A DNA stretch of 64,000 bases from Salinispira pacifica (GTDB lineage Bacteria; Spirochaetota; Spirochaetia; DSM-27196; Salinispiraceae): the NCBI RefSeq assembly GCF_000507245.1, contig NC_023035.1:3453570-3517569 (forward strand). The letters are read 5' to 3'. Shown piece by piece: positions 1 to 64,000 of this stretch (positions within the stretch are counted from its first letter, which is position 1; each line of letters opens with the position of its first letter). Under the pieces are notes generated by a model that saw only the letters and a list, made by a program, of their open reading frames with translations, searched no databases and was not told where the DNA came from. Both the position numbers and the translations under genes were made by a program.

Positions 1-1169
1 TGGTTCTCCTGAAAGATAATGATGAAGGAACCCTCAATGTGACTTGCCGGGAAGGATATTTTCCCCCGCCCTATGATCTTCCTCAGATGGTTGCCACGAA
101 AATCGCAAGTGTTGAAACCTATTTCGAAAGCTCGCCCATCCATATCGGTGAAACCGTGCTGGGACAGGTTGCCATGGATAACGAAGCGGTGTTTATCCGT
201 AATACCGTGGAAGACGGGCGGATGACCGCCAATATCAAAGAGAACACCATGTTCATCAGTTCTCTCATCGCAATTCCCCTGATCGTTAACAATGAAGTGT
301 TCGGTGTGGTTTCGGTCATTCACCGTCAAAAACGTCAGCTTTTTAGTGAACTTGACTATGAACGCTGTAAAGTGTTTGTTGAATACGCCTCTCTCACCCT
401 GGACTCCCTGTACAACTATTCTCAGCTTCTGGAAAAACAGGAGATTGAGCGGGAAGTGAATATCGCCGGAGAAATCCAGAAAAAGCTTCTGCCCGGGCGT
501 CTACCCAAACGAATCCGTGAAGCGGTGACTGCATGGAGTCAGCCTGCGAAAGGGGTGTCCGGAGACTACTACGATATCATCACCCTGAACCGCGCCGGAA
601 AACTGGGAATGGTAATCTGCGATGTTGCAGGAAAGGGTGTGCCAGCCTCTCTTATCATGGTGATGATCCGTACCATTATCCACCTGGTTGCCGGATCCAC
701 CCAGGATGCCTCCAAGGTTGTGAGCTGGATCAATCGGGGTATCGCAGGTCGTATCGATATTGAACGATTTGCCACACTGAGTTACATTACTTATGACCCG
801 AATACCCAACGGATTGAATATTCCAATGCTGCGCATCACCCGCTGGTGATTCTCCGGCATGAAACCGGTGAGATTGAGAAGCTTGACTCCAAGGGCCTGC
901 CCATCGGGCTGGAACGGGAAGCACGCTACGAACGGGTGGGAACAACTCTCTCCCCGGGGGATGCGGTACTGCTTTACACCGACGGTATTGTGGAAGCCAT
1001 GAACCCCGACGGGGAACAGTATGAGGAAGAGCGCCTTCAGGATGTGTTCCGGGAACATGCAAACCGAAGTTCTTCAGAGATAATGATGGCCATACGTTCT
1101 GATATTGAACACTTTGTCGGTCCGGCAAAGCAGCACGACGATCAAACCCTCATCGTCATGAAAGCATGA
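1..1169 (+). CDS. GAF-SpoIIE (RsbU-type) serine phosphatase, 5' end outside the window
   Basis: Protein phosphatase expected to dephosphorylate a STAS-domain anti-sigma antagonist in a partner-switching stress pathway. The frame is open to the first base of the window, so the start lies upstream; the GTG at 39 is internal. The first ~130 visible residues look like a GAF sensor (GETVLGQVA, then SSLIAIPLIVNNEVFGVVSVIHR). A short helical linker (EREVNIAGEIQKKLLPG) leads into a PP2C/SpoIIE domain with the metal-binding signatures SGDYYD, CDVAGKGVPASL, LLYTDGIVEA and HDDQTLIV. Genes for a STAS protein and a HATPase kinase follow on the same strand, which fits the function. The GAF ligand cannot be told. 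Function class is secure; the target protein is inferred. Confidence 0.9.
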   Translation, partial: VLLKDNDEGTLNVTCREGYFPPPYDLPQMVATKIASVETYFESSPIHIGETVLGQVAMDNEAVFIRNTVEDGRMTANIKENTMFISSLIAIPLIVNNEVFGVVSVIHRQKRQLFSELDYERCKVFVEYASLTLDSLYNYSQLLEKQEIEREVNIAGEIQKKLLPGRLPKRIREAVTAWSQPAKGVSGDYYDIITLNRAGKLGMVICDVAGKGVPASLIMVMIRTIIHLVAGSTQDASKVVSWINRGIAGRIDIERFATLSYITYDPNTQRIEYSNAAHHPLVILRHETGEIEKLDSKGLPIGLEREARYERVGTTLSPGDAVLLYTDGIVEAMNPDGEQYEEERLQDVFREHANRSSSEIMMAIRSDIEHFVGPAKQHDDQTLIVMKA

Positions 1170-1226
1170 TATAATGAATCATGTATTTCATACAGATTGT
1201 CTTCGCACAAGAGCGGTTTCATCGTA

Positions 1227-1256
1227 TATAATACACACTGTACTTTTTTCAAGGAG
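1227..1256 (+). promoter_or_regulatory. -10-like TATAAT and ribosome binding site before the STAS gene
   Basis: TATAAT lies at 1227-1232 and AAGGAG at 1251-1256, seven bases before the ATG at 1263. No good -35 box stands 16-18 bases upstream, so the promoter is only possible; the ribosome binding site is clear and decides the start. Confidence 0.45.
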
Positions 1257-1262
1257 CTGTAC

Positions 1263-1607
1263 ATGGAAGTTAAACTGAAAAATAAGAACGGCGTTCTTCT
1301 TGTTGAACTGCAGGAAGAGATCGACTTATTCCATGCCAATAAACTCAAGCTGTACTTCAACAAGATATTTGAATCTTCTCACAAGAAGATCGTCCTGAAT
1401 TTTCAGGAAGTGACATATATCGACAGTTCGGGTATCGGTGCCCTTCTCAATATTTTCAAGGAATCCAAGAAACGGGAAATCAAGATTCTCTTTACCAACA
1501 TTCACGGATCAGTGAAAAAGGTGATCGAGCTCACCAAGCTTGATGATTATTTCCCCATCTTAAGGACTCAGGAAGAAGCCATAGAACAACTTGAAGCTGC
1601 GGAGTAA
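1263..1607 (+). CDS. STAS-domain anti-sigma factor antagonist
   Basis: 114-residue single STAS domain of the SpoIIAA/RsbV type. When unphosphorylated, such proteins bind the anti-sigma kinase and free its partner; kinase phosphorylation and phosphatase dephosphorylation switch them. The conserved phospho-acceptor loop is IDSSGIGALL, with D54, S55 and S56; by family analogy S56 is the likely phosphosite. The ATG at 1263 was preferred to an upstream in-frame GTG at 1197 because AAGGAG sits just before it and the STAS fold begins there. It lies between the SpoIIE phosphatase and the HATPase kinase, four bases from the latter. Confidence 0.9.
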   Translation: MEVKLKNKNGVLLVELQEEIDLFHANKLKLYFNKIFESSHKKIVLNFQEVTYIDSSGIGALLNIFKESKKREIKILFTNIHGSVKKVIELTKLDDYFPILRTQEEAIEQLEAAE

Positions 1608-1610
1608 AAA

Positions 1611-2144
1611 ATGGAAGCAAAACAATTACTAGTAGATGACAATCACAAACTGTTTGACAAGACCAACATGTTTTATAAAAAGTTCGCATCAGACCAGCGG
1701 CAGATACGCTATTTCGCACTGGTTGTAGTGCAGAAAGCACCCCCGGAAATTCATGAAATCAACCTTCTTGAACAACAGATTTCCGAACTGCTGAAAAACG
1801 CAGTAAAACACGGCAACCGGAACGATCCCAGCAAAAGCGTCCATGTCTGGTACTATTTCAGCACAGATGAAGCCCGGCTTATTGTAGAAGACGAGGGTGA
1901 CGGCTTCCAGGATCTGGAAAAGTGGAATGAGTTCAACCGGAAACGTATTCAATGTCTTCAGGAACGGAACTTCGACGAACTGGACAACTTCGTAAGTTTC
2001 CGGACCAAACGGAGCGATGAACATGACGGAGGAAATGCTCTGTTTGCTGCCATGGAGTATTGGGATGAAGGCATGGTTTACAACGAGAAAAAAAATGCCG
2101 TAGCCGTAGGCAAGAAATTCGAAAAGAAGCGGCTGGAAGTGTAA
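1611..2144 (+). CDS. RsbW/SpoIIAB-type anti-sigma factor serine kinase
   Basis: 177-residue GHKL ATPase that would phosphorylate the neighbouring STAS protein and sequester a partner, classically a sigma factor. The N-box ELLKNAVKHGNR places E59 and N63 for Mg-ATP; the G1 box EDEGDGF (from D94) and a later GGNALFAAMEYWD segment complete the nucleotide site. It starts three bases after the STAS stop, so the two genes are probably translationally coupled. No sigma factor gene is found nearby, so the output of the switch is unknown. The gene ends before a strong terminator. Confidence 0.88.
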   Translation: MEAKQLLVDDNHKLFDKTNMFYKKFASDQRQIRYFALVVVQKAPPEIHEINLLEQQISELLKNAVKHGNRNDPSKSVHVWYYFSTDEARLIVEDEGDGFQDLEKWNEFNRKRIQCLQERNFDELDNFVSFRTKRSDEHDGGNALFAAMEYWDEGMVYNEKKNAVAVGKKFEKKRLEV

Positions 2145-2223
2145 TCTCCATCCCTCAGCAGGTTTCCGGGATTACTTGCCAACGGAAAAAGGCAACGGAA
2201 AAACCCGGCACACAACCTGAGAA

Positions 2224-2260
2224 GCGGTCGCGGAGCATAGCTCCTGCGGCCGTTTTTTTT
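2224..2260 (+). terminator. Rho-independent terminator of the partner-switching genes
   Basis: An imperfect GC-rich hairpin (GCGGTCGCGGAGC, loop ATA, GCTCCTGCGGCCG) is followed by eight T residues. It stands about 80 bases after the kinase stop. Confidence 0.85.
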
Positions 2261-2336
2261 ACCCTCATTGCATCCGCATTGCACAATTGCAGTCCAGGGC
2301 AACTTTAAGCGCTTGCGCCCTCGCCACGGTATGCTT

Positions 2337-2466
2337 CTAATTTCCTAGCCGCATTTCCAGGAATGACTCAATTATCATATACAGGCTCTCAAGCTTATCT
2401 TCCCGCATATTCAAAATTGCATGTGCTTCATTGTCAAAACGTTCCGTCACAATGTTTGCATACGGT
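2337..2466 (-). pseudogene. 3' fragment of the IS66-interrupted lipoprotein hydrolase gene
   Basis: On the minus strand this stretch encodes a C-terminal tail running from ANIVTERFDNEAHAILN to EMRLGN and a TAG stop at 2337-2339. It has no start of its own. It is the missing end of the alpha/beta hydrolase whose 5' part lies at 4821-5772. Removing the IS66 element and one copy of the 8-bp duplication (2459-2466) joins 952 and 122 bases into exactly 358 codons, in frame. The tail supplies the expected catalytic histidine (H330 of the rebuilt protein, in AHAILN) and the closing amphipathic helix. Confidence 0.88.
2459..2466. repeat. Left target-site duplication of the IS66 element
   Basis: CATACGGT directly before the left end GTAAGCG. 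The same eight bases stand at 4821-4828 after the right end. Eight-base duplications are typical of the IS66 family. Confidence 0.92.
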
Positions 2467-2478
2467 GTAAGCGTAAAT

Positions 2479-4059
2479 TTAAGCCTGTAAAATCGACTTC
2501 ATTTCCAAGAGTTCGTCCTTAATGTTCCAGGGCAGTAATTCTTCCCATTTTCCAGAAAGGGCAATCTCTGGTGCACGGGTGAATACATGAACCAGATAGC
2601 CGTAGGGGTTCAAACCATTCTGTCTGGCAGTCTCGATGAGCGAGAACATGAAACAGGAGGATTCTGCCCCCTGTGGGCTCCCGCTGAATAGCCAGTTCTT
2701 GCGTCCAAGCACAAAAGGACGAATAGCATTTTCCGAACTGTTGTTGTCCGGGGTGAGCTGAGGATGTTCGAGATATTTCATGATCTTGTCCCACTGCGAG
2801 AGCGCATAACTTACTGCCTGACCAGTGGCACTGGTGGGGCGAATGCTCAGGGCTTTCTTGTCGAGCCATGCTTTGAAATCTTTGGCTACCGGTGCAATTC
2901 GTGCCTTGCGTTCAGAGATAAATTCTTCATCTAACAGATCAAGGCTACGCAGTTCTTTCTCTATACGGTAAAACTTGGCGATTTTCGAAACCGCCTCATG
3001 AGCGCTTCCGGCTTTCTTTGATGACTTGCCTGCTTCGAAGAATTTCCGGCGAATATGAGCCATACAGCCAACATGTACGATATCGTTCCGGTTCTTGAGA
3101 GCTGTTTCGTATCCAACATACCCGTCGGTTTGTAAGTAGCCTGAGAATTCTTTGAGGTAATTTTTTGCATAGTCTGACCCGCGGCTTCGGTGATATTCAT
3201 AATCCACCACCTTTTTATCAGGCGGGCCTCCTCTTGCGAGCCACATATACGATTTACTGGTATTGGATTTTTCCTCTTCATTCATGACCTGGACGGTGGT
3301 TTCATCCATCTGAACGACCGATCCGGACAGAATCTGCGCTTTCATGAGGGTTTTAAAGGGTTTCAGTAGCTCGTACGCTTTCTGTTGCCAATTTGACATA
3401 TCCTGCCGGCTGATTCTCGCTCCAACCCGTTCAAAGCGCTTTTCCTGCCGGTAAAAGGGTAGATGATCGACAAACTTGTTCTGAATAATGAATGCCAGAA
3501 GCTCCGGGGTGACAATACTCTTAGGGATGATGGACGGAGGAACCGGAGCAATACGGAACACCGGTTTGTCTTCGTCCCCGGAACCTTCACATTTACGGCA
3601 GGCATATTTGGGCCGTATATGCCGTTCGACGAAAAACTGTTCGGGGATGGTTTTCAGTTTTTCACTGACTTCTTCGTCGATTTTGGAGAGCTCATGACCG
3701 CATCCACAGTGCTTCTCGTCTTCCGGGATGTCGTGGATGACATCGACCCTCGGTAGGTCATCGGATAATGGTTTTCGCCCCCGTTTCTTTCGGGTATGAG
3801 ACGTGACTGTTGTAACTGTGTCTGTGGCATCCGTATCATCTGCCGGTGTCGAGGCGACCTGCGACTCTTCAAACAGCATCGTCTGCAGTAGGTCAGAAGC
3901 GGACTCGCTGGTGCGGGCGAACTTTCGAAACCGGGCCAGTTTAAGTTGTTCCTGAAGGTCTTCGATTTCTAGTTCGCGCTCAGCAAGTCGGGAGTCCAGT
4001 GCGGTTATATGGGTCTTGACTGCGTCTGGTAACTGTTCAATCTCCGCTGCGCTCAACAT
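2479..4059 (-). CDS. tnpC: IS66 transposase TnpC (DDE type)
   Basis: 526-residue transposase that cuts and joins the element's ends. It begins with a coiled-coil/leucine-zipper segment (residues ~20-45), followed by a Cys-rich zinc-finger-like region (HCGCGHEL, then YACRKCEG). The DDE catalytic domain is recognisable from QMDETTVQV (first D), LQTDGYVGY (second D) and NNSSENAIRPFVLGRKNW (E). The C-terminal segment NGLNPYGYLVHVF is characteristic of the IS66 C-terminal region. Length is normal and the frame intact. The stop lies only 12 bases inside the left inverted repeat. Confidence 0.95.
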   Translation of the reverse strand: MLSAAEIEQLPDAVKTHITALDSRLAERELEIEDLQEQLKLARFRKFARTSESASDLLQTMLFEESQVASTPADDTDATDTVTTVTSHTRKKRGRKPLSDDLPRVDVIHDIPEDEKHCGCGHELSKIDEEVSEKLKTIPEQFFVERHIRPKYACRKCEGSGDEDKPVFRIAPVPPSIIPKSIVTPELLAFIIQNKFVDHLPFYRQEKRFERVGARISRQDMSNWQQKAYELLKPFKTLMKAQILSGSVVQMDETTVQVMNEEEKSNTSKSYMWLARGGPPDKKVVDYEYHRSRGSDYAKNYLKEFSGYLQTDGYVGYETALKNRNDIVHVGCMAHIRRKFFEAGKSSKKAGSAHEAVSKIAKFYRIEKELRSLDLLDEEFISERKARIAPVAKDFKAWLDKKALSIRPTSATGQAVSYALSQWDKIMKYLEHPQLTPDNNSSENAIRPFVLGRKNWLFSGSPQGAESSCFMFSLIETARQNGLNPYGYLVHVFTRAPEIALSGKWEELLPWNIKDELLEMKSILQA

Positions 4060-4102
4060 GATCTAAATTCTAGCATGGACTCAGCAGTTGAGGGAAGTCA
4101 TT

Positions 4103-4450
4103 TCAGTTACATTCGACATACTCAATTGCCTTATGGGCGTGCCAAAAATCAATGCCGTCCAGAATCATCTGTAGTTGGGCTGTGGTGATCTGCTTTGCCT
4201 GTTCCTCGGTGTCCGGCCAGGGAAAGCGGTCTTTTTCCAACCGCTTGAGCCACAGACAGAACCCGTTGCGGTCCCACCAGATACATTTGAGTAATCTCCG
4301 GTTCCGATTGCAGAACAGAAACAAGGATCCAGACATGGCCAAGTGGTTCATCTTCTGCTCGACAATTTCCGATAAACCGTTCACCTGCTTGCGCATATCA
4401 GTAACACCTGGACGGACATAAATATCCAGTTGGGACAGATCAGGAATCAC
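4103..4450 (-). CDS. tnpB: IS66 accessory protein TnpB (Orf2)
   Basis: 115-residue IS66 Orf2-type protein, needed for transposition of family members though its biochemical role is unclear. The signatures DMRKQVNGLSEIV, LFLFCNRNRRLLKCIWWDRNGFCLW and KRLEKDRFPWP are visible. It overlaps the end of tnpA by four bases, as usual in this family, and is followed by tnpC after about 43 bases. Confidence 0.95.
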   Translation of the reverse strand: MIPDLSQLDIYVRPGVTDMRKQVNGLSEIVEQKMNHLAMSGSLFLFCNRNRRLLKCIWWDRNGFCLWLKRLEKDRFPWPDTEEQAKQITTAQLQMILDGIDFWHAHKAIEYVECN

Positions 4451-4749
4451 CGGAATGCCGCCAAAACTGCTTGCAGACGTTCGGAGGAGATTCTATCCGG
4501 CACCATGATGCGAAACCTTCGATCAATCTCTATTACTATATCATTGGAAGAAGCCATGCGCCCCTTCGGTTCAATGTGGACCAGATCCCGATTTGGAGAT
4601 TCACTGGTCATGGAATTCTTAACCCGCTTCATCCAGTAATGTAGCGTTGAAAGCTTGATTTCGTGATTTCGGCAGAACTCCTTTTGGGTTTGTCCACTTT
4701 CCCGCCATTGATCGGTGATAGCCTTCCATTTCTCTACTTTTTTATCCAT
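4447..4749 (-). CDS. tnpA: IS66 accessory protein TnpA (Orf1), helix-turn-helix
   Basis: 100-residue Orf1 of the element. The N-terminal region (WKAITDQWRESGQTQKEFCRNHEI) is the helix-turn-helix typical of IS66/IS3-type Orf1 proteins and probably binds DNA. It starts at an ATG preceded by GGAGG on the minus strand and is the first gene of the tnpA-tnpB-tnpC set. Confidence 0.92.
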   Translation of the reverse strand: MDKKVEKWKAITDQWRESGQTQKEFCRNHEIKLSTLHYWMKRVKNSMTSESPNRDLVHIEPKGRMASSNDIVIEIDRRFRIMVPDRISSERLQAVLAAFR

Positions 4750-4820
4750 AATTCCTCCATGTGGAAGAATTATTCCATCTAAAGCTCAGGTTGTGCAGGG
4801 CCTGGTAAATTGACGGTTAC

Positions 4821-4828
4821 CATACGGT
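4821..4828. repeat. Right target-site duplication of the IS66 element
   Basis: CATACGGT directly after the right terminus, identical to 2459-2466. Confidence 0.92.
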
Positions 4829-5772
4829 GCACGCAACTTCGGAATGCCCGATTTCCAATCAACCACCGAATCGCCGGTGCCCTGAAGAACCAGAAGAGGA
4901 CCGCCGTACATGTTTTCAGGAATTTCGTCCCATGACTCTATCCAGCGGGAATATGCCTCCAGCCATCCCGGTGCATAGACGGAAGAAAGCAGCGGATCTC
5001 CCTGGGTAGAGAACTCCCGAAATTCCGGATTCTTGCTGACGCCCCGGGGAAGCACAGTGGGGTTTTGCACAAACGGAGGAATCTCTATGCTCCGCCCGCC
5101 CAGTATGGCGCTGGCGCTGCTGCGGAATCGGAAGCCTTTCATATCCACCAGGGGGGCGGCAAAAATCACCCCGTCAGGCATGGTCCGATGTTCCCGATAC
5201 AGTATCCTCTGGGTTTCAATGATGGCCGATGCACCGGTGCTGTGCCCCATCAAAATGCATGGCAGGTTATCAGGGATGTCCGCACCGGAGTACAGCTGAT
5301 TCAGAACATCCCCGTAGTGAGAAAAGTGGTCAATATCGTTTCGGGGACCGTCGGAGAGACCGTGCCCGGGAAGGTCAGGAAGGATCACCGTCCATCCATC
5401 CGTGGTAAACAGCCCTGCCATGTCGGCCATATGCCCTGCATGGGCCATATAACCGTGAACCAGCACTACGATACCCTTGGCTTGCACACCTTCAGGCCGC
5501 TGCCTGACAAGAAATATCCGCCCGAACTCGCCGTACATGTAGCGTGCTTCCAGCTGAAATGGTCCGAATCCGAAGTACTCCCCATACTCCCGTAATCCGG
5601 GAATCTCATCCGCCGTCCGCCATTCTACCCCGAGGTTCTCCTCAAGTTGCATCAGCCCTGTCTGAATTTCCGTGGGTACGTCTTCAACAGAAGCGCAAGA
5701 GGTAAAAATCAGGGCGGCGGCAACCAGGAAGAGAACGTACACAGCCCGGAATCCGGGTACTTTGTTTACCAC
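4821..5772 (-). pseudogene. 5' part of a lipoprotein alpha/beta hydrolase (lysophospholipase-like), split by IS66
   Basis: Serine hydrolase of the monoacylglycerol lipase/lysophospholipase type, exported and lipid-anchored (signal peptide to FTSC, Cys26). Visible parts: oxyanion-hole VLVHGY, nucleophile elbow GHSTG with Ser178, and LQGTGDSVVD with Asp301. The protein as now encoded runs on to 4786 with a short tail read from IS66 sequence and lacks the catalytic His, so it should be inactive. The true end lies at 2337-2466. The intact gene would encode 357 residues. Translation starts at a GTG overlapping the stop of the preceding lipoprotein by one base. Confidence 0.9.
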
Positions 5773-6290
5773 TAATCTTCTTCCAGATGTATCTGCCAGC
5801 TCCCTATTTCCCGGGGATAGGCCTCTTTCAGTGTATGGAACTCCTGAAGAACAATATGATCCAGATGATACTGCATCCTGACAGAGCCGTTTTTCTGTTC
5901 AATATGCTCGGGAAAGAGCGTGAGGGTGTCAGGTTTTATCGTGAATGCAGTGAAGCTGTGTTGAAACTCCCTGGGCGAATACTCTTCGCCGCCATGGAAA
6001 TACCTTCTGCCCTGTATGAAGTATTCTCCCTCCGTCAGGTCCTGAATTACCATGAACGACCTGGATGAGGGAACTCTCTTCTGCACAATTATTGCTCCGG
6101 ACTCCACGTCCGCCACCATCAGTACTGAATAGTTCTCGCTGGTCACATCTTTACTATCCAACATCAGCAAAAGTGCCCCGGTATTATTCCCAGGGTTTTC
6201 CGGGAAGCTGGCACATGAGCTGAACGTCGCCAGGATCGCCACACTCACCCCCAGCAACACCCTGGACATTGTACGTCGCACTTGATTCAT
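5772..6290 (-). CDS. Uncharacterised lipoprotein upstream of the split hydrolase
   Basis: 172-residue exported lipoprotein. The ATG at 6290 has AAGGAGG just upstream on the minus strand; an upstream in-frame start at 6371 would lie inside a repeat element and was discarded. The signal peptide ends in a lipobox around TFSSCASF. The mature part is beta-rich (GEYFIQGRRYFHGGEEYSP) and I recognise no family. Its stop overlaps the hydrolase GTG by one base, so both were co-translated, and the hydrolase's loss probably leaves this partner stranded. Confidence 0.8.
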   Translation of the reverse strand: MNQVRRTMSRVLLGVSVAILATFSSCASFPENPGNNTGALLLMLDSKDVTSENYSVLMVADVESGAIIVQKRVPSSRSFMVIQDLTEGEYFIQGRRYFHGGEEYSPREFQHSFTAFTIKPDTLTLFPEHIEQKNGSVRMQYHLDHIVLQEFHTLKEAYPREIGSWQIHLEED

Positions 6291-6313
6291 TGAAATCCTC
6301 CTTTGTGAGTATG

Positions 6314-6457
6314 CAGTGCACCAAAGCTTGTGAAAAACATCATTTTTCCATTTTTTCACGGACCGAACCACTACCGGTCAGGGTGCAAAAATGAGATACA
6401 CTACATCTATGGTCTGCCGCAGGCAGAAATATCCGCTCCACAAGCTTCCGTGCACTG
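6314..6457. repeat. Palindrome-ended dispersed repeat, copy A
   Basis: A 144-bp non-coding element. It opens with CAGTGCACCAAAGCTTGTG and closes with CACAAGCTTCCGTGCACTG, nearly perfect inverted ends. Two more elements with the same ends lie at 14369-14509 and 23373-23516. This copy starts nine bases after the 6466 gene stop and ends in the leader of the lipoprotein gene, so on the minus strand it is probably transcribed. Either a small non-autonomous transposable element (MITE) or a transcribed hairpin repeat. Confidence 0.85.
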
Positions 6458-6465
6458 GAATCAGA

Positions 6466-7560
6466 CTAAAATATCAGGTTCAGATTCATCAGGCTCTGCT
6501 TGGTGCTGGGAATATAATTCACAAAAGATTCGAAATTGATATCCATCTTTTTACATGCATCCTTGAGGTAGGAAAGATAGTACAGCCCCAGATCCTTGTT
6601 CATCACCTCGGCTCCGTAGCCTGCGGTGAAGAAGTTATCCAGGCTTTTTTCCCGGAGATTGATATTGGACTTGGAATCCACCCGTTCCCGCAGGGATTCA
6701 AATTCCTGGTTCTGCTGGATAATGTGTATTTTCATTTTTGTGCGCTCGTTCTTTTCCCGCTTTTTCTCAGAAAACTCCATGGATATATTTACCGCCTCAT
6801 GTCCCATGGCTGCCTCCGCAGAGCCGCCGCCCTGGGACATAATGCCGCCCACAATAATTATCATCTCGATGAGCATGAGGGCCAGATATTCAGGAGTTTC
6901 CGAGCGGTCAAGATACACCTCCAGGGATGTGCGCAGTTCCTGAAGGAGACTCTGGGCGTCAATCCGCTCCCGGTATACGGTGAGAAGCAGCCAAACCACC
7001 GGATCCACCATATTGAGGTACCGGATGGCCAGGTACATCTTTTTTTTCTTCTCATCTTCCAGTGCCGATTCGTTCCGTACTATTCTGGCCTGTACAGATT
7101 TCAAAAGCCCCTGTTTGAACGCGGTAATTTCCGCCTCATTTTTTTTGATAACCGCCATGACTCCGGCACTGCGGACATTCATGCCGAATCCGATTGCAAC
7201 CTTGGGAAACTGTCTGTTCCAAAGATTGGTGAGATTGGAATCCATAATAATATCCCAAATCCGTGCGTCGAATTGGCGGTAGAGCATACCGTAGGTCATG
7301 AGTTTGCTCAGATCGATGAGGTTATTTCTGTCCCTGGCAATATTCCGGGTTTGAAACTCCACCCGGTTCATAAACCCGTTTACGGCCATCTGCTGAAGCT
7401 GCCGTGCATCCGCTGCAGGAAGGGTATAGCCGTGCAGAGCTATTCCGTCGAACATTACCACTTTCGAGATTTTCTGCCGGCGCTGCAAATGATATGCGAC
7501 CCCGTCATCGTGTAGACCTATTCTCAGTGGTCCCTGAATGGGTTCTTTGCTTTGTTCCAC
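6466..7560 (-). CDS. Unrecognised ~364-residue cytoplasmic protein
   Basis: No signal peptide and no family I can name. The sequence is largely helical with a short hydrophobic stretch (YLALMLIEMIIIVGGIMSQ, residues ~232-250) followed by a strongly basic/acidic coiled-coil-like segment (FSEKKREKNERTKMK). It starts at GTG; no strong ribosome binding site is visible, so the start is uncertain. It stands alone, divergent from glgP, with a copy of the dispersed repeat right after its stop. Composition matches its neighbours. Probably a lineage-specific protein. Confidence 0.75.
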   Translation of the reverse strand: MEQSKEPIQGPLRIGLHDDGVAYHLQRRQKISKVVMFDGIALHGYTLPAADARQLQQMAVNGFMNRVEFQTRNIARDRNNLIDLSKLMTYGMLYRQFDARIWDIIMDSNLTNLWNRQFPKVAIGFGMNVRSAGVMAVIKKNEAEITAFKQGLLKSVQARIVRNESALEDEKKKKMYLAIRYLNMVDPVVWLLLTVYRERIDAQSLLQELRTSLEVYLDRSETPEYLALMLIEMIIIVGGIMSQGGGSAEAAMGHEAVNISMEFSEKKREKNERTKMKIHIIQQNQEFESLRERVDSKSNINLREKSLDNFFTAGYGAEVMNKDLGLYYLSYLKDACKKMDINFESFVNYIPSTKQSLMNLNLIF

Positions 7561-7617
7561 GTACCCAATTGTAGTCCGACAGGCTTCTCTGTTTCCAGTC
7601 CCCCCCGGGCATCCACC

Positions 7618-7647
7618 TTGACAGCACTAAACCGGTTTTATTAGTAT
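7618..7647 (+). promoter_or_regulatory. Promoter of glgP
   Basis: TTGACA at 7618-7623 and TAGTAT at 7642-7647, spacer 18. This would give a leader of about 150 bases before the glgP ATG. Confidence 0.7.
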
Positions 7648-7803
7648 GGCACTGGTTCCGTTCTCATCTTTTTTTCAATCGGAGAACAGTCCCGCAAGTC
7701 AACATTTCTTCCCGGCGGCTTCGGGGGTAGACGCCGGCGAAGCATACCAGCAGTGGTACCACTACTTCGTAAAACCACCGTGGATAACCACAGAGGAGTA
7801 CAA

Positions 7804-10329
7804 ATGGCTAAAGCAAGTAATTCTGCACCCAAAAATATCCGGAACGGCCTGGACGCCGAGACGGTTAAATGGGATTTTGCGGAAACCCTGAAATACACCA
7901 TGGGTGTAGACAGTTATTCCGCCACAGAACATGACCGTTATATGGCTCTTGCCTACGCAGTCAGAGACCGGCTCATTAACCAATGGCTTCAAACCCAGCG
8001 GACTCATCACGATAAGGATGTGAAGCGGGTGTATTATCTGTCTCTGGAATTCCTCATGGGACGTGCCATGGGAAACAATGTTATCAACTCAGGAATCGAA
8101 GGCGCCGTACGAAAGGCTCTGGACGAACTGGGATACGATTTCGAGGAACTCCGGGAACAGGAAATTGACGCAGGTCTGGGTAACGGCGGTCTGGGAAGAC
8201 TTGCTGCATGTTTCATCGACTCAATGGCCACCCTTGATCTTCCCGCCTTCGGATATGGTCTGCGGTATGACTACGGGATATTCCGTCAGGAAATTGATAA
8301 CGGATATCAGGTTGAACATCCCGATGACTGGCTTCGAAACGGGAATCCGTGGGAAATTGAACGTCCCGATATTTCCGTTGAAGTGAACTTCGGCGGACGC
8401 GTGGTTGCAACTGAGGACAACGGTAAAATCAACTACCGCTGGATCGATACAGACAGCGTCGTGGGTGTTGCATACGACCAGCCGATTGTGGGATACGGCG
8501 GAAACACGGTTAATACTCTCCGTCTGTGGGGTGCCCGTGCCAACGAAGAATTCAGTTTTTATGATTTCAATGCCGGTGATTATGCAGAAGCAGTCGCCGA
8601 CAGGGTTCAGGCGGAAAACCTGACCCGGGTATTGTATCCCAACGATACTCTCTATCTTGGTAAGGAACTGCGGCTGAAGCAGCAGTACTTCTTTGTGGCC
8701 TGTTCTTTGGCTGATATTATCCGCCGCTTTAAAAAGTCCGGTAAAAAATGGACTGAGCTTCCAAAGATGGCAGCCATACAGTTGAATGACACACACCCTT
8801 CCATTGCAGTTGCAGAACTTATGCGGGTGCTCATCGATGAAGAAGGTCTTGACTGGGACAGCGCATGGGACATTACCGTCAACACCATGGGCTACACCAA
8901 CCACACACTCATGCCCGAAGCTCTGGAAAAATGGTCGGTACCCATGTTCGAAAAGCTTCTTCCCCGGCATCTTCAGCTGATTTACGAGATCAATCACCGC
9001 TTCCTCAGCAAGGTAGCTGTGAAGTTCCCCGGCGACACCGCAAAACTCCGGGACATGAGCATTATCGAAGAAGGCGAACCCAAAATGATCCGCATGGCGT
9101 TCCTGGCCATCGTCGGTTCACACTCCGTCAACGGGGTGGCAGCTCTGCATACCGAACTTCTGAAGGCACGACTGGTACCCAACTTCGCCTCCATGTGGCC
9201 CGAGCGTTTCAACAACAAGACCAACGGGATCACCCAGCGAAGATTTCTCCTGAAATCAAATCCCCCCCTTGCCGAGCTGCTCACAGAGACCGTGGGTGAC
9301 GGCTGGATTACCCAGCTCAGTGAGCTGGAACAGATCAGAAGCAAAGCCAAAGATGCGACATTCCAGAAGAAGATCGCCAAAGTGAAACTGGAAGCCAAAA
9401 AGCGCCTGGCCGAGTATGTTGAAAAGGATTACGGCTACAAGCTGGATACATCCCACATCTTCGACATTCAGATCAAGCGTATCCATGAGTACAAGCGTCA
9501 GCTCCTGAACGCACTTCACATCATCATGCTCTACAACCGGATCAAGCGGGGCGACACCAAAGATATGGCTCCCCGAACCTTCATCTTCGGCGGAAAAGCT
9601 GCCCCCGGATATCAGATGGCCAAACTGATCATCAAGCTGATCAACAATATTGCCACGGTTATCAACAACGATCCCGATGTGAACAAATACCTGCAGGTAT
9701 ACTTCCTGGGCAACTACCGGGTAAGCCTTGCAGAGCGTCTGATCCCCGCAGCGGATGTATCCGAGCAGATTTCCACCGCCGGTACAGAGGCATCGGGTAC
9801 TGGTAACATGAAATTCATGGCCAACGGTGCACTGACCATCGGTACTCTCGATGGAGCGAATATCGAAATCAAGGAAGAAGCCGGAGATGACAACATCTTT
9901 ATCTTCGGAATGAACGCCGATGAAGTGGAAGCCCTCCGACCCGTGTACGATCCCTATCAGTACTACCTGGAAGATACGGAAATCAAGGAGGCTCTGGACC
10001 TTCTGTTCAGCGGATACTTTAACTTCGGTGAGCCGGGCATTTTCGAGCCCATCCGCCAAACACTCTTCGAGCGGGGTGACAACTACATGCACCTTGCCGA
10101 TCTGCGAAGCTACGCCGACGCCCACGATCAGGTTGTGAAAACCTATAATAACCAAAAGAAATGGCTTGAGATGTCCATCAACAATATTGCCGGATGCGGA
10201 AAGTTTTCCTCAGACCGGACAATTCATCAGTATGCTGAAGATATCTGGAATGTAAAGCCCTGCAAGGTGGAAAGAAACACCGAAGGCGATGACACTCTCA
10301 TCGAAGCTACACTCAAGGGAAAGAAGTAA
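7804..10329 (+). CDS. glgP: Glycogen/starch/maltodextrin phosphorylase
   Basis: 841-residue GT35 phosphorylase that releases glucose-1-phosphate from alpha-1,4-glucans using pyridoxal phosphate. Clear landmarks: YYLSLEFLMGRAMGNN, GLGNGGLGRLAACF, QLNDTHPSIAVAELMR, FNNKTNGITQRRF, IHEYKRQLLNALH, and the PLP-lysine segment EASGTGNMKFMANGA with GTLDGANIEI. Length is usual for bacteria. The ATG at 7804 has AGAGGAG upstream; an earlier in-frame GTG (7753) lacks one. No other glycogen gene is adjacent. A promoter and a terminator make it a single-gene unit. Confidence 0.97.
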   Translation: MAKASNSAPKNIRNGLDAETVKWDFAETLKYTMGVDSYSATEHDRYMALAYAVRDRLINQWLQTQRTHHDKDVKRVYYLSLEFLMGRAMGNNVINSGIEGAVRKALDELGYDFEELREQEIDAGLGNGGLGRLAACFIDSMATLDLPAFGYGLRYDYGIFRQEIDNGYQVEHPDDWLRNGNPWEIERPDISVEVNFGGRVVATEDNGKINYRWIDTDSVVGVAYDQPIVGYGGNTVNTLRLWGARANEEFSFYDFNAGDYAEAVADRVQAENLTRVLYPNDTLYLGKELRLKQQYFFVACSLADIIRRFKKSGKKWTELPKMAAIQLNDTHPSIAVAELMRVLIDEEGLDWDSAWDITVNTMGYTNHTLMPEALEKWSVPMFEKLLPRHLQLIYEINHRFLSKVAVKFPGDTAKLRDMSIIEEGEPKMIRMAFLAIVGSHSVNGVAALHTELLKARLVPNFASMWPERFNNKTNGITQRRFLLKSNPPLAELLTETVGDGWITQLSELEQIRSKAKDATFQKKIAKVKLEAKKRLAEYVEKDYGYKLDTSHIFDIQIKRIHEYKRQLLNALHIIMLYNRIKRGDTKDMAPRTFIFGGKAAPGYQMAKLIIKLINNIATVINNDPDVNKYLQVYFLGNYRVSLAERLIPAADVSEQISTAGTEASGTGNMKFMANGALTIGTLDGANIEIKEEAGDDNIFIFGMNADEVEALRPVYDPYQYYLEDTEIKEALDLLFSGYFNFGEPGIFEPIRQTLFERGDNYMHLADLRSYADAHDQVVKTYNNQKKWLEMSINNIAGCGKFSSDRTIHQYAEDIWNVKPCKVERNTEGDDTLIEATLKGKK

Positions 10330-10359
10330 TACTTTTTCCTTCTGATATCTATTAATTCA

Positions 10360-10392
10360 AAGCCACCCGGGTTTTCCGGGTGGCTTTTTTTT
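10360..10392 (+). terminator. glgP terminator
   Basis: Hairpin AGCCACCCGG / CCGGGTGGCT with a GTTTT loop, followed by at least seven T residues. Confidence 0.92.
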
Positions 10393-10517
10393 GCCCTCCC
10401 CGGCATTTTCCTCCCGGTAGAGTGCTCCCGGTACGGTGCGGTCTTCCCGGCACCCCGGGGCTGCGTCGGCACGGACAATCGAGTAGGGCAATAAAGGAGG
10501 AATGACCTCCTTTATTG

Positions 10518-10550
10518 TCCCTCTCACAGAACCGTACGTACGGACCTCGT
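10518..10550 (-). ncRNA. Group II intron domain V
   Basis: The catalytic hairpin of the intron: lower stem GAGCCGTA paired with TACGGTTC, two-base CG bulge, upper stem TACG/CGTA with an AGGTC loop. This is the most conserved part of group II introns and fixes the strand and the 3' boundary. Confidence 0.85.
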
Positions 10551-10569
10551 ATACGGCTCCTGTCTTCAG

Positions 10570-11859
10570 TTATCCAGCAAGCTGCCGGACAGAAATTGCG
10601 ACCTGTACCTTGTCGAGAGAAAACAGATTCATCTCTTCAAAGTGCTTGTTTTGCAGCGCCATGGCTGCAAGCGGACTTTTAGCCGATCTCCACGAACTCA
10701 TCTTGATGTGTTTGAACTCGCCTTGAAATCCCAGCTGCCGCAATCGGCGGTGCAGCCGGGAAGAGCGTTTCCAAAGTCGCAACTGAATAGCCCGCAATCG
10801 CCTGCGTACCCAGCTCATCAGCTCCCTGAATACCTTCGTACAATTTGCTATCCTGAAATAGTTAGCAAACCCGCGTAGTACTGGATTGAGTTCGTAAATT
10901 GTCGATCCCAGCGGTCTCCCGCTGTTGCGTCGGGTCAGTTTCCTGACCTTGTCCTTGAAGGCTTTCACCTTCTTTTCCTGAATCCGGGTGTGGTGACGAG
11001 AGATTACTACTCCAAGGTAGCGCACCCCCTCATACAGGTTTGTAATGTGAGTTTTCTCACGATTCACAGCCAGTCCCATTTCTTCTTCCAGAAAATGCGT
11101 TGCAGCTGCAAGCCGACGTTCCGCACCTTTTTGTGATGAAGCAAAGATGAGGATATCGTCGGCATAGCGAACTATGCGATACCCTCGTGCCATGCTCCAC
11201 TGGTCAAAGAAGTCGAGGTAGATGTTCGCGAGAAGCGGACTAATCACCCCGCCCTGGGGACTCCCTTCTTCAGTGTTCTCTTCACCAGCATCCGTCATCA
11301 CACCACTTTCAAGAAAGAGGCGTATGAGATTCAAGATGCTTCCATCGGCAACTCGTTTTCGTACTTGAGTCAGTAAAAAGTCATGCTTCAGTGTGTCAAA
11401 ACACTTCGACAAGTCCATATCCACTACCCATTCCAATTCATACCTGCGCATGAACGTAGATGCCTTATCAATTGCCTGATGTGCGCTTCTGCCCGGTCGG
11501 TATCCGTAACTGGACGGATGAAAGTCCGGGTCAAATATTGGGTTTAGAATGTCCAGTAAGGCTTGCTGGACTACCCGGTCGCGAACCGAAGGTATCCCGA
11601 GTTTCCTTACTCCTCCCCCGTCTTTGGGTATTTCCACCCTCAAGACTGGAAGCGGTCGGTAGCTCTTGTCCTTCAATTCCTTCACAAGTACATCGAGTTG
11701 CTCCGCCAGACGGTCGGCAAAGGCTTTGACGCTCACTCCGTCTACTCCGGGGGCTCCGTTCGTTGCCTTCACCTTCCTGAAAGCGGCCTCCAGCCGTGGT
11801 CTCTCGAGCATCCTGCCGTAGAGGCTGTACCAGATTTTACGATTTCCTTGTGTCTGCAT
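10570..11859 (-). CDS. Group II intron reverse transcriptase/maturase
   Basis: 429-residue intron-encoded protein that helps splice the intron RNA and copies it into DNA during retrohoming. RT landmarks: VKATNGAPGVDGVS (RT0/1), PSVRDRVVQQALLDIL, SSYGYRPGRSAHQAI, DMDLSKCFDTLKHDFLL (first Asp), SPQGGVISPLLANIYLDFFD, and the active-site VRYADDILIF. A maturase (X) domain follows (NPVLRGFANYF, then SWVRRRLRAIQLRLWK). There is no C-terminal HNH endonuclease. The frame is intact and the catalytic YADD is present, so activity is possible. Confidence 0.94.
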   Translation of the reverse strand: MQTQGNRKIWYSLYGRMLERPRLEAAFRKVKATNGAPGVDGVSVKAFADRLAEQLDVLVKELKDKSYRPLPVLRVEIPKDGGGVRKLGIPSVRDRVVQQALLDILNPIFDPDFHPSSYGYRPGRSAHQAIDKASTFMRRYELEWVVDMDLSKCFDTLKHDFLLTQVRKRVADGSILNLIRLFLESGVMTDAGEENTEEGSPQGGVISPLLANIYLDFFDQWSMARGYRIVRYADDILIFASSQKGAERRLAAATHFLEEEMGLAVNREKTHITNLYEGVRYLGVVISRHHTRIQEKKVKAFKDKVRKLTRRNSGRPLGSTIYELNPVLRGFANYFRIANCTKVFRELMSWVRRRLRAIQLRLWKRSSRLHRRLRQLGFQGEFKHIKMSSWRSAKSPLAAMALQNKHFEEMNLFSLDKVQVAISVRQLAG

Positions 11860-12624
11860 CTTCTTTCGTTTGAAACCTCGGCGGTGAAACTCCTGCTCAT
11901 TCTCTCCTCTGCAGCTGTCTCTTAGCCATTTTCCGGCAATATTCAGCTGGTCAAAAAGATACTCAGGTCAACGGTATTCTGGCTCAGCTTCCTGGTTCCC
12001 CAGTCGGCCGTGGCCACATACTCTGCTCACTTTCCAGCAACTTTCTGTTTAGGCTTCACGCTCCTTCGGTTGCATAGGCGAGCAGGCAGCGTAGCTGCCG
12101 ACCAGCCTTTTCATCGAAACAAGATTTACTAAAAACTTCGTCCCTTCGCATCCGCATCCGGCTTTTGGCCTGAATGCAGTCCTCGTCACCGGGGACGAGG
12201 TCATTCCGGTTTTCTCCTCCACACCATTACTGGCTTTCACTGGCCGGAACTTACTCACTACTACGGACTCATCTGCCACCTGCTGAAACTTCGATCTGAC
12301 TTGCATTTCTGCTTGTCGTTCCCTACCCTTTGCTGGGATTTCAACAGGTTTCCCCAGATACTGTGCGCAGTCCCTGTAAACAACGCCATCCTCAAACACA
12401 CTACAGGTCTGTTCAGGTTTCGGGCTTCGCGCTATTTTGCACGCTTACCACCCCTGTTGTGCCGTATCAGGTTCGCTTTCGCTATGTGCTGTTCACTTCC
12501 TATTGCTTCCTTCAGACCCAACCGTTGCCAGCTGCGCCCTTGCAATTCGGATTGTCTTCCTCCTGAACGAGGCGACACCGGTATCTTCCAACCGGTCGGG
12601 TATGCCTGCGCTTCGCTGGGCATA

Positions 12625-12661
12625 CAAAAAACCGCCTCCGATTTCAATCGGAAGGCGGTTT
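12625..12661 (-). terminator. Terminator-like hairpin downstream of slyD
   Basis: Stem AACCGCCTTCCGATT with AATCGGAGGCGGTT, followed on the minus strand by six T residues. It either terminates slyD or belongs to intron domain I. Some group II introns insert after terminators, which leaves the intron 5' boundary slightly open. Confidence 0.65.
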
Positions 12662-12745
12662 ATTACGCGGCATTTCAATGCACAGAATGTAAACTGGCTC
12701 GCACGTATTTTTTCAGCTGATTATATGATGAATCGGCTGGGGATA

Positions 12746-13249
12746 TCAGTGTCCGTGACCGCCGCAGCCGCAGCCGCCTCCGCCGCATCCACAACCCTGA
12801 TCCTGGTTGAGCAGATGCTCGGGGACCTCTTCAACCGAGGTAACTTTCACGGTAAACTCGATATCCTGTCCCGCCAGGGGATGGTTGGCATCCAGAGTCA
12901 CATCATCATCACCGATTTCTGTTACGGTCAATTCAGCAGGTCGACCTCCGATGGTGCTTTGAACCCGCACTCCCGGCTCCAGCCCTTCGAACCCTTCAAA
13001 GCGCTCAAGGGGAACAGTAAACACCAGATCCTCCCGGCGTTCGCCGTAGGCTTCGTCGGCGGGAATGACAAAATTCAGATCATCGCCAACAGAAGCCCCT
13101 TCAAGTCTGGAGTCCAGACCGGGAACCACGTCACCTCTTCCGAGAATGAAAGAAAACGGTCCGTTTTTATCGGAATCACCCAGCAGAACCCCGTCTGTGG
13201 TCTTAAACGTATAATCAATGGTTATTTGTGTGTTCTTTACAGCAGTCAT
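12746..13249 (-). CDS. slyD: SlyD-like FKBP peptidyl-prolyl isomerase with metal-binding tail
   Basis: 167-residue cytoplasmic prolyl isomerase/chaperone. The FKBP core has the split SlyD arrangement: ITIDYTFKTTDGVLLGDS, GRGDVVPGLDSRLEGASVGD and PADEAYGERRED. An inserted flap (residues ~70-120) is followed by LDANHPLAGQDIEFTVKV, a family signature. The C-terminus is a run of Cys, Gly and His (CGCGGGGCGCGGHGH) that should bind Ni or Zn, as in E. coli SlyD. The ATG at 13249 was chosen because the fold begins there; an in-frame TTG at 13285 is possible. The ribosome binding site is weak in both cases. Confidence 0.92.
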   Translation of the reverse strand: MTAVKNTQITIDYTFKTTDGVLLGDSDKNGPFSFILGRGDVVPGLDSRLEGASVGDDLNFVIPADEAYGERREDLVFTVPLERFEGFEGLEPGVRVQSTIGGRPAELTVTEIGDDDVTLDANHPLAGQDIEFTVKVTSVEEVPEHLLNQDQGCGCGGGGCGCGGHGH

Positions 13250-13364
13250 ACAAAAGAGAATAGTAAAATCCCCTCCGGCAATCAAGCCTATTGAAGGGGA
13301 ATATTACAGATTTTGTAAGTTATATTGCACACAGGAAAGGCGTTTCACTCCTCCCTTGCTAGAC

Positions 13365-13432
13365 CCTGCGGTACTCAGACCTGCGGATGCTCAGCTCCAC
13401 TGCGGATGTTCACCCCCTGCGGATGCTTAAGC
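13365..13432. repeat. Short degenerate direct repeats between slyD and the nucleotidyltransferase gene
   Basis: Four near-copies of CTGCGG(A/T)... spaced 15-20 bases (CTGCGGTACTCAG, CTGCGGATGCTCAG, CTGCGGATGTTCA, CTGCGGATGCTTA). No hairpin or gene is evident. Confidence 0.6.
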
Positions 13433-14332
13433 CCACAGACTCTCAGGATATTCTCCTGATTCCACCAGTGCCTGTATACTGCTCACAACTCCCGGACGAT
13501 CTTCCTGATAGGTAATCCCGAACCATTCGGCTGAACTGCGCAGCACCTTCATACTGGCATCACCGCTATTTACTGCGTCATTTGCAACAGTGGGAATGTA
13601 AAATTCACTTTTCAGGTCGGGGCCGGTGCTCCGAAGGAAACTTGCAAACATCTCCTGCATTCTGGGTAGCACTGCAGGGGTGAATCCGAAGAGATTCATG
13701 GAAACCGCCTCGTCACCGGTAAACCGTTTGCTGCTGCCATCGTCCAGGTGACTGAGTACATGGCCGGACTTTTTTTCCAGCTTGGTATGCTCGGTCATAC
13801 CGGTGAGGCATCCCTGCTCATCAACCTGACAAATTCCCCGGGAAACGGTACCGTTCTCGCTGACGGTTTTCATCAGCTGATATCCCACCATGGCGTACTC
13901 ACGATCCGTTCCGTTTCTGGATGCCAAGAACTCACCCATTACCCGGTATGCATCCTTTCCGTAAAAATCATCGGCATTTATTACTGCGAACGGTTCCTTC
14001 AGCACATCTCTGGCTGCCAGAACCGCATGGGCGGTTCCCCAGGGTTTGCTCCGGTCCTCCGGCACACTGAACCCGGCGGGCAGATCATCCATTTCCTGAA
14101 ATACATACTCACAGGGAATCCTGTCTGAGAATCGGGGAAGAACATGCTTGTCAAAATCATCCTTGATATCTCTTCTGATAACAAATACCACTTTTCCGAA
14201 TCCGGCACGTATGGCATCGAAAATCGAATACTCCAAAATGATTTCGCCGTTGGTTCCAACGGGTTCAATCTGCTTAATTCCGCCGTATCGGCTCCCCATT
14301 CCTGCCGCAAGGATTAGTAAGGTCGGTTTCAT
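13427..14332 (-). CDS. Sugar-phosphate nucleotidyltransferase
   Basis: 301-residue NTP-transferase of the glucose-1-phosphate uridylyl/thymidylyl class, making a nucleotide sugar from NTP and sugar phosphate. The N-terminal loop LAAGMGSRYGGIKQIEPVG binds the nucleotide (the G-X-G-x-R-x-x-G-x-K pattern), and VINADDFYGKDAY supplies the metal-binding Asp. WGTAHAVLAARD is the usual third motif. The ATG has AGGAGG upstream. The sugar cannot be told from sequence alone; the YGGxKQ variant is seen in uncharacterised relatives rather than classical GalU. It stands alone, with the second dispersed repeat in its leader. Confidence 0.85.
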   Translation of the reverse strand: MKPTLLILAAGMGSRYGGIKQIEPVGTNGEIILEYSIFDAIRAGFGKVVFVIRRDIKDDFDKHVLPRFSDRIPCEYVFQEMDDLPAGFSVPEDRSKPWGTAHAVLAARDVLKEPFAVINADDFYGKDAYRVMGEFLASRNGTDREYAMVGYQLMKTVSENGTVSRGICQVDEQGCLTGMTEHTKLEKKSGHVLSHLDDGSSKRFTGDEAVSMNLFGFTPAVLPRMQEMFASFLRSTGPDLKSEFYIPTVANDAVNSGDASMKVLRSSAEWFGITYQEDRPGVVSSIQALVESGEYPESLWA

Positions 14333-14368
14333 CCACCCTCCTGAGAAAAACTGTTTTTGGATTTGGAT

Positions 14369-14509
14369 AGTGCACAGAAGCTTGTGAAAAAAAGCGAATT
14401 TTCACAGAACGCTGAAGCTCACCTCTCCATGTAGTGCGGCGAAATTATGACACCACCATATTTGGACCCGCATTTCCGGAATTTTCTGTTTCACAAGCTT
14501 CGGTGCACT
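14369..14509. repeat. Palindrome-ended dispersed repeat, copy B
   Basis: A 141-bp element opening AGTGCACAGAAGCTTGTGA and closing TCACAAGCTTCGGTGCACT. Ends match copies A and C; the interior is diverged, sharing only patches such as GCGGCGAAATTATG with copy C's GCGGTGTAAAAATG. It occupies the leader of the nucleotidyltransferase gene, between its ribosome binding site and a -10-like TATACT on the minus strand (plus AGTATA at ~14533-14538). Confidence 0.85.
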
Positions 14510-14553
14510 AGTCTTGATTTACCTGAAATCAGAGTATAGCATGGCCATATGTA

Positions 14554-14581
14554 CAAAAAAACCCCGACCAAACGGTCGGGG
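14554..14581 (-). terminator. Strong terminator on the minus strand
   Basis: Perfect 8-bp stem CCCCGACC/GGTCGGGG with a four-base loop, followed on the minus strand by eight T residues. No minus-strand coding gene ends here; it closes the candidate small RNA. Confidence 0.9.
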
Positions 14582-14639
14582 CAGAATGACCCTCAAAAAG
14601 GACCCATTGTGAAGAGGAGACTCTCCAACACACTCGTAT
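14554..14639 (-). ncRNA. Candidate small RNA (~86 nt)
   Basis: A minus-strand promoter at 14646-14673 points to this stretch, which ends at a strong terminator. No open frame with a ribosome binding site lies between. A small internal hairpin (GGAGA GTCTCC) is present. I recognise no known RNA family (not SRP RNA, 6S or tRNA). Inferred from signals only. Confidence 0.5.
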
Positions 14640-14645
14640 ATATCA

Positions 14646-14673
14646 ATTATACTTCACTGATTATAGAAAACAA
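14646..14673 (-). promoter_or_regulatory. Promoter of the candidate small RNA
   Basis: Minus strand: TTGTTT (14673-14668), 16-base spacer, TATAAT (14651-14646). The start would fall near 14639. Confidence 0.55.
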
Positions 14674-14736
14674 TTATATTGCCCAAATCTCTTCAGTAAT
14701 ATCATCAAATTTTCCGGCATCCCGGGGAAACAACCC

Positions 14737-15675
14737 ATGAGTTCTTTTGATAACCCTGCTAACATCCTCGTTGCGGTACAATCCGGAAAAATGATCCGCT
14801 GGCACCTGGTGAATACAACAGGCCATATCCTGCACGAAAAAATATTCGAGCACGGCACCACGGAAATCAGCGAGGACCTGGCCCGCATTGTCTACCGTAT
14901 TCATAAATTGCGTCACGATCCCGGCCGAAGCATCGCTGCAGTGGTATTCACCAATCTGAACCGGGAAACTGCTGATATACTGAAACAGGGAATTGCCGTG
15001 AATGATCACAACTCTACGATCAGTCTCTCACCGGCCCGGGCCCTTGCTGAATTCAACACAGGACAGAACGGGCTGGATACGGACAGCGTTCTTGGTGCCG
15101 GGGGTGAAAAGCCGAAGAACGGCGGAGCAATATATCTGGTAATTGATGAGATCCTGCAAGCCTATGTTCCCGGAAGAGATGGATCCGATGATTTCCTGTT
15201 TACCCCGGAATCCATGATACTTCGCTCCGGGGGATATCTTCACCCGGCACAGGCCAGAGGAAGTGCCGGTGCGGAATTCAGCCAACTCCTGCTCACCGAC
15301 TCCCTGTCTTTCTCGTCACCTGAGGGTCCTCTGGAGGTTCAGGCTCGCTTCCGAAGCCGACTCAGAAGAGGTGAAAAGGATGCCCGGGAATACTACTCAC
15401 GATATTGTGAAAACCTGGCGGTACTGTGCATAAACCTGAACGATGTTTTCCCACACCGGAAGATACTGCTCTATGGTCCTCTTGTTTCTTCCGACCCCAT
15501 GTTCCGGCAATCCATACGGGAAAAGATTGGAAGAGTGATGTATCCTGTGGATGCCGAATCACTTGCGGGATCAGTTACAACGGGCCTGGATTACCTCAGA
15601 AGCCTGAGCTCCGGTGCAGGGATTTGGTTCGGTCGAATGGGCGGCTCTATCGAGTCCAGTAAAAAGGATGAATAA
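14737..15675 (+). CDS. Uncharacterised protein with a possible sugar-kinase-like (ROK/ASKHA) fold
   Basis: 312 residues, no signal peptide. The N-terminus (NILVAVQSGKMIRWHLVNTTGHILHE) and the C-terminal stretch (YCENLAVLCINLNDVFPHRKILLYGPLVSSDPMF, then VTTGLDYLRS) resemble the two ends of ROK-family sugar kinases or repressors. The usual catalytic DxGxT and phosphate loops are absent, so any kinase activity is doubtful. I offer the fold as an inference only. It overlaps the next gene by one base (TAATG), so the two are co-expressed. A GGGGAAA lies upstream of the ATG. Confidence 0.75.
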   Translation: MSSFDNPANILVAVQSGKMIRWHLVNTTGHILHEKIFEHGTTEISEDLARIVYRIHKLRHDPGRSIAAVVFTNLNRETADILKQGIAVNDHNSTISLSPARALAEFNTGQNGLDTDSVLGAGGEKPKNGGAIYLVIDEILQAYVPGRDGSDDFLFTPESMILRSGGYLHPAQARGSAGAEFSQLLLTDSLSFSSPEGPLEVQARFRSRLRRGEKDAREYYSRYCENLAVLCINLNDVFPHRKILLYGPLVSSDPMFRQSIREKIGRVMYPVDAESLAGSVTTGLDYLRSLSSGAGIWFGRMGGSIESSKKDE

Positions 15676-16139
15676 TGAACAATTCAATCAGCCTCCGGCT
15701 GACACATGCTCGGTTCCGGAGAATCATTCGCGGCACTCTGCCCGGTATTATTCTGCTTGGAATTATTCTGCTCTTCCCGGTATCATGTTCCCGGGGAAAT
15801 GACAGTGCCGACGGAGCAGCCAGAAGATTCCTTCAGGCACTGCAGGGATACAATTTTGCAGAGGCAGCGGAAGTCTCCCTGGACAACACAGCAGGTCTTC
15901 TGTTGTTTATGGAAAAGATGCATGAAACTGCTGCGGAACAGGGAGAGACAATTTCCCTGCCTATCCCGCCGGCAAACCGGGAGATTATGCTGGTATCCGA
16001 AGAAGCAAGAACCGGCTATCGGCGCATGAGGTACCGTATCGGCGAAACGCTGATGGTTTTGAATGCATTTGAGTCCGACGGGAGGTGGTTCATTGAACTG
16101 CCCCGGGAAAGCTGGGTGATTGGTGAAGAGGAGCCTTGA
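15675..16139 (+). CDS. Small lipoprotein
   Basis: 154 residues. An N-terminal basic segment and a hydrophobic helix (GIILLGIILLFPVSC) end in a lipobox Cys near residue 38. The mature part begins with a linker (RGNDSADGAARRFLQALQGYNFAEAAEV) and looks like a DUF4878/NTF2-type fold, in which a helical pair precedes a curved sheet (YRRMRYRIGETLMVLNAFESDGRWFIELP). Function unknown. It is translationally coupled to the gene before it, suggesting that the pair work together at the envelope. Confidence 0.8.
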   Translation: MNNSISLRLTHARFRRIIRGTLPGIILLGIILLFPVSCSRGNDSADGAARRFLQALQGYNFAEAAEVSLDNTAGLLLFMEKMHETAAEQGETISLPIPPANREIMLVSEEARTGYRRMRYRIGETLMVLNAFESDGRWFIELPRESWVIGEEEP

Positions 16140-16267
16140 AGCCCGTAAGCCCCATGGCGCTTACTCAGGCCGGACGGACTGATCATAGCAGACTAATCGC
16201 TCAGGACGGACGGGCTGTTCATACCAGGCTGTTCATGGCAGACTGACGGCTCATGCAGGACGGACTT
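16140..16267. other. Non-coding gap with degenerate GGACGGAC/CAGACT repeats
   Basis: This space between convergent genes is filled with imperfect repeats (GGACGGACTGATCATAGCAGACT-like, several variants of GGCTGTTCAT and CTCAGGACGGAC). No clear hairpin with a T-tract is visible. Confidence 0.5.
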
Positions 16268-17125
16268 CTAATGCTGCACTTTGTGCATGTACATCCGTTT
16301 ATCCGCCTGGATCAGCAGCTCATTCATGGTTTCACCGTCCTGGGGAAAGGCCGACTGCCCCAGTGATATGCTGAAATTCATATCCTGCATCTCCCGGATG
16401 CAGAGTGCGCTCACATTTTCCACGATTCGTTCGCTCAGCCTGTGGGCATGTTCTATGTCGGCACTGTCCATGAGAATAACAAACTCGTCCCCGCCGTACC
16501 TGCAGAGCAGATCACTGCCACGGATGGTTCCCGCCAGAGTCTCGGCAATGGCGCTGAGCAGCAGATCTCCCGCACTGTGTCCATATCGGTCATTCACTTC
16601 CTTGAAATTATCTATATCTGCAAAAACCACTGCGAGCCGTGAATCCTGTCTCCGGGCCAGTTCCATGAGCCTGGCATACTCTCTCTCAATGAAACGACGG
16701 TTATATAGCCCGGTGAGAGGATCGGTGAGGCTGTCCATGTGAATGCGCTGGATTCGATGGTGTTCTTTGGAAGCCTCTTCCAGGACGGTTTTCAGGTCAC
16801 CTGTATCGAAAGGTTTTTGAAGAAAGCTGAATACCCGGCTCTGGTTTATGGCCTTGAGGGCTGTTTCCATATCCGCATACCCGGTGAGCATGATCCGGAT
16901 CGTATCAGGAAAACGTTCCATGCTCTTTCGAAGGAAATCGATACCGTTATTTCCCGGCATTCGATAATCGGCTACCACTACGGAAAACCGGTCACCGGAC
17001 TCCAGTATTTTCAAAGCCTCATCGGCATCTGCCGCCACGGCACATTCATAGGACCGGCGGAAATTTCTCTGGATGGACTGCAGGAGATTGGTATCATCAT
17101 CAACAAATAAAATTTTGTCACGCAT
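16268..17125 (-). CDS. Response regulator with GGDEF diguanylate cyclase output
   Basis: 285 residues. The receiver domain (1-120) has the acidic pair D9/D10, phospho-acceptor D53 (VVADYRMPG), T81 and K104 (FLQKPF). The GGDEF domain (131-285) has an intact GGDEF motif at 211-215 and, five residues before it, an RGSD inhibitory site (202-205). It should therefore make cyclic di-GMP with product feedback. It is the last gene of a minus-strand operon, 33 bases after the sensor kinase and with an AGGGAGG ribosome binding site, so the kinase is its probable input. Confidence 0.94.
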   Translation of the reverse strand: MRDKILFVDDDTNLLQSIQRNFRRSYECAVAADADEALKILESGDRFSVVVADYRMPGNNGIDFLRKSMERFPDTIRIMLTGYADMETALKAINQSRVFSFLQKPFDTGDLKTVLEEASKEHHRIQRIHMDSLTDPLTGLYNRRFIEREYARLMELARRQDSRLAVVFADIDNFKEVNDRYGHSAGDLLLSAIAETLAGTIRGSDLLCRYGGDEFVILMDSADIEHAHRLSERIVENVSALCIREMQDMNFSISLGQSAFPQDGETMNELLIQADKRMYMHKVQH

Positions 17126-17158
17126 GAATGCCTCCCTGAGTTTTTCTGTGTAGACTGA

Positions 17159-19699
17159 TTATTCGGCTGCATCAGGTAGAATGAGACGAAACTCGCTGCC
17201 TTTTCGTGGCGCACTGCGCAGCAGAATCTCACCTTTATGACGATTTTCTATGATTTCATATACAATTGCAAGCCCCTGTCCCGTCCCTGCGCCCACTTCT
17301 TTTGTGGTGAAAAACGGTTCGAAAATGCGGTTCTGATGCTCCGGGGGAATTCCTATCCCGTTATCCTTTACCGCTATCTCCACCTGTCCGGCGCGCCGGG
17401 AACTGGTAATCAGGATGTCACCTTTCAGCGGCTCGGTGTGCGTTTCATCGCCATAAAACCGTTCTTTTATTGCGTGGACGGAATTGACTATCAGGTTTAT
17501 CAGAGCCTGGCTGATATCCTGGGGTGAACAAAAAAACTCCGGAGGATCCGCCTGCAAATCCGTTTCAACCCGGGCATACCGGGACCATTCATACCTGCAA
17601 AGCAGCACGGCATCACGTATCACCTCATTGATATTCGTCTCTGTATTCCTCAATGGGTCCGCGTTTCCCGGATGGGAATACGTTCGCATGGCATCCAGAA
17701 GCTGCTTTTGCTTATTCACCCCTTCTATGCTCTGGCTGATAGCCCGGGGAATTTCTTCCTGTAGAAAGGGCAGATCAATCTCGTTGAGTTTCCTGATGAA
17801 ATGCTTTACCCGTTCATAGGGCATATCGGTAATGGCTTCTTCATATCCGCCAAGCTCTTCATACAGTTCCCTGCCCACGGGGTACATTGCAGAAAGACTC
17901 TCATCAATGAAGTGCAGATTATCCTGAATATATTGATTGGGCGTATTCATTTCGTGGGCAATCCCCGCAGCAAGTTCACCCATTGCTTCAATTCTTCTGG
18001 TATGGTTCAGCTGCACTTCCATCAGTTCCCGCTGAAGCCTCAGCTGCTCCTGTTCCAGATAGCTGCAAATTTCATGGAATACCGCCTGAATGAGATCGTG
18101 ATCTCCATTCTGTTCCAGTTTTCTGTCGTATGCGTACACTTCAAGGGAAAAATTGTACTGCCGGGATAATTCATATTCGTGACGAAAAAGATCAGCACAT
18201 CCTTCGTCGGAGCATTCCCCCACCGAAATATCCTGACCGTACAGCTGAACATGTATGCAGCAAAACCGCCGATCATCCAGGTGTTTGTACAGAAGAGAGA
18301 CAGCTTCTTCTACCCGGGAAAAGGAATCCCCCTGTTCCTCCCTGAAAAGATGATTGATGCTGAACAGGCAGTTCAACTGGCTCACCTTCTGCTCAAGATT
18401 TTGAATAAGTTTTCGCTTCTGGGCATCTCCCTGTCGCTGCAGGTAGTAGCTTTTAAACATTTCCGCAATCATCAGAAAGAGCATGCGATCTTCGTAGACA
18501 AGGGGGGTTGCCGGAGAATAGATCCACAAACTTCCCAGCAAGCGCCCACCGGAGCGCATCGGAAGGATGAACATCCGTGGAATACGCTTCCCCTCCCAGC
18601 TTTCTGTGTAAATATATTCCTCATCCTCCAGAGCATTGCGCAGATCCGAACTCTGCTGTTGGGTCAGATGCCTGCTATCACTTTCGTGGAGTTTTCTTCG
18701 ATTTACCCAGCTCAGCTCAGAACCTTCGAACAGAGCCTCCTCGGGAGAATACAGTTCCATACATACCGAATCGGCCTCGCACAGACTGCCCAGCTGCTCC
18801 AGAGCATCCATGAAACTGCTTCGGGGATTTTCAACTTCAATGAAATACCCGGCAATCAGGCTCATTGCACTTTCCATCTTCAACCGGTGTTTGAATTTGT
18901 CTTCAATCATTCTTCGCTGGGAGATATCTCTGATAATACTGTAGTAAAGTGTACTGCTCCCGGTTGAGCGGTGAATTTTCCCGGTTAGAACCTCAGCTGA
19001 AAAAACCGTATTTCTGGCATTCTGGAGCAGTACTTCCAGATGCATTCTTTCATGGAGGGAACTGCCTTCAATAAGCTCGTGGAACACCCCTCGAAACTCA
19101 GAAGGTTCATAATCCTGAAGCCGTGTTCCCTTAGGATCCCCTTCAGTACCACTGAGCATTTCCCGTGCCCGGGAATTGGACTGGAGAATGGTACCATCAT
19201 GGGTATGAATCAGAATGCCGTCGCCATTATTGAGAAACAGCTGATGATAGGCGCCCCGGTAACCTTCCGGATCTCCATTACCTTCTGCATCTTTGAACCG
19301 GGGGATTGCCTCATCGGGCGTCCGGAGATTTCTTCGGATAGCCAGTTCAAGGTCAGTTCCGCCCCAGGGGCGGGGCAGCAGATCATACCCGCAGCGGTCA
19401 AGTTCTCCGTCTCTTAATGCGGAGTCAATATGCTCATAATCCAGGCACACAATTACCGGAATGTTTTCCCGGGTCAGCTCATTGCAGCGGTATTCCCGCA
19501 TTCCCGGATCGGCCATAGAATCACTGTCGAAGATTATTATGGAGACCCTGTTCGTCGATTGACCCAATCGGTCTGTGAGGTCATCTTCCGGGCTGAGTAC
19601 GGTAAATCGTTCGATACCGCATTTCTGGAGAGCTGCGGCAATTTGCACATGAGCCTCAGGCTTGTCGGCTACAATCAGGGCTGAGAGGTGGCGGTTCAT
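17159..19699 (-). CDS. Multidomain sensor histidine kinase
   Basis: 846 residues, soluble. Residues 1-125 form a receiver-like domain that lacks the acidic pair (LIVADKP in place of a DD pocket), so it is probably not phosphorylated. A PAS domain follows (150-265; LFLNNGDGILIHTHDGTILQSN), then a GAF-like region (275-420), and a second cysteine-rich sensor-like stretch (440-550; LNCLFSINHLF, CCIHVQ). The dimerisation helix carries H582 in AAGIAHEMNTPNQY, and the ATPase domain has ALINLIVNSVHAI, KDNGIGIP and GTGQGLAI. It lies four bases after the lipoprotein stop and before the receiver-GGDEF gene. Confidence 0.93.
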   Translation of the reverse strand: MNRHLSALIVADKPEAHVQIAAALQKCGIERFTVLSPEDDLTDRLGQSTNRVSIIIFDSDSMADPGMREYRCNELTRENIPVIVCLDYEHIDSALRDGELDRCGYDLLPRPWGGTDLELAIRRNLRTPDEAIPRFKDAEGNGDPEGYRGAYHQLFLNNGDGILIHTHDGTILQSNSRAREMLSGTEGDPKGTRLQDYEPSEFRGVFHELIEGSSLHERMHLEVLLQNARNTVFSAEVLTGKIHRSTGSSTLYYSIIRDISQRRMIEDKFKHRLKMESAMSLIAGYFIEVENPRSSFMDALEQLGSLCEADSVCMELYSPEEALFEGSELSWVNRRKLHESDSRHLTQQQSSDLRNALEDEEYIYTESWEGKRIPRMFILPMRSGGRLLGSLWIYSPATPLVYEDRMLFLMIAEMFKSYYLQRQGDAQKRKLIQNLEQKVSQLNCLFSINHLFREEQGDSFSRVEEAVSLLYKHLDDRRFCCIHVQLYGQDISVGECSDEGCADLFRHEYELSRQYNFSLEVYAYDRKLEQNGDHDLIQAVFHEICSYLEQEQLRLQRELMEVQLNHTRRIEAMGELAAGIAHEMNTPNQYIQDNLHFIDESLSAMYPVGRELYEELGGYEEAITDMPYERVKHFIRKLNEIDLPFLQEEIPRAISQSIEGVNKQKQLLDAMRTYSHPGNADPLRNTETNINEVIRDAVLLCRYEWSRYARVETDLQADPPEFFCSPQDISQALINLIVNSVHAIKERFYGDETHTEPLKGDILITSSRRAGQVEIAVKDNGIGIPPEHQNRIFEPFFTTKEVGAGTGQGLAIVYEIIENRHKGEILLRSAPRKGSEFRLILPDAAE

Positions 19700-19703
19700 A
19701 CCA

Positions 19704-20489
19704 TCAGTATATTACAGAGAATTCCAGAGGTGTACGCAATGTCAGTAATTCAATTATATTCACTTCAAATTCAGCGGCATTTCCTGACTCTGATCCCAGG
19801 TTTTCCGCTTCCCCGGTGGCGAGAAACCTCCCCCCTTCAATGTTTTGGGGGTCCATCCGGGCGTTATCCGGAAGAGCAAAAACCAGTACCAGTTTTGAAT
19901 TGTTGAATATGCCGTTCAGTTTTTCTTCATCTGCATAGTCCCCCAGCGCCCACAGAAGGTCACTTCGGTACTGTCCGGAACTCACGCCGGCCTCCCCGCC
20001 TGAAGGAAGGAGGAAATCGGCAACATCCCGGGATCCGGCCGTTCCCAGGGAAAGCAGTCCCCGTACCACCTCGGGACTGATACGGATTTTCAGTTCCCGC
20101 TGACCTGCTTCCCTGCCGGTGAGACGGATGAAATCCCCTTCGGCAGATACATTCTCACGGGAGATCAGTTCATTTACGCTCTGGAAGTCGACGGTGACAT
20201 TGATATTTCTCGGATTTTCCTGGGACATGCTGCGAAGCCGTACGCCGTTGCGGCTGTTCAGCTGTTCTGTAAGCTGCAGGGGATCAAGAATGGTTTCCAG
20301 ATCGTAATTTCCGGTGATATCCTGATAATACTGCACAAGGACAGGATGAACTGAAGCTGATATATCCGCAGAGCCGGACAGGTCGGGTTCCAGCATAATA
20401 GTTGAACTGGATGAACAGGATGTCCCCAGCAGTGCCAGGGCCGCTGCTGCAAGAAAAGCTGTGAAGATGGTAGTGTTTCGGTCCCTCAT
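19704..20489 (-). CDS. Uncharacterised lipoprotein of the signalling operon
   Basis: 261 residues with a signal peptide ending LLGTSCSSS (lipobox Cys25). The mature protein has a repetitive alternation of polar sheets and helices (NVTVDFQSVNELISRENVSAEGDF). I recognise no named family. It is the second gene of the operon glycosyltransferase-lipoprotein-kinase-GGDEF, only four bases from the kinase start, so it might feed an envelope signal to the pathway; that is inference. Confidence 0.82.
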   Translation of the reverse strand: MRDRNTTIFTAFLAAAALALLGTSCSSSSTIMLEPDLSGSADISASVHPVLVQYYQDITGNYDLETILDPLQLTEQLNSRNGVRLRSMSQENPRNINVTVDFQSVNELISRENVSAEGDFIRLTGREAGQRELKIRISPEVVRGLLSLGTAGSRDVADFLLPSGGEAGVSSGQYRSDLLWALGDYADEEKLNGIFNNSKLVLVFALPDNARMDPQNIEGGRFLATGEAENLGSESGNAAEFEVNIIELLTLRTPLEFSVIY

Positions 20490-20525
20490 GGATATTGCCC
20501 CCGTATTCAGATAGTTGATAGTTTC

Positions 20526-21425
20526 TCAGTCGTTTTCCCGAAGGACCGTGCGAATCACTCTCCGCATCCGTTCAGCTTCGGCTTCATTGCCCCGTTTCAA
20601 GGCGCCCTTCAAATATATCTCCGCCTTCTTTACCAGCATATTACGAATCGCCGTCTGCTGCGGCTCGGAAAAAATATCCGGGGAATTCTCAAGCAGCCGC
20701 TGCAGTGCGGCAATGCGAAACCCTTCGATCTGTCCGTAGCGCTCAGAGAGCTGATCCTGATTCGGCAGTCCCGCCCGCTTTTCCACACAGGGTTCATCAA
20801 CATAACCCGCTTCCTCCCGGGCAGTTACACGCAGCCAGAACTCATAGTCCTCGGCAACCTGAAGATCCTCCCGGAACCCGCCCAGAGTGTTGAACAAGCT
20901 CTTATCCATAACAGCCGTACTGGGGCCGATAATGCATTTCCAGAGTGAGTCGGTAAAAAGATCGCCCCTGCGGCGGTGTTTCTGGCTTTTTTGACTCACC
21001 TCCCGGCGTGAACCGCCGTGATCAAATCGGATCCAGCGCTCCCGGGTGTGGCTTATTCGCGTCTCCCGGTGGAGGGGAAGCTGAAGAGACAGCTTTTCCG
21101 GCAGCCAGATATCATCCGAATCCAGAAACGCAACAAGATCGTGACGGGCCAGTTCGACCCCCCGGTTTCGCGCCCGCCCCGGGTATCCTCCGTGTTCCAA
21201 TGCAAGGGGCAGAAACTCCCGATCAGGCCTGGGCGTCCGGGACTGCAGTTTGTTCCAATGCATCTGGGCGGCCAGCAGTGATCCGTCAGTGGAACCGTCA
21301 TCCGCCACGATGCACTGAATTGCCGTGTCCGGAGACTCCTGATGAAATACGCTATCCAGGGCCTCAAGAAGGTGGTGAGCACGGTTATAGACGGGTATAA
21401 TTACAGAAACGGAATTCAGATTCAC
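20526..21425 (-). CDS. Family 2 glycosyltransferase
   Basis: 299-residue GT-A enzyme using a nucleotide sugar. Landmarks: VSVIIPVYNRAHHLLEALDSV, IVADDGSTDGSL, a GGYPGRARNRGVELARHDLVAFLDSDDIW with the DSDD metal site, and EDYEFWLRVTAREE as the likely catalytic-base region. The C-terminal ~60 residues are helical and charged. It starts at GTG, 38 bases from the divergent M48 gene, and heads the signalling operon, so the operon may join envelope sugar synthesis and cyclic di-GMP. The acceptor is unknown. Confidence 0.9.
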   Translation of the reverse strand: MNLNSVSVIIPVYNRAHHLLEALDSVFHQESPDTAIQCIVADDGSTDGSLLAAQMHWNKLQSRTPRPDREFLPLALEHGGYPGRARNRGVELARHDLVAFLDSDDIWLPEKLSLQLPLHRETRISHTRERWIRFDHGGSRREVSQKSQKHRRRGDLFTDSLWKCIIGPSTAVMDKSLFNTLGGFREDLQVAEDYEFWLRVTAREEAGYVDEPCVEKRAGLPNQDQLSERYGQIEGFRIAALQRLLENSPDIFSEPQQTAIRNMLVKKAEIYLKGALKRGNEAEAERMRRVIRTVLREND

Positions 21426-21463
21426 TGATCCGCATTCTACACCAGATTACTTCGGAGGAAAAC

Positions 21464-22498
21464 ATGGCAGAAAAGAAAATCATCTACCCCGATAAAACCG
21501 TCCTCACCGGCATCTCACCCCGTTCATGGGAGCACCCTGCTGACCGGGCAGCCCTCAACAGCCTCAGAGCCGTACCGGGGCTGGACCAGGTAATGAAATT
21601 CCTTGTGGGGATGACCAACGAGAAAAGCCTCAGGCTGCTGTTCCTCAGTTCCACGGTAAAATGCAGCGAGACGCAGTTTCCACGGGTAACCAGTTTACGC
21701 AACGAGGTCGCCCGGATCCTGGATGCTGATTATCTGCCGGATATTTTCGTGACCCAGAGCCCGGTGCTCAACGCCGGCGCCATTGGAGTTGACACTCCGT
21801 TTATCTCGCTAAATTCCGAGCTGGTCAGGCATTTCAGCGATGAAGAGCTTCTCAGCGTCATCGCCCACGAGATGGCCCACATCATGAGCGGCCACGTACT
21901 GTATAAAACCCTGCTCTGGGTTCTCATGAACATGGGAATTATGATCTTCCGGCTTCCCCTCAGTCAGCTGGTGCTCATGGGGCTTATCGGTGCATTGCGG
22001 GAATGGGACAGGAAAAGCGAGCTCAGCGCAGACCGTGCGGCCCTTCTCGCCGTTCAGAACCCGGAGGTTCAGTACCGTACCCTCCTGAAGCTTGCCGGGG
22101 GCTTCGAAACCGACCAGATGGATATTCAGGAATTCTTCGCCCAGGCCGATGAATATGATTCCTACGGCAACGTTGTGGACAGCGTGTACAAAAGTCTCAA
22201 CCTCTTTACCCAGACCCACCCCTTCCCCGTGCTGCGCATTAAAGACCTTCGCGACTGGTATGAATCCGGCAGATACGAAGAAGTAATTCAGGGCAACTAT
22301 CCCCGGCGGGACGGCAGCGAAGATGACGATATCCGCAAAGACTTCGAAGAGGCTGCCAGACAGTATCAGGAAGATCTGAAAAAGAGCCGGGACCCCCTTG
22401 CCCGAACTCTCAGCGATTTCGGCGAAAACATCAGCAAGGGAGTGGAAAACACAGCCCGGGAGGCCGAAGAGTTCTTCCGAAATATATTCAGATCCTGA
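21464..22498 (+). CDS. M48-family zinc metallopeptidase
   Basis: 344 residues, related to the Ste24/HtpX class. The zinc site is HEMAH (H135, E136, H139) with a third ligand E186 in SELSADRAA. One moderate hydrophobic segment (TLLWVLMNMGIMIFRLPLSQLVLMGLIGAL, ~149-178) lies between these motifs, as in membrane-associated M48 proteins. The C-terminal tail is acidic and coiled-coil-like. GGAGGAAAAC precedes the ATG. It probably serves protein quality control; the substrate is unknown. Confidence 0.92.
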   Translation: MAEKKIIYPDKTVLTGISPRSWEHPADRAALNSLRAVPGLDQVMKFLVGMTNEKSLRLLFLSSTVKCSETQFPRVTSLRNEVARILDADYLPDIFVTQSPVLNAGAIGVDTPFISLNSELVRHFSDEELLSVIAHEMAHIMSGHVLYKTLLWVLMNMGIMIFRLPLSQLVLMGLIGALREWDRKSELSADRAALLAVQNPEVQYRTLLKLAGGFETDQMDIQEFFAQADEYDSYGNVVDSVYKSLNLFTQTHPFPVLRIKDLRDWYESGRYEEVIQGNYPRRDGSEDDDIRKDFEEAARQYQEDLKKSRDPLARTLSDFGENISKGVENTAREAEEFFRNIFRS

Positions 22499-22739
22499 AT
22501 CAGTCTCCGACCCGGGCCCCGTTTCGGGACCGGATCGGGGTTCGGGCCGGCCGCTTATTGACCCGGGCTGCTTTTTGAACCAGACCATTTTTCCGGTCGG
22601 CAGAGCGGTATGCTCAGGGCCACACAATTAGCTACTCCCGCCGGTTTTTTTTCAGTACATTATCTCCACGAAGCCCGGAGCGACGGCATCAGCCTAATCG
22701 GACATGTTGCCGCCGTTTCTGTATTTATATTCTTATCAA
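22499..22739. other. Non-coding gap, GC-rich palindromic stretch then bcp leader
   Basis: 22505-22575 is rich in CCCGGG-type palindromes with no convincing T-tract. The rest is AT-richer and presumably carries the bcp promoter, which I cannot place with confidence. Confidence 0.4.
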
Positions 22740-22751
22740 AAGGAGCAATTC

Positions 22752-23219
22752 ATGGAAAAACTTCCCGTGCCCGAAGCAGGCAGCAAAGCCCCGGATTTCA
22801 GCGCAGTGAATCAGAATGGAGAAACGGTTTCTCTCAGTGATTTTGCCGGAAAAAAGGTGGTTCTCTATTTTTATCCGAAAGACAACACTCCCGGCTGCAC
22901 CAAGGAAGCCTGCAGTCTGCGGGATAACCACAGCGAAATTCAGAAACGGGGGGCTGTGGTGCTTGGCGTGAGCCGCGACGGAGAAAAAAGTCACAGCAAT
23001 TTCATAGAAAAATTCAGTTTGCCCTTTGACCTGTTAGTTGATAAGGATCTCACCGTACACAAGGCCTATGGAGCTTATGGGGAAAAAAATATGTACGGAA
23101 AGAAGAGCGAAGTTGCATTCAGATACACCTTTGTGATCGATGAAGGCGGAATTATACAGAAAGTTTTTAAAAAAGTAAAGACAGATGCACACGGTGAGGA
23201 AATTTTGAATTATATTTAG
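22752..23219 (+). CDS. bcp: Thioredoxin-dependent thiol peroxidase (Bcp/PrxQ)
   Basis: 155-residue peroxiredoxin that reduces hydrogen and organic peroxides. The peroxidatic C49 is in NTPGCTKEAC with the resolving C54 four residues on, the atypical two-Cys Bcp arrangement; R-containing and VFIDEGG-like positions are present (FVIDEGGIIQKVF). The ATG at 22752 has AAAAGGAG upstream; the in-frame start at 22704 does not. A thioredoxin that could reduce it is encoded at 54416 but not linked. A terminator follows. Confidence 0.95.
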   Translation: MEKLPVPEAGSKAPDFSAVNQNGETVSLSDFAGKKVVLYFYPKDNTPGCTKEACSLRDNHSEIQKRGAVVLGVSRDGEKSHSNFIEKFSLPFDLLVDKDLTVHKAYGAYGEKNMYGKKSEVAFRYTFVIDEGGIIQKVFKKVKTDAHGEEILNYI

Positions 23220-23331
23220 GCACAGAGGCTGGAGAGTAACTATCAACAGCCAAAGCATTTGCGGGTCGCAGCCTTCGGCAGAACTGATTCTTAGGATTTC
23301 AACCTTTCAGTTCATCTAGGTTCCTCCTTGA

Positions 23332-23358
23332 AGGGCCGGGGGATGCGGCCCTTTTTTT
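23332..23358 (+). terminator. Terminator downstream of bcp
   Basis: Stem AGGGCCG/CGGCCCT with loop GGGGATG, followed by seven T residues. It lies about 110 bases past the bcp stop. Confidence 0.88.
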
Positions 23359-23372
23359 GTGAAAATCTTCTA

Positions 23373-23516
23373 CAGTGCACCAAAGCTTGTGAAAAGCTGT
23401 GATTTTCAGATTTTTTGCTTGCCAAGCCGCTACCGATAGCGGTGTAAAAATGTGCACCGCTACAACAAGTGGAGCCTTGGTGGCGAACTTTTTGTTCCAC
23501 AAGCTTCCGTGCACTG
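23373..23516. repeat. Palindrome-ended dispersed repeat, copy C
   Basis: A 144-bp element with ends CAGTGCACCAAAGCTTGTG and CACAAGCTTCCGTGCACTG, identical at both ends to copy A. The interiors align patchily (CCGCTACCGATAGCGGTG here, CCACTACCGGTCAGGGTG in copy A). It sits between the bcp terminator and the start of the endonuclease-fold lipoprotein gene. Confidence 0.87.
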
Positions 23517-23564
23517 CAAAATTCTCCTGGAAACATCAGAGCTTTTCACTATAATAATGCTATT

Positions 23565-24464
23565 ATGCATGACAATCGAAACCGGCCCGAACGCCTCAGA
23601 AACCGAAAATGCGGACGGAGCCCAGCAACCCTGGTTTTGCTGGCGATACTCCTGAGTTCCTGCATCAGCCACCCCCTCCCTCTTCCGGACAATCCTTACA
23701 CCGGCACCCAGTCCGGGCTCCTCGTTTCAACTCTGAATGTCATGTACGATCGAGTTGAAGAAGCTCCCCGCCGTATCACGGGACTGAGCGACCTTCTACA
23801 AAGTGCCGAAAGAGACTTATGGTTCCTGCAGGAAGTGGTGAGTATTCTGCCGGACGATTTCATTGCCCCGGTTAACCGGATATTCAACATGCTTAAAAAC
23901 ATGGATGAGTACGGGCTCATCTCCGCCGATTCCTACTCCCGGACCGGAAATATCAACCCGATTTTGTATAGCAAAGCACGATTCTCTCCGGTGAGAAGCG
24001 GCACCTATTGGTTCAGTCACAATGCCTTTGTTCCCGATTCACGCAGCTGGGGAAATACCCGGCCCCGTCAGATGACATGGGCCGTGCTCTATGACCGGGC
24101 CGCGGATAGCTGCATATCTGTGGTGAACCTTCATCTTGACCATGCATCAGCTGAATCCCGAAAGCCTTCAGTGGAGATGATGTTTCAGGTCATCCACCAA
24201 GAACGACTGAATGCCCACCCCATCATTATTGCCGGAGACTTCAACAGCATCTCCCCGTCGAAAACCGGGAGATTGCTGCTGGAACAATTCCATGAGGCTG
24301 AATACCCCGGCGGAAGCTTTCGCCGTCTCCCAATGTCCATTGACCATATATTTTACCGCAGTCTTGAAGAACTGGACTGCCGTGCAGAATCTGTGACAAT
24401 CAGCGATCATAAGATGGTCACAGCACGTTTTACATACCCCGTCGATACCATCATCACAGAATAG
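23565..24464 (+). CDS. Lipoprotein of the endonuclease/exonuclease/phosphatase superfamily
   Basis: 299 residues. A basic N-terminus and hydrophobic segment end at LLSSC (Cys34), so it is exported and lipid-anchored. The EEP metal-dependent hydrolase motifs follow in order: LNVMYDR, DLWFLQEVV (catalytic Glu), VVNLHLDH, IIAGDFNSI (Asp/Asn pair), SIDHIFYR and ISDHKMVTARF. An upstream in-frame start at 23469 falls inside repeat copy C and gives no signal peptide at the N-terminus, so 23565 was chosen. The substrate could be nucleic acid or a phosphoester lipid. Confidence 0.88.
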   Translation: MHDNRNRPERLRNRKCGRSPATLVLLAILLSSCISHPLPLPDNPYTGTQSGLLVSTLNVMYDRVEEAPRRITGLSDLLQSAERDLWFLQEVVSILPDDFIAPVNRIFNMLKNMDEYGLISADSYSRTGNINPILYSKARFSPVRSGTYWFSHNAFVPDSRSWGNTRPRQMTWAVLYDRAADSCISVVNLHLDHASAESRKPSVEMMFQVIHQERLNAHPIIIAGDFNSISPSKTGRLLLEQFHEAEYPGGSFRRLPMSIDHIFYRSLEELDCRAESVTISDHKMVTARFTYPVDTIITE

Positions 24465-24489
24465 AAAATTCATTGCTGTCATGCTATAT

Positions 24490-24625
24490 TTAGAGCAGGT
24501 TGGTGATCCTGAGCCTGGGTTCGTTGTATGGATATGAAACCATTTGCAGTATATCTTCAGGATTTCTCCCTGAAACACAGGACAGGAGAGATGGTTTCAC
24601 CAGTCTTGTTCCCCGGGGGTACAAT
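24490..24625 (+). promoter_or_regulatory. Possible promoter and folded leader of the next lipoprotein gene
   Basis: An extended -10 (TGCTATATT, ~24481-24489) leads to a ~130-base leader holding a 9-bp inverted repeat TGAAACCAT/ATGGTTTCA around a small TCAGG/CCTGA hairpin. I match it to no known riboswitch class. Confidence 0.35.
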
Positions 24626-25900
24626 GTGATAGTTCACAAGAATGCCGTAGAGAGCAAAAATACTACATTCTGCATACATAATAGTATCTCCTGTTTCAGC
24701 GTTGTCCTGATTGCATCACTTTTTCTGATGAGCTGCAGTGATCCTTTGAACCTCTTCGGAGAGTATGATGGGGTCAACCTGATTGATGGATATCAATTTG
24801 GTGAAACAGATGCCGAAGGAAACGGTTGGACTGCTGATCACGGTTGGGGCTCAGGCTTCACACAAACATCGGTAAATAACTATATGAACTTTGAGCCGGT
24901 TACCGGAATCGACACAAGTTCCATCCCCGCTCCGGCAGATGGTGATCCGGTACATGTATATCGTCTTGAAATAAAGAATCAATTTATAAACGGGGACTTT
25001 GAATCTGCCGGAGAGCTTTCGAATGTGTTCTATGTTGATCCAGATAGCGGTGTTGAGTCATCGGCATCGATTGAATCGGGAGTTGATAATGAAATAGGCA
25101 CCGGCCAATCAGTCAGGATTAATACGGTTATTGATGATCCAATCGACCAATACTACATTGACCTGGCAACCCGGGTTAATACCTGGTCGGATGCGGATGA
25201 GTACAGTTTTCATTTTGATTTTTATTCATACATAGGGTCTTACTATTTCCAGTTCGATGATAATACTGACCGTCCTGATTTCCTGTATTTCAGTGCCTTA
25301 TCGGAACGAACTGAAACGGTTCTTTCCTTTCCAGGCAACGCCTCGACTGAGAAAAACAACCTCATAAGTGCCGATTCCCGTTACTCGCGCTGGTATCTGG
25401 GAAAGGTGGATGGAACAGTTCAGTTCGACAGCCAGCTGGACAATATCCGTTTTGTACGAGCGGATACCGATTATGCCGTACGCCTTCAGGTACCTTATAC
25501 TCATGAAGACAGCGGTCTGGAGTTGGTTCAGAATGCCCCATACGTCTTCACGCTGTATGTTCGAAAGGATTCCCGGGCTCCGGGAGCAAACAATTTCTAC
25601 TCCGAAATTTTAAATGTCACCGCATCTGATATATATTCCGGCGGAATAGGTGGGGTGACAGTCAGTCAGGATTTTGACATCAGTTCAATTGGAAGCTCAT
25701 GGACGAAAATCCAAATGCCGTTCGACGGTCTTGTCCAGGGTGTCCCTGAAGATGATTCAGCGAAGATGATCGAAATCGCAATAACAGCTTCTGGACTCAA
25801 TAAAACCATCGATGAGGCGGGAAATCTCAGCGTATTTCCCCTTGATGCAGGAGCAGTGCTCATCGCTGCACCTTCCCTTGAGCTAGGCACAATAGAGTAG
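24626..25900 (+). CDS. Surface lipoprotein next to the giant repeat protein
   Basis: About 424 residues from the GTG at 24626. The signal peptide (SCFSVVLIASLFLMSC) is clear and supports this start; the in-frame ATG at 24500 would add an unlikely leader, so the exact start is uncertain. The mature protein is Asp/Ser/Tyr-rich and beta in character; the NQFINGDFESAGELSNV and later FDISSIGSSWTKIQMPFDGL stretches resemble carbohydrate-binding jelly-roll segments. No enzyme motif is seen. It converges with the giant gene and may share its location at the cell surface. Confidence 0.75.
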   Translation: MIVHKNAVESKNTTFCIHNSISCFSVVLIASLFLMSCSDPLNLFGEYDGVNLIDGYQFGETDAEGNGWTADHGWGSGFTQTSVNNYMNFEPVTGIDTSSIPAPADGDPVHVYRLEIKNQFINGDFESAGELSNVFYVDPDSGVESSASIESGVDNEIGTGQSVRINTVIDDPIDQYYIDLATRVNTWSDADEYSFHFDFYSYIGSYYFQFDDNTDRPDFLYFSALSERTETVLSFPGNASTEKNNLISADSRYSRWYLGKVDGTVQFDSQLDNIRFVRADTDYAVRLQVPYTHEDSGLELVQNAPYVFTLYVRKDSRAPGANNFYSEILNVTASDIYSGGIGGVTVSQDFDISSIGSSWTKIQMPFDGLVQGVPEDDSAKMIEIAITASGLNKTIDEAGNLSVFPLDAGAVLIAAPSLELGTIE

Positions 25901-25982
25901 CCCGAGGCATTGCCGTCTGAAGCAATTTTATTGAAGCACCTTCAACGTTCATGTGTGGTGTTTCATGATATTAGCCGGTGCC

Positions 25983-28900
25983 TTACTTCACCACTAGAAC
26001 CTTTCGAATCTCATCAACTCCAGGTGCCGTGATTCTGATAAAATAGAATCCTCTGGCTACAGTATCCCCGTTACTGTTCTGTCCGTTCCATGAAATATTA
26101 TGTATCCCTGTTCCCTGTCTTCCACGATGAAGAACTTTCACCAGATCTCCATCGAGGGTAAACACATTAATGAGTACCATTCCCGGACGATCAAGGGTGT
26201 AGTTGAGAACGGTTTGATCTCCTGTCTCAGGATTGATCACATTATTAAGAATGGTTGCTCCGCCGCGTTGCTCAACGATGCCGCCAATTTCTATGCTCCA
26301 GGGCTTCAGGGTTAAGGGTTCATTGGGGTCCTCTATGTTTGCTGCAAGAAGGGGACCTACCCGGTACATGAATTCGACTTCAGCTCCCCTTTCAATTTCC
26401 GGGTCTCCGGCCGGCAACAGATGCTGGGCGATACCGGTGGAGGAATCTGAATTTTGACGATTACTGATCCTTGCCTCAGTATTCGGGTCGGGTATCAGGC
26501 CCGGCACGGCTATCGGTGACCAGTACATTCCCGGTGCTCCATCCAGCAAGAGGTTTTTCTTATCATCAGGAACATTCACATCGAAAAAGAGGTTTATTGG
26601 TAAATCATGGTAACTCGGTGCAGTTATTCCCGACTCAACGGTAATATCCAGATCATCCAATGCTTCGCTCCCGTCGAAGTCTCTGATTGAGCTGAAACCG
26701 GATCCCCGTTCATCATCTTTTTGGATTCCATCGGTAGCCCAAATAGGCCGAACGATTCCTATTCCCACATCGGTAATTCGGCGGTTTGATCCAATTCTGT
26801 ACTGATTAAGGGCTTTATCATAGAAGGTCTCAGTGGAAGGTCCCGGATCCTGGTCCACCGGCCGGATATCAATCAGGAATAGATCATCAGCGCTCAATTC
26901 ACTGTCGAGCAGAAGATATGCCTCCTCAACTCCAGGGGTATTGCTGGGTGAAAGCTCGGCATTGGATTTAAGAACTTCAATGCCTGTTATATTTACTCCG
27001 GGATCAGAGAGTACAAAGAACGTTTCGTCAATTGCTGAGCTAAGAGTTTGGTCAGCCCATACCGGTTCAGTGAATTTAACATAGATTCGGTTACCACTTA
27101 CCGCTGCCAAGGAAAGGATAATTTCCGGAGGTGTGCGCTCAATGGCCAGGAGTTTACCTTTCTCCGGCGAAACCGCCACACCACTCTCTTCAAAGGGATT
27201 GATTGCATAGGGTTCATATTCCGGACCGAATTGGGACGCCATATTTTCCGGTCGACTGCTGGGCATGAGGTTACCCGCAAGATCGGTGAGGTATCCATTT
27301 TGATTATGGGCATAGGCAAGATAGATTTCAGTGAGGTTATCCCAGCCCGCAGTTGCGGCATTATTGATAAATAGTCGGAAATAAGGATCATCCACACCCG
27401 CAATAATAGACCCATCCCGGCGATAAAGCTGGTTTTCTACCGAATCAGTTTGATACTCCCCGCCGAGTTCAGTGCCTGCATTGAAGGCGGAGCTCAATGT
27501 TTCTCCACGTACTCCGAGCCTGATTGATTCGGTAAACGTGGTGAAATTTCCTGCGAACGTTGCGCTGGAATCACGAACACCCCGATAGGTCTCTCCGGCC
27601 TGTTCATCCAGTTGGTCTCCAATACCGGCTGTGCCGTAATACGGCCGGTCGGAAAACAACGGCCCGCCCGGAGCACCTTCATCGTGATCGCTACTGGCGA
27701 CCCAGTTTCCAAGTTCGGCGAGATTGTCTTCACTGAGCTGAAAAGCACCTGCGGAGGCAATCCCGTTATCCTGAATAAATACGTCAAACCCATCGATCAA
27801 CTGAGTAATCGGATTTTCAATAAGTACAATTTCATACGCCTGTGCGATATTGGGGCGAAGACCCGGATACAGGTTAGCCGGGTCGGCTCCCGCCTGGAAT
27901 GCCGAAATTACCGGAGCGGATACATCCCAGAAGTCGAAGTTGGTTCCCGGTGTGTACACACTTCCCGGAAGACCTGTGGACCCAAGGGGGGTAAAAGGTG
28001 TATCAGTTGCCGCAAAACTGGACCCAACCGGATACGCATCAGGCCGCTGCACGGTCTCTGGGCTTTCCATCAGAGATCGTGTGCTCTCTAATGCATCTAT
28101 CCAATTGTCGGATGCCGAACTGTCTGTAATGAAATTATTTTGCTCAACCTCTATTAGTGTTCCCGGCGAATAAGGGTCTGGAACGAGAAAGTGCCAACCC
28201 GGCCAATTGGTACCATCCCAAAAACCTGCAAGGTACACCTCTATGGTTCGATCATCCAATGCATACAAACTGTTGACTGTTTCTTTTCCGGCAGCAGGAA
28301 CATCCCGGTACCCCGTTTGAAAGGGCGGATCAGTGCCCAGGGCATAACTGCTGTTTGTATAGAAAAAATACCCGTTGAGATGCACCACTTCTTCGTCGGT
28401 GGAGTCTGAATCAATATCAATTTGATCATTGAGAAAATCACCGCCGATAGTAACTGCTCCGTCGAATGTGGTATCGGCACGATAGTTGCCGGCACCTATT
28501 ACCGCACCAGGCAGCTGGGAACTGAGGGTAATATCTTCAGAAAAATGCAGCTTGAAAAAATTATGACCGTCCCTTCCGTCACCGGAATTCCTCATTCGAC
28601 CAACTTCCACCGCATAAAGCACGGGACCCATTTTATCTTCTGCGCTTTCATTAACATTGAGATCGGCATCTCCGCTTCCATAGCCACCGCCATCATTGTC
28701 TGCGTACACCATATCCGCACCATTGCTTCCCCGCAGCTCTGCTTTCAACCAGCCTATATCCACAGCACCGATGCCGGGCACATTCCCTTCACTGTCAGTT
28801 CCTGTCCCTGCTCCGCCGGCATCAGTTCCATTGGAATCTGTTGCCCATGTTGCACCATTCAGCTTGAGGTAGATCGTTTTCAGCGCATCAAACGACGCAT

Positions 28901-31900
28901 TATCGGTCCTGCGGTAAGGCTCGGTATCACGATTACCATCGCTATCGTCATCGATGATCTCACTGTATAATGGAAAACTCTGATTTCCTGCCGCCCAATA
29001 TGGGGCAAGATACACCTCTCCCTGGAAGGGTGTGCCGCCTATGTTAATGGAAGCAGCGCTGCTGGTAATCTCCGAATTTGTGTTCATTATTGGTTTGTTG
29101 AATGTAATCCGGGCTACATCATCTTTTACCAGCTCTATCGAATCGACAACTGTTATTACATTGTCGAAACCATAGTTTGGCGTATATTCGCTGTCGAATC
29201 GCACTCTTCCGGCGCCGGCTCCCGAAAAGTCTCCGGAAAAACCACGGGTGTCCGGATTAAAATCCGGCTGAGTGAAAGCTGAAAAATCGTACACACTTGT
29301 GGAGCCGTTTAGGGTTGAGGGATTCGCATCTGCGTCTGTCACAATATTTGCTGCAATAATTGTTTTAGTCTGAACCAGGGCATTGGTAATGGTATTATTT
29401 ATCGACACTGAATACGGGGCTCCCCAATCTGTATTATCACCCGGGGTAGGAGCTGCAGATCTGTTATCGGGTAAATAGAGATTCCAATCGCCCCCCGCGG
29501 AGGGAAGGTCGCTGCTGTTTACATAGAAATTCCCGAAGTTATCGCTTGGTCCGTATGTGTTGTCACCCTGATTATCAACACGGATATTAACCCCGTCTAA
29601 ATCCCCAAAGCCGCCTGTGTACGGTGGCGCAGGCTGATAAGTTTCTATCCTCGGCATATTAATTGCAGACGGATATTTCCATTTATCGGCACCCGCAGCT
29701 CTGTCAGGGTCATCCACTGACGTATTTGCTGCATATCCCAGTACAACCAAATCCTCATCGGTATACAGATCTGTTGGAATTACCGAGTCGCCCCGTAAAT
29801 CAACAGTACCGCCAAAGAGAAAGAAATTATTCACAGATACCGCCGGAATATTTTCAAGTTCTATAACAGCTCCTGCAGAATCGATAAACAGGTCATTAAA
29901 TATAAGGGGCCTTCCATTGCTATCTATATCAATATTCACCGGAACATTCACATATGTCTCGTTCCCGGTAATAAATTGATTGTTCCCAGGCCCGTCGGTT
30001 CGAATACCGCCGCCGCTGAGTTCGATAATATCAGCAGTAAATGTCAGATTCCCCAACTCGTAGATCCCGGCATCATTGATCGGATCATCTGTCCCGATAT
30101 TGCCTTCAATCACAATTTGGGATGAAGCATTTCCGTTATCATCAATAACAAGATCCTCAGATGTAGCAGATACAATGTTCGAGTTGGATGTGAATGTGAC
30201 ATTTGCGGCATTAAAATTTATGGTAACCGTGCCGCTGGAAATTGTGAGGGTATCGTTTATGGCTGCCGGATCGGCATTGAAGGTTCCGAAGGTGATGTCG
30301 CCTGCTGTATTGAAAATTATGCCATGCAGTTCAACATCGTCCTGAAAATTACTGTCAACAGTTGACCCTGAAATTGTCACTTCATCGTGGAACTCAATAC
30401 TTCCTGTGAGTGCATCATCCTGCAGCAATCCTTCACCGGCATCCAGGGTGCTGTTGAATATAACATCACCGTTGCCTGTTATATTCAAGGACCCTGCATC
30501 GCCAGCTGCCAGGTCGACAGTACTATTAAAGCTTGTTGTACCAGCAGAATCAATCGTCAGATTTGTCCCTGTGGCTGCACCCAGGGAAGTATTATTTCCA
30601 ACCGGACCGTCTATAGTAGTAATGTCATCGAAGCGCAGAGTCAGATTCTGGGGGCCATTCAATTGAGAATTAATTGTTAGAGAAGCAGTTCCTGCACCAT
30701 CGGTAAGGAGAACGGATCCCCCCAGGAGTTCAAAGGTATCAGTATTATCGCTACCAACAGTGACAGCTCCGCCGCTGATAAGCGTTAAACCTGCATTAAA
30801 CTCCACATCTTCATTGAATGTATACGAACCTGCGACGAATGTGATATCGCCCGATGCGCTAAATAGACCTGCGCCAACGTCCTGTACAAAGTTGCCGGTT
30901 ACATCCAGGGTACCTTGGAGTGAAACAGTTCCGTTATTATGGTTAAAATCACCGGTAACATCCACATTCCCACCGGTGGAATCAAAATCAATCTCCGTGC
31001 TTAAATTACCGCCAACATTCAGATTGAATGTTGAAATGTGAAGTTCACCATCAGCCACTAGATTACTATTGGTAGTCATTCCATTTAGCAGGTTTACCGT
31101 AGTAGCGGGAGTTATTTCTACAACATTGTAGTTGCCCCCGGATGTCAAGTTTGTGGGTGCCCCTGAGTCAAATGTGACCGTACCTCCGGCCGCGGTGAAA
31201 CCGCCGCTGAAGTTCACTGTAGTAGAGGCGATACTGGTTGTTGCAGATGATTCGGTAAACGCACCTACATTCACCGTAGCACCATTTATGTCTACCGCAC
31301 CGCTTCCAAAGGTTGCGGTCCCGCTGGTCAGGTCACCTGTAATTTCTACATCTCCGGCACCGCCGTTCAGCGTCGAAATACTCACGTTTCCGCCGATTAG
31401 CACGCCACCGCCCCCAAGGCTTAGCGTACCAGTTCCCCCTACTGCGCCGGTCACTCCAAAGGTCTCTGTTCCTGTCTGGCCACCTGCATCAACTGTTCCG
31501 TCAGCACTGATGCTTGCTGCATCAAGCGTGTTGTTTCCCGTGCTTAGCTGTCCCGACGGTATTGTTATCGCGCCAAAATTCGCATCATCCTGCATCTGTA
31601 CATCTGTGGCTCCACCGGTTATATCCGTGGCACCCATATTATTCCCATCAGTCGTTAATGTCTGGGCTCCCCCGCCGTTAAAGCGGATCGTACCACCGTT
31701 GGTGTAGGCTCCGGTGCTGAAGTCTGCATTCCCTGCGACTTCAACCACTCCGCTGCTGTTGTCCAGTGTACCGTTCACATCCACAAGACCGTCTACATCC
31801 AGAGTGTCCCCGTTTGTGCTCAGCTGACTGTCAATCTGCAGCGAACTCATGAGGATATTGCTCTGCATTGTCTGTGTGGCAGTATTCACTGTCACTGAGC

Positions 31901-34900
31901 CAAGATCCTGGGTACCGCCATTTGAATCTGTCAGATCTCCAGCCGCTCCGCCTATCCCTCCAAGGGTGAGAGCCTGAGCGTTATTCCCATAGCTTCCGCC
32001 GCTTTCAATAACAAAATGACGATTCACCGTCAGAGCATCCTGGGGCGTCAGGCCGCCGCCATTCAAAATACGCAGGTCATAGATCTCCGCTCCGCTACTG
32101 GTCAGATTCACTGTTCCTGATATCTGCAGTTCTCCGATTCCCCCGTCCAAACCGCTTATGTCTGCATCGCCTCCCAATGTCAGACTGTAGCTACCAAGGG
32201 TGAGCGTACCGTTTACCGTCAGCAAACCATCCACGGTCATATTGTTTTGAAGTTGCACGTTCGTTGGCCCTGCTACCGTGAAGTCATTGTAGTTCCCATT
32301 GCTGGTAAGGGTGGTTGATCCCGCCCTATCCAGGATAAGTTCTCCGGTATTTGCGGTGAACCCGCCGCTGAAGTTTACTGTCGTCCCGGCAATATTCGTG
32401 GTGGATGACGACTCAGTGAATGAAACAGCACTGGTCACATCACCATCTATGTCCACAGCCCCGCTGCCCAAAGCAACTGTTCCGCTGGTCAGATTTCCGT
32501 GAACACTAATCGTTCCCGCTCCGCCGTTCAGCGTTGACACACTCACATTTCCCTGAAGATCATGAGTCCCGGCGGCCAGGGTAACTGTCCCGGTACCGTT
32601 AACCAGTCCGGTGACAATCAGGCTGTTCCCGTTCATATCCAATGTGTTATTCGCTGTGAGGCTGGCTGCACTCCAGTCCGACTGGGCTGTCACTGCAGCA
32701 GAAACAATCACATTGTTAAATGTATATCCCCCAACGGCTCCTACGTTGCCGCCGGTGGTATCAAAGGTTACCGTTGAACCTCCGTTGGTAAAGGTTGCAC
32801 TGGTCAGACTGCCGCCTATTGCCGTACCGTTGCTTGAGGCGGTAAAACTGTTTACGCTTACATCCCCGTCTATATCTGCAGCTCCGCCGCCCAGGCTTAC
32901 CGTACCAGTTCCCCCTACTGCGCCGGTCACTCCAAATGTCTCTGTTCCTGTCTGGCTGCTGGCATCAACTGTTCCGTCAGCACTCAGGCTGCCGGCGCTG
33001 AAGGAATTTGCTCCAGTGTTCAATGTTCCGGTGACTGTCGCCGCCGATCCAACAGTGGCGTCACTAGCAAGGGTCACTGTCGTTCCGCCGGCTACCGTGA
33101 AGTCATTGTAGTTCCCATTGCTGGTAAGGGTGGTTGATCCCGCCCTATCCAGGATAAGTTCTCCGGTATTTGCGGTGAACCCGCCGCTGAAGTTTACTGT
33201 CGTCCCGGCAATATTCGTGGTGGATGACGACTCAGTGAATGAAACAGCACTGGTCACATCACCATCTATGTCCACAGCCCCGCTGCCCAAAGCAACTGTT
33301 CCGCTGGTCAGATTTCCGTGAACACTAATCGTTCCCGCTCCGCCGTTCAGCGTTGACACACTCACATTTCCCTGAAGATCATGAGTCCCGGCGGCCAGGG
33401 TAACTGTCCCGGTACCGTTAACCAGTCCGGTGACAATCAGGCTGTTCCCGTTCATATCCAATGTGTTATTCGCTGTGAGGCTGGCTGCACTCCAGTCCGA
33501 CTGGGCTGTCACTGCAGCAGAAACAATCACATTGTTAAATGTATATCCCCCAACGGCTCCTACGTTGCCGCCGGTGGTATCAAAGGTTACCGTTGAACCT
33601 CCGTTGGTAAAGGTTGCACTGGTCAGACTGCCGCCTATTGCCGTACCGTTGCTTGAGGCGGTAAAACTGTTTACGCTTACATCCCCGTCTATATCTGCAG
33701 CTCCGCCGCCCAGGCTTACCGTACCAGTTCCCCCTACTGCGCCGGTCACTCCAAATGTCTCTGTTCCTGTCTGGCTGCTGGCATCAACTGTTCCGTCAGC
33801 ACTCAGGCTGCCGGCGCTGAAGGAATTTGCTCCAGTGTTCAATGTTCCGGTGACTGTCGCCGCCGATCCAACAGTGGCGTCACTAGCAAGGGTCACTGTC
33901 GTTCCGCCGGCTACCGTGAAGTCATGGTAGTTCCCATTGCTGGTAAGGGTGGTTGATCCCGCCCTATCCAGGATAAGTTCTCCGGTATTTGCGGTGAACC
34001 CGCCGCTGAAGTTTACTGTCGTCCCGGCAATATTCGTGGTGGATGACGACTCAGTGAATGAAACAGCACTGGTCACATCACCATCTATGTCCACAGCCCC
34101 GCTGCCCAAAGCAACTGTTCCGCTGGTCAGATTTCCGTGAACACTAATCGTTCCCGCTCCGCCGTTCAGCGTTGACACACTCACATTTCCCTGAAGATCA
34201 TGAGTCCCGGCGGCCAGGGTAACTGTCCCGGTACCGTTAACCAGTCCGGTGACAATCAGGCTGTTCCCGTTCATATCCAATGTGTTATTCGCTGTGAGGC
34301 TGGCTGCACTCCAGTCCGACTGGGCTGTCACTGCAGCAGAAACAATCACATTGTTAAATGTATATCCCCCAACGGCTCCTACGTTGCCGCCGGTGGTATC
34401 AAAGGTTACCGTTGAACCTCCGTTGGTAAAGGTTGCACTGGTCAGACTGCCGCCTATTGCCGTACCGTTGCTTGAGGCGGTAAAACTGTTTACGCTTACA
34501 TCCCCGTCTATATCTGCAGCTCCGCCCCCAAGGCTTAGCGTACCAGTTCCCCCTACTGCGCCGGTCACTCCAAAAGTCTCTGTTACTGTCTGGCCACCTG
34601 CATCAACTGTTCCGTCAGCACTGATGCTTGCTGCATCAAGCGTGTTGTTTCCCGTGCTTAGCTGTCCCGACGGTATTGTTATCGCGCCAAAATTCGCATC
34701 ATCCTGCATCTGTACATCTGTGGCTCCACCGGTTATATCCGTGGCACCCATATTATTCCCATCAGTCGTTAATGTCTGGGCTCCCCCGCCGTTAAAGCGG
34801 ATCGTACCACCGTTGGTGTAGGCTCCGGTGCTGAAGTCTGCATTCCCTGCGACTTCAACCACTCCGCTGCTGTTGTCCAGTGTACCGTTCACATCCACAA

Positions 34901-37028
34901 GACCGTCTACATCCAGAGTGTCCCCGTTTGTGCTCAGCTGACTGTCAATCTGCAGCGAACTCATGAGGATATTGCTCTGCATTGTCTGTGTGGCAGTATT
35001 CACTGTCACTGAGCCAAGATCCTGGGTACCGCCATTTGAATCTGTCAGATCTCCAGCCGCTCCGCCTATCCCTCCAAGGGTGAGAGCCTGAGCGTTATTC
35101 CCATAGCTTCCGCCGCTTTCAATAACAAAATGACGATTCACCGTCAGAGCATCCTGGGGCGTCAGGCCGCCGCCATTCAAAATACGCAGGTCATAGATCT
35201 CCGCTCCGCTACTGGTCAGATTCACTGTTCCTGATATCTGCAGTTCTCCGATTCCCCCGTCCAAACCGCTTATGTCTGCATCGCCTCCCAATGTCAGACT
35301 GTAGCTACCAAGGGTGAGCGTACCGTTTACCGTCAGCAAACCATCCACGGTCATATTGTTTTGAAGTTGCACGTTCGTTGGCCCTGCTACCGTGAAGTCA
35401 TTGTAGTTCCCATTGCTGGTAAGGGTGGTTGATCCCGCCCTATCCAGGATAAGTTCTCCGGTATTTGCGGTGAACCCGCCGCTGAAGTTTACTGTCGTCC
35501 CGGCAATATTCGTGGTGGATGACGACTCAGTGAATGAAACAGCACTGGTCACATCACCATCTATGTCCACAGCCCCGCTGCCCAAAGCAACTGTTCCGCT
35601 GGTCAGATTTCCGTGAACACTAATCGTTCCCGCTCCGCCGTTCAGCGTTGACACACTCACATTTCCCTGAAGATCATGAGTCCCGGCGGCCAGGGTAACT
35701 GTCCCGGTACCGTTAACCAGTCCGGTGACAATCAGGCTGTTCCCGTTCATATCCAATGTGTTATTCGCTGTGAGGCTGGCTGCACTCCAGTCCGACTGGG
35801 CTGTCACTGCAGCAGAAACAATCACATTGTTAAATGTATATCCCCCAACGGCTCCTACGTTGCCGCCGGTGGTATCAAAGGTTACCGTTGAACCTCCGTT
35901 GGTAAAGGTTGCACTGGTCAGACTGCCGCCTATTGCCGTACCGTTGCTTGAGGCGGTAAAACTGTTTACGCTTACATCCCCGTCTATATCTGCAGCTCCG
36001 CCGCCCAGGCTTACCGTACCAGTTCCCCCTACTGCGCCGGTCACTCCAAATGTCTCTGTTCCTGTCTGGCCGCCTGCATCAACTGTTCCGTCAGCACTCA
36101 GGCTGCCGGCGCTGAAGGAATTTGCTCCAGTGTTCAATGTTCCGGTGACTGTCGCCGCCGATCCAACAGTGGCATCATTTGAAAGGTTCACCGTCGTTCC
36201 GCCGGCAACCGTGAAGTCATTGTAGTTCCCATTGCTGGTAAGGGTGGTTGATCCCACCCTATCAAGGATAAGTTCTCCGGTATTTGCGGTGAATCCTCCG
36301 CTGAAATCAACGCTTGCTCCGGCAATATTCGTGGTGGATGACGACTCAGTGAATGAAACAGCACTGGTCACATCACCATTTATATCAACGGCACCTGCTC
36401 CGGAGGTGAATGTTCCAACCGACACATTCCCGCCTATGCTTGCAGATCCGCCGCCAAGAAGAACTGTTCCCGAGCCCGATACGTCTCCGCCAATGGACAC
36501 AGCCCCCGTAGACCCGGAAACATCTATTGTCCCGTCGGTGTTGGTGTTGATGCTTCCTCCGGTAGTGAATGTTGCGGCTCCAGTTAAGGCAAGAGTTCGG
36601 CCGTTGTTTATGGAAAGACTTCCGGCACTTATAGTAATTGCCCCGCTAATATCAGCGCCGGCGTTGCTCATATCCAGGACGCCGGTAACTGAGAGGGTGC
36701 CCGGACCTAAAAGGCCATCTATAATAGCAGCAGCATCAGCGGTAAGAGTATTACCGTTCAGATCGATGGTTGTACCTGCGGTACCAAAAAGATTATTAGC
36801 AAAACCATCTCCGGTGAGTCGAACCGTGACAGGAGCAGCACTCAAATCAACATTCTCGGCCGGAGTCGGCAGAGTATTTCCGTTCCAGTTCAGAGCATCA
36901 TTCCAAGTCAGATTGTCCCCGCCGCCATCCCATGTTTTTTGGGCGAAAACAGCCGCCGGTAATGCAATAAGCACGCAAACTACGAGACATAATCTGTAAA
37001 CATGTGAAAACGCTGTGTGTGCACCCAT
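25983..37028 (-). CDS. Giant repeat-rich exported protein (3681 residues)
   Basis: Signal peptide from the ATG at 37028 (LCLVVCVLIALPAAVFAQ), which lies downstream of a good promoter; an earlier ATG at 37094 overlaps the -35 box. Mature start WDGGGDNLTWNDALNWNG recalls autotransporter passenger domains. Residues ~40-2000 are Gly/Thr/Ser/Asn-rich short beta-strand repeats, a probable beta-helix. They contain near-identical 273-residue units (three in tandem with the first shortened, one separate) and two 288-residue units. Then come Ig-like/SwmB-type segments (e.g. ARITFNKPIMNT, VYVKFTEPVW-like). The last ~90 residues (LINVFTLDGDLVKVLHRGRQ to RKVLVVK) match FlgD-Ig/type A sorting domains. Likely adhesion or surface structure; function inferred. 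Confidence 0.88.
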   Translation of the reverse strand: MGAHTAFSHVYRLCLVVCVLIALPAAVFAQKTWDGGGDNLTWNDALNWNGNTLPTPAENVDLSAAPVTVRLTGDGFANNLFGTAGTTIDLNGNTLTADAAAIIDGLLGPGTLSVTGVLDMSNAGADISGAITISAGSLSINNGRTLALTGAATFTTGGSINTNTDGTIDVSGSTGAVSIGGDVSGSGTVLLGGGSASIGGNVSVGTFTSGAGAVDINGDVTSAVSFTESSSTTNIAGASVDFSGGFTANTGELILDRVGSTTLTSNGNYNDFTVAGGTTVNLSNDATVGSAATVTGTLNTGANSFSAGSLSADGTVDAGGQTGTETFGVTGAVGGTGTVSLGGGAADIDGDVSVNSFTASSNGTAIGGSLTSATFTNGGSTVTFDTTGGNVGAVGGYTFNNVIVSAAVTAQSDWSAASLTANNTLDMNGNSLIVTGLVNGTGTVTLAAGTHDLQGNVSVSTLNGGAGTISVHGNLTSGTVALGSGAVDIDGDVTSAVSFTESSSTTNIAGTTVNFSGGFTANTGELILDRAGSTTLTSNGNYNDFTVAGPTNVQLQNNMTVDGLLTVNGTLTLGSYSLTLGGDADISGLDGGIGELQISGTVNLTSSGAEIYDLRILNGGGLTPQDALTVNRHFVIESGGSYGNNAQALTLGGIGGAAGDLTDSNGGTQDLGSVTVNTATQTMQSNILMSSLQIDSQLSTNGDTLDVDGLVDVNGTLDNSSGVVEVAGNADFSTGAYTNGGTIRFNGGGAQTLTTDGNNMGATDITGGATDVQMQDDANFGAITIPSGQLSTGNNTLDAASISADGTVDAGGQTVTETFGVTGAVGGTGTLSLGGGAADIDGDVSVNSFTASSNGTAIGGSLTSATFTNGGSTVTFDTTGGNVGAVGGYTFNNVIVSAAVTAQSDWSAASLTANNTLDMNGNSLIVTGLVNGTGTVTLAAGTHDLQGNVSVSTLNGGAGTISVHGNLTSGTVALGSGAVDIDGDVTSAVSFTESSSTTNIAGTTVNFSGGFTANTGELILDRAGSTTLTSNGNYHDFTVAGGTTVTLASDATVGSAATVTGTLNTGANSFSAGSLSADGTVDASSQTGTETFGVTGAVGGTGTVSLGGGAADIDGDVSVNSFTASSNGTAIGGSLTSATFTNGGSTVTFDTTGGNVGAVGGYTFNNVIVSAAVTAQSDWSAASLTANNTLDMNGNSLIVTGLVNGTGTVTLAAGTHDLQGNVSVSTLNGGAGTISVHGNLTSGTVALGSGAVDIDGDVTSAVSFTESSSTTNIAGTTVNFSGGFTANTGELILDRAGSTTLTSNGNYNDFTVAGGTTVTLASDATVGSAATVTGTLNTGANSFSAGSLSADGTVDASSQTGTETFGVTGAVGGTGTVSLGGGAADIDGDVSVNSFTASSNGTAIGGSLTSATFTNGGSTVTFDTTGGNVGAVGGYTFNNVIVSAAVTAQSDWSAASLTANNTLDMNGNSLIVTGLVNGTGTVTLAAGTHDLQGNVSVSTLNGGAGTISVHGNLTSGTVALGSGAVDIDGDVTSAVSFTESSSTTNIAGTTVNFSGGFTANTGELILDRAGSTTLTSNGNYNDFTVAGPTNVQLQNNMTVDGLLTVNGTLTLGSYSLTLGGDADISGLDGGIGELQISGTVNLTSSGAEIYDLRILNGGGLTPQDALTVNRHFVIESGGSYGNNAQALTLGGIGGAAGDLTDSNGGTQDLGSVTVNTATQTMQSNILMSSLQIDSQLSTNGDTLDVDGLVDVNGTLDNSSGVVEVAGNADFSTGAYTNGGTIRFNGGGAQTLTTDGNNMGATDITGGATDVQMQDDANFGAITIPSGQLSTGNNTLDAASISADGTVDAGGQTGTETFGVTGAVGGTGTLSLGGGGVLIGGNVSISTLNGGAGDVEITGDLTSGTATFGSGAVDINGATVNVGAFTESSATTSIASTTVNFSGGFTAAGGTVTFDSGAPTNLTSGGNYNVVEITPATTVNLLNGMTTNSNLVADGELHISTFNLNVGGNLSTEIDFDSTGGNVDVTGDFNHNNGTVSLQGTLDVTGNFVQDVGAGLFSASGDITFVAGSYTFNEDVEFNAGLTLISGGAVTVGSDNTDTFELLGGSVLLTDGAGTASLTINSQLNGPQNLTLRFDDITTIDGPVGNNTSLGAATGTNLTIDSAGTTSFNSTVDLAAGDAGSLNITGNGDVIFNSTLDAGEGLLQDDALTGSIEFHDEVTISGSTVDSNFQDDVELHGIIFNTAGDITFGTFNADPAAINDTLTISSGTVTINFNAANVTFTSNSNIVSATSEDLVIDDNGNASSQIVIEGNIGTDDPINDAGIYELGNLTFTADIIELSGGGIRTDGPGNNQFITGNETYVNVPVNIDIDSNGRPLIFNDLFIDSAGAVIELENIPAVSVNNFFLFGGTVDLRGDSVIPTDLYTDEDLVVLGYAANTSVDDPDRAAGADKWKYPSAINMPRIETYQPAPPYTGGFGDLDGVNIRVDNQGDNTYGPSDNFGNFYVNSSDLPSAGGDWNLYLPDNRSAAPTPGDNTDWGAPYSVSINNTITNALVQTKTIIAANIVTDADANPSTLNGSTSVYDFSAFTQPDFNPDTRGFSGDFSGAGAGRVRFDSEYTPNYGFDNVITVVDSIELVKDDVARITFNKPIMNTNSEITSSAASINIGGTPFQGEVYLAPYWAAGNQSFPLYSEIIDDDSDGNRDTEPYRRTDNASFDALKTIYLKLNGATWATDSNGTDAGGAGTGTDSEGNVPGIGAVDIGWLKAELRGSNGADMVYADNDGGGYGSGDADLNVNESAEDKMGPVLYAVEVGRMRNSGDGRDGHNFFKLHFSEDITLSSQLPGAVIGAGNYRADTTFDGAVTIGGDFLNDQIDIDSDSTDEEVVHLNGYFFYTNSSYALGTDPPFQTGYRDVPAAGKETVNSLYALDDRTIEVYLAGFWDGTNWPGWHFLVPDPYSPGTLIEVEQNNFITDSSASDNWIDALESTRSLMESPETVQRPDAYPVGSSFAATDTPFTPLGSTGLPGSVYTPGTNFDFWDVSAPVISAFQAGADPANLYPGLRPNIAQAYEIVLIENPITQLIDGFDVFIQDNGIASAGAFQLSEDNLAELGNWVASSDHDEGAPGGPLFSDRPYYGTAGIGDQLDEQAGETYRGVRDSSATFAGNFTTFTESIRLGVRGETLSSAFNAGTELGGEYQTDSVENQLYRRDGSIIAGVDDPYFRLFINNAATAGWDNLTEIYLAYAHNQNGYLTDLAGNLMPSSRPENMASQFGPEYEPYAINPFEESGVAVSPEKGKLLAIERTPPEIILSLAAVSGNRIYVKFTEPVWADQTLSSAIDETFFVLSDPGVNITGIEVLKSNAELSPSNTPGVEEAYLLLDSELSADDLFLIDIRPVDQDPGPSTETFYDKALNQYRIGSNRRITDVGIGIVRPIWATDGIQKDDERGSGFSSIRDFDGSEALDDLDITVESGITAPSYHDLPINLFFDVNVPDDKKNLLLDGAPGMYWSPIAVPGLIPDPNTEARISNRQNSDSSTGIAQHLLPAGDPEIERGAEVEFMYRVGPLLAANIEDPNEPLTLKPWSIEIGGIVEQRGGATILNNVINPETGDQTVLNYTLDRPGMVLINVFTLDGDLVKVLHRGRQGTGIHNISWNGQNSNGDTVARGFYFIRITAPGVDEIRKVLVVK
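31417..32280 (-). repeat. 864-bp unit, copy 2, in the giant gene
   Basis: An 864-bp (288-codon) stretch encoding PTNVQLQNNMTV through the LGSVTVNTATQTMQSN and DVQMQDDANFG segments. It repeats almost exactly at 34531-35394, 3114 bp away. The length is a multiple of three, so gain or loss keeps the frame. Confidence 0.88.
32281..34530 (-). repeat. Tandem 819-bp units in the giant gene (two full, one partial)
   Basis: Units at 32281-33099, 33100-33918 and 33919-34530 (shortened where it runs into the 864-bp block). By eye I find one base difference between the first two and the third over most of the unit (TCATTG against TCATGG, giving NYN/NYH). Each is 273 codons. Identity extends over silent positions, so the copies are recent or homogenised. 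Confidence 0.9.
34531..35394 (-). repeat. 864-bp unit, copy 1, in the giant gene
   Basis: Partner of 31417-32280 at a constant offset of 3114 bp. Small differences occur near the low-coordinate end (e.g. GTCTCTGTTACTG against GTCTCTGTTCCTG). Confidence 0.88.
35395..36213 (-). repeat. Separate fourth 819-bp unit in the giant gene
   Basis: Matches the tandem units over most of its length. It differs in a few clustered positions near the high-coordinate end (GGCCGCCTGC for GGCTGCTGGC, and CATCATTTGAAAGG for CGTCACTAGCAAGG). Confidence 0.87.
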
Positions 37029-37070
37029 AAATACCCCGCAGGTGGAAAAAAGAATTCGATTTTCTCTATA

Positions 37071-37099
37071 ACTATACAACGCATACGGGAACATTCCAA
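37071..37099 (-). promoter_or_regulatory. Promoter of the giant surface-protein gene
   Basis: Minus strand: TTGGAA (37099-37094), 17-base spacer, TATAGT (37076-37071). The start of transcription near 37064 leaves a ~36-base leader before the ATG at 37028. Confidence 0.72.
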
Positions 37100-37221
37100 T
37101 GAGAGGATCTTCTTCTCAGAATAACTAAATATTGATTATTCTTGACTCTTTTTCTAGAGAAAATTAAGTTATTCTGCATTATACGCACTATACTTATTAC
37201 GAAAGAATTTCGGAGGATCCT

Positions 37222-38166
37222 ATGAAACGATTTGCCCTGTTTTTAGGTTTCTCACTCCTTTTGTTTGCACTCATCGGATGCGATACTCCTTTTTCTCCAC
37301 CCACATACACCATTACCTATGACGGAAACGGGTATGTGGGCGAGGAAATACCTACTGATGATTCAACATATGCTGAAGGCGATATTGCCATCTTGTCCGA
37401 TGGCGGCCAAATGACTCGAGCGGGATACACGCTGAACGGATGGACCACCGCCGGAGATGGTAGCGGTGACCATTATAATTTAGAAGCGGAATATATTATG
37501 CCGGCGGAAGATGTAACGCTTTTTGCTGAATGGAAACCAAATTCCAGCGGATATTCCATCACATACTATGGAAATGGCAACACGTCCGGTACTGCCCCTG
37601 AAGATAATACCGTGTATGCAAAAGACGAAGCGGTAATATTATCAGGCAGCGGAGATTTGTATAAATCCGGCGGGTATTCGTTTATTGGCTGGAATACTCA
37701 GTCCGATGGTAAGGGGGAGCATTATCATGCAAATGCAACGCTGGTTATGCCGGATGGTGATGTTGAGCTCTTTGCCCGCTGGAAGCCGGATACTGATAGC
37801 GAAGATCCAGAAATACTCGATCTCGCAATACTCACTCCGACAATTGATACTTCCACCGGAGACGACACGGCTACAATTGAAGTTAGAAGCTATGATGATG
37901 TCAAACTATATAAAGTTGAAATTGAGATAATAGCCCAGGACGGCGATCCCGATTTTTCAAACACGGTTCACACATTCAATACTGGATATTCAGGTGTTGA
38001 GTACATCGGAACCTTTACAGTGAATATACCCGTGCTCCAGGGGTCTGATGCCGGAACATGGATCATCAACTATGTGAACCTTACTGATAACGATTCAAAG
38101 GTTAATAGCTACTCTACCACGGATCTGACAGCTAAAGGATTTGCCACTGAATTTCAAAACCAGTAG
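37222..38166 (+). CDS. Lipoprotein with two InlB B-repeat (Listeria-Bacteroides) domains
   Basis: 314 residues, signal peptide ending LFALIGCDT (Cys20). Two ~75-residue B-repeats follow: YTITYDGNGYVGEEIPTDD ... GYTLNGWTTAGDG ... FAEWKP, and YSITYYGNGNTSGTAPEDN ... GYSFIGWNTQSDG ... FARWKP. The last ~120 residues form another beta domain (ATIEVRSYDDVKLYKVEIEI). These beta-grasp-like repeats are common in surface proteins and suggest binding or spacer roles. CGGAGGATCCT precedes the ATG. Divergent from the giant gene, so the two may share regulation. Confidence 0.88.
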   Translation: MKRFALFLGFSLLLFALIGCDTPFSPPTYTITYDGNGYVGEEIPTDDSTYAEGDIAILSDGGQMTRAGYTLNGWTTAGDGSGDHYNLEAEYIMPAEDVTLFAEWKPNSSGYSITYYGNGNTSGTAPEDNTVYAKDEAVILSGSGDLYKSGGYSFIGWNTQSDGKGEHYHANATLVMPDGDVELFARWKPDTDSEDPEILDLAILTPTIDTSTGDDTATIEVRSYDDVKLYKVEIEIIAQDGDPDFSNTVHTFNTGYSGVEYIGTFTVNIPVLQGSDAGTWIINYVNLTDNDSKVNSYSTTDLTAKGFATEFQNQ

Positions 38167-38233
38167 CTCATAGCTGTCGGCACGGTTTTCTCCCGTGGAT
38201 GAGCTTTGTTGCCAACTCTTTCTATCACCGTAT

Positions 38234-39496
38234 TTACTCCGCCCGAAACCCCAGATCAAACCCCATCCAGTCCTCGGGGTTTGATTGGTCGGCGGCGATC
38301 ATGCCGATGGATACATCTGCAGTGAGCTCCGCCACCAGCCACTGGGTTCCCCGGTGAGGAAACCGCGCTCCCGGCCCGTTCACATCAACTCCCACCAGGG
38401 AATGGCCGTGCTTTTCGCTGATCATGAGAACGCTCTCAAAGCCCAGATGCTCGAGAATGGCCATGTAGGCAAGCCCCAGACTGTCGCAGTCCCCGGACTC
38501 TTCTGTTATACACACCCAGGCCGGCTCCAGATCGCTGAGCGAACCGGTGCGCCGGTACGCAAAGTTCTGCACCCAGGAGAGTATTTCACCCGGCCACTCG
38601 CTGCGCATCACCCCGTGTCCTTCAAGCCGGCCGGCAATCACCTCTGCAGCACTCCGCATGTCGTACCAGCTGTCCTTGTAGAGCATCTGATAAAATCTCC
38701 GCCAGGCTGCCGTCCGGGTTTCCTCCGGCGCTTCGGCGAACTGGTTCAGGATCCGGGCTTCCCGGTCTATGACGGCCACCGCGGCCTCTATATCCGCAGA
38801 GGAACCGGGCTCCAGGGGCAGGTTCAGCATGGGCTGCATCCGCTGTGAACTCATGCCGGGCCGGGGGTTTTCCACGGGATTCAGCCGGGGCGGAGCGGCC
38901 GGGCTCCCGCCGCTGGAGCGGATGAACAGGCTGATTGCCCCGGGCATGGGGGTTTCTTCCTCCAGGGGGGAGAAGCCGTCGAGATTGCTGAGAATAAAGT
39001 CATGGTAGAGGTTGAATTCCTCCTCCAGACTGAATGCAATGAGAATATAATCGAAGGGATACGGGGATGCACCGGGCTCCAGGGGCTTATCGTCAATAGT
39101 GACAATGTAGCCGTGCACCGGGTTGCTCCCTGCCGTCCACTTTGCCTCGGTGAGGGCGGCGTTATGGCCGGAAAATGTGAAGGGGGCCGTGTCCGCTTCG
39201 GGAGTTTCGGTTCCCGCAAGCTGGGAGGCGATCTGTGCGCCCAGGGCCGGGGCGTCGTCCCCGGCCTGGTCGGGGTCCCGCAGAAGGATCTGGTAAATTG
39301 CATGCCCTTCCATGTCCGAGAAGGATGCAATGCCGTTGTTCGCGTCGTAGTCCAGCAGCTCCCAGGTCTCGGTGAGGTTCTGGGCCCAGCCGAACTCTTC
39401 GCTGAGAATCTCTTCGCCGGATGCGGCGCCCGGGATACATATCAACAAACTGAATATCAGAATTATCTGTTTCTGTGGAATCATCGTGAATTTCAT
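38234..39496 (-). CDS. Exported transglutaminase-like (papain-fold) protein
   Basis: 420 residues with a cleavable signal peptide (IILIFSLLICIPGAASG). The N-terminal half is unassigned; a Pro-rich linker follows (~190-240). The C-terminal half holds a transglutaminase-like core: SGDCDSLGLAYMAILEHLGFESVLM places the Cys, HGHSLVGVDV the His, and a following acidic residue may complete the triad. Such periplasmic proteins can be peptidases or protein cross-linkers; the reaction is not known. GGGAG lies before the ATG. It is not tightly linked to neighbours. Confidence 0.8.
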   Translation of the reverse strand: MKFTMIPQKQIILIFSLLICIPGAASGEEILSEEFGWAQNLTETWELLDYDANNGIASFSDMEGHAIYQILLRDPDQAGDDAPALGAQIASQLAGTETPEADTAPFTFSGHNAALTEAKWTAGSNPVHGYIVTIDDKPLEPGASPYPFDYILIAFSLEEEFNLYHDFILSNLDGFSPLEEETPMPGAISLFIRSSGGSPAAPPRLNPVENPRPGMSSQRMQPMLNLPLEPGSSADIEAAVAVIDREARILNQFAEAPEETRTAAWRRFYQMLYKDSWYDMRSAAEVIAGRLEGHGVMRSEWPGEILSWVQNFAYRRTGSLSDLEPAWVCITEESGDCDSLGLAYMAILEHLGFESVLMISEKHGHSLVGVDVNGPGARFPHRGTQWLVAELTADVSIGMIAADQSNPEDWMGFDLGFRAE

Positions 39497-39683
39497 GGGA
39501 ACTCCCTCAGTTTCTGTATCGGTGAGGCGGCGGAAAAACTCAAGATCTGAGCCTCCCGGAAATCATCCTCCAGTTTATGTCTGCTCCCGTATCTGTACTG
39601 CTCTTTTCCATAAGCGCATTTCCCCATATACTGATGGAAATCCCTCATTCGGGTAACAGCATGTTATCCCTCAGGAGAAATCT

Positions 39684-40073
39684 ATGGCCCTGCTTGAATG
39701 GACCGACGACATGAGTGTGGGAAATCCCATAATCGACACCCAGCACCGCAGACTGATTGATCTGGTTAACGATTTCCACCGGGCACTTGAGAACGGAAGA
39801 GGACAGGAAAGCATCTCGTTTGTGCTGGATAATCTCAACGATTATATCGAAATGCACTTCCGCAGCGAGGAAGCACTCTTCAGGATCAGCGATTACCCGG
39901 AAAAAGATGCCCATATGGAAGAGCACCGTCGGCTGATGGAACGTGTGGAGGAATATCTGAAGCGTTTCAAGTCGGGGAATAAGTATCTTACGGTGGAGAT
40001 TCTCGATTTCATTCAGGAATGGGTGGAGCACCATATAAAAGTCACCGACGCTGGTTACAAGGATTATATTTGA
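39684..40073 (+). CDS. Bacteriohemerythrin
   Basis: 129-residue single-domain hemerythrin binding oxygen at a di-iron centre. All ligands are in place: H21, H58, E62, H77, H81, H117 and D122. Length matches stand-alone bacterial hemerythrins, so no fused sensor domain. CAGGAG lies upstream of the ATG. Possible roles are oxygen storage, delivery or detoxification in a microaerophile or anaerobe. Its stop codon overlaps the start of the next gene, an exported esterase. Confidence 0.95.
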   Translation: MALLEWTDDMSVGNPIIDTQHRRLIDLVNDFHRALENGRGQESISFVLDNLNDYIEMHFRSEEALFRISDYPEKDAHMEEHRRLMERVEEYLKRFKSGNKYLTVEILDFIQEWVEHHIKVTDAGYKDYI

Positions 40074-41119
40074 GATACTTCTCCATACCAGGACTTGTGG
40101 TTTTACTGGTAATCATGAGCTTAACAGTATCCTGTTCAACAGCAGCAACAGTGGAAACTGCAACACAATCTGAACAGAACTCAACAGATGGGCACGCACA
40201 TTCTTCCTTTCAGAAAGTCACAGTTCGTCCCAGCGCTGCCATGGCCTTCTCAAAACTAATTCTCCGTCTCATGAGATCGCCCCTGTCTGCCCGGCATTAC
40301 GAATCTCATATGCAGGAAATTCTTCAACGGCCTCCCCCCCAGCCTGCGGATCTTCCAACCAATATGGATAATGAATATCTAATCAGTTTTCACCGGCTTA
40401 ACGGCGGGTGGTATTATCATCTTGATCCATTACACAGAAGCCCCTCTCTGAGTGTTGTGTATAATCACGGAGGCGCATACGCCAAACCCCTTGATACCGT
40501 TCATTGGAGCATCGTATCAAATATTTCCGAAAGCATGAATGCAGAGATCTTCATTCCTATCTATCCCCTGGCACCGGAATATGATCACCTTGACGCATAT
40601 AGATTCCTTGACATTGCTTACGCAGAGATATCGAAGAAAGCGAATTCCCCTGTGTGGTATGCCGGGGATTCGGCGGGAGGAGGAATCGCCCTTACAATGG
40701 CGGTCCGTTCTACAGAAAAAGACCTGGGAAATGTTCCTGAAGGGATAATTCTTTTTTCTCCCTGGCTCGATATTAGTATGTCCAACCAAAAAATTGCTGA
40801 TATTGAAGAAGATGATTTAATGCTGAGCGTCCCGGCACTAAAGGCATTCGGGAAGTGGTTGGCAGGATCTGCAGATCCAAAAAATCCCCTGGTAAGCCCT
40901 CTGTATTCAGAATTTCCTCCCCTTGGGCCGGTGTATGTTTTTCAGGGTACTGCTGATATTTTATGGCCGGATAGTCGGTTGGCAGCCCGAATACTCGCCT
41001 CTTCGGGAACGCCTGTACAATACTTTGAATATACCAGTGCGTTTCATGTATTTATGGCGGCGGACTTTCTTCCTGAATCCCGGGATGTATTTACCAAACT
41101 GGCCAATCTGATACAATAG
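40070..41119 (+). CDS. Lipoprotein alpha/beta hydrolase of the hormone-sensitive-lipase type
   Basis: 349 residues from a TTG that overlaps the hemerythrin TGA (TTGA). This start gives a neat signal peptide (GLVVLLVIMSLTVSC, Cys22), better than an ATG at 40019 inside the upstream gene. Catalytic features: oxyanion-hole NHGGAY, nucleophile GDSAGG (S201), acid in QGTADILWPDS and His in SAFHVF. HSL-family members are esterases of short-chain esters. No ribosome binding site is apparent, consistent with coupled translation. Confidence 0.86.
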   Translation: MRYFSIPGLVVLLVIMSLTVSCSTAATVETATQSEQNSTDGHAHSSFQKVTVRPSAAMAFSKLILRLMRSPLSARHYESHMQEILQRPPPQPADLPTNMDNEYLISFHRLNGGWYYHLDPLHRSPSLSVVYNHGGAYAKPLDTVHWSIVSNISESMNAEIFIPIYPLAPEYDHLDAYRFLDIAYAEISKKANSPVWYAGDSAGGGIALTMAVRSTEKDLGNVPEGIILFSPWLDISMSNQKIADIEEDDLMLSVPALKAFGKWLAGSADPKNPLVSPLYSEFPPLGPVYVFQGTADILWPDSRLAARILASSGTPVQYFEYTSAFHVFMAADFLPESRDVFTKLANLIQ

Positions 41120-41148
41120 GCTTCACTCCATTTCTACAGGATGTTTCC

Positions 41149-42498
41149 ATGATAGCGCATATACATAACGCACAGCCCTCCGGCGAGGTTATTGTCCCCG
41201 CATCCAAATCCCACACCATCAGAGCCCTCCTGATTGCCGCCCTGGCGGATGGCGAGAGCATTATTGCGAATCCACTGGACAGCAAGGATGCGGTTTCCTG
41301 CATTCATGCGGTCCGGGCTTTCGGGGCGGAAGTGGAAGAGCTGCCGAACGGGGCCCTTGGCTACGCAAGGGCATTGAAGGTTCGGGGTGTGGGTCACAAA
41401 ACATCCGGCATTCTTGCTGAAGCGCCTGCGGATGTGCTGGATGTGGGTAATTCGGGAACCACTCTGTATCTGGCTGCGGGAATTGCCGCCCTCTCCCCGG
41501 GAATTACCGTGTTCACCGGAGATGAACAGATCCGGGCCCGGCCAATCCGTCCTCTGCTGAATGCCATCAACGATCTGGGAGGACAGGCCCGGACTACCCG
41601 GAATGCGGATGCAGCACCATTTATTGTTTCCGGTCCCTTGACCGGGGGAACTGCGGAAATCGCCTGTCCCACCAGCCAGTACTTATCCAGCCTGCTTCTG
41701 GCTGCCCCCCTCATGCCCCCGGGCAGCCTTGCTGATATCCGCATCACCCTGCTTCACGAGAGGCCCTATGCGGAAATGACCCAGTCCTGGCTTGAAGAAC
41801 AGGGGATTGAATTTGAAAACCGGGAATGGGAGCAGATTCGCATCCCCGGAGGTCAGAGCTACAGGCCGTTTGAGAAGGCGGTTCCCGGTGATTTTTCAAG
41901 CGCAACGTTTTTTGCCTGCGCCGCTGCAATAACCGGAAGCACTCTTTTGCTCAAGGGCCTTGATATGAACGACAGCCAGGGAGATAAGGCGGTGTTTTCC
42001 GTTCTCCGGGAGATGGGATGCAGTGTTGATGTAACGGACGACGGAATCCTGATCAGCGGACCGGACCCCGAAAAGGGAGAACGGCTGCGGGGCGGAGATT
42101 TCGATATTAATGCCATACCCGACGCCCTGCCCGCCCTGGCAGTGACCGCCGCATTCGCCCAGGGAACCACCCGGTTCACAAACGTCCCCCAGGCACGGCT
42201 GAAGGAAACCGACCGTATCGACTGCATGGACCGTGAACTGAAAAAAATGGGCATAACCTGCAGCCAGCAGGAGGACGGTCTCACCATTGAAGGAGGCCGT
42301 CCCCGTGGAGCTCAGGTGGACGGACATCATGATCACCGTATCGTCATGGCCTGTGCAGTTGCAGGACTGGCCAGCGACGGAGACATGCAAATCAGTACTG
42401 CGGAAGCCGCATCGGTAACATTTCCGGGATTTTTCACTATACTTGAGAATGTAACATCCCGGCAGGATGGGAAAAGGACATCAGTACTTGATGAATAG
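41149..42498 (+). CDS. aroA: 3-phosphoshikimate 1-carboxyvinyltransferase (EPSP synthase)
   Basis: 449 residues. Catalyses shikimate-3-phosphate plus phosphoenolpyruvate to EPSP in aromatic amino-acid synthesis. Landmarks: PASKSHTIRALLIAALADG, LDVGNSGTTLYLAAGIAAL, GDEQIRARPIRPLL, SSATFFACAAAITGS, LKETDRIDCMDRELKKMG and GHHDHRIVMACAVAGL. The HDHR stretch and an NSGT loop are as in functional enzymes. No other shikimate gene is near. Its last bases overlap the HAD phosphatase start. Confidence 0.96.
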   Translation: MIAHIHNAQPSGEVIVPASKSHTIRALLIAALADGESIIANPLDSKDAVSCIHAVRAFGAEVEELPNGALGYARALKVRGVGHKTSGILAEAPADVLDVGNSGTTLYLAAGIAALSPGITVFTGDEQIRARPIRPLLNAINDLGGQARTTRNADAAPFIVSGPLTGGTAEIACPTSQYLSSLLLAAPLMPPGSLADIRITLLHERPYAEMTQSWLEEQGIEFENREWEQIRIPGGQSYRPFEKAVPGDFSSATFFACAAAITGSTLLLKGLDMNDSQGDKAVFSVLREMGCSVDVTDDGILISGPDPEKGERLRGGDFDINAIPDALPALAVTAAFAQGTTRFTNVPQARLKETDRIDCMDRELKKMGITCSQQEDGLTIEGGRPRGAQVDGHHDHRIVMACAVAGLASDGDMQISTAEAASVTFPGFFTILENVTSRQDGKRTSVLDE

Positions 42499-43195
42499 AG
42501 GTTTTTCCACAGCACCCTTCTCGGATCTGAATGCGTTGCAGGCCCGGGCTGCGGTGTTCGACGTGGATTACACCATTCTCAAGCACTCAAGCACCATCGC
42601 CTTCGCCAAGACTGCCATCCGAAACAAACTGCTGCATCCCATGCAGCTTCTTGCATCTGCAAAGCTCCACCTGCAGGCCAGGCTGGGGCTGGCAAACTCC
42701 GAAAATCTCCCCAGCCACCTGCCATTTCTCGAAGGAATGTCCCGGGAACTGCTGGATGAGCTTGCCGAAGAAGTGTTCCTCCGCTACATGGTGAAGGGGA
42801 TATATCCTGAAGCAATTGCCCTGATCAGGGAGCTTCAATCCCGGGGCTGTCTGGTGATACTGGCCACAGCCTCCCTGGATTTCCTCATTTCTCCCCTGGC
42901 AGCCTTCCTCCACATACCCTCATCCCATGTGCTCACAACCCACCTGGGCTATGAAAAAGGTCTGTGCACCGGCAGGGTTGAGGGCAGGCACTGCATCGGC
43001 CTGGAAAAGCTGCACCGTGCCGCAAAGCTGTTAAAGGACCGGCGAATTCCCAACAGCTCGGCGGCATTCTTTACCGACAGCATTATGGATCTTGGAATGA
43101 TGATCAGAGTGGGATACCCCGTAGCCACCAACCCTGATATCCTGCTGCGCAGGAAAGCAAAGCGCAACGGCTGGGAGATTCTCCTCTTTCGCTGA
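42491..43195 (+). CDS. HAD-superfamily (class IB) phosphatase
   Basis: 234 residues. The nucleophile motif FDVDYT sits near the N-terminus, motif II is ILATAS, and the motif IV acidic pair seems to be FFTDSIMDLGMM. This places it with SerB-like HAD-IB enzymes; a helical cap lies between. Substrate unknown, possibly a phosphoserine- or lysophospholipid-type phosphomonoester. The ATG at 42491 has AAAGGA eleven bases upstream and overlaps the aroA stop, so the two form an operon; the ATG at 42467 lacks such spacing. Confidence 0.86.
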   Translation: MNRGFSTAPFSDLNALQARAAVFDVDYTILKHSSTIAFAKTAIRNKLLHPMQLLASAKLHLQARLGLANSENLPSHLPFLEGMSRELLDELAEEVFLRYMVKGIYPEAIALIRELQSRGCLVILATASLDFLISPLAAFLHIPSSHVLTTHLGYEKGLCTGRVEGRHCIGLEKLHRAAKLLKDRRIPNSSAAFFTDSIMDLGMMIRVGYPVATNPDILLRRKAKRNGWEILLFR

Positions 43196-43227
43196 AAAAA
43201 TGCCCCACACACTCAGCTATCTGAGCA

Positions 43228-44220
43228 TTATATGGTGAGAGCCAGCCATACATACAGGGGCAGAAAAAGAGCAGCAGCAGCGTAGCTGGCAATCAGACCG
43301 CTTCCCGCATAGTTCAGCTGCTCCCGGCTTCCAAAGGCCTTGATCACTATCCCGAGATTGGTTCCCGGGGGAGCAGCAGCCTCCAGCACCACAACCAGCT
43401 GCAGCCACCTCCAGCTGTCCGAAAGGGTGATGGGCGTTCCCGGGAATAATCCTCCCCCCTGAACCGCCAGTCTGAACAGAACCATCAGTACCAATGCGCC
43501 CCCGGGCCAGATGATCTGCCGCCATATTACAAAGGGCACAAATTCCCGGTGGGCCCGCAGCTTATCGTGGGGAATTCCCGCAAGTATTCCCCCCAGTACA
43601 ATCAGAATTCCATCCATTGCGTAGGCGGAGATAAACTCCCCGCCGTTCCGCAAAATTTCGGGAATGTGACCGTACAGACCGGTGGAGGCCAGAAGCAATC
43701 CCGTGAGAAGCCCGGCCAACGGCATGTTGGGCTTTATGCGGATTTTTATACCCTCTCCGCTATCTGAAGTGATAATACTGATCACAAAGCTCCAGAAAAT
43801 CAGCTGAAAAGCCAGGATGTAAGAAAACATGTACACGGTAACCGCAGGGGGAGCCAGCACCTGGAGGATGGGCAGGGGAATGTAGCCGGCATTATGAACT
43901 GCAAACAGGAGAATAAACTCTGAACGGTTTTCTTCCCTTAGCCCGGGAAAGACATTCCATTTCAACAGCAGTCTGACACCGCCGTATTGAAGGGCAAGAG
44001 TGGAAACCCCCAGCATAAAAAACAGAATCAGCCAAAACGGGCCCGCCGAAACCGCATCCTCCCAGTTCATCCCGTAACGGGTGATCGAATAGAGAGGAAA
44101 CATGATGTTGATCATTATGAAGGTGAACGGCGGCAGCACCCGACGATAGATCACCCGGGGCTTGAAAATGATATATCCCAGAAGCGTAAGTCCCAGAAGT
44201 CTAAGAAGAGCTTCAGCCAT
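43228..44220 (-). CDS. AEC-family (auxin efflux carrier-type) permease
   Basis: 330 residues with about ten hydrophobic segments in the 5+5 arrangement of AEC transporters. Family features are PLYSITRYGMN early, AVHNAGYIPLPILQ in the middle and EAAAPPGTNLGIVIKAFG near the end. Family members export or import organic acids or amino acids; the substrate here is unknown. The ATG at 44220 has GGGGGA upstream. It is divergent from the YeeE/YedE pair and shares an ATTACCCAT motif with that promoter. Confidence 0.85.
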   Translation of the reverse strand: MAEALLRLLGLTLLGYIIFKPRVIYRRVLPPFTFIMINIMFPLYSITRYGMNWEDAVSAGPFWLILFFMLGVSTLALQYGGVRLLLKWNVFPGLREENRSEFILLFAVHNAGYIPLPILQVLAPPAVTVYMFSYILAFQLIFWSFVISIITSDSGEGIKIRIKPNMPLAGLLTGLLLASTGLYGHIPEILRNGGEFISAYAMDGILIVLGGILAGIPHDKLRAHREFVPFVIWRQIIWPGGALVLMVLFRLAVQGGGLFPGTPITLSDSWRWLQLVVVLEAAAPPGTNLGIVIKAFGSREQLNYAGSGLIASYAAAALFLPLYVWLALTI

Positions 44221-44240
44221 GTATTTCCCCCACACATATA

Positions 44241-44249
44241 ATTACCCAT
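44241..44249. promoter_or_regulatory. ATTACCCAT motif before the AEC gene
   Basis: The same nine bases recur at 44331-44339 in the divergent promoter, 90 bp away and in the same orientation. A shared regulator site is possible. Confidence 0.4.
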
Positions 44250-44304
44250 CTTCAGCCGGTTGGCCCGGCGCTGCGAATATTGTCAAGTTTTCATGTCGGG
44301 TTAC

Positions 44305-44333
44305 TTGAGTTTGCTCCGGGCAATGGGTATATT
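44305..44333 (+). promoter_or_regulatory. Promoter of the YeeE/YedE gene pair
   Basis: TTGAGT at 44305-44310, 17-base spacer, TATATT at 44328-44333. The leader before the ATG would be about 40 bases. Confidence 0.65.
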
Positions 44334-44338
44334 ACCCA
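44324..44338. promoter_or_regulatory. Palindromic operator overlapping the -10 box
   Basis: TGGGTATATTACCCA, a perfect 6-3-6 inverted repeat covering the -10 hexamer. A repressor bound here would block transcription. Confidence 0.55.
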
Positions 44339-44378
44339 TAGTGTAACGGGTTTTCCCGGGAGCTGACAGGAGGTATCC

Positions 44379-44894
44379 ATGCAGGAAATCACACAGGTTA
44401 TAATTTGGCAGGGCTGGGTCGGCGGACTGGCCATCGGGAGCTATCTGCTTTTTCAGCTCATTCTCACCGGTCACCCCCTGGGCGTAAGTACCGCCTTCGG
44501 CAATGTGTGCGGGTTTTTCTCCCGACTGCCCTTTTTCCACCGGGGAAAATATGAGGATAACTTCAACTGGAGGCTCTGGTTCATTATCGGGATTCCCCTG
44601 GGAGGAGTAATCGCCGCCCTGACCAGCCCCCAGCCCATGGTGGCAAGCTTCAACATGGGAGAGATGTACGAGTCGGTACTACCCGATCCTCTCTGGTTGA
44701 AGGGTCTGGTCCTCACAGGAGGCGGAATTCTCATCGGTCTGGGCAGCAGAATGGCCGGCGGGTGCACTTCGGGCCATTCCATCAGCGGTCTGGCCCAGCT
44801 TAATCCTCCCAGCATCGCCGCATCTGCGGGGTTCTTCGCCGGAGGAATAATTATCGTCCAGTTTCTTTTCACCATTCTGCCCGCTCTGGGCTGA
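44379..44894 (+). CDS. YeeE/YedE (TsuA-like) membrane protein, first half-size subunit
   Basis: 171 residues with about four membrane segments. The signature RMAGGCTSGHSISGL carries the conserved Cys of the family, in which such cysteines relay thiosulfate or other sulfur species through the membrane. AGGAGG precedes the ATG. It pairs with the next gene: two half-size proteins probably replace one full-length YeeE. The sulfur substrate is inferred from the family. Confidence 0.88.
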   Translation: MQEITQVIIWQGWVGGLAIGSYLLFQLILTGHPLGVSTAFGNVCGFFSRLPFFHRGKYEDNFNWRLWFIIGIPLGGVIAALTSPQPMVASFNMGEMYESVLPDPLWLKGLVLTGGGILIGLGSRMAGGCTSGHSISGLAQLNPPSIAASAGFFAGGIIIVQFLFTILPALG

Positions 44895-44912
44895 TATTCA
44901 GGAGGCAATACC

Positions 44913-45398
44913 ATGGCAGATGCTACAATTCAGAATCATGTTAATCCCCGGGCGGACCGGGCGGTTTCCGGAAAAAGTGTGGCGGGACGGCTGCTGTTTA
45001 TCGGTCTGGGAGCCCTCTTCGGGTTTCTTCTCAGCAGGGCCGGCGCCACAACCTACGATTTTTATCCCAAACTCTTCCTCTTCCAGGATCTCCAGCTGCT
45101 GTGGGTGATTGTCACCGCCGCAGGCATCGGGTTTCTGGGAAATCAGATCTACAAGGCGGTGAAAGCCAAAACCCTGATCAGCAGACAGATTGCATCATAT
45201 ACTCACAAGCCCTGGAAAAAGGGGCTGGTACCCGGTTCCCTCATTTTCGGTCTGGGCTGGGGCCTGGCAGGTGCATGTCCCGGTACGGCTTTGGCCATGC
45301 TGGGTGAAGGAAAGCTGGGTACGCTGTTCACAATTCTGGGCTTTTTCATCGGAACCTACATTCACGGCTATTTCATGAGCAGAAAGATCCGGGAATAG
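44913..45398 (+). CDS. YeeE/YedE membrane protein, second half-size subunit
   Basis: 161 residues with about four membrane segments and the second signature GACPGTALAMLGEG, again with the conserved Cys. An AGGAGGC site lies before the ATG, 18 bases after the first subunit's stop. The pair should form one transporter. Confidence 0.88.
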   Translation: MADATIQNHVNPRADRAVSGKSVAGRLLFIGLGALFGFLLSRAGATTYDFYPKLFLFQDLQLLWVIVTAAGIGFLGNQIYKAVKAKTLISRQIASYTHKPWKKGLVPGSLIFGLGWGLAGACPGTALAMLGEGKLGTLFTILGFFIGTYIHGYFMSRKIRE

Positions 45399-45434
45399 GG
45401 CCGGCTCCAAACGATGGAAACATCAACACAGATT

Positions 45435-45470
45435 CAAAAAAACCCCGGAAGGATTATCCTCCGGGGTCTG
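45435..45470. terminator. Bidirectional terminator between the YeeE pair and htpG
   Basis: Stem CCCCGGA/TCCGGGG with an imperfect AGGATTATCCT loop. Eight A residues flank it on the left (T-tract for minus-strand htpG) and TCTGTTTTG on the right. It serves htpG well and the plus strand weakly. Confidence 0.85.
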
Positions 45471-45519
45471 TTTTGCTAATGGCGGCAGGTCATTTTCAGG
45501 ATCTTCTTCAGGATCATCT

Positions 45520-47415
45520 TCAGAATGCGCCGCCCATAATGCGGTTCAGCTTCTTCACGAAATCCGCAGGGTCCTTCAGCTGAATTCCTTCAACCAGGAG
45601 AGCCTGATCCAGAAGCAGTGAAGAAATATCCGACACCCGTTCTTCGTCATCCAGGTCTTTCAGCTTCTGTACGATCTCATGATCGGGATTGATTTCAAGA
45701 ATGGGTTTGATTTCGGGAAGCTCTGCTCCCTGCCCCATGGCTTTCATCATTGACTGCATCTGGAAGGTGGGATCGCTTTCATCCACAACTATACAGCTGG
45801 GACTGTCGGCCAGGCGCACAGACACCTTCACTTCTTTCACACGATCGCCAAGGGCCTTCTGCACCTTTTCAACAACCGGTTTGGTGTCCTTTTCCTTCTT
45901 TTTGTCGGCTTTTTCGTTCAGATCCTCGCCGGCATCCGATCGGTTCACCGCCTTGAGATCGGTTTCCTTGTACTTCATCAGACCGGGAACCACAATCTCA
46001 TCGATGTCATCATCCATGATCAGAACTTCAATATCCTTCTTCTTGTATGCTTCGAGAAGGGGAGAGTTGCGCAGGGTGGATTCCTTGTCGCCGGTAATAT
46101 AATAGATGGCCTTCTGGTCGGGCAGCATCCGTTCGCTGTATTCGGCGAGGCTTGTGTAGCCTTCCGCCTTGGTTGACTTGAAGCGAACCAGCTCCATCAG
46201 GTCTTCCTTGTGGCTGTAATCGGTGTACAGGCCCTCTTTCAGCGGCCGGTTATACTGTTCGATAAACTCTTTGTAGCTGTCGGGATCCTCCAGGGCAATC
46301 CGCTTGAACTCCGCCAGGATCTTGTTCACCGACGCGTTGCGGATGTTGGTCATGATCCGGTTCTGCTGAAGAATCTCCCGGCTCACATTCAGGGGAAGAT
46401 CCTCGCTGTCGATCACCCCTTTCAGGAACCGCAGATATGTAGGGAGAAGCTCTTTTTCGTCGTCGGTAATAAACACCCGTCGCACATACAGCTTCACTCC
46501 CGGTTTGTATTCCGCATAGTTCATGTCGAAGGGAGCAGTTTTGGGAACATAAAAGAGGGTTGTGTACTCAAGAGTTCCCTCGGCCTGGGTGTGAAGCCAG
46601 AACAGGGGTTCGCCGCCGTCGTGGGATATGGACTTGTAGAACTCTTTGTACTCTTCTTCGCTGATCTCCGATTTGCTGCGCTTCCACAGGGCGTTTGCGG
46701 AGTTCACCTGCTCGGTGACGGTTTCCTTGCCGGTTTCTTCGCCCTTATCGTCATAGTTGGTTTTTTCGTAGGTAAGGAAGATGGTGAAGGCGATGTGATT
46801 GGAGTACTTTTTGATCACCTCCTGAATCTGCCAGCGGTTGGCAAACTCTTTGCCCTCTTCATTCAGATGACACACAATCCGGGTTCCCGGTCCGTCCAGT
46901 TTGTCGGCTTCTGCATCATCGTCCCCGGCTTTTTCAATGGTGAACTCGCCCTTTCCGTCACTGCTCCAGTGCCAGGTGATCTCTTCGCCCACCTTCCGGC
47001 TGTACACGTCAATTTTGTCGGATACCATAAAGGCGGAATAAAAACCCACACCGAACTGTCCGATGAGGTTGCTGTCCTTTTTGCTGTCGCCGGTGAGCTG
47101 ACCGATAAATGCCTTGGTTCCGCTCTTGGCAATGGTGCCCAGGTTTTCCGAAAGATCGGCATCGTTCATACCAAGACCGTTATCCTGGACGATTACCCGG
47201 GGCTCATCCCCTTCTTCAAAATTGATATGGATCTTCGGATCGAAGCTCATTTCCTTGAGCTTGTCGTCGGTAAGGGTCAAATACTTCAGCTTATCCAGGG
47301 CGTCGGAGGAGTTGGATACCAGCTCCCTGATAAATATCTCCTTGTGGGAATAGAGGGAGTGGGTAATAAGGTGAAGTAGCTGTCCTACCTCTGTTTGAAA
47401 CTGATGGGTTGCCAT
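45520..47415 (-). CDS. htpG: Chaperone HtpG (Hsp90)
   Basis: 631-residue cytosolic ATP-dependent chaperone. GHKL landmarks: ELVSNSSDALDKL, VQDNGLGMN, IGQFGVGFYSAFMV; the middle domain has LPTYLRFLKGVIDSEDLPLNVSRE with the catalytic Arg; the C-terminal dimerisation domain ends in LLLDQALLVEG. The ATG at 47415 has AAGGAG upstream; the frame extends to 47583 but that extension matches no Hsp90. No CIRCE or other heat-shock operator is visible. Confidence 0.97.
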   Translation of the reverse strand: MATHQFQTEVGQLLHLITHSLYSHKEIFIRELVSNSSDALDKLKYLTLTDDKLKEMSFDPKIHINFEEGDEPRVIVQDNGLGMNDADLSENLGTIAKSGTKAFIGQLTGDSKKDSNLIGQFGVGFYSAFMVSDKIDVYSRKVGEEITWHWSSDGKGEFTIEKAGDDDAEADKLDGPGTRIVCHLNEEGKEFANRWQIQEVIKKYSNHIAFTIFLTYEKTNYDDKGEETGKETVTEQVNSANALWKRSKSEISEEEYKEFYKSISHDGGEPLFWLHTQAEGTLEYTTLFYVPKTAPFDMNYAEYKPGVKLYVRRVFITDDEKELLPTYLRFLKGVIDSEDLPLNVSREILQQNRIMTNIRNASVNKILAEFKRIALEDPDSYKEFIEQYNRPLKEGLYTDYSHKEDLMELVRFKSTKAEGYTSLAEYSERMLPDQKAIYYITGDKESTLRNSPLLEAYKKKDIEVLIMDDDIDEIVVPGLMKYKETDLKAVNRSDAGEDLNEKADKKKEKDTKPVVEKVQKALGDRVKEVKVSVRLADSPSCIVVDESDPTFQMQSMMKAMGQGAELPEIKPILEINPDHEIVQKLKDLDDEERVSDISSLLLDQALLVEGIQLKDPADFVKKLNRIMGGAF

Positions 47416-47696
47416 CCTGCTTCTCCTTTCTGTGAACTTTATGTAAGATAATATTCCGGATCCCGACAGGGTCCGGCAGGAAACCGCCGGGGTACATCGG
47501 CGGGCATCCCCTTCACCTTCTCCCGAAAAGAAGCAGGTGTGAGGTTGCGAGGATAATATACCGAAAAAACCGCCGACTGCCAAATGATAATTTCACACGG
47601 CACAGTCCGAATAGTCCGGCGCAGCCGGTCCTGTCCAAAATAATGGCCTCCAGTAAGGGCCCACAATCCCACACTAAGGGCCCACAGTAAGAGCCG

Positions 47697-50195
47697 CTAC
47701 TCCACGGTAATCTCCAGGGGCCGGGAGCTGAACCGCCCGCAATGAGCCCGGAACCGGATGGTCCCCGCTTCCCCCAGGCTGCGCACCCACACCCCAATCG
47801 CCCCGCCGATCAGGGCGGTCTGTTCCGGACCCATCACCTGCCCCGGCCCGTCAAGTTCAAACCGCACATATTCGTTCACATATGGGGTAATGTTCCCGAA
47901 CCGGTCCTCCAGCCTGCAGACTATCCGCGTACAGTCCCACTCTCCGGAATTCAGAACGCTGTCATCCGCCCGCACGGAAAGCTTCCGGGGCACACCGTCC
48001 CCGTACTCTCCTTCTATTACCGCCTCGCCGTTCATCATGCCGGTGAAGCGGTACTGCTGGTGGGGTTCCCCCCAGCCGGTGGCTGCACGGTTGAAGATCC
48101 GCTCGGCCTCCACAAAATTGATGCCCCTGCGCAGAAATATCAGCCCCATGGAAATCCAGTGGACCGGGGAGAGTCCGGGGGTTCCTTTCTCAAGAATAAG
48201 CGCCAGGATCTTTTTCAGCCTCCGGATATCCCTGTCAGAGAACCCGTACCCGTCCAGACGGTTTCCCACCAGTTCGGGAATCTTCACCGGAGGGTGTACC
48301 AGCCCGGGAAACTCCTCCCGGCAGGGAAAGAATTCCCCCACAAATTCGCCGTTACGCTCAACCCTGATGCTCTGACAGTTGGTTGCCACATAAATGGGAA
48401 AGCTTCTGGCGCCGTCCCGTTCGCCCAGGGCAAAGTGGGTCAAAGGCTCCATCACCGCCCCGTCTGCCGCCGGCACCCCCGGGTGTCGCTGACTCTTATA
48501 CAAATGGGCGGCGAATTTGGGGATCCGGAACATATCCATCACCCCGTGATAACAGATGCGGTCACCGCTTCCGAACTCCTTGTGGGTGTTGTAGTCAAAG
48601 GCGCACCATCCGATGGCCCCGGTCACATCCCCCCGGGTGAGGGCTGCGTTCATTACCCTGGCGTGACGCAGGGCGTGTTCCACCAGCCGCTCCTCCTGAT
48701 CAAAACGCTTGGTGGGGTACATATGCCCGTTATGTTCGGTCACCAGGAACGGAACCTTTTTCCCGGCAATTTTTTTCCGGGGCCGGATGGGCCGGGCGCT
48801 GCCGTCGTGGTTGAACTCATTGAAGGTGTACACATCCTCGAGCAGCCGGGAACCGGCAAAATTTCTCACCCCTCCCCGGGGCCTGGTGGCGTCCAGCCCC
48901 GCAGCCAGGGCATTGGTGCGGGCATAGAAACCGTCGTCGTCGGGACTTTCGTTGATCCTCACCCCCCACATAATGATGGACGGATGATGGGCGTGGGCAC
49001 GGATCATTTCGCCGGTCTCCCGAAGGCTGCGCTCTTTCCACTCTTCATCGCCGATGTACTGCCAGCCGGGGATTTCCTCCATCACCAGCAGCCCGATTTC
49101 ATCACAGCGCCGGAGAAAATGCTGTGACTGGGGATAATGACTGGTGCGCACCAGATTGACCGCCAGTTCATGCTTGAGTATATCGGCATCCCGCCGCTGG
49201 GCCCGGGCGGGCATGGCATAGCCGGCGTGGGGGAAGCTCTGGTGCCGGTTCAGCCCGATAACGGGGAAAGCTCTGCCGTTCAAATACAGGGCATCGGGCC
49301 GGTAATCGATGAGCCGGAATCCGGTGCGCTGACGGTGGGTATCGGTCACACTGCCGTCCCTGGAATGCCCGCTCAATACCAGCCGGGCGGTCATATCATA
49401 GAGAAAGGGTCGTTCAGGATCCCAGAGCTGCAGGTCTTCCAGTTCAATGGAAAATCTGAATGCGGTACTATTCCCATCTGCGTTTTCCGGACTGATCATT
49501 GAAGGTTCCAGCACGATCCGGCGGGAATGGGTAATTCCGGAATCCGCTTCCAGGTCAATAAGCAGATTTGCTCCCGTCAGGCTATCACCCCCGGCTTCCG
49601 AAGAGACTGCCGCCAGGAATTCCAGTTTGCCGTCAGCCTGAAGGCAGGGGTCATCAGCCCGGGACGGCCGGTCTTTCAGCTTCAGGGACTGATCCGAAAT
49701 TCGCAGTTCGGTGATTCCGGTAAATTCCCGGATATGCAGTTCCACATCCCGGTATATGCCGCCGTAGCTGAGAAAATCCACCACATTTCCGAACGGGGGA
49801 ATGTTCTGGTTTTCCCGGGAGTCCACGGCAACCAGAACTTCACAGCGCTCCCCGGGGCTGCAGTGGGAGCTGATATCAATATCGAAGGGAGTGTAGCCCC
49901 CTGCGTGGGAACCGGCCTGAGTGCCGTTCACCCAGATGGTACAGCTTAGCATGACCCCTTCAAAATGAAGCAGCGTCCTCCGTCCCCGGGACTCACGGGG
50001 AACCTCCAGGGTTCTCCAGTATGCACACAGCACCTGGCTGTCCCGTTCATCAAACCCGTTGTAGGGAAGTTCCACCGGGTTGTGGGGCAGGCATACGGAT
50101 TCCCAGGAATCGGTGTTCAGTTCTCCGGGAACGGAATGGGACGCAAATTCCGGGGTGAATTTCCACCCCTGGTTTAACGATAGGCTGGTTCTCAT
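47697..50195 (-). CDS. Glycoside hydrolase family 2 (beta-galactosidase/glucuronidase-like)
   Basis: 832 residues, no signal peptide, so cytoplasmic. The usual order is seen: N-terminal sugar-binding domain (WVNGTQAGSHAGGYTPFDIDIS), immunoglobulin-like domain, and a TIM barrel from ~300. INLNRHQ-like GLNRHQSFPHAG begins the barrel, GVRINESPDD carries the acid/base Glu, and FLVTEHNGHMYPTK the nucleophile Glu. A C-terminal ~200-residue extension (from ~600) with Ig-like segments matches other long members. Substrate unclear among beta-galactosides, glucuronides or mannosides. Not clustered with sugar transporters here. Confidence 0.92.
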   Translation of the reverse strand: MRTSLSLNQGWKFTPEFASHSVPGELNTDSWESVCLPHNPVELPYNGFDERDSQVLCAYWRTLEVPRESRGRRTLLHFEGVMLSCTIWVNGTQAGSHAGGYTPFDIDISSHCSPGERCEVLVAVDSRENQNIPPFGNVVDFLSYGGIYRDVELHIREFTGITELRISDQSLKLKDRPSRADDPCLQADGKLEFLAAVSSEAGGDSLTGANLLIDLEADSGITHSRRIVLEPSMISPENADGNSTAFRFSIELEDLQLWDPERPFLYDMTARLVLSGHSRDGSVTDTHRQRTGFRLIDYRPDALYLNGRAFPVIGLNRHQSFPHAGYAMPARAQRRDADILKHELAVNLVRTSHYPQSQHFLRRCDEIGLLVMEEIPGWQYIGDEEWKERSLRETGEMIRAHAHHPSIIMWGVRINESPDDDGFYARTNALAAGLDATRPRGGVRNFAGSRLLEDVYTFNEFNHDGSARPIRPRKKIAGKKVPFLVTEHNGHMYPTKRFDQEERLVEHALRHARVMNAALTRGDVTGAIGWCAFDYNTHKEFGSGDRICYHGVMDMFRIPKFAAHLYKSQRHPGVPAADGAVMEPLTHFALGERDGARSFPIYVATNCQSIRVERNGEFVGEFFPCREEFPGLVHPPVKIPELVGNRLDGYGFSDRDIRRLKKILALILEKGTPGLSPVHWISMGLIFLRRGINFVEAERIFNRAATGWGEPHQQYRFTGMMNGEAVIEGEYGDGVPRKLSVRADDSVLNSGEWDCTRIVCRLEDRFGNITPYVNEYVRFELDGPGQVMGPEQTALIGGAIGVWVRSLGEAGTIRFRAHCGRFSSRPLEITVE

Positions 50196-50330
50196 AATGA
50201 TGCCATTTTACCCGCATCATCCCCGGGGGTACAGAAATTTTGAACAGTTTCCGGATCTCATTACGGTATGGTATGCTGTGTGGAGATATGTGGGGAGCGC
50301 AGAAACTGAACCACCCCAGGAGGACGGCAC

Positions 50331-51332
50331 ATGAATGCAAAGAACGGCAATTTCCGGATGATGGTGAACTCCTACGGAGGACCGGAAGTTCTCACCCTTC
50401 AGGAGCAGGAACCGCCGGCACCCGGGCCCGGTGAGGTGCTGGTCAGACTTTCGTTCGCCGGAGTGAATCCCGTGGACGGATACCGCAGGTCAGGAAGCCA
50501 GGGCTACACCCCCGATCTGCCCTTTTGCCCGGGGTTTGAGGGGGCCGGACATATTGAGGCCGTCGGCCCCCGGTGCAGTGATCAGCTGGAAGCGGGCCTG
50601 AACATCGGTGATCCGGTTTATGTTGCATGGTCCGGAACCGGAACATATGCGGGCTGGTGCATTGCGGACTGCAGTCAGGTGTTTCCCGTACCCCGGGGAA
50701 TGGAGCTCAGCCGGGCTGCGGGGCTGTTTGTGAATTATTTCACCGCCTACCGTGCCCTGGTGTTCAGGGGATCGGTTCTGCCCACCGACCGTGTGTTCAT
50801 CCACGGCGGGAGCGGCGGCGTGGGAATGGCCGCCATTCAGTGGTGCGGTTTTCTGGGAAATGAAGTATGGGCCACCGCCGGAAGCAGCGAAGGTCTTGAG
50901 CTTCTGCGCCAGCAGGGAGTTGAACACAGATTTAATCATGGCAGGGAAGGCTATGGTGAAGAAATCCGTTCACAGCGTCCGGAAGGATTCGACCTGATCC
51001 TGGAGATGCGGGCCGATATCAATCTGGACAGGGATCTGGATCTGCTGGCCCCCGGGGGACGGGTGATGATTATCGGGAGCAGGGGAGAAACATCGCTGGT
51101 TCCCCGTAAAACCATGGGCAAAGAACTGGACATTCGGGGAGTGGTGCTCATGGGCAACAGCCCCGACGCCAACCGGAGCATCCACCGGTCCATAGAAAAG
51201 GGCTGCGCCTCGGAGGATATTCTCCCGGTCATTCAGCAAATTTACCCCCTGTCCGAAGCAGCACAGGCTCACCGGGAGATGGAGGAGCACAAAGCTCTGG
51301 GCAAGAGAATTCTGGACTGCCGCCCGGTCTGA
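50331..51332 (+). CDS. Quinone-oxidoreductase-like medium-chain dehydrogenase
   Basis: 333 residues, MDR superfamily without the catalytic or structural zinc ligands. N-terminal GroES-like domain (VLVRLSFAGVNPVDGYRRSG ... CPGFEGAGHIEAVG), nucleotide-binding domain with HGGSGGVGMAAIQWC, and the closing VIQQIYPLSEAAQAHREMEEHKALGKRIL. Expected to reduce quinones or enones with NADPH. GGAGGACGGC precedes the ATG. It stands alone. Confidence 0.92.
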   Translation: MNAKNGNFRMMVNSYGGPEVLTLQEQEPPAPGPGEVLVRLSFAGVNPVDGYRRSGSQGYTPDLPFCPGFEGAGHIEAVGPRCSDQLEAGLNIGDPVYVAWSGTGTYAGWCIADCSQVFPVPRGMELSRAAGLFVNYFTAYRALVFRGSVLPTDRVFIHGGSGGVGMAAIQWCGFLGNEVWATAGSSEGLELLRQQGVEHRFNHGREGYGEEIRSQRPEGFDLILEMRADINLDRDLDLLAPGGRVMIIGSRGETSLVPRKTMGKELDIRGVVLMGNSPDANRSIHRSIEKGCASEDILPVIQQIYPLSEAAQAHREMEEHKALGKRILDCRPV

Positions 51333-51345
51333 TACCCCCGGCGGA

Positions 51346-52740
51346 TCATTCCACCGGCAGGTAGAAAATCCTGCTGTTTCTTCCCTTATTGTAGCTGAGC
51401 CGCTTTTCTTCCGGCAGATGACTCAAATCCCCTTTTCTGAATCCCAGGGACATGAACCAGTCGCTTGCACGGGTGGTGAGTGCGAAGATCTGCTTCAGAC
51501 TCTGCTCCCTTGAGCGCTGGATCAGATAGCGCAGAATTTTCTGGCCGATCCCCAGATGGTTATATCCGGGGTCAACGGCCATTGCGGCAATTTCTCCCAG
51601 CTTTCCGGGATATTCGTGCAGGGCACCGCAGCCCCTCACAGAGCCGTCGGTGACATAGACTACAAAATCCCCCCGCTGCTCCAGAAGCTGCTGCCGCCCC
51701 CGGGGAAGAAGCTGTCCCTCTTCAATTCCCGGCGTCATCAGGCGGAGCACCTGACTCACATCCGCCTCTTCCATGGGCCGGATGGCATCGAAGGGGTCGG
51801 CATGAATCATCACGCCGCTTCCCTTGGTGCTGAAGGTTTCCTTCAGCAGCACACCGTCGCTGCTCCCGTTGAGAATATGCACCCGTTCAACCCCGCTGCT
51901 CACCGCCTCCGTGGCATGAACGATAATTTCCCCCGCCACCGCATCCAGACGGCCGGTATTATCTTCCAGAAAATTCCTGGCCCCCGCCGCAGTCATCCTG
52001 GTGAGTGCCCCGTTGTTCACCACAACCCCCTCCTCCCGGAACCGGAAATCCCGTTCGCTGAGCCGGAAAGCGCTGGTAATATAAAAGAGTTTCTCCGCCC
52101 TCAGATTGGAGGCAAGATGCCGTGCCAGTTCCAGGCTGGAAATGTTGTAGGCCTGCCCCAGATTGTTCCAGCCGATACAGGGGAGAATCGGAATAATATC
52201 GTCGTTCAGCACCCGTTCGATCTGGGCTGCGCTGATCCGTTCAACCGTCCCAGTCATGTGGAAGTCCGTACCGTTCACCACCCCCAGGGCACGGGCCCGG
52301 ACCCAGTTGCCGATAACGCTGCTGACCTGGTGGCTTGAAAGTTCGCTCATCATCCGGTTGGCGGTATCGAAGGCTGCCATTTTAATGAGGGGAAGCATGG
52401 GTTCACGGCTGATTCTCAGACCTCCGGCAAATTCCGGTTCCATATTGAACTGGCGGAGCACCGCATCAATCCGTCTGCCTGCTCCGGCAACCAGAATGAT
52501 CCGGATTCCCCCCTGGTGAAGAGTGGCAATATCCTGAATCAGGGAAGGAAAGAGCGGATGTTCAATGAGGGCGGATGTAATCTGAATGACAAAGCGTTTT
52601 GAGGAAAAGCGTTTGGCGTACTTGAAAACCTCCCTGATCAGTTCCACCTGTCCGGAAACCAGATCGGGGTTCTCCTCCCCCTCATCAATCACTCCATTCA
52701 TCACCCCATTCATAAAGCTGTCATGGGAATTCTGTTCCAT
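51346..52740 (-). CDS. argA: N-acetylglutamate synthase (amino-acid N-acetyltransferase)
   Basis: 464 residues. First step of arginine synthesis, acetylating glutamate with acetyl-CoA. N-terminal amino-acid-kinase-like domain (IRIILVAGAGRRIDAVLR, GWNNLGQAYNISSLELA, SSGVERVHILNGSSDGVLLKE) binds arginine for feedback. C-terminal GNAT domain (IRPMEEADVSQVLRL to EIAAMAVDPGYNHLGIGQKILRYL, ASDWFMSLGF). Both domains and their linker match the classical ArgA architecture. No other arg gene is adjacent. Confidence 0.94.
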   Translation of the reverse strand: MEQNSHDSFMNGVMNGVIDEGEENPDLVSGQVELIREVFKYAKRFSSKRFVIQITSALIEHPLFPSLIQDIATLHQGGIRIILVAGAGRRIDAVLRQFNMEPEFAGGLRISREPMLPLIKMAAFDTANRMMSELSSHQVSSVIGNWVRARALGVVNGTDFHMTGTVERISAAQIERVLNDDIIPILPCIGWNNLGQAYNISSLELARHLASNLRAEKLFYITSAFRLSERDFRFREEGVVVNNGALTRMTAAGARNFLEDNTGRLDAVAGEIIVHATEAVSSGVERVHILNGSSDGVLLKETFSTKGSGVMIHADPFDAIRPMEEADVSQVLRLMTPGIEEGQLLPRGRQQLLEQRGDFVVYVTDGSVRGCGALHEYPGKLGEIAAMAVDPGYNHLGIGQKILRYLIQRSREQSLKQIFALTTRASDWFMSLGFRKGDLSHLPEEKRLSYNKGRNSRIFYLPVE

Positions 52741-52809
52741 ATTATCCCCCCCGGATCATCCCCCGGACGTTTCCGGCCATGGTTCTTCCCCGGAGGAAGA
52801 GCCATCCCT

Positions 52810-52838
52810 TTGTATCACCGTCCATGCTATACTATACT
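52810..52838 (+). promoter_or_regulatory. Promoter of the DUF4230 gene pair
   Basis: TTGTAT at 52810-52815, 17-base spacer, TATACT at 52833-52838. About 27 bases then lead to the ATG, with GGAAGGA between. Confidence 0.65.
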
Positions 52839-52871
52839 TATGCCTGATTTATAGACAGGGGAAGGATTCCA

Positions 52872-53531
52872 ATGCCGATTTTCACCCGGACAGGCCCCAT
52901 ACATCAAGCGGCAATCCGGTTTACACAGCTCAGAAGTGTACTCTTCTTTCTCATCCTTGTCATGGCTGTACCGATTTTCACATCATGCATCCCCGGCAGG
53001 GCTCAGCTGATTGAGTCCCGGGCGGAGGAGAGCATCACCTCGGTACTCACCCTTCATACCGCAGAATTTATCTATCGGGAGGTGGTGTATTTCGGGGAGC
53101 AGAACAGTATTTTCGGCATTATTCCCCTGAATGACCGCCGGATTCTTTTTTCTGTTGATATTTCCGTCAGGGCGGGAATGAATCTTCAGGACAGACTGGA
53201 GGTCTCCCTGGGACCGGGTCAGGTGCTGAACATCCATCTTCCCCCGGGAGAAATTCTGTACAGCGACGTGGATGAGACAACCATTCATCAGTACTTCATC
53301 AGGGAGCAGGGCCGTTCAATCAGCTGGCTGGAAGTGCAGGATGTCATGGGAGACGTGAAAAACGAGCTGGAAATGGACGCCGTGGAACGGGGAATTATCG
53401 CCCAGGCCGAGCGTAAGGCACGGGAGCTGATCAGACAGATGCTCACGCCGCTGAACCTGGAAATCCGCTTTCATACGCTTGAGCCTCAACAGACCCGGGG
53501 GCCGGAAGAAAATACGGAGGGCGGCGAATGA
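52872..53531 (+). CDS. DUF4230 protein, lipoprotein-type
   Basis: 219 residues. A hydrophobic segment (SVLFFLILVMAVPIFTSC) near residues 25-41 ends in a possible lipobox. The rest is the DUF4230 fold: ESITSVLTLHTAEFIYREVVYF, FSVDISVRAGMNLQD and VSLGPGQVLNIHLPPGEILYSDVD, then a C-terminal helix that ends in an acidic tail. Function unknown in the family. It overlaps the second DUF4230 gene by four bases (ATGA). Confidence 0.87.
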   Translation: MPIFTRTGPIHQAAIRFTQLRSVLFFLILVMAVPIFTSCIPGRAQLIESRAEESITSVLTLHTAEFIYREVVYFGEQNSIFGIIPLNDRRILFSVDISVRAGMNLQDRLEVSLGPGQVLNIHLPPGEILYSDVDETTIHQYFIREQGRSISWLEVQDVMGDVKNELEMDAVERGIIAQAERKARELIRQMLTPLNLEIRFHTLEPQQTRGPEENTEGGE

Positions 53532-54349
53532 AAAACGGCAAATCCGGGCCCGTGCGCCGCATCCTTGCCGGTCTGGCCGGAAAAATCATCTTCTGGCTGC
53601 TGCTCTTCGCCCTGGTGACCGGTGGAGCGGCCGCCCTGTTCACTCCCGTTTTCGTGGGACCCTATATCGATCTATCGGCCCTGTCTCCCCTGCAACGGAG
53701 GCGGACAACAGGCCACCAAGGGGTTCTTGAACAGATGCGGGAGTTGAGCAGGGTTCAAACCGTGGAATATATCTACAAGACGGTATTTCCCCAGGATTAC
53801 TTTTCCGAGGACATCTCCCTCAACGGCATATTTGACACATTGCGGGACAGCACCGTTCCCGGATCAGGGGAAACAGACTACCGCAGTGTTCTCAGCCCCC
53901 GGCAGCTGCTCTATTTTGATGCCTACACCATTGCCAGAGATGCCGGGCTTGATCCCCTGGGAGGCCGCCGGGACTTCCTGGTTATCACCGCCATTCTTGA
54001 GATCGGCATCGACTTCTCGGAACAGGAGCCCCAAATACGGCTCATCCCCGGAGATACAGAAGAAGAAGCGGACAGTTGGAGCATCACCCTTCCCGACCCC
54101 CGGATCCTGAATATCAGAATTGAGGACAGCACCAGCAGCAACTATCCTTATCCTGATATCAGCCTGGATCAGGAAAACTGGAAGGCAATCGCCGGCTTCG
54201 TTCAGGCAAATATTGCTGATATGCCCCGAATAGATGAGCTGCGCAGCCGTTCAAAAGAATCTCTTCAGGGGATTTTCGGGAATTTTCTTGCTGAGGGCGT
54301 GAATATTCAGATTAAATTCGATAGTATTGGTCCTGAAGGGCAAAACTAG
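53528..54349 (+). CDS. DUF4230 protein, membrane-anchored
   Basis: 273 residues. One N-terminal membrane helix (IIFWLLLFALVTGGAAALF, ~20-38) and a DUF4230 domain: LSRVQTVEYIYKTVFPQDYF, FLVITAILEIGIDFSEQEPQ and ITLPDPRILNIRIEDSTSSN, with a helical C-terminus. It is a diverged paralogue of the preceding gene and is co-translated with it. Function unknown; a paired envelope role is inferred. Confidence 0.87.
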   Translation: MKNGKSGPVRRILAGLAGKIIFWLLLFALVTGGAAALFTPVFVGPYIDLSALSPLQRRRTTGHQGVLEQMRELSRVQTVEYIYKTVFPQDYFSEDISLNGIFDTLRDSTVPGSGETDYRSVLSPRQLLYFDAYTIARDAGLDPLGGRRDFLVITAILEIGIDFSEQEPQIRLIPGDTEEEADSWSITLPDPRILNIRIEDSTSSNYPYPDISLDQENWKAIAGFVQANIADMPRIDELRSRSKESLQGIFGNFLAEGVNIQIKFDSIGPEGQN

Positions 54350-54350
54350 C

Positions 54351-54379
54351 TTTACTTTTCCGTATCGAATTGTTATATA
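54351..54379 (+). promoter_or_regulatory. Likely promoter of trxA
   Basis: TTTACT at 54351-54356, 17-base spacer, TATATA at 54374-54379. The -10 lies inside the palindrome described next. Confidence 0.5.
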
Positions 54380-54394
54380 TTATATATATAACAA
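54370..54394. promoter_or_regulatory. 25-bp AT palindrome at the trxA promoter
   Basis: TTGTTATATA, TTATA spacer, TATATAACAA: a perfect 10-bp inverted repeat ending 21 bases before the trxA ATG. It overlaps the -10 region, a typical repressor position. Weak pairing makes it a poor terminator. Confidence 0.6.
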
Positions 54395-54415
54395 TCTCTA
54401 TATAAGGATGTAATC

Positions 54416-54772
54416 ATGACTGAGAATTTGACCAAGGAAACATTTCTTCAGAAGGTCTTTAACTACGAAGAGAATAAAGAGTGGAAATATGAAGGGGAAA
54501 TTCCCGCTATCATAGACTTCTGGGCAGACTGGTGCGGTCCATGTAAAATGGTAGCCCCTGTGCTGGAAGAAATTTCCAATGAGTACGAGGGAAAGCTCCA
54601 CGTGTACAAGGTGAACACCGATGAAGAACAGGAACTCTCCGCTGCATTCGGGATTCAGAGTATTCCTTCTCTCCTGTTCATCCCCGTGGACGATAAACCC
54701 CAGATGGCTGCAGGTGCTCTGCCCAAGGACACTCTGCTGAAGGCAATGAAGGATGTCCTGGACGTTGAATAA
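54416..54772 (+). CDS. trxA: Thioredoxin
   Basis: 118-residue thioredoxin, a general disulfide reductase. The active site WADWCGPCKM holds C40 and C43, and the cis-Pro loop is SIPSLLFI. The N-terminus is ~8 residues longer than E. coli TrxA; no signal peptide, so cytosolic. AAGGATG precedes the ATG. Probable partners include Bcp (encoded at 22752). A promoter and a perfect palindrome just upstream suggest dedicated control. Confidence 0.95.
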   Translation: MTENLTKETFLQKVFNYEENKEWKYEGEIPAIIDFWADWCGPCKMVAPVLEEISNEYEGKLHVYKVNTDEEQELSAAFGIQSIPSLLFIPVDDKPQMAAGALPKDTLLKAMKDVLDVE

Positions 54773-54802
54773 CGAATCTGAATCGATTCCGGAGGCTGGC
54801 AG

Positions 54803-56071
54803 ATGATCGCCAGCCTCGCCGGATTATTAGTTCTGCTTTTCCTGTCGGGATTTTTCAGCTCAAGCGAAACGGCATTCACCAGTTTAACGGTTATGCAGAT
54901 ACAGGGGCTGAAGAAACGCTTCTCCCGGCGGGGAAAGACTGTTGAAAACCTCCACCTCCACCCCGACAAACTTTTGACAACCATTCTCATCGGAAACAAT
55001 CTGGTGAATATCGCCATCTCGGTAATATCCTCGGAGCTCACCATCCGTCTGTTCGGCAGCACGGCCCTGGGGGTAACCACCGGTGTCCTCACCATGCTCA
55101 TCCTGATATTCGGGGAAGTACTGCCCAAGCAGTTCGCCATCAGAAATAACGAGCTCATCTGCGTCTATACCGCCGATGTGATCAAACTGCTCTCGGTGAT
55201 GTTCATGCCGGTGATATGGTTTATCAACGGGTTTTCCCGTATTCTCAGCCGCTTCGGCAGCATGGAGAAGCGCAGCCACTTCACTCTGGACAACATTCTT
55301 CACATGGTGAAGCATGCGGAAACCATCGGCATTCTGGAGAATTACAAATCAAGAATGGTGAAGTCGGTCTTCCGGTTTTCCGATGTGACGGTTCACTCCA
55401 TCATGACCCACAGGAAAAATGTATTCAGCCTGGAACAGGGGCTGTCCATCAGGGAAGCTCTCCCCCGCATAGCCGAACGGGGCTTCAGCCGGGTCCCCGT
55501 CTATGAAGGCCATGAAGAAAATATTGTAGGCGTGGTGCTTGAAAAAGACCTGATCCGCCTCTCCGCCAAGGGAGAGATCGACGGAACCCTGGCAGATGTA
55601 CTCATCGAACCGGTGTTCATTCCCGAAACCTGGAGAATTCACCGGGTATTCCGCAGACTGAAGGAGGAGATCCTGAATCTTGCGGTGGTCCTGGACGAGT
55701 ACGGCGGTCTGGCAGGGATTGTCACCATGGAAGACCTTGTTGAAGAGATCATCGGCGAACTCTACGACGAGGATGAAGAACCCGACGGAGCAAAAATCCT
55801 GAAAAGCAGCAAGGAAGGCTGGTACCGCATCCAGGGAGACACTCCCATCCACGTCCTGGAGGACGTAATCGGCACAGAAATTCCCCACGACAGAAACTCG
55901 GAAACCGTCAGCGGGTACGTGCTGGAGCAGCTGGCAGGCCTGCCGGTAAACGGTCAGAAAATCGAGACCCGCATCGGAACATTTGTTATTCAATCAATGA
56001 GCAGCAAGCAGGTCCAGTATATGCGGTATTTACCGAGGATTCAGGAATCTGAGGAAGAAGAGCCGGTCTGA
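54803..56071 (+). CDS. CNNM/CorC-type membrane protein with CBS domains (hemolysin-C family)
   Basis: 422 residues. The N-terminal DUF21 membrane domain has four hydrophobic segments (LAGLLVLLFLSGFFSSSETAF; NNLVNIAISVISSEL; TGVLTMLILIFGEVLPKQFA; VMFMPVIWFINGF). A pair of CBS domains follows (~195-320; SIMTHRKNV, VVLDEYGGLAGIVTMEDLVEEIIGELYDE). The end is a CorC/HlyC domain (~340-420; YRIQGDTPIHVLEDVIG). Relatives export Mg or Co and bind adenine nucleotides by CBS. GGAGG precedes the ATG. Confidence 0.92.
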   Translation: MIASLAGLLVLLFLSGFFSSSETAFTSLTVMQIQGLKKRFSRRGKTVENLHLHPDKLLTTILIGNNLVNIAISVISSELTIRLFGSTALGVTTGVLTMLILIFGEVLPKQFAIRNNELICVYTADVIKLLSVMFMPVIWFINGFSRILSRFGSMEKRSHFTLDNILHMVKHAETIGILENYKSRMVKSVFRFSDVTVHSIMTHRKNVFSLEQGLSIREALPRIAERGFSRVPVYEGHEENIVGVVLEKDLIRLSAKGEIDGTLADVLIEPVFIPETWRIHRVFRRLKEEILNLAVVLDEYGGLAGIVTMEDLVEEIIGELYDEDEEPDGAKILKSSKEGWYRIQGDTPIHVLEDVIGTEIPHDRNSETVSGYVLEQLAGLPVNGQKIETRIGTFVIQSMSSKQVQYMRYLPRIQESEEEEPV

Positions 56072-56180
56072 TGCCCCGCTCCGGAGCTGCTTCCTCCACA
56101 GCAGCGGCTCCGCCCTGCTGATCAAACGCCCGGAAAAATGGGCTAAAGTCATAGAGAGTAAAAATTTAAACCCGTTTTAC

Positions 56181-56209
56181 TTGACACTTTTTTCACTTTC
56201 CTGTAAATT
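56181..56209 (+). promoter_or_regulatory. Strong promoter before the leuS-upstream RNA
   Basis: TTGACA at 56181-56186, 17-base spacer, TAAATT at 56204-56209. Transcription would begin near 56216. Confidence 0.72.
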
Positions 56210-56215
56210 GCGGAT

Positions 56216-56382
56216 TCCCTGGAAACAGGGACTTCTTCATGTAAAAATTGTGTTTATGTTCTCAGCAAGCTGTACACAATCTTTTGTATCTTTCATTTTT
56301 TTCGGAGTGATTCTTAGGCACTTCTGTCCATGATCGATACTCCAGCCCCCGGGTTTCACCTCCTTACCCGGGGGTTTTATTT
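56216..56382 (+). ncRNA. Candidate structured RNA (~165 nt) or leuS leader
   Basis: Promoter and terminator bracket a stretch with several helices: CCCTG-GAAA-CAGGG at the 5' end; ATTGTGT...ACACAAT enclosing CAGC-AA-GCTG; GGAGT...ACTCC; then the terminator. An ATG frame of 25 codons within has no ribosome binding site and only one Leu codon. No T-box motif (AGGGTGGNACC) is seen. It is either an independent small RNA or an attenuated leader of leuS, which starts 90 bases on. Confidence 0.55.
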
Positions 56383-56385
56383 TTT
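56346..56385 (+). terminator. Terminator of the leuS-upstream RNA
   Basis: Stem CCCCCGGG/CCCGGGGG with a 13-base loop, followed by TTTTATTTTTT. Confidence 0.88.
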
Positions 56386-56474
56386 AAATGCATACGCTAC
56401 TATTACCCTTCCGAATCTATCGAATTTCATACATTAAAGCATAGAAAATTACCGTATGTACGAAGGATCTCAGC

Positions 56475-59045
56475 GTGAAAAAGTATCCGTTCAGTGAAAT
56501 TGAAAAGAAGTGGCAGTCCTATTGGGAAGAGCATCAAACCTACCGTGTGAAGGAAGATCCCTCGTATCCTCCTGAGAAACGGAAATACGTGCTGGATATG
56601 TTTCCCTACCCCTCGGGTTCGGGGCTTCATGTGGGACATCCCGAAGGATACACCGCAACCGACATCTATTCCCGGTATCTCAGAATGACCGGACATAATG
56701 TGCTGCATCCCATGGGCTTCGACAGCTTCGGCCTGCCGGCGGAAACCTACGCCATGCAGACCGGAACTCACCCGCGGATTACCACAGAAGCAAATATCGA
56801 TACATTCCGCCGCCAGCTGAAACAGCTGGGATTCGGCTATGACTGGGACCGGGAAATATCCACCCACAGTCCCGAGTACTATAAATGGACCCAGTGGATT
56901 TTCCTCAAACTCTGGGAGAAGGACCTGGCCTATGTAGCCGAAATCCCCGTGTGGTACTGTGAAAAGCTGGGAACCGTCCTTGCCAACGAAGAGGTGATCA
57001 CCACCCCGGACGGCCCCCGCTCCGAACGGGGTATGCATCCGGTGGAGCGAAAACCCCTCCGCCAGTGGATGCTGAAGATCACCAAGTATGCAGACCGGCT
57101 CCTTGAAGACCTGGATGAGCTTGACTGGCCTGAATCCCTGAAGACCATGCAGCGCAACTGGATCGGAAAATCCGAAGGCGCCAACGTCCGCTTCGAAATC
57201 GACGGACATGACCGCCACCTTGAAGTATACACAACCCGGCCGGACACCCTCTTCGGAGCAACCTACATGGTTATGGCCCCGGAACATCAGCTGGTTCACG
57301 AAATCACCGGCGATGAACAGCGCCAGGCGGTGGAAGAGTACATCCGCACAGCCGCCCTGAAAAGCGATCTTGAGCGCACCGACCTGGCCAAAGACAAAAC
57401 CGGCGTCTTCACCGGCGCATACGCCGTCAATCCGGTGAACAATCAGCGCATCCCCATCTGGATATCAGACTACATCCTGATCAGCTACGGAACCGGTGCA
57501 ATCATGGCGGTTCCCGGCCATGATGAACGGGACTGGGAATTCGCCCGGAAATTCGAGCTTCCCGTCATACGTGTTGTGGCTCCGGAAGATGAGGTGAAGG
57601 ATCAAAGTACCGAAACACTGAAGGACTACCGCCGGGATATGGAGGAAGTTTTTCCGGAAAAAGGCGTCTCGGTGAACTCGGGCCTCATTACCGGCCTTCC
57701 CACCGACCAGGCGAAATCCAGAATCATCACCTGGCTGGAAGAACAGGGCACCGGTACACGGGCGGTGAATTACAAACTCAGGGACTGGATTTTCAGCCGC
57801 CAGCGCTACTGGGGCGAACCCATCCCCCTTGTTCAGGATCAGAAGGGAGAGTTCACCCCGGTTCCCGCCAGCGACCTCCCCCTCACCCTTCCTGAGGTGG
57901 AGAGCTACAAGCCCTCGGGTACCGGCGAAAGTCCCCTGGCAAACGTCCCGGAATGGGTGAACACCCCCGTTCCCGGCACATCAGGCGAACCCGGTCAGCG
58001 GGAAACCAACACCATGCCCCAGTGGGCGGGAAGCTGCTGGTATTACCTCCGCTACATCGATCCGCATAACGACGATGAACTGGCTGCAAAAGACAAAATC
58101 GAATACTGGATGCCCGTGGATCTCTACGTCGGCGGGACGGAACACGCAGTTCTGCATCTTCTCTATGCCCGATTCTGGCACAAGGTGCTCTACGATATCG
58201 GCGTGGTAAACACCAAAGAACCGTTTCAGCGCCTGGTGAATCAGGGGATGATCACCTCCTATGCATATCAGCGGGACGATTCCTCCCTGGTGCCCACAGA
58301 CGAAGTGGAGGAAGTGAAACAGGGTGAATTCATCGAGACCGCCACCGGAGCGAAGGTGACCCAGGTGGTGGCCAAGATGTCCAAGAGCCTGAAGAATGTG
58401 ATCAACCCTGATGACATTATCCGGGAATACGGTGCCGACTCCATGCGCCTTTACGAGATGTTCATGGGCCCCTTGGAGCAGTCCAAGCCGTGGTCCACCC
58501 AGGGGCTCATCGGGATTCACCGCTTCCTGGACAAAATCTGGCGCACCGCCCACAAGGAAATCAACGCCGGTTCATCAAACCCCGAGCTTGAGAAGGTGCT
58601 CCACAAGACCATCAAAAAGGTGGGGGAAGATACCTCAAGCCTGAGCTTCAATACCGCCATCAGCCAGATGATGATATTCATCAATGAAGCCTACAAGCAG
58701 GAAAGCATCAACCTGAACATCTGGAAAAATTTCGTCCTGCTCCTGGGACCCTACGCCCCCCATCTGGCGGAGGAGCTCTGGTCCATGACAGGTGAAACGG
58801 AAAGCATCGCCCTGCAGGACTGGCCGGTCTATGACGAAGCCCTCACCCGGGATGATGAAATCACCCTGGTGGTCCAGGTGAACGGAAAGGTACGGGCCAA
58901 ACTTGACGTATCCGCCGGCCTCCCCAAGGATGAACTGGAGAAACTGGCTGTGGATAACGACCGGATCCGGGAACTCACTCGGGACAAAACCATCCGGAAG
59001 GTGATCGTTGTTCCCGACAAGCTGGTGAACATCGTCGCCACTTGA
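56475..59045 (+). CDS. leuS: Leucyl-tRNA synthetase
   Basis: 856-residue class I synthetase charging tRNA-Leu. HIGH motif as HVGH (52-55) after [16 protein letters not shown] motif at 634-638 ([10 protein letters not shown]). The CP1 editing domain has the [18 protein letters not shown] and [15 protein letters not shown] signatures. The C-terminal end [11 protein letters not shown] is usual. It starts at GTG with AAGGAT upstream. A structured transcript with its own terminator lies just upstream and may control it. Confidence 0.97.
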
Positions 59046-59229
59046 ACGCAGCCCCGTAAAAGTCGCTGTAAGAGTCGCTACCTGACAGCAGCCGCAATAA
59101 ATCCGCCCCGGCCTAATGCTCCGGGGCAGATTTTCACCCCCCGGCATTCCAGTCTGCCCGCCCCCGCCGGCCAGTGGGACCGGGCTGGGCAGGACGGAAC
59201 CGGACTCTCCGTACAGCGACCTGTATTCT
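59046..59229. other. Non-coding gap with short repeats
   Basis: GTAAAAGTCGCTGTAAGAGTCGCTAC near 59060 is a doubled motif. A run of Gs and Cs follows. No terminator or gene is clear. Confidence 0.4.
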
Positions 59230-59931
59230 TCACTCCCGTCGGGGCAGGATAGTATCCAGCTCCACAAACCTGCCGTCTTCACATACCACCACGGTTTTCA
59301 TGAGGCGCCGGGAAGGGGCGATGAACCTCCTGGGATGTCCGGAAACCATCTCCAGGATCTCCGGCCCGCTGTAACAGCCCGTATCTGCGGTGTACCAGCT
59401 GTACCAGAGTGCATCTCCGAAATCGCAGTGCACCCTGCGCACCGGGCCCAGATACTCGTCAGGCTGCATCAGTTCGCCGGTGACAAGCCCGTCTTCAAGC
59501 CACCTGAGATCAAGGGCCCATGGGTGGGCGCAGGAGGCGGTGGTTTCGCAGATGAGACGGTAGTTCAGATCCGCCGGCAGCGGGTCGAAGCGGGAAAATA
59601 CCAGCTCCACACCCGGCGCCGACTCGCCGGAGGCGGAGAAGCCGCTCCAGGAGGTCCAGGCCGCCGGGCGCAGCGCTTCGCCCAGCCATTCCAGGGCATA
59701 GAGCCGCATGCCTCCCTCTGCCCTGAGCAGGCGAATCTCTACATTTTCAAGACCAGACAGATGTTCCGGAAGAATCTCTTCAGGAGAGGGAAATGCCGTG
59801 GGCCGGGAAAGACTGCAGGAATTCAAGACCCACACAGCCGTCAGAAGGAGGATTTGGAGACATTGAGTCCGGTCCCTGCTCCGGTTTTTCAGGCATATGG
59901 CGAAATTCCCCGCTTTTTCCTGGTTCTTCAC
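59230..59931 (-). CDS. Uncharacterised lipoprotein
   Basis: 233 residues from a GTG. The N-terminus has a basic stretch then ILLLTAVWVLNSC, ending in a lipobox Cys near residue 39. The mature part has two Cys (ICETTASCAHPW) and another two in CDFGDALWYSWYTADTGC, so periplasmic disulfides are likely. The closing segment (KTVVVCEDGRFVELDTILPRR) is beta-rich. No family recognised. It is divergent from the next gene, 69 bases away. Confidence 0.75.
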   Translation of the reverse strand: MKNQEKAGNFAICLKNRSRDRTQCLQILLLTAVWVLNSCSLSRPTAFPSPEEILPEHLSGLENVEIRLLRAEGGMRLYALEWLGEALRPAAWTSWSGFSASGESAPGVELVFSRFDPLPADLNYRLICETTASCAHPWALDLRWLEDGLVTGELMQPDEYLGPVRRVHCDFGDALWYSWYTADTGCYSGPEILEMVSGHPRRFIAPSRRLMKTVVVCEDGRFVELDTILPRRE

Positions 59932-60000
59932 ATCTCTCTTACCGGATAATTCAGCTTCGGGATTTCATTTTCTCCGAATTTCGGTATACTTGTAATTGAT

Positions 60001-61401
60001 ATGTCGGATACAAACAATTTTCAGCTGCAGCTCAGGGAAGGTATTCAGGCCCGGGCAGTCCAGCTCTCACAACAGCTCATCTCGGAAATGAAGGAGAACT
60101 GGCGGAGTTATCAGACCAACGTCGACTCCATCTACTCCCTGCTCCTCAAGAAAGGACTTCTTCGGGAAGACCCGTATAAAAAAGAACATCACGTCAGCGA
60201 TATTACTTCTCCCAAAGACGCTCCCTTCGGCGACAGCTACAAGGATGATGAACTGAGCATTCGACTCTCGGAATATCTTTCGGTTCTCGACTTCCTGAAC
60301 AACTACAGCTCCTTCACCCTTGAGGCCATCGATCTGAAGCAGGTGAAAAAACTGCACACTCTGTTGAACTTCATCCGCTTTGCCGATTTTTCAACAAATT
60401 CCACCAAGAACACCACCAGGGCCCTGGCTGTTGTAATAGATAAAGTCAAAAAAGGTTCGGACACCCTCTCCGTCGGCGCAATTCAGTCCAGTCTGAATCA
60501 GCTTTCGGATATCCACAAAAAGCTGGAAAAACAGCTCAAGGAACTCTCCCAGTTCAAGAGGGAAGAATACAAGCTCCAGGTGAGGGAAAACATCATGGAA
60601 AATCTGGACCTGGGAAACTCCGTCCCCAGGGAGATATTCATCAAGGAGCTGAAGAAAGAGTTTCAGCGGCAAAAAGGTCCCCTGCCCTTCTACCCCGAAC
60701 TGATAGAAGAAATTCATGAAGAAAGCTTCGGGGAAACGGCCGAAACCAAACAGCAGGCAGTGCTGAAAAAGGTGGCGGTGCAGAAAAAGCAGTCAGGCGA
60801 CTCAAACGCCCAGGCCAACCTGAAACCGCTGATCATCGACGCCCTGCGCATTCTGGCCAACTCCACCCGCCACATCGACACGGCGCTGGACAAAATGCGC
60901 AGCAATTCCCAGGTAATCGAAAACCGCCCCCGAACCTTCATGGAAAAGTTCAAACTCTGGGTCATTCAGCTCACCAGCGGCAAGGAAGAGCGTACCATTT
61001 ATGAAATCGAGGTGATCGATCCGGCAACCTCCGTCCATATCACCAAGAACCTGGATTTTGAGTCCTTCATATCCAGCGCAGCCAAAAAAACAAAGAACCT
61101 CAACGGCTTGCTGTCCAAAGGTTCCGCCCTCTACCAGAAATTGATGAACGCCGATGAGGACCAGGTATTCTCCTATCTTGACCGGGCAACCCGGGATGTC
61201 TCGGAGATCAACAAAACCCTGGACGCCCTGGACACCTTCTTCAAAACCGAAGTGAGCCGCTACGAGCGGGACAAAATCCGCGGCGTCAAAAATGAAGTTG
61301 CGGCAGTAAAAGGCAACCTCCACAACGCCAGTCAGAAAAAACACGAATATGTCGCCCGGAAAGAAGAACGGGACCAGCTGAAAAAGCTGGGGCTGGGGTG
61401 A
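60001..61401 (+). CDS. Uncharacterised coiled-coil cytoplasmic protein
   Basis: 466 residues, no signal peptide. Long helical and charged stretches (SSLNQLSDIHKKLEKQLKELSQFKREEYK; RKARERD-like KEERDQLKKLG end). A beta-containing segment (EERTIYEIEVIDPATSVHITKNLDFESF) interrupts near residue 335. No family recognised; it looks like a lineage-restricted protein. No ribosome binding site is present; a -10 box TATACT lies only 10 bases before the ATG, so the mRNA may be nearly leaderless. Confidence 0.8.
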   Translation: MSDTNNFQLQLREGIQARAVQLSQQLISEMKENWRSYQTNVDSIYSLLLKKGLLREDPYKKEHHVSDITSPKDAPFGDSYKDDELSIRLSEYLSVLDFLNNYSSFTLEAIDLKQVKKLHTLLNFIRFADFSTNSTKNTTRALAVVIDKVKKGSDTLSVGAIQSSLNQLSDIHKKLEKQLKELSQFKREEYKLQVRENIMENLDLGNSVPREIFIKELKKEFQRQKGPLPFYPELIEEIHEESFGETAETKQQAVLKKVAVQKKQSGDSNAQANLKPLIIDALRILANSTRHIDTALDKMRSNSQVIENRPRTFMEKFKLWVIQLTSGKEERTIYEIEVIDPATSVHITKNLDFESFISSAAKKTKNLNGLLSKGSALYQKLMNADEDQVFSYLDRATRDVSEINKTLDALDTFFKTEVSRYERDKIRGVKNEVAAVKGNLHNASQKKHEYVARKEERDQLKKLGLG

Positions 61402-61470
61402 GGGCGCTTTCATCCTGTAACCAATTTCATCCAATAATCCGGAAAATGCGAATCATATAACTCGGTAAAA

Positions 61471-61499
61471 TTGATATTATCTGTCGCTGGTTCTATACT
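61471..61499 (+). promoter_or_regulatory. Promoter of the outer-membrane-type protein gene
   Basis: TTGATA at 61471-61476, 17-base spacer, TATACT at 61494-61499. Confidence 0.75.
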
Positions 61500-61520
61500 A
61501 CCCTTCATGGAGGAATTCAC

Positions 61521-63245
61521 ATGAAGAAAACAGCAGTAGCAGTAATTGCCATCCTGGCAATAGTCTCGGGTATTTCGGCCCAGGAGGCCGTATTCACCGA
61601 CGGATCAAACACATACATTTCTACCCAGGGCCACGAGATGAATGCCTACGATTATTTAATCAATCCGGCATATTCTGAAATGTTCCAGGGCAGAACCCTG
61701 TTTTTTGCTCTGGATAACAGCGGAACCCAATTCGGCGCCCCCCAGGGTATCGAAGCCCTACGTGCCGGCTGGGCGGTAAACGACGGACTTGGCTTCATGT
61801 TCGATTATGAAACCCTCAGCGATGCGGATACCGCAAAAGAGGAAGGAAACACTGAACTGGATTACGGAACATATGATCAGGTGACAGGCCAATATGCCAC
61901 CATCACCGAGAGTGTAAACCAGTTCCTGAAGAACAACAGAAACCGCCACAACCTGCTATTCCACAGTCTGCTGGCACTGGACGGCGGGCTTGGTCTTGCG
62001 TTTCAGCTCCATTTCGCCCTTGACTCCTACTCCACCCATCAACTGGAGTATACAAACACATATACAGACACCGCCGATGTGAGCGAAGCGAGCCTGGATA
62101 CAAAGGGTGACCGCACCGAAACACTGAACAGCCTTCTCAACTCCAACGGCACAAACAGGATCGCATTGGACACAGAACTGGGACTGAATACAGGGTCCCT
62201 GCGAAGCAGAATTGCCCTTGGCATCGCATTGGACAATCTCCGGTTGAACAGCAGCTATACTGAAACAGTTACAGATTTTGATGCAGTTGCAGGAATAGAT
62301 GAAACAATCAGGGACAGCGAGACCATCGAAAGCAGAGAAGGGGCATACTACACAACCAACGGAGACAACGAAAATGCTTCAATCGGCATGAATTTCAATG
62401 ACCCCACTGCACTCACTGCCCTCTACGCAGGCATCGGTTCGGAAACCGAGCTTCCCCTGGGCGAGCTTTCTCTGATCATCCCCTTCACCTTCGGCATGGA
62501 AATCCCTCTGGGAGCAGAATCTGTAGCGACCAGCACTACAGTAACCTACGATGATGCTGCAGCGGATAATCCGGAGACAGGAAGAACCTCTACCATTATC
62601 ACCACATCACTGGACTCAGCTCTCTACCTGGATTTCATGGCCGGAGCAGGACTGGAGAAAGAGTACAATCCCGCCGATGGCGTCCGGGTTATTCTCAGCC
62701 CCACACTCACCGGTGCATTCGGCATCTCAAACGATGTACGAAGCAGAACAGAAGCTGTTCAGACCCAGGTGGATGCAAACAGTGACGGGGACTATGAAGA
62801 TGCCGGCACAGATACTGATACCACCTACACCGAAAGCGGATACGAGTATCAGCGAAAAAACTATGAAACCACCATAGCTCTGGATATCCCGCTGAGTGCC
62901 AGCTGGGAAGCCAATGAGTTACTCACCTTCCAGGCCGGATACAGCATGGGAGTAGAGTTTATTATCGATGCATTGAACACCCTGATAACCGGAGATGCGG
63001 GTTATATCTATGAAGCGTTCAGTGACAATCTGGAAGATGCAAACTCTTATGCCCAGCGGACGAAGGACGGCAGCAGCAGCCAAAGCACCCCCGATTCATC
63101 AACCAGCTTCGATTTCGGATTCACCAGCGGCGGCAGCTTCGGTGTGCAGCTGAATATTTCCGAGAACTTTATGGTGGATCTCAAGGCAACAGGCACCCAG
63201 GTTGAATTCGATGCATTCACCGTAATGGGTATCATGAAGTACTAA
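61521..63245 (+). CDS. Probable outer-membrane beta-barrel protein
   Basis: 574 residues with a cleavable signal peptide (AVIAILAIVSGISAQ). The mature protein alternates hydrophobic and polar residues in many short strands (LGFMFDYETL, RIALGIALDNLRLN, LSLIIPFTFGMEIPL, TIALDIPLSASWEANELLTFQAGYSMGVEF). Loops are Asp/Thr/Glu-rich, some resembling calcium sites (DANSDGDYEDAGTD). It ends in VMGIMKY, close to an aromatic-terminated barrel end. GGAGG precedes the ATG. It is 10 bases from a lipoprotein gene, and the pair is probably co-expressed. No specific family named. Confidence 0.78.
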   Translation: MKKTAVAVIAILAIVSGISAQEAVFTDGSNTYISTQGHEMNAYDYLINPAYSEMFQGRTLFFALDNSGTQFGAPQGIEALRAGWAVNDGLGFMFDYETLSDADTAKEEGNTELDYGTYDQVTGQYATITESVNQFLKNNRNRHNLLFHSLLALDGGLGLAFQLHFALDSYSTHQLEYTNTYTDTADVSEASLDTKGDRTETLNSLLNSNGTNRIALDTELGLNTGSLRSRIALGIALDNLRLNSSYTETVTDFDAVAGIDETIRDSETIESREGAYYTTNGDNENASIGMNFNDPTALTALYAGIGSETELPLGELSLIIPFTFGMEIPLGAESVATSTTVTYDDAAADNPETGRTSTIITTSLDSALYLDFMAGAGLEKEYNPADGVRVILSPTLTGAFGISNDVRSRTEAVQTQVDANSDGDYEDAGTDTDTTYTESGYEYQRKNYETTIALDIPLSASWEANELLTFQAGYSMGVEFIIDALNTLITGDAGYIYEAFSDNLEDANSYAQRTKDGSSSQSTPDSSTSFDFGFTSGGSFGVQLNISENFMVDLKATGTQVEFDAFTVMGIMKY

Positions 63246-63255
63246 GGAGATAACT

Positions 63256-64000
63256 ATGTTACGTAAAATACTCAGTATTGCCGGGCTCATCGCCGCGGCA
63301 ATGCTGCTCAGCGGTTGTCCGGGCTTGCTCACTTCAAGCCTGAACAGCGACCTGGTGATTTCCCTGGGACGATTCCGTCCCGAGGAAAACGGCGGGCTTG
63401 TATCAGCCGTGGGCGGCGAAATGCATATACCGGTACAAATCAGCGACCTGTCGGGAAATGAAGTTACCGGCCCATTCGATGTGAGTTTCACCCTCTCCGG
63501 AGATGCTGATTTAAGCACCGACGGCGATAACATCGATGCGGGAAGCGCAAGCATTACAGACGGGACAGTTCAAAATGTTTCCCTGGATGTTCCTGCCGCT
63601 GTGGTTGCAGGAGGTTATACTCTGTTTGCAAGTTTTTCTGCGGCTGAGGGCGATCCTGCGGTGGAAATCGGAGATGAACTGCTGAACATCGGAAGTGTGG
63701 GCATTAATTTTCTGGCTACAAATGAAGCGGATCTTGAAATCCAATTTGTCGATCCCCAAAGTATTTTCCGGAATGCAGGATCCACCTTTAATCTTTCCTA
63801 CCGGGTAAGCAACACCGGAGGCAAGGCAATCAGCTCCGGCACAGATATTCTCACCGATTTCGAAATCGATATAGATGGTACTCCTACCGAGTTCGGCAGC
63901 AACACCATCACATTGGAAAACGATCTGTTCCCCACTGATTATGTGACAGCAACTGCTGAAATCAGCATGCCCACTCTCACCCAGATGGCTGCAGATGCAT
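63256..64000 (+). CDS. Lipoprotein with CARDB-like domain, cut by the window end
   Basis: 248 residues are visible, with no stop before the edge. The signal peptide ends in LLSGC (Cys21). A first Ig-like region (VISLGRFRPEENGGLV ... FDVSFTLSGDADLS) is followed by ADLEIQFVDPQSIFRNAGSTFNLSYRVSNTGGKA, typical of CARDB adhesion-like domains. AAGGAGATAACT lies before the ATG. Co-transcribed with the barrel-like protein before it; probably an envelope partner. Confidence 0.85.
   Translation, partial: MLRKILSIAGLIAAAMLLSGCPGLLTSSLNSDLVISLGRFRPEENGGLVSAVGGEMHIPVQISDLSGNEVTGPFDVSFTLSGDADLSTDGDNIDAGSASITDGTVQNVSLDVPAAVVAGGYTLFASFSAAEGDPAVEIGDELLNIGSVGINFLATNEADLEIQFVDPQSIFRNAGSTFNLSYRVSNTGGKAISSGTDILTDFEIDIDGTPTEFGSNTITLENDLFPTDYVTATAEISMPTLTQMAADA

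Follow-up and report, generated by a model that had tools for sequence, protein, structure and literature searches.

The window, a stretch of 64,000 nucleotides from the spirochaete Salinispira pacifica, contains a single gene for a giant protein within which long units recur in frame, almost without divergence. The question raised by this locus was how such units arose and stay alike, and what kind of protein they build. An earlier note, made from the sequence alone, had described homogenised in-frame units here; that observation is right, and it was understated.

The 819-bp units beginning at 32281 and 33100 were compared and showed no mismatches, while a third, at 35395, differed from that at 33100 by 10 bases in 819. 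The partial unit reported at 33919 had three mismatches over 612 bp, and the 864-bp units at 31417 and 34531 had two. All periods were multiples of three, as had been stated, and the 273-residue units were 98.8–100% identical at the DNA level. Read in gene order, the array is a1-b1-a2-a3-b2, where 'a' denotes a repeat of 819 bp and 'b' one of 1476 bp (Table 1). The longest exact copy within it was 1,485 bp (34586–36070 is identical to 31472–32956), and here the near-identity at silent positions claimed previously was complete, with 0 differences in 378 synonymous sites and an upper bound on silent divergence of about 0.8%. Mismatches clustered towards the outside of the array, at the start of a1 (5') and the end of b2 (3'); within its initial 309 nt, a1 carried 9 synonymous and 14 non-synonymous differences (codons compared), and older repeats, 93% similar, were still visible at the left edge. 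The absence of silent divergence in the core, coupled with old edges, supports the recent duplication or gene conversion that had been suggested. The simplest history of the array would be the duplication of 'a' and 'b' together (2,295 bp), followed by duplication of 'a' (819 bp), out of older repeats that were 93% similar. The repeat unit was confined to the giant gene, none being found elsewhere in the S. pacifica genome.

Table 1. Features discussed in the text, in positions of the window unless a contig or locus is named.
Feature	Position	Strand	Remarks
Conserved lipoprotein gene, convergent with the giant gene	24500..25900	+	Lipobox LMSC; translation probably starts downstream of 24500
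Giant protein gene	25983..37028	-	3681 aa (3703 aa from upstream ATG at 37094)
Conserved C-terminal 390 residues, family-defining	25986..27155	-	Ig-like beta domains; model pLDDT 91
FlgD_ig (PF13860) domain	26025..26237	-	In the model, most similar to the CTDs of the T9SS proteins PorU and PorZ
Repeat b2	30972..32447	-	1476 bp; almost identical to b1 down to 31408, diverged beyond that (older edge)
Other copy of the 1,485-bp exact repeat	31472..32956	-	
Repeat a3	32448..33266	-	819 bp
288-residue stretch modelled as beta-solenoid	32982..33845	-	pLDDT 91.7, pTM 0.87
Repeat a2	33267..34085	-	819 bp; one mismatch against a3
Repeat b1	34086..35561	-	1476 bp; a-type ends flanking a b-specific insert
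1,485-bp stretch	34586..36070	-	Base-for-base copy of 31472–32956
Repeat a1	35562..36380	-	819 bp; older edge, diverged over the first ~309 nt
Predicted Sec signal peptide	36942..37028	-	29 aa, MGAHTAFSHVYRLCLVVCVLIALPAAVFA before QK; read from translation
Sigma-70-like promoter match	37071..37099	-	TTGGAA-17-TATAGT; one found against 0.9 expected by chance
Divergent SprA-like protein (S. pacifica genome)	C1:1761441-1766717 (= L167:10442-15718)	- (in L167)	1,759 aa; A6 profile match

Exact copies of this kind could instead reflect an artefact of assembly, through which the array had been collapsed or inflated. Short reads cope poorly with exact repeats as long as 1,485 bp, and 61 of 80 draft contigs from relatives stopped at most 10 kb upstream of the C-terminal domain, many of them inside the giant gene. 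However, the S. pacifica genome is a single contig of 3,782,798 bp, 99.8% complete and with dnaA at base 1, which matches the published assembly (3.78 Mb, 51.9% G+C against 51.8% in the window, dnaA first; PMC4511686). That assembly was made from a PacBio 10-kb library at 365x, and misassembly is unlikely since such reads are able to span the 5-kb array. Moreover, the copies carry private differences (one in a2, besides the diverged edges), and the same behaviour was seen in finished relatives. An artefact is accordingly considered very improbable. The frequency with which short-read assemblies break in or near the giant gene is an observation in its own right, and the annotated lengths of giant proteins may be unreliable for that reason.

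The open frame extends from 25983 to 37094 on the reverse strand and offers two start codons, at 37094 (3703 aa) and at 37028 (3681 aa). The latter is likelier, because a signal peptide is predicted directly after it and because the sole promoter-like site (37099–37071), itself no better than the chance expectation, would place the start of transcription downstream of the first ATG. Scans of the whole protein against Pfam and NCBIfam returned no match, which was probably due to the length and bias of the query, such that pieces of the protein were needed. No Pfam or NCBIfam family names the giant protein, apart from FlgD_ig at the C-terminal end (1.2e-8), and neither a phage-origin comparison nor defence-system models produced a match. 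No paper on the giant family, or on SprA in spirochaetes, was found in the open-access literature; a word search of the S. pacifica genome paper (surface, repeat, autotransporter; PMC4511686) found the giant gene unmentioned.

When the last 1,172 residues were used as query, there was one match, at 100% identity, in the S. pacifica genome itself and there were relatives in 49 of 100 genomes, of which the best aligned over the final 390 residues with about 38–46% identity. Among GTDB species genomes 205 loci were recovered, and the best 80 of these 205 belonged to Spirochaetota or to unnamed bacteria. Within the phylum Spirochaetota, 126 of 296 genomes produced matches, many of the deeper ones through the FlgD_ig part only, while the small-genome lineages (1.0–1.8 Mb) listed within the class gave no family match. 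As a rule the giant gene is present in a single copy per genome, and open frames in the family are as long as 5,000–7,000 aa. By sequence comparison, the giant gene is a member of an uncharacterised, Spirochaetota-wide family defined by its conserved C-terminus of 390 residues. This tail was the sole part conserved across the class, while the repetitive rod that precedes it turns over.

Repeats were surveyed in 81 distinct members of the family, each represented by at least 1,000 aa; runs of N were excluded, which left the counts unchanged. Direct repeats within the gene were observed in 38 of the 81, and repeats of at least 600 bp in 11, the largest being 3,440 bp at 99.7% identity. Two family repeats, of 716 and 2,077 bp, matched without a difference (100% identity). 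All 82 repeat periods were multiples of three, as an open frame demands, and they ranged from 115 to 1038 aa, differing from species to species. No repeat in the 81 members came within 505 aa of the C-terminus, and such repeats occurred in 0 of 81 genes after codon shuffling. In a congeneric pair, copies were 89% and 96% alike within species and only 67–75% alike between species, which points to concerted evolution; a second, very close pair showed no such separation (96–97% within, 94–97% between species). Two species at 86.5% identity differed by a 749-residue block, present in one protein and absent from the other (3,049 against 2,305 aa), so that rod length varies between close species; within one genus, protein length ranged from 1,636 to 3,049 aa. 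Together with the differing periods, the block present in one close species only gives indirect support to the length variation between strains that had been suggested. These alignments indicate that recurrent duplication inside the gene and concerted evolution have produced rods of variable length, with each relative copying its own pieces.

Structure prediction of a repeat unit, which the earlier note had proposed as a check, returned a beta-solenoid with short strands throughout (288-residue model, pLDDT 91.7). The model was built with AlphaFold2 from an alignment of the S. pacifica units with homologous stretches of relatives. It matched the two-partner adhesin EtpA over 286 of 288 residues (VIA-align, Z 20.0, rmsd 3.9), and HMW1 and EspC were also matched by structure alignment, while Foldseek gave no confident match (best E 0.38). 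Given that Foldseek was unconfident and that repeats inflate Z, the solenoid class is secure but the nearest relative is not. Pfam matches to the repeats were all sub-threshold (Invasin_D4, DUF3570, Fil_haemagg). An N-terminus resembling an autotransporter passenger had been claimed; the match to EtpA supports such a fold, but it resides in the repeats and not in the N-terminus only.

The claim that no barrel follows was likewise borne out, and for more than this gene. The autotransporter barrel PF03797 was found neither in the giant protein nor in the S. pacifica genome (an E. coli control was positive), and no TpsB (ShlB) transporter was found in the genome, where the control genomes gave sub-cut-off matches only. 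The N-terminal third had no Pfam match to the TPS (haemagglutination activity) domain, although a diverged TPS domain could escape this search. On the absence of PF03797 and ShlB in these tests, the giant protein is taken to be neither an autotransporter nor a two-partner protein. The giant protein thus has a predicted beta-helical passenger in common with type Va autotransporters, but is missing their C-terminal PF03797 barrel. A right-handed beta-helix is predicted for it as in EtpA, HMW1, HxuA and EspC, yet it differs from these adhesins in having neither a C-terminal barrel nor a detected TPS domain, and in ending with an Ig-like tail.

In that tail, FlgD_ig (PF13860) was matched by the last 90 residues at 35.2 bits, against a gathering cut-off of 27, and the best sequence relatives of the tail were FlgD proteins (E = 2e-8). 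This significant sequence match is shared with FlgD, but there the domain belongs to the flagellar hook-cap protein, whereas in the giant protein it is predicted to form the end of an exported protein. In the model of the C-terminal 390 residues (pLDDT 91), residues 298–390 resembled the C-terminal domains (CTDs) of two type IX secretion (T9SS) proteins, PorU (Z 10.2, rmsd 2.4 over 88 residues) and PorZ (Z 8.9, 88–89 residues). Ig folds are common, and a CTD-like fold alone is therefore weak evidence. The T9SS CTD model PF18962 (Por_Secre_tail) scored the tail at 13 bits, against a cut-off of 27, and TIGR04183 gave no match, as was true of all NCBIfam models on the whole protein. K385, near the end of the tail, was nearly invariant in the family alignment; type A CTDs have an almost invariant lysine near their end, and the SprA pore of Flavobacterium johnsoniae accommodates the bound CTD, together with PorV (PMC10994853).

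A direct search of the S. pacifica genome for SprA (TIGR04189) gave no match. Profiles were built stepwise through the phylum, from deep Spirochaetota to Spirochaetia and thence to S. pacifica. In deep-branching Spirochaetota, proteins of ~1,900 aa matched TIGR04189 at 1.5e-30 and 6.4e-31, which is under the 200-bit curated cut-off. The profile of these deep proteins (A5) matched proteins of 1,576–1,739 aa in six Spirochaetia genomes (best 7e-15), all six of which carry the giant gene; the weakest match (genome G071, E = 0.002) was confirmed against the other five at 4e-68 or better. The profile of the Spirochaetia proteins (A6) then identified a frame of 1,759 aa in S. pacifica (E = 1e-103), and a comparison of A6 with A5 aligned 749 columns (E = 4e-29). 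The Spirochaetia proteins had no direct match to TIGR04189, Pfam or PDB sequences. At the profile level, nonetheless, the S. pacifica protein is a distant homologue of SprA.

Gene order around the SprA-like gene was conserved in Spirochaetia, where it is followed by genes for a protein of 453–464 aa, a FecR-domain protein of 700–790 aa and MutL; in S. pacifica these neighbours are a 464-aa protein, a 790-aa FecR-domain protein and MutL, and the 464-aa and 790-aa proteins are related to each other. The 464-aa protein is about the size expected of PorV, although no PorV model matched it. The giant was present in 7 of 7 Spirochaetia genomes in which an SprA-like gene was found, while a 1.1-Mb genome without the giant had no SprA-like gene in the MutL region and the surrounding 400 kb (35% of that genome). 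Taken together, it is inferred that the tail of the giant and the SprA-like protein act together. Of the export paths considered for the giant, one of T9SS type is the likeliest and the best supported, with a probability that falls not far below even. With T9SS type A substrates the giant shares a predicted Sec signal peptide, a large and repetitive passenger, a terminal Ig-like domain with a near-invariant lysine and a distant SprA homologue in the genome. It differs from the system of Bacteroidota in that its tail is missed by PF18962 and TIGR04183, the S. pacifica SprA-like protein is very divergent, and the tail occurs on one main protein rather than on dozens of CTD proteins per genome.

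Two further observations concern FlgD_ig. Only two other proteins with this domain were seen in S. pacifica (C1:818280-820019 and C1:1874223-1875872); their frames measured 1,074 and 1,357 aa, and the domain occurred several times in each. The deep Spirochaetota genomes G110, G122, G132 and G101 had 19–35 FlgD_ig matches each, and G110, G122 and G101 also had a clearer SprA-like protein, perhaps constituting a multi-substrate T9SS-like system.

The convergent lipoprotein gene next to the giant is single-copy, its lipobox cysteine was invariant in the alignment, and its relatives weakly resembled carbohydrate-binding modules. Between it and the giant gene, a search for terminator-like sites was negative. 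This lipoprotein gene adjoined the giant at this position in 48 of the 96 distinct members whose flanks were long enough, and mapping its presence onto the C-terminal tree required 7 changes, compared with 32 once labels were shuffled. As a universal partner it was ruled out, since Treponema-type members and a large clade do not have it at that site; in a portion of the family it may act as an anchor or partner. Some members without it have a different lipoprotein-like gene 3' of the giant on the same strand (L039, L149, L152). On the other side, just upstream of the giant gene, lies a divergent lipoprotein with InlB-type repeats (37222–38166, forward strand; PF09479/PF18998), which was absent from that place in the relatives compared.

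These observations can be combined in one explanation, under which the gene encodes an exported and very long surface rod. Tandem segments are being duplicated in frame and homogenised inside the gene, as the sequences show, leaving old edges, with independent arrays in other members. A single uninterrupted right-handed beta-helix is predicted for the repeats, at high confidence, with Ig-like domains and the C-terminal Ig-like tail after it; each in-frame copy would then lengthen the rod without creating a new domain boundary. Unequal crossing-over between near-identical copies may change rod length, and so vary reach in a Periscope-like way. The tail could serve as a T9SS-like C-terminal signal, taken up by the SprA-like outer-membrane protein, and the rod might be left on the surface after export, possibly accompanied, in this clade, by the product of the convergent lipoprotein gene. 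As a whole, with in-gene duplication and homogenisation, a continuous beta-helix and a T9SS-like tail, this explanation is given an even chance.

Its strongest competitor holds that the protein is an ordinary Periscope-type stalk, a beta-helical adhesin exported by an unknown or general path, and that its tail does no more than cap the structure and has nothing to do with T9SS. Periscope Proteins (SasG, Rib, Sgo_0707, CdrA) are recognised by long tandem repeats of >80% identity (PMC8201768), a value that the repeats of the giant exceed, and they have in common with it long, highly identical in-frame repeats within a large surface-type protein, an elongated rod and a DNA identity that favours intragenic recombination. 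The best sequence relative of the tail is the FlgD Ig domain, and no T9SS family model fires in S. pacifica, both of which would suit a mere cap. Against this, conservation across the class is limited to the tail, the rod being subject to turnover, and an SprA-like protein is encoded in the same genome. The units, furthermore, are predicted to be stretches of one solenoid and not separate domains: a Periscope repeat is a fixed folded domain, whereas the giant is made of continuous solenoid stretches of arbitrary length (115 to 1038 aa by species). Given that its repeat is no discrete domain, and that variation was seen between species only (one genome per species), the giant works like a Periscope Protein but is not filed as a member. 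The stalk with a structural cap retains a considerable probability, if one clearly short of even. A periplasmic or S-layer lattice protein, that is, a structural part of the envelope with the Ig-like C-terminus as lattice or anchor module, is improbable. The C-terminal model does resemble the S-layer proteins SbsB and SbsC (Z 10.3 and 9.8), and one copy per genome as a rule would suit such a role; but the rmsd of 13–17 signifies that single Ig domains match and not their arrangement, the solenoid is adhesin-like, and the strong variation in length between species of one genus is awkward for a fixed lattice.

Returning to the exported rod with its T9SS-like tail, the data may describe a divergent T9SS-like system in Spirochaetota, comprising an SprA-like operon and, in most Spirochaetia, one main, dedicated giant solenoid substrate whose length is in flux through in-gene duplication, while deep relatives with many FlgD_ig tails keep a multi-substrate form. 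This is advanced tentatively, as a proposition slightly more apt to fail than to hold. The giant protein belongs to a phylum-wide family of giant surface-type proteins in spirochaetes, previously uncharacterised and probably including those of oral treponemes, in which the rod has been rebuilt repeatedly by exact copying within the gene while the tail stays fixed. Published work describes type IX secretion as confined to Bacteroidota (PMC10202324). Were the SprA-like protein and the tail to form one system, spirochaetes, in which the route of large proteins to the surface is unclear, would have type IX-like secretion as well.

Follow-up and report, generated by a model that had tools for sequence, protein, structure and literature searches.

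A divergent SprA homologue and a sorting-signal-like C-terminus suggest a type IX-like export route in spirochaetes

The locus

The window analysed here, a stretch of 64,000 nucleotides from the genome of Salinispira pacifica (3.78 Mb, one contig), carries on its minus strand an unusually long open frame. Its product, which we call the giant, would be a repeat-rich protein of 3703 amino acids. The features that matter for the argument are listed below in window coordinates.

25983..37094, minus strand: open frame of the giant repeat-rich protein, 3703 aa
36942..37028, minus strand: probable Sec signal peptide MGAHTAFSHVYRLCLVVCVLIALPAAVFA, recognized by eye in the translation, with a start at residue 23 assumed
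31095..36488, minus strand: 300-nt repeats inside the giant, four copies with 98-100% identity and two with 60-75%
25983..26300, minus strand: C-terminal Ig-like domain resembling a sorting signal (FlgD_ig, TIGR04183, alignment A4, AlphaFold model)
24500..25900, plus strand: lipoprotein (lipobox ...LFLMSC, by eye), convergent with the giant, true start uncertain; a recurrent partner gene
20526-21425, minus strand: family 2-like glycosyltransferase, by eye

The residues that a first-pass annotation had quoted from the end of this protein are borne out: the minus-strand translation of 25983-26600 contains LINVFTLDGDLVKVL, GIHNISWNGQNSNGDTVARG, FYFIRI and RKVLVVK, followed by a stop codon. Within the body of the giant, the near-identical 300-nt copies are spaced by 819 and 1476 nt, and their identity is a sign of recent internal duplication. 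A Pfam scan of the giant yields no barrel family and a weak match to Invasin_D4 that stays below cut-off. When the C-terminal part of 1072 aa was compared with genome contigs, four stretches were returned and none was confirmed; a tblastn search of plasmids gave no result. Genes for family 2-like glycosyltransferases (by eye) lie within a few kb of the giant in several genomes, elsewhere at L092:16048, L093:14808, L096:6933 and L176:15573.

The lipoprotein has no Pfam match, and its homologues accompany the giant in many genomes. With a profile built from six seeds, the gene of the window included, a homologue is found beside the tail in 35 of the 67 named loci that have at least 1500 bp of downstream sequence (the other 32 are without one) and in 4 of 13 shorter loci. 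In every case it has the opposite orientation; its distance from the tail is 1-227 bp in 37 of 39 loci and 1691 and 1935 bp in the remaining two. Our guess would be that this lipoprotein acts in anchoring the giant.

Sequence of the C-terminal tail

The tail had initially been placed at 25983-26260. An alignment with 13 other giants shows a conserved unit that runs from about a W (26300) via QRGGATILNNVINP to the end of the protein. The domain is thus real and conserved, but the earlier coordinates were too short.

Which family the tail belongs to is less straightforward. It matches FlgD_ig (PF13860) with 32.2 bits (E 1e-07, cut-off 27). The model of the type IX secretion system (T9SS) tail, TIGR04183 (Por_Secre_tail, cut-off 23), scores the tail at 25.1 bits when the genome is searched, at 22.2 bits in a scan of 405 aa and at 16.8 bits in one of the whole protein; hence the tail straddles the T9SS cut-off. 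The first reading of the tail as a T9SS-type sorting domain is therefore upheld by the genome search but not by the two scans, and PF18962, the T9SS tail of Pfam, has no match in the giant. As a yardstick, TIGR04183 at E 10 matches 13 of 14 control genomes, with one over cut-off, and at E 0.001 two of 14.

Of the two families, FlgD_ig gives the tail the higher score, and the only solved chains found from it by sequence are those of FlgD. FlgD_ig has 13 matches in the genome: one is the giant, and the other 12 are inside two proteins with OmpA-like ends, so that this type of domain also occurs away from a terminus. These observations would suit a different explanation, namely that the tail is a generic Ig domain of the FlgD type packing on a periplasmic or surface body, that the giant is exported otherwise or not at all, and that SprA (see below) serves other cargo. 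Yet the giant is the sole TIGR04183 match in the genome, and neither this model nor the profile of our alignment A4 detects a second tail there. The first-pass annotation had proposed a search for other proteins with the same C-terminus, and that search comes back to the giant. It had also remarked that its idea would fail if the domain were widespread in non-exported proteins; FlgD_ig is indeed found internally in two other proteins of the genome. Also against a generic domain is its position: it lies at the extreme C-terminus, with a conserved end, in 14 of 14 aligned giants. We regard the generic explanation as unlikely, and return to it with the genome counts.

Predicted fold of the tail

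In an AlphaFold model of the C-terminal 139 residues, pLDDT exceeds 90 from about residue 51 and is below 50 for the first 15 residues. A Foldseek search with this model ranks a PorZ structure first (6.1e-4), has FlgD chains among its top matches and includes the tail of RemA bound to the T9SS translocon at 0.022. After structural realignment the PorU tail has the best Z (10.1, 2.4 A over 88 residues); for PorZ, with a Z of 9.0, the aligned part is its tail, residues 686-776. It is residues 47-139 of the model that match the PorU and PorZ tails. These scores should be read against the commonness of Ig-like folds, since 870 of 997 chains have a Z of at least 5 and there are ties at the top of the list; the modeled fold agrees with a T9SS signal and is no proof of one.

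The same model bears on whether the giant could be a classical autotransporter or a substrate of two-partner secretion. Its repeat-rich body is reminiscent of filamentous adhesins, and the Invasin_D4 hint, weak as it is, points the same way. However, the model of the C-terminus shows strands, alignable with Ig-like tails, and no barrel, the Pfam scan of the giant has no barrel family, and among ten neighbouring genes scanned with Pfam (two of them without any match) no autotransporter barrel or two-partner pore was recognized. A linked pore of this kind, which had been named as grounds for abandoning the idea of a sorting signal, is thus not in evidence among those ten. We reject this explanation as very improbable.

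The giants of the class and of the phylum

Among 392 sampled genomes of the phylum, TIGR04183 matches 144 at E 0.001 and 123 over cut-off. In the class to which S. pacifica belongs the matches are mostly single, many of them in very long frames. The ends of the giants from 13 other genomes align with ours at 38-53% identity (alignment A4, n=14), with 19 invariant columns; these include N-N-V of ILNNV, W and G of WDG, R-G and Y of VARGxYF, and E, R and V within the last eleven residues. A4 does not include L094 and L098, two of the first 15 giant loci. They lie on contigs of G285 and G251 and match the T9SS tail model, but have tails or frames that look Bacteroidota-like by eye and are probably contamination.

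With the A4 profile and a limit of E 1e-3, 98 of 198 class genomes have a match. In 80 of the 198 the tail is strong (threshold 1e-10; all are at E 1.3e-17 or better), and the 18 genomes with weak matches (E 2.6e-8 to 8.7e-4) were kept out of that count. A single strong match is the rule (76 of 80); four genomes (G447, G465, G471, G478) have two. Among named genomes the tail has 264 relatives, and the best 80 of these 264 comprise 79 titled as spirochaetes, one under the improbable title Borreliella garinii, and one from Planctomycetota. The genome G165 (2,843,201 bases), which we take to be that of T. denticola ATCC 35405, carries both a tail-bearing giant and a SprA-like protein.

A divergent SprA homologue

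The search for SprA, PorV and PorU that the first-pass annotation had suggested turned up a divergent SprA homologue and a PorV-family protein, but no PorU. The SprA candidate is the following.

L120:5439-10664, minus strand: SprA homologue of S. pacifica, 1741 aa (profile of 21 sister-class SprAs, 67 bits, E 1.3e-19)

The curated SprA model TIGR04189 has no match in this genome. Across the phylum, 100 of 392 genomes have a match up to E 1, part of these at chance level, and none of the 392 exceeds its cut-off of 200 bits; in sister classes it picks up homologues in frames of about 1900-2000 aa, the best with 102.7 bits. Profile A2, built from 11 sister-class sequences and two of the class itself (L059 and L061), 13 spirochaete sequences in all, matches the solved SprA of Flavobacterium, 6h3i, at E 6.7e-26. 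With E <1e-5 throughout, it also has matches in 116 of 198 class genomes, S. pacifica being among them with two collinear pieces (E 5.1e-20 and 5.2e-17).

To exclude that L059 and L061 drove this result, a profile was made of the 21 sister-class sequences only. It detects every one of the 18 class sequences in alignment A6, the protein listed above among them (the weakest at E 1.3e-4), and L059, while matching none of 141 other frames and none of 18 reversed sequences. It misses the SprA-like proteins of G165 and L061. Starting from S. pacifica SprA alone (phmmer), no solved structure is matched, and two profiles restricted to the class, of 5 and 18 rows, leave 6h3i unreached: one has no match among solved structures and the other has two endoglucanase rows only (E 0.26 and 0.30). 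The link to SprA is consequently a transitive one that passes through the sister classes. Judged by these profiles, the genome encodes a divergent homologue of SprA/Sov, which is the outer-membrane channel of the T9SS.

Downstream of this gene follow a protein of 461 aa, a FecR-domain protein and a mutL-like frame (by eye), an order that is also seen in L121 and L125; in L124, L127 and L128, SprA is found together with frames of 450-470 aa and 740-760 aa. The model of the 461-aa protein, of moderate confidence (pLDDT 74), is an outer-membrane barrel. We do not claim it as PorV, since its best fold match is AlgE with a TM-score of only 0.38.

In G116, a stop-free frame of 1971 aa (L132:4595-10510, minus strand) spans both a dinB-like gene (DNA polymerase IV-like, by eye) and the SprA homologue, and frames of similar length are found at the SprA match in G070, G081 and G121 of the same genus. 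The shared frame of G116 could be either a fusion or the result of an internal non-ATG start.

UPF0164 as a PorV-like protein

L169:8140-9450: PorV-like protein of S. pacifica, UPF0164 member, 159 bits

The PorV family model NF033709 has one match in the genome (73 bits, E 3.8e-20), below its cut-off of 90. Among 18 chosen genomes, all match at E 1 and seven exceed the cut-off. The spirochaete UPF0164 proteins (PF03687) are described as FadL-like in Treponema. They are present in 118 of 198 class genomes, with a single match in 114 of the 118. The genes for UPF0164, SprA and the giant occupy three unlinked places in the S. pacifica genome. The UPF0164 gene points away from two large genes, one of about 1000-1200 aa and one of 1300-1500 aa, and this divergent layout is conserved from S. 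pacifica (L169:1-9450) to G165 and is also seen in L170, L172 and L174.

A tie between tail and PorV is visible in the sister classes. Six genomes outside our class have at least 14 tails each by TIGR04183, and PorV-family matches at E 1 are numerous, with 59 in G012 and 74 in G025. A PorV-family match lies 71-402 bp downstream, on the same strand, of at least 20 of 57 tails among the matches listed; the 57 are the tails listed by TIGR04183 in genomes also searched for PorV, and the figure of 20 is rough and probably a lower bound. Among the same matches, none lies in any other position within 600 bp of a tail. PorV genes situated right behind tails link the two within the same phylum. In G012, G025, G002, G163 and others the PorV-family matches run into dozens, and several of these come immediately after tail-bearing genes; it is as if cargoes of the sister classes owned a PorV of their own.

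Co-occurrence in the class

The counts of SprA, tail and UPF0164 were each made over 198 class genomes, taken as the same set. Strong tail and SprA are both present in 75 genomes and both missing in 77, with five that have only the tail and 41 that have only SprA (Fisher p 2e-18, uncorrected for phylogeny). All five come from draft assemblies with a completeness of 58-84%. For SprA and UPF0164, presence or absence coincides in 182 of 198 genomes (109 with both, 73 with neither, seven with SprA only and nine with UPF0164 only, again uncorrected for phylogeny).

The 41 SprA genomes, out of 116, that are without a strong tail are the remaining point in favour of the generic FlgD-type domain, against which stand the 75 of 80 tail genomes that do have SprA. 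All 41 are in at least 30 contigs by rounded numbers, and 14 of them have a weak tail match. A giant could be lost in assembly, its gene being repeat-rich; true absence or a different cargo is possible too.

Association among genomes might also arise if SprA, UPF0164 and the tail were ancestral in the class and were lost together lineage by lineage, with no functional link between them. Absences do cluster by lineage, as in G076 and G101, two small genomes from the same genus. Moreover, G056, G111 and G146 carry UPF0164 with no SprA match, meaning that UPF0164 can exist without SprA. But within the single genus g11, among the genomes listed, G070, G081, G116 and G121 have SprA and a strong tail together, whereas neither G111 nor G146 appears among the SprA matches, and their tail matches are weak. 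Joint loss would also leave the adjacency of tails and PorV genes in sister classes unaccounted for. We give little credence to joint loss as the whole story.

G056 (1.1 Mb), presumably T. pallidum, has five UPF0164 copies and is absent among both SprA and tail matches.

Parts that were not recognized

The PorU sortase (peptidase C25, PF01364) has no match in the S. pacifica genome and is over cut-off in one of 18 genomes (G164). The motor proteins GldM (PorM, TIGR03517) and GldL (PorL, TIGR03513) are over cut-off in none of the 18, the many-tail genomes of sister classes included. The GldM and GldL matches in our genome (best E 0.10 and 0.0026) have at most 18.3 bits, far below the cut-offs, and we do not count them as evidence; weak matches of the GldM and GldL kind are seen in 2 and 9 of 14 control genomes, respectively. 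Either these three components are too divergent to be detected, or the pathway runs without them.

The proposed pathway

We consider it likely that spirochaetes possess a T9SS-like outer-membrane translocon of the SprA type and that this tail serves as the signal for export through it. The undescribed export route that the first-pass annotation had raised as a possibility thus gains a SprA homologue and a PorV-family protein, both strongly co-occurring with the tail, but not PorU, GldL or GldM. The following is the most likely course of events, as suggested by homology, predicted fold and co-occurrence. Sec would carry the giant across the inner membrane, as the signal peptide recognized by eye suggests. 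The divergent SprA and the PorV-like UPF0164 protein would then recognize the folded Ig-like domain at the C-terminus, after which, by analogy with Bacteroidota, the giant would pass through SprA and be led to the surface by the UPF0164 protein. The tail would probably not be cut, and it may hold the giant at the surface, possibly together with the neighbouring lipoprotein. PorU and PorZ are described as keeping their own tails uncleaved on secretion (PMC11285876). As no PorU sortase was found, the tail of the giant probably stays on in the same manner.

The 3703-aa giant is, in our proposal, the single cargo, a protein of surface type, and essentially one cargo of this tail type would be exported per genome in the class. 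We are also inclined, with somewhat less assurance, towards a wider picture. Spirochaetes, oral treponemes included, would have a minimal type 9-like machine that consists of SprA and the PorV-like UPF0164, with no recognizable motor or sortase. In our class it would handle essentially one giant cargo per genome, in sister classes many, often with an adjoining PorV, and the UPF0164 expansion of the T. pallidum-size genome (G056) would be a repurposed remnant.

Comparison with known systems

One paper states that T9SS is absent in T. denticola (PMC11833123), and recent papers state the same for organisms outside the Bacteroidota group. In the full-text literature within reach, which excludes most subscription journals and all preprints, we found no description of SprA or of a T9SS cargo in spirochaetes. 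If our proposal is correct, a divergent SprA with one dedicated giant would bring the system into a phylum that includes pathogens of humans and animals, in a minimal version where motor and sortase may be dispensable or replaced. It would also provide a working hypothesis for UPF0164 proteins and a testable route for treponeme surface proteins. The suggestion is that a reduced form of this export route, reports of which have come from other phyla alone, exists in many spirochaetes.

The closest known system is the T9SS of Bacteroidota with its type A sorting domain (TIGR04183), SprA/Sov and PorV. The likeness consists of a C-terminal Ig-like domain with a basic last residue, a SprA homologue, a PorV-family protein and a large cargo of surface type. 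The differences are that spirochaete SprA is highly divergent (over the curated cut-off in none of 392 genomes), that PorU, GldL and GldM were not recognized in S. pacifica, and that the host phylum is Spirochaetota, with essentially one cargo of the tail type per genome in our class. Because PorU, GldL and GldM are unrecognized, we file the system as a T9SS-like variant and not as a member of T9SS.

Type V autotransporters differ in that they have a C-terminal beta-barrel, in place of which the giant has, by its model, a small strand domain in the last 139 residues. The PorV-like protein of S. pacifica is a member of UPF0164 (PF03687); what differs is the role proposed here, that of the PorV of a SprA system, and the five copies in G056 stand without a SprA match. 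Finally, the Ig-like domain of FlgD (PF13860) resembles the tail in fold, and the tail is over the cut-off of that family. FlgD, however, is a short protein of the flagellar hook cap, whereas the giant has 3703 aa, is rich in repeats, begins with an apparent signal peptide and ends in a tail that is conserved as a family specific to its lineage.
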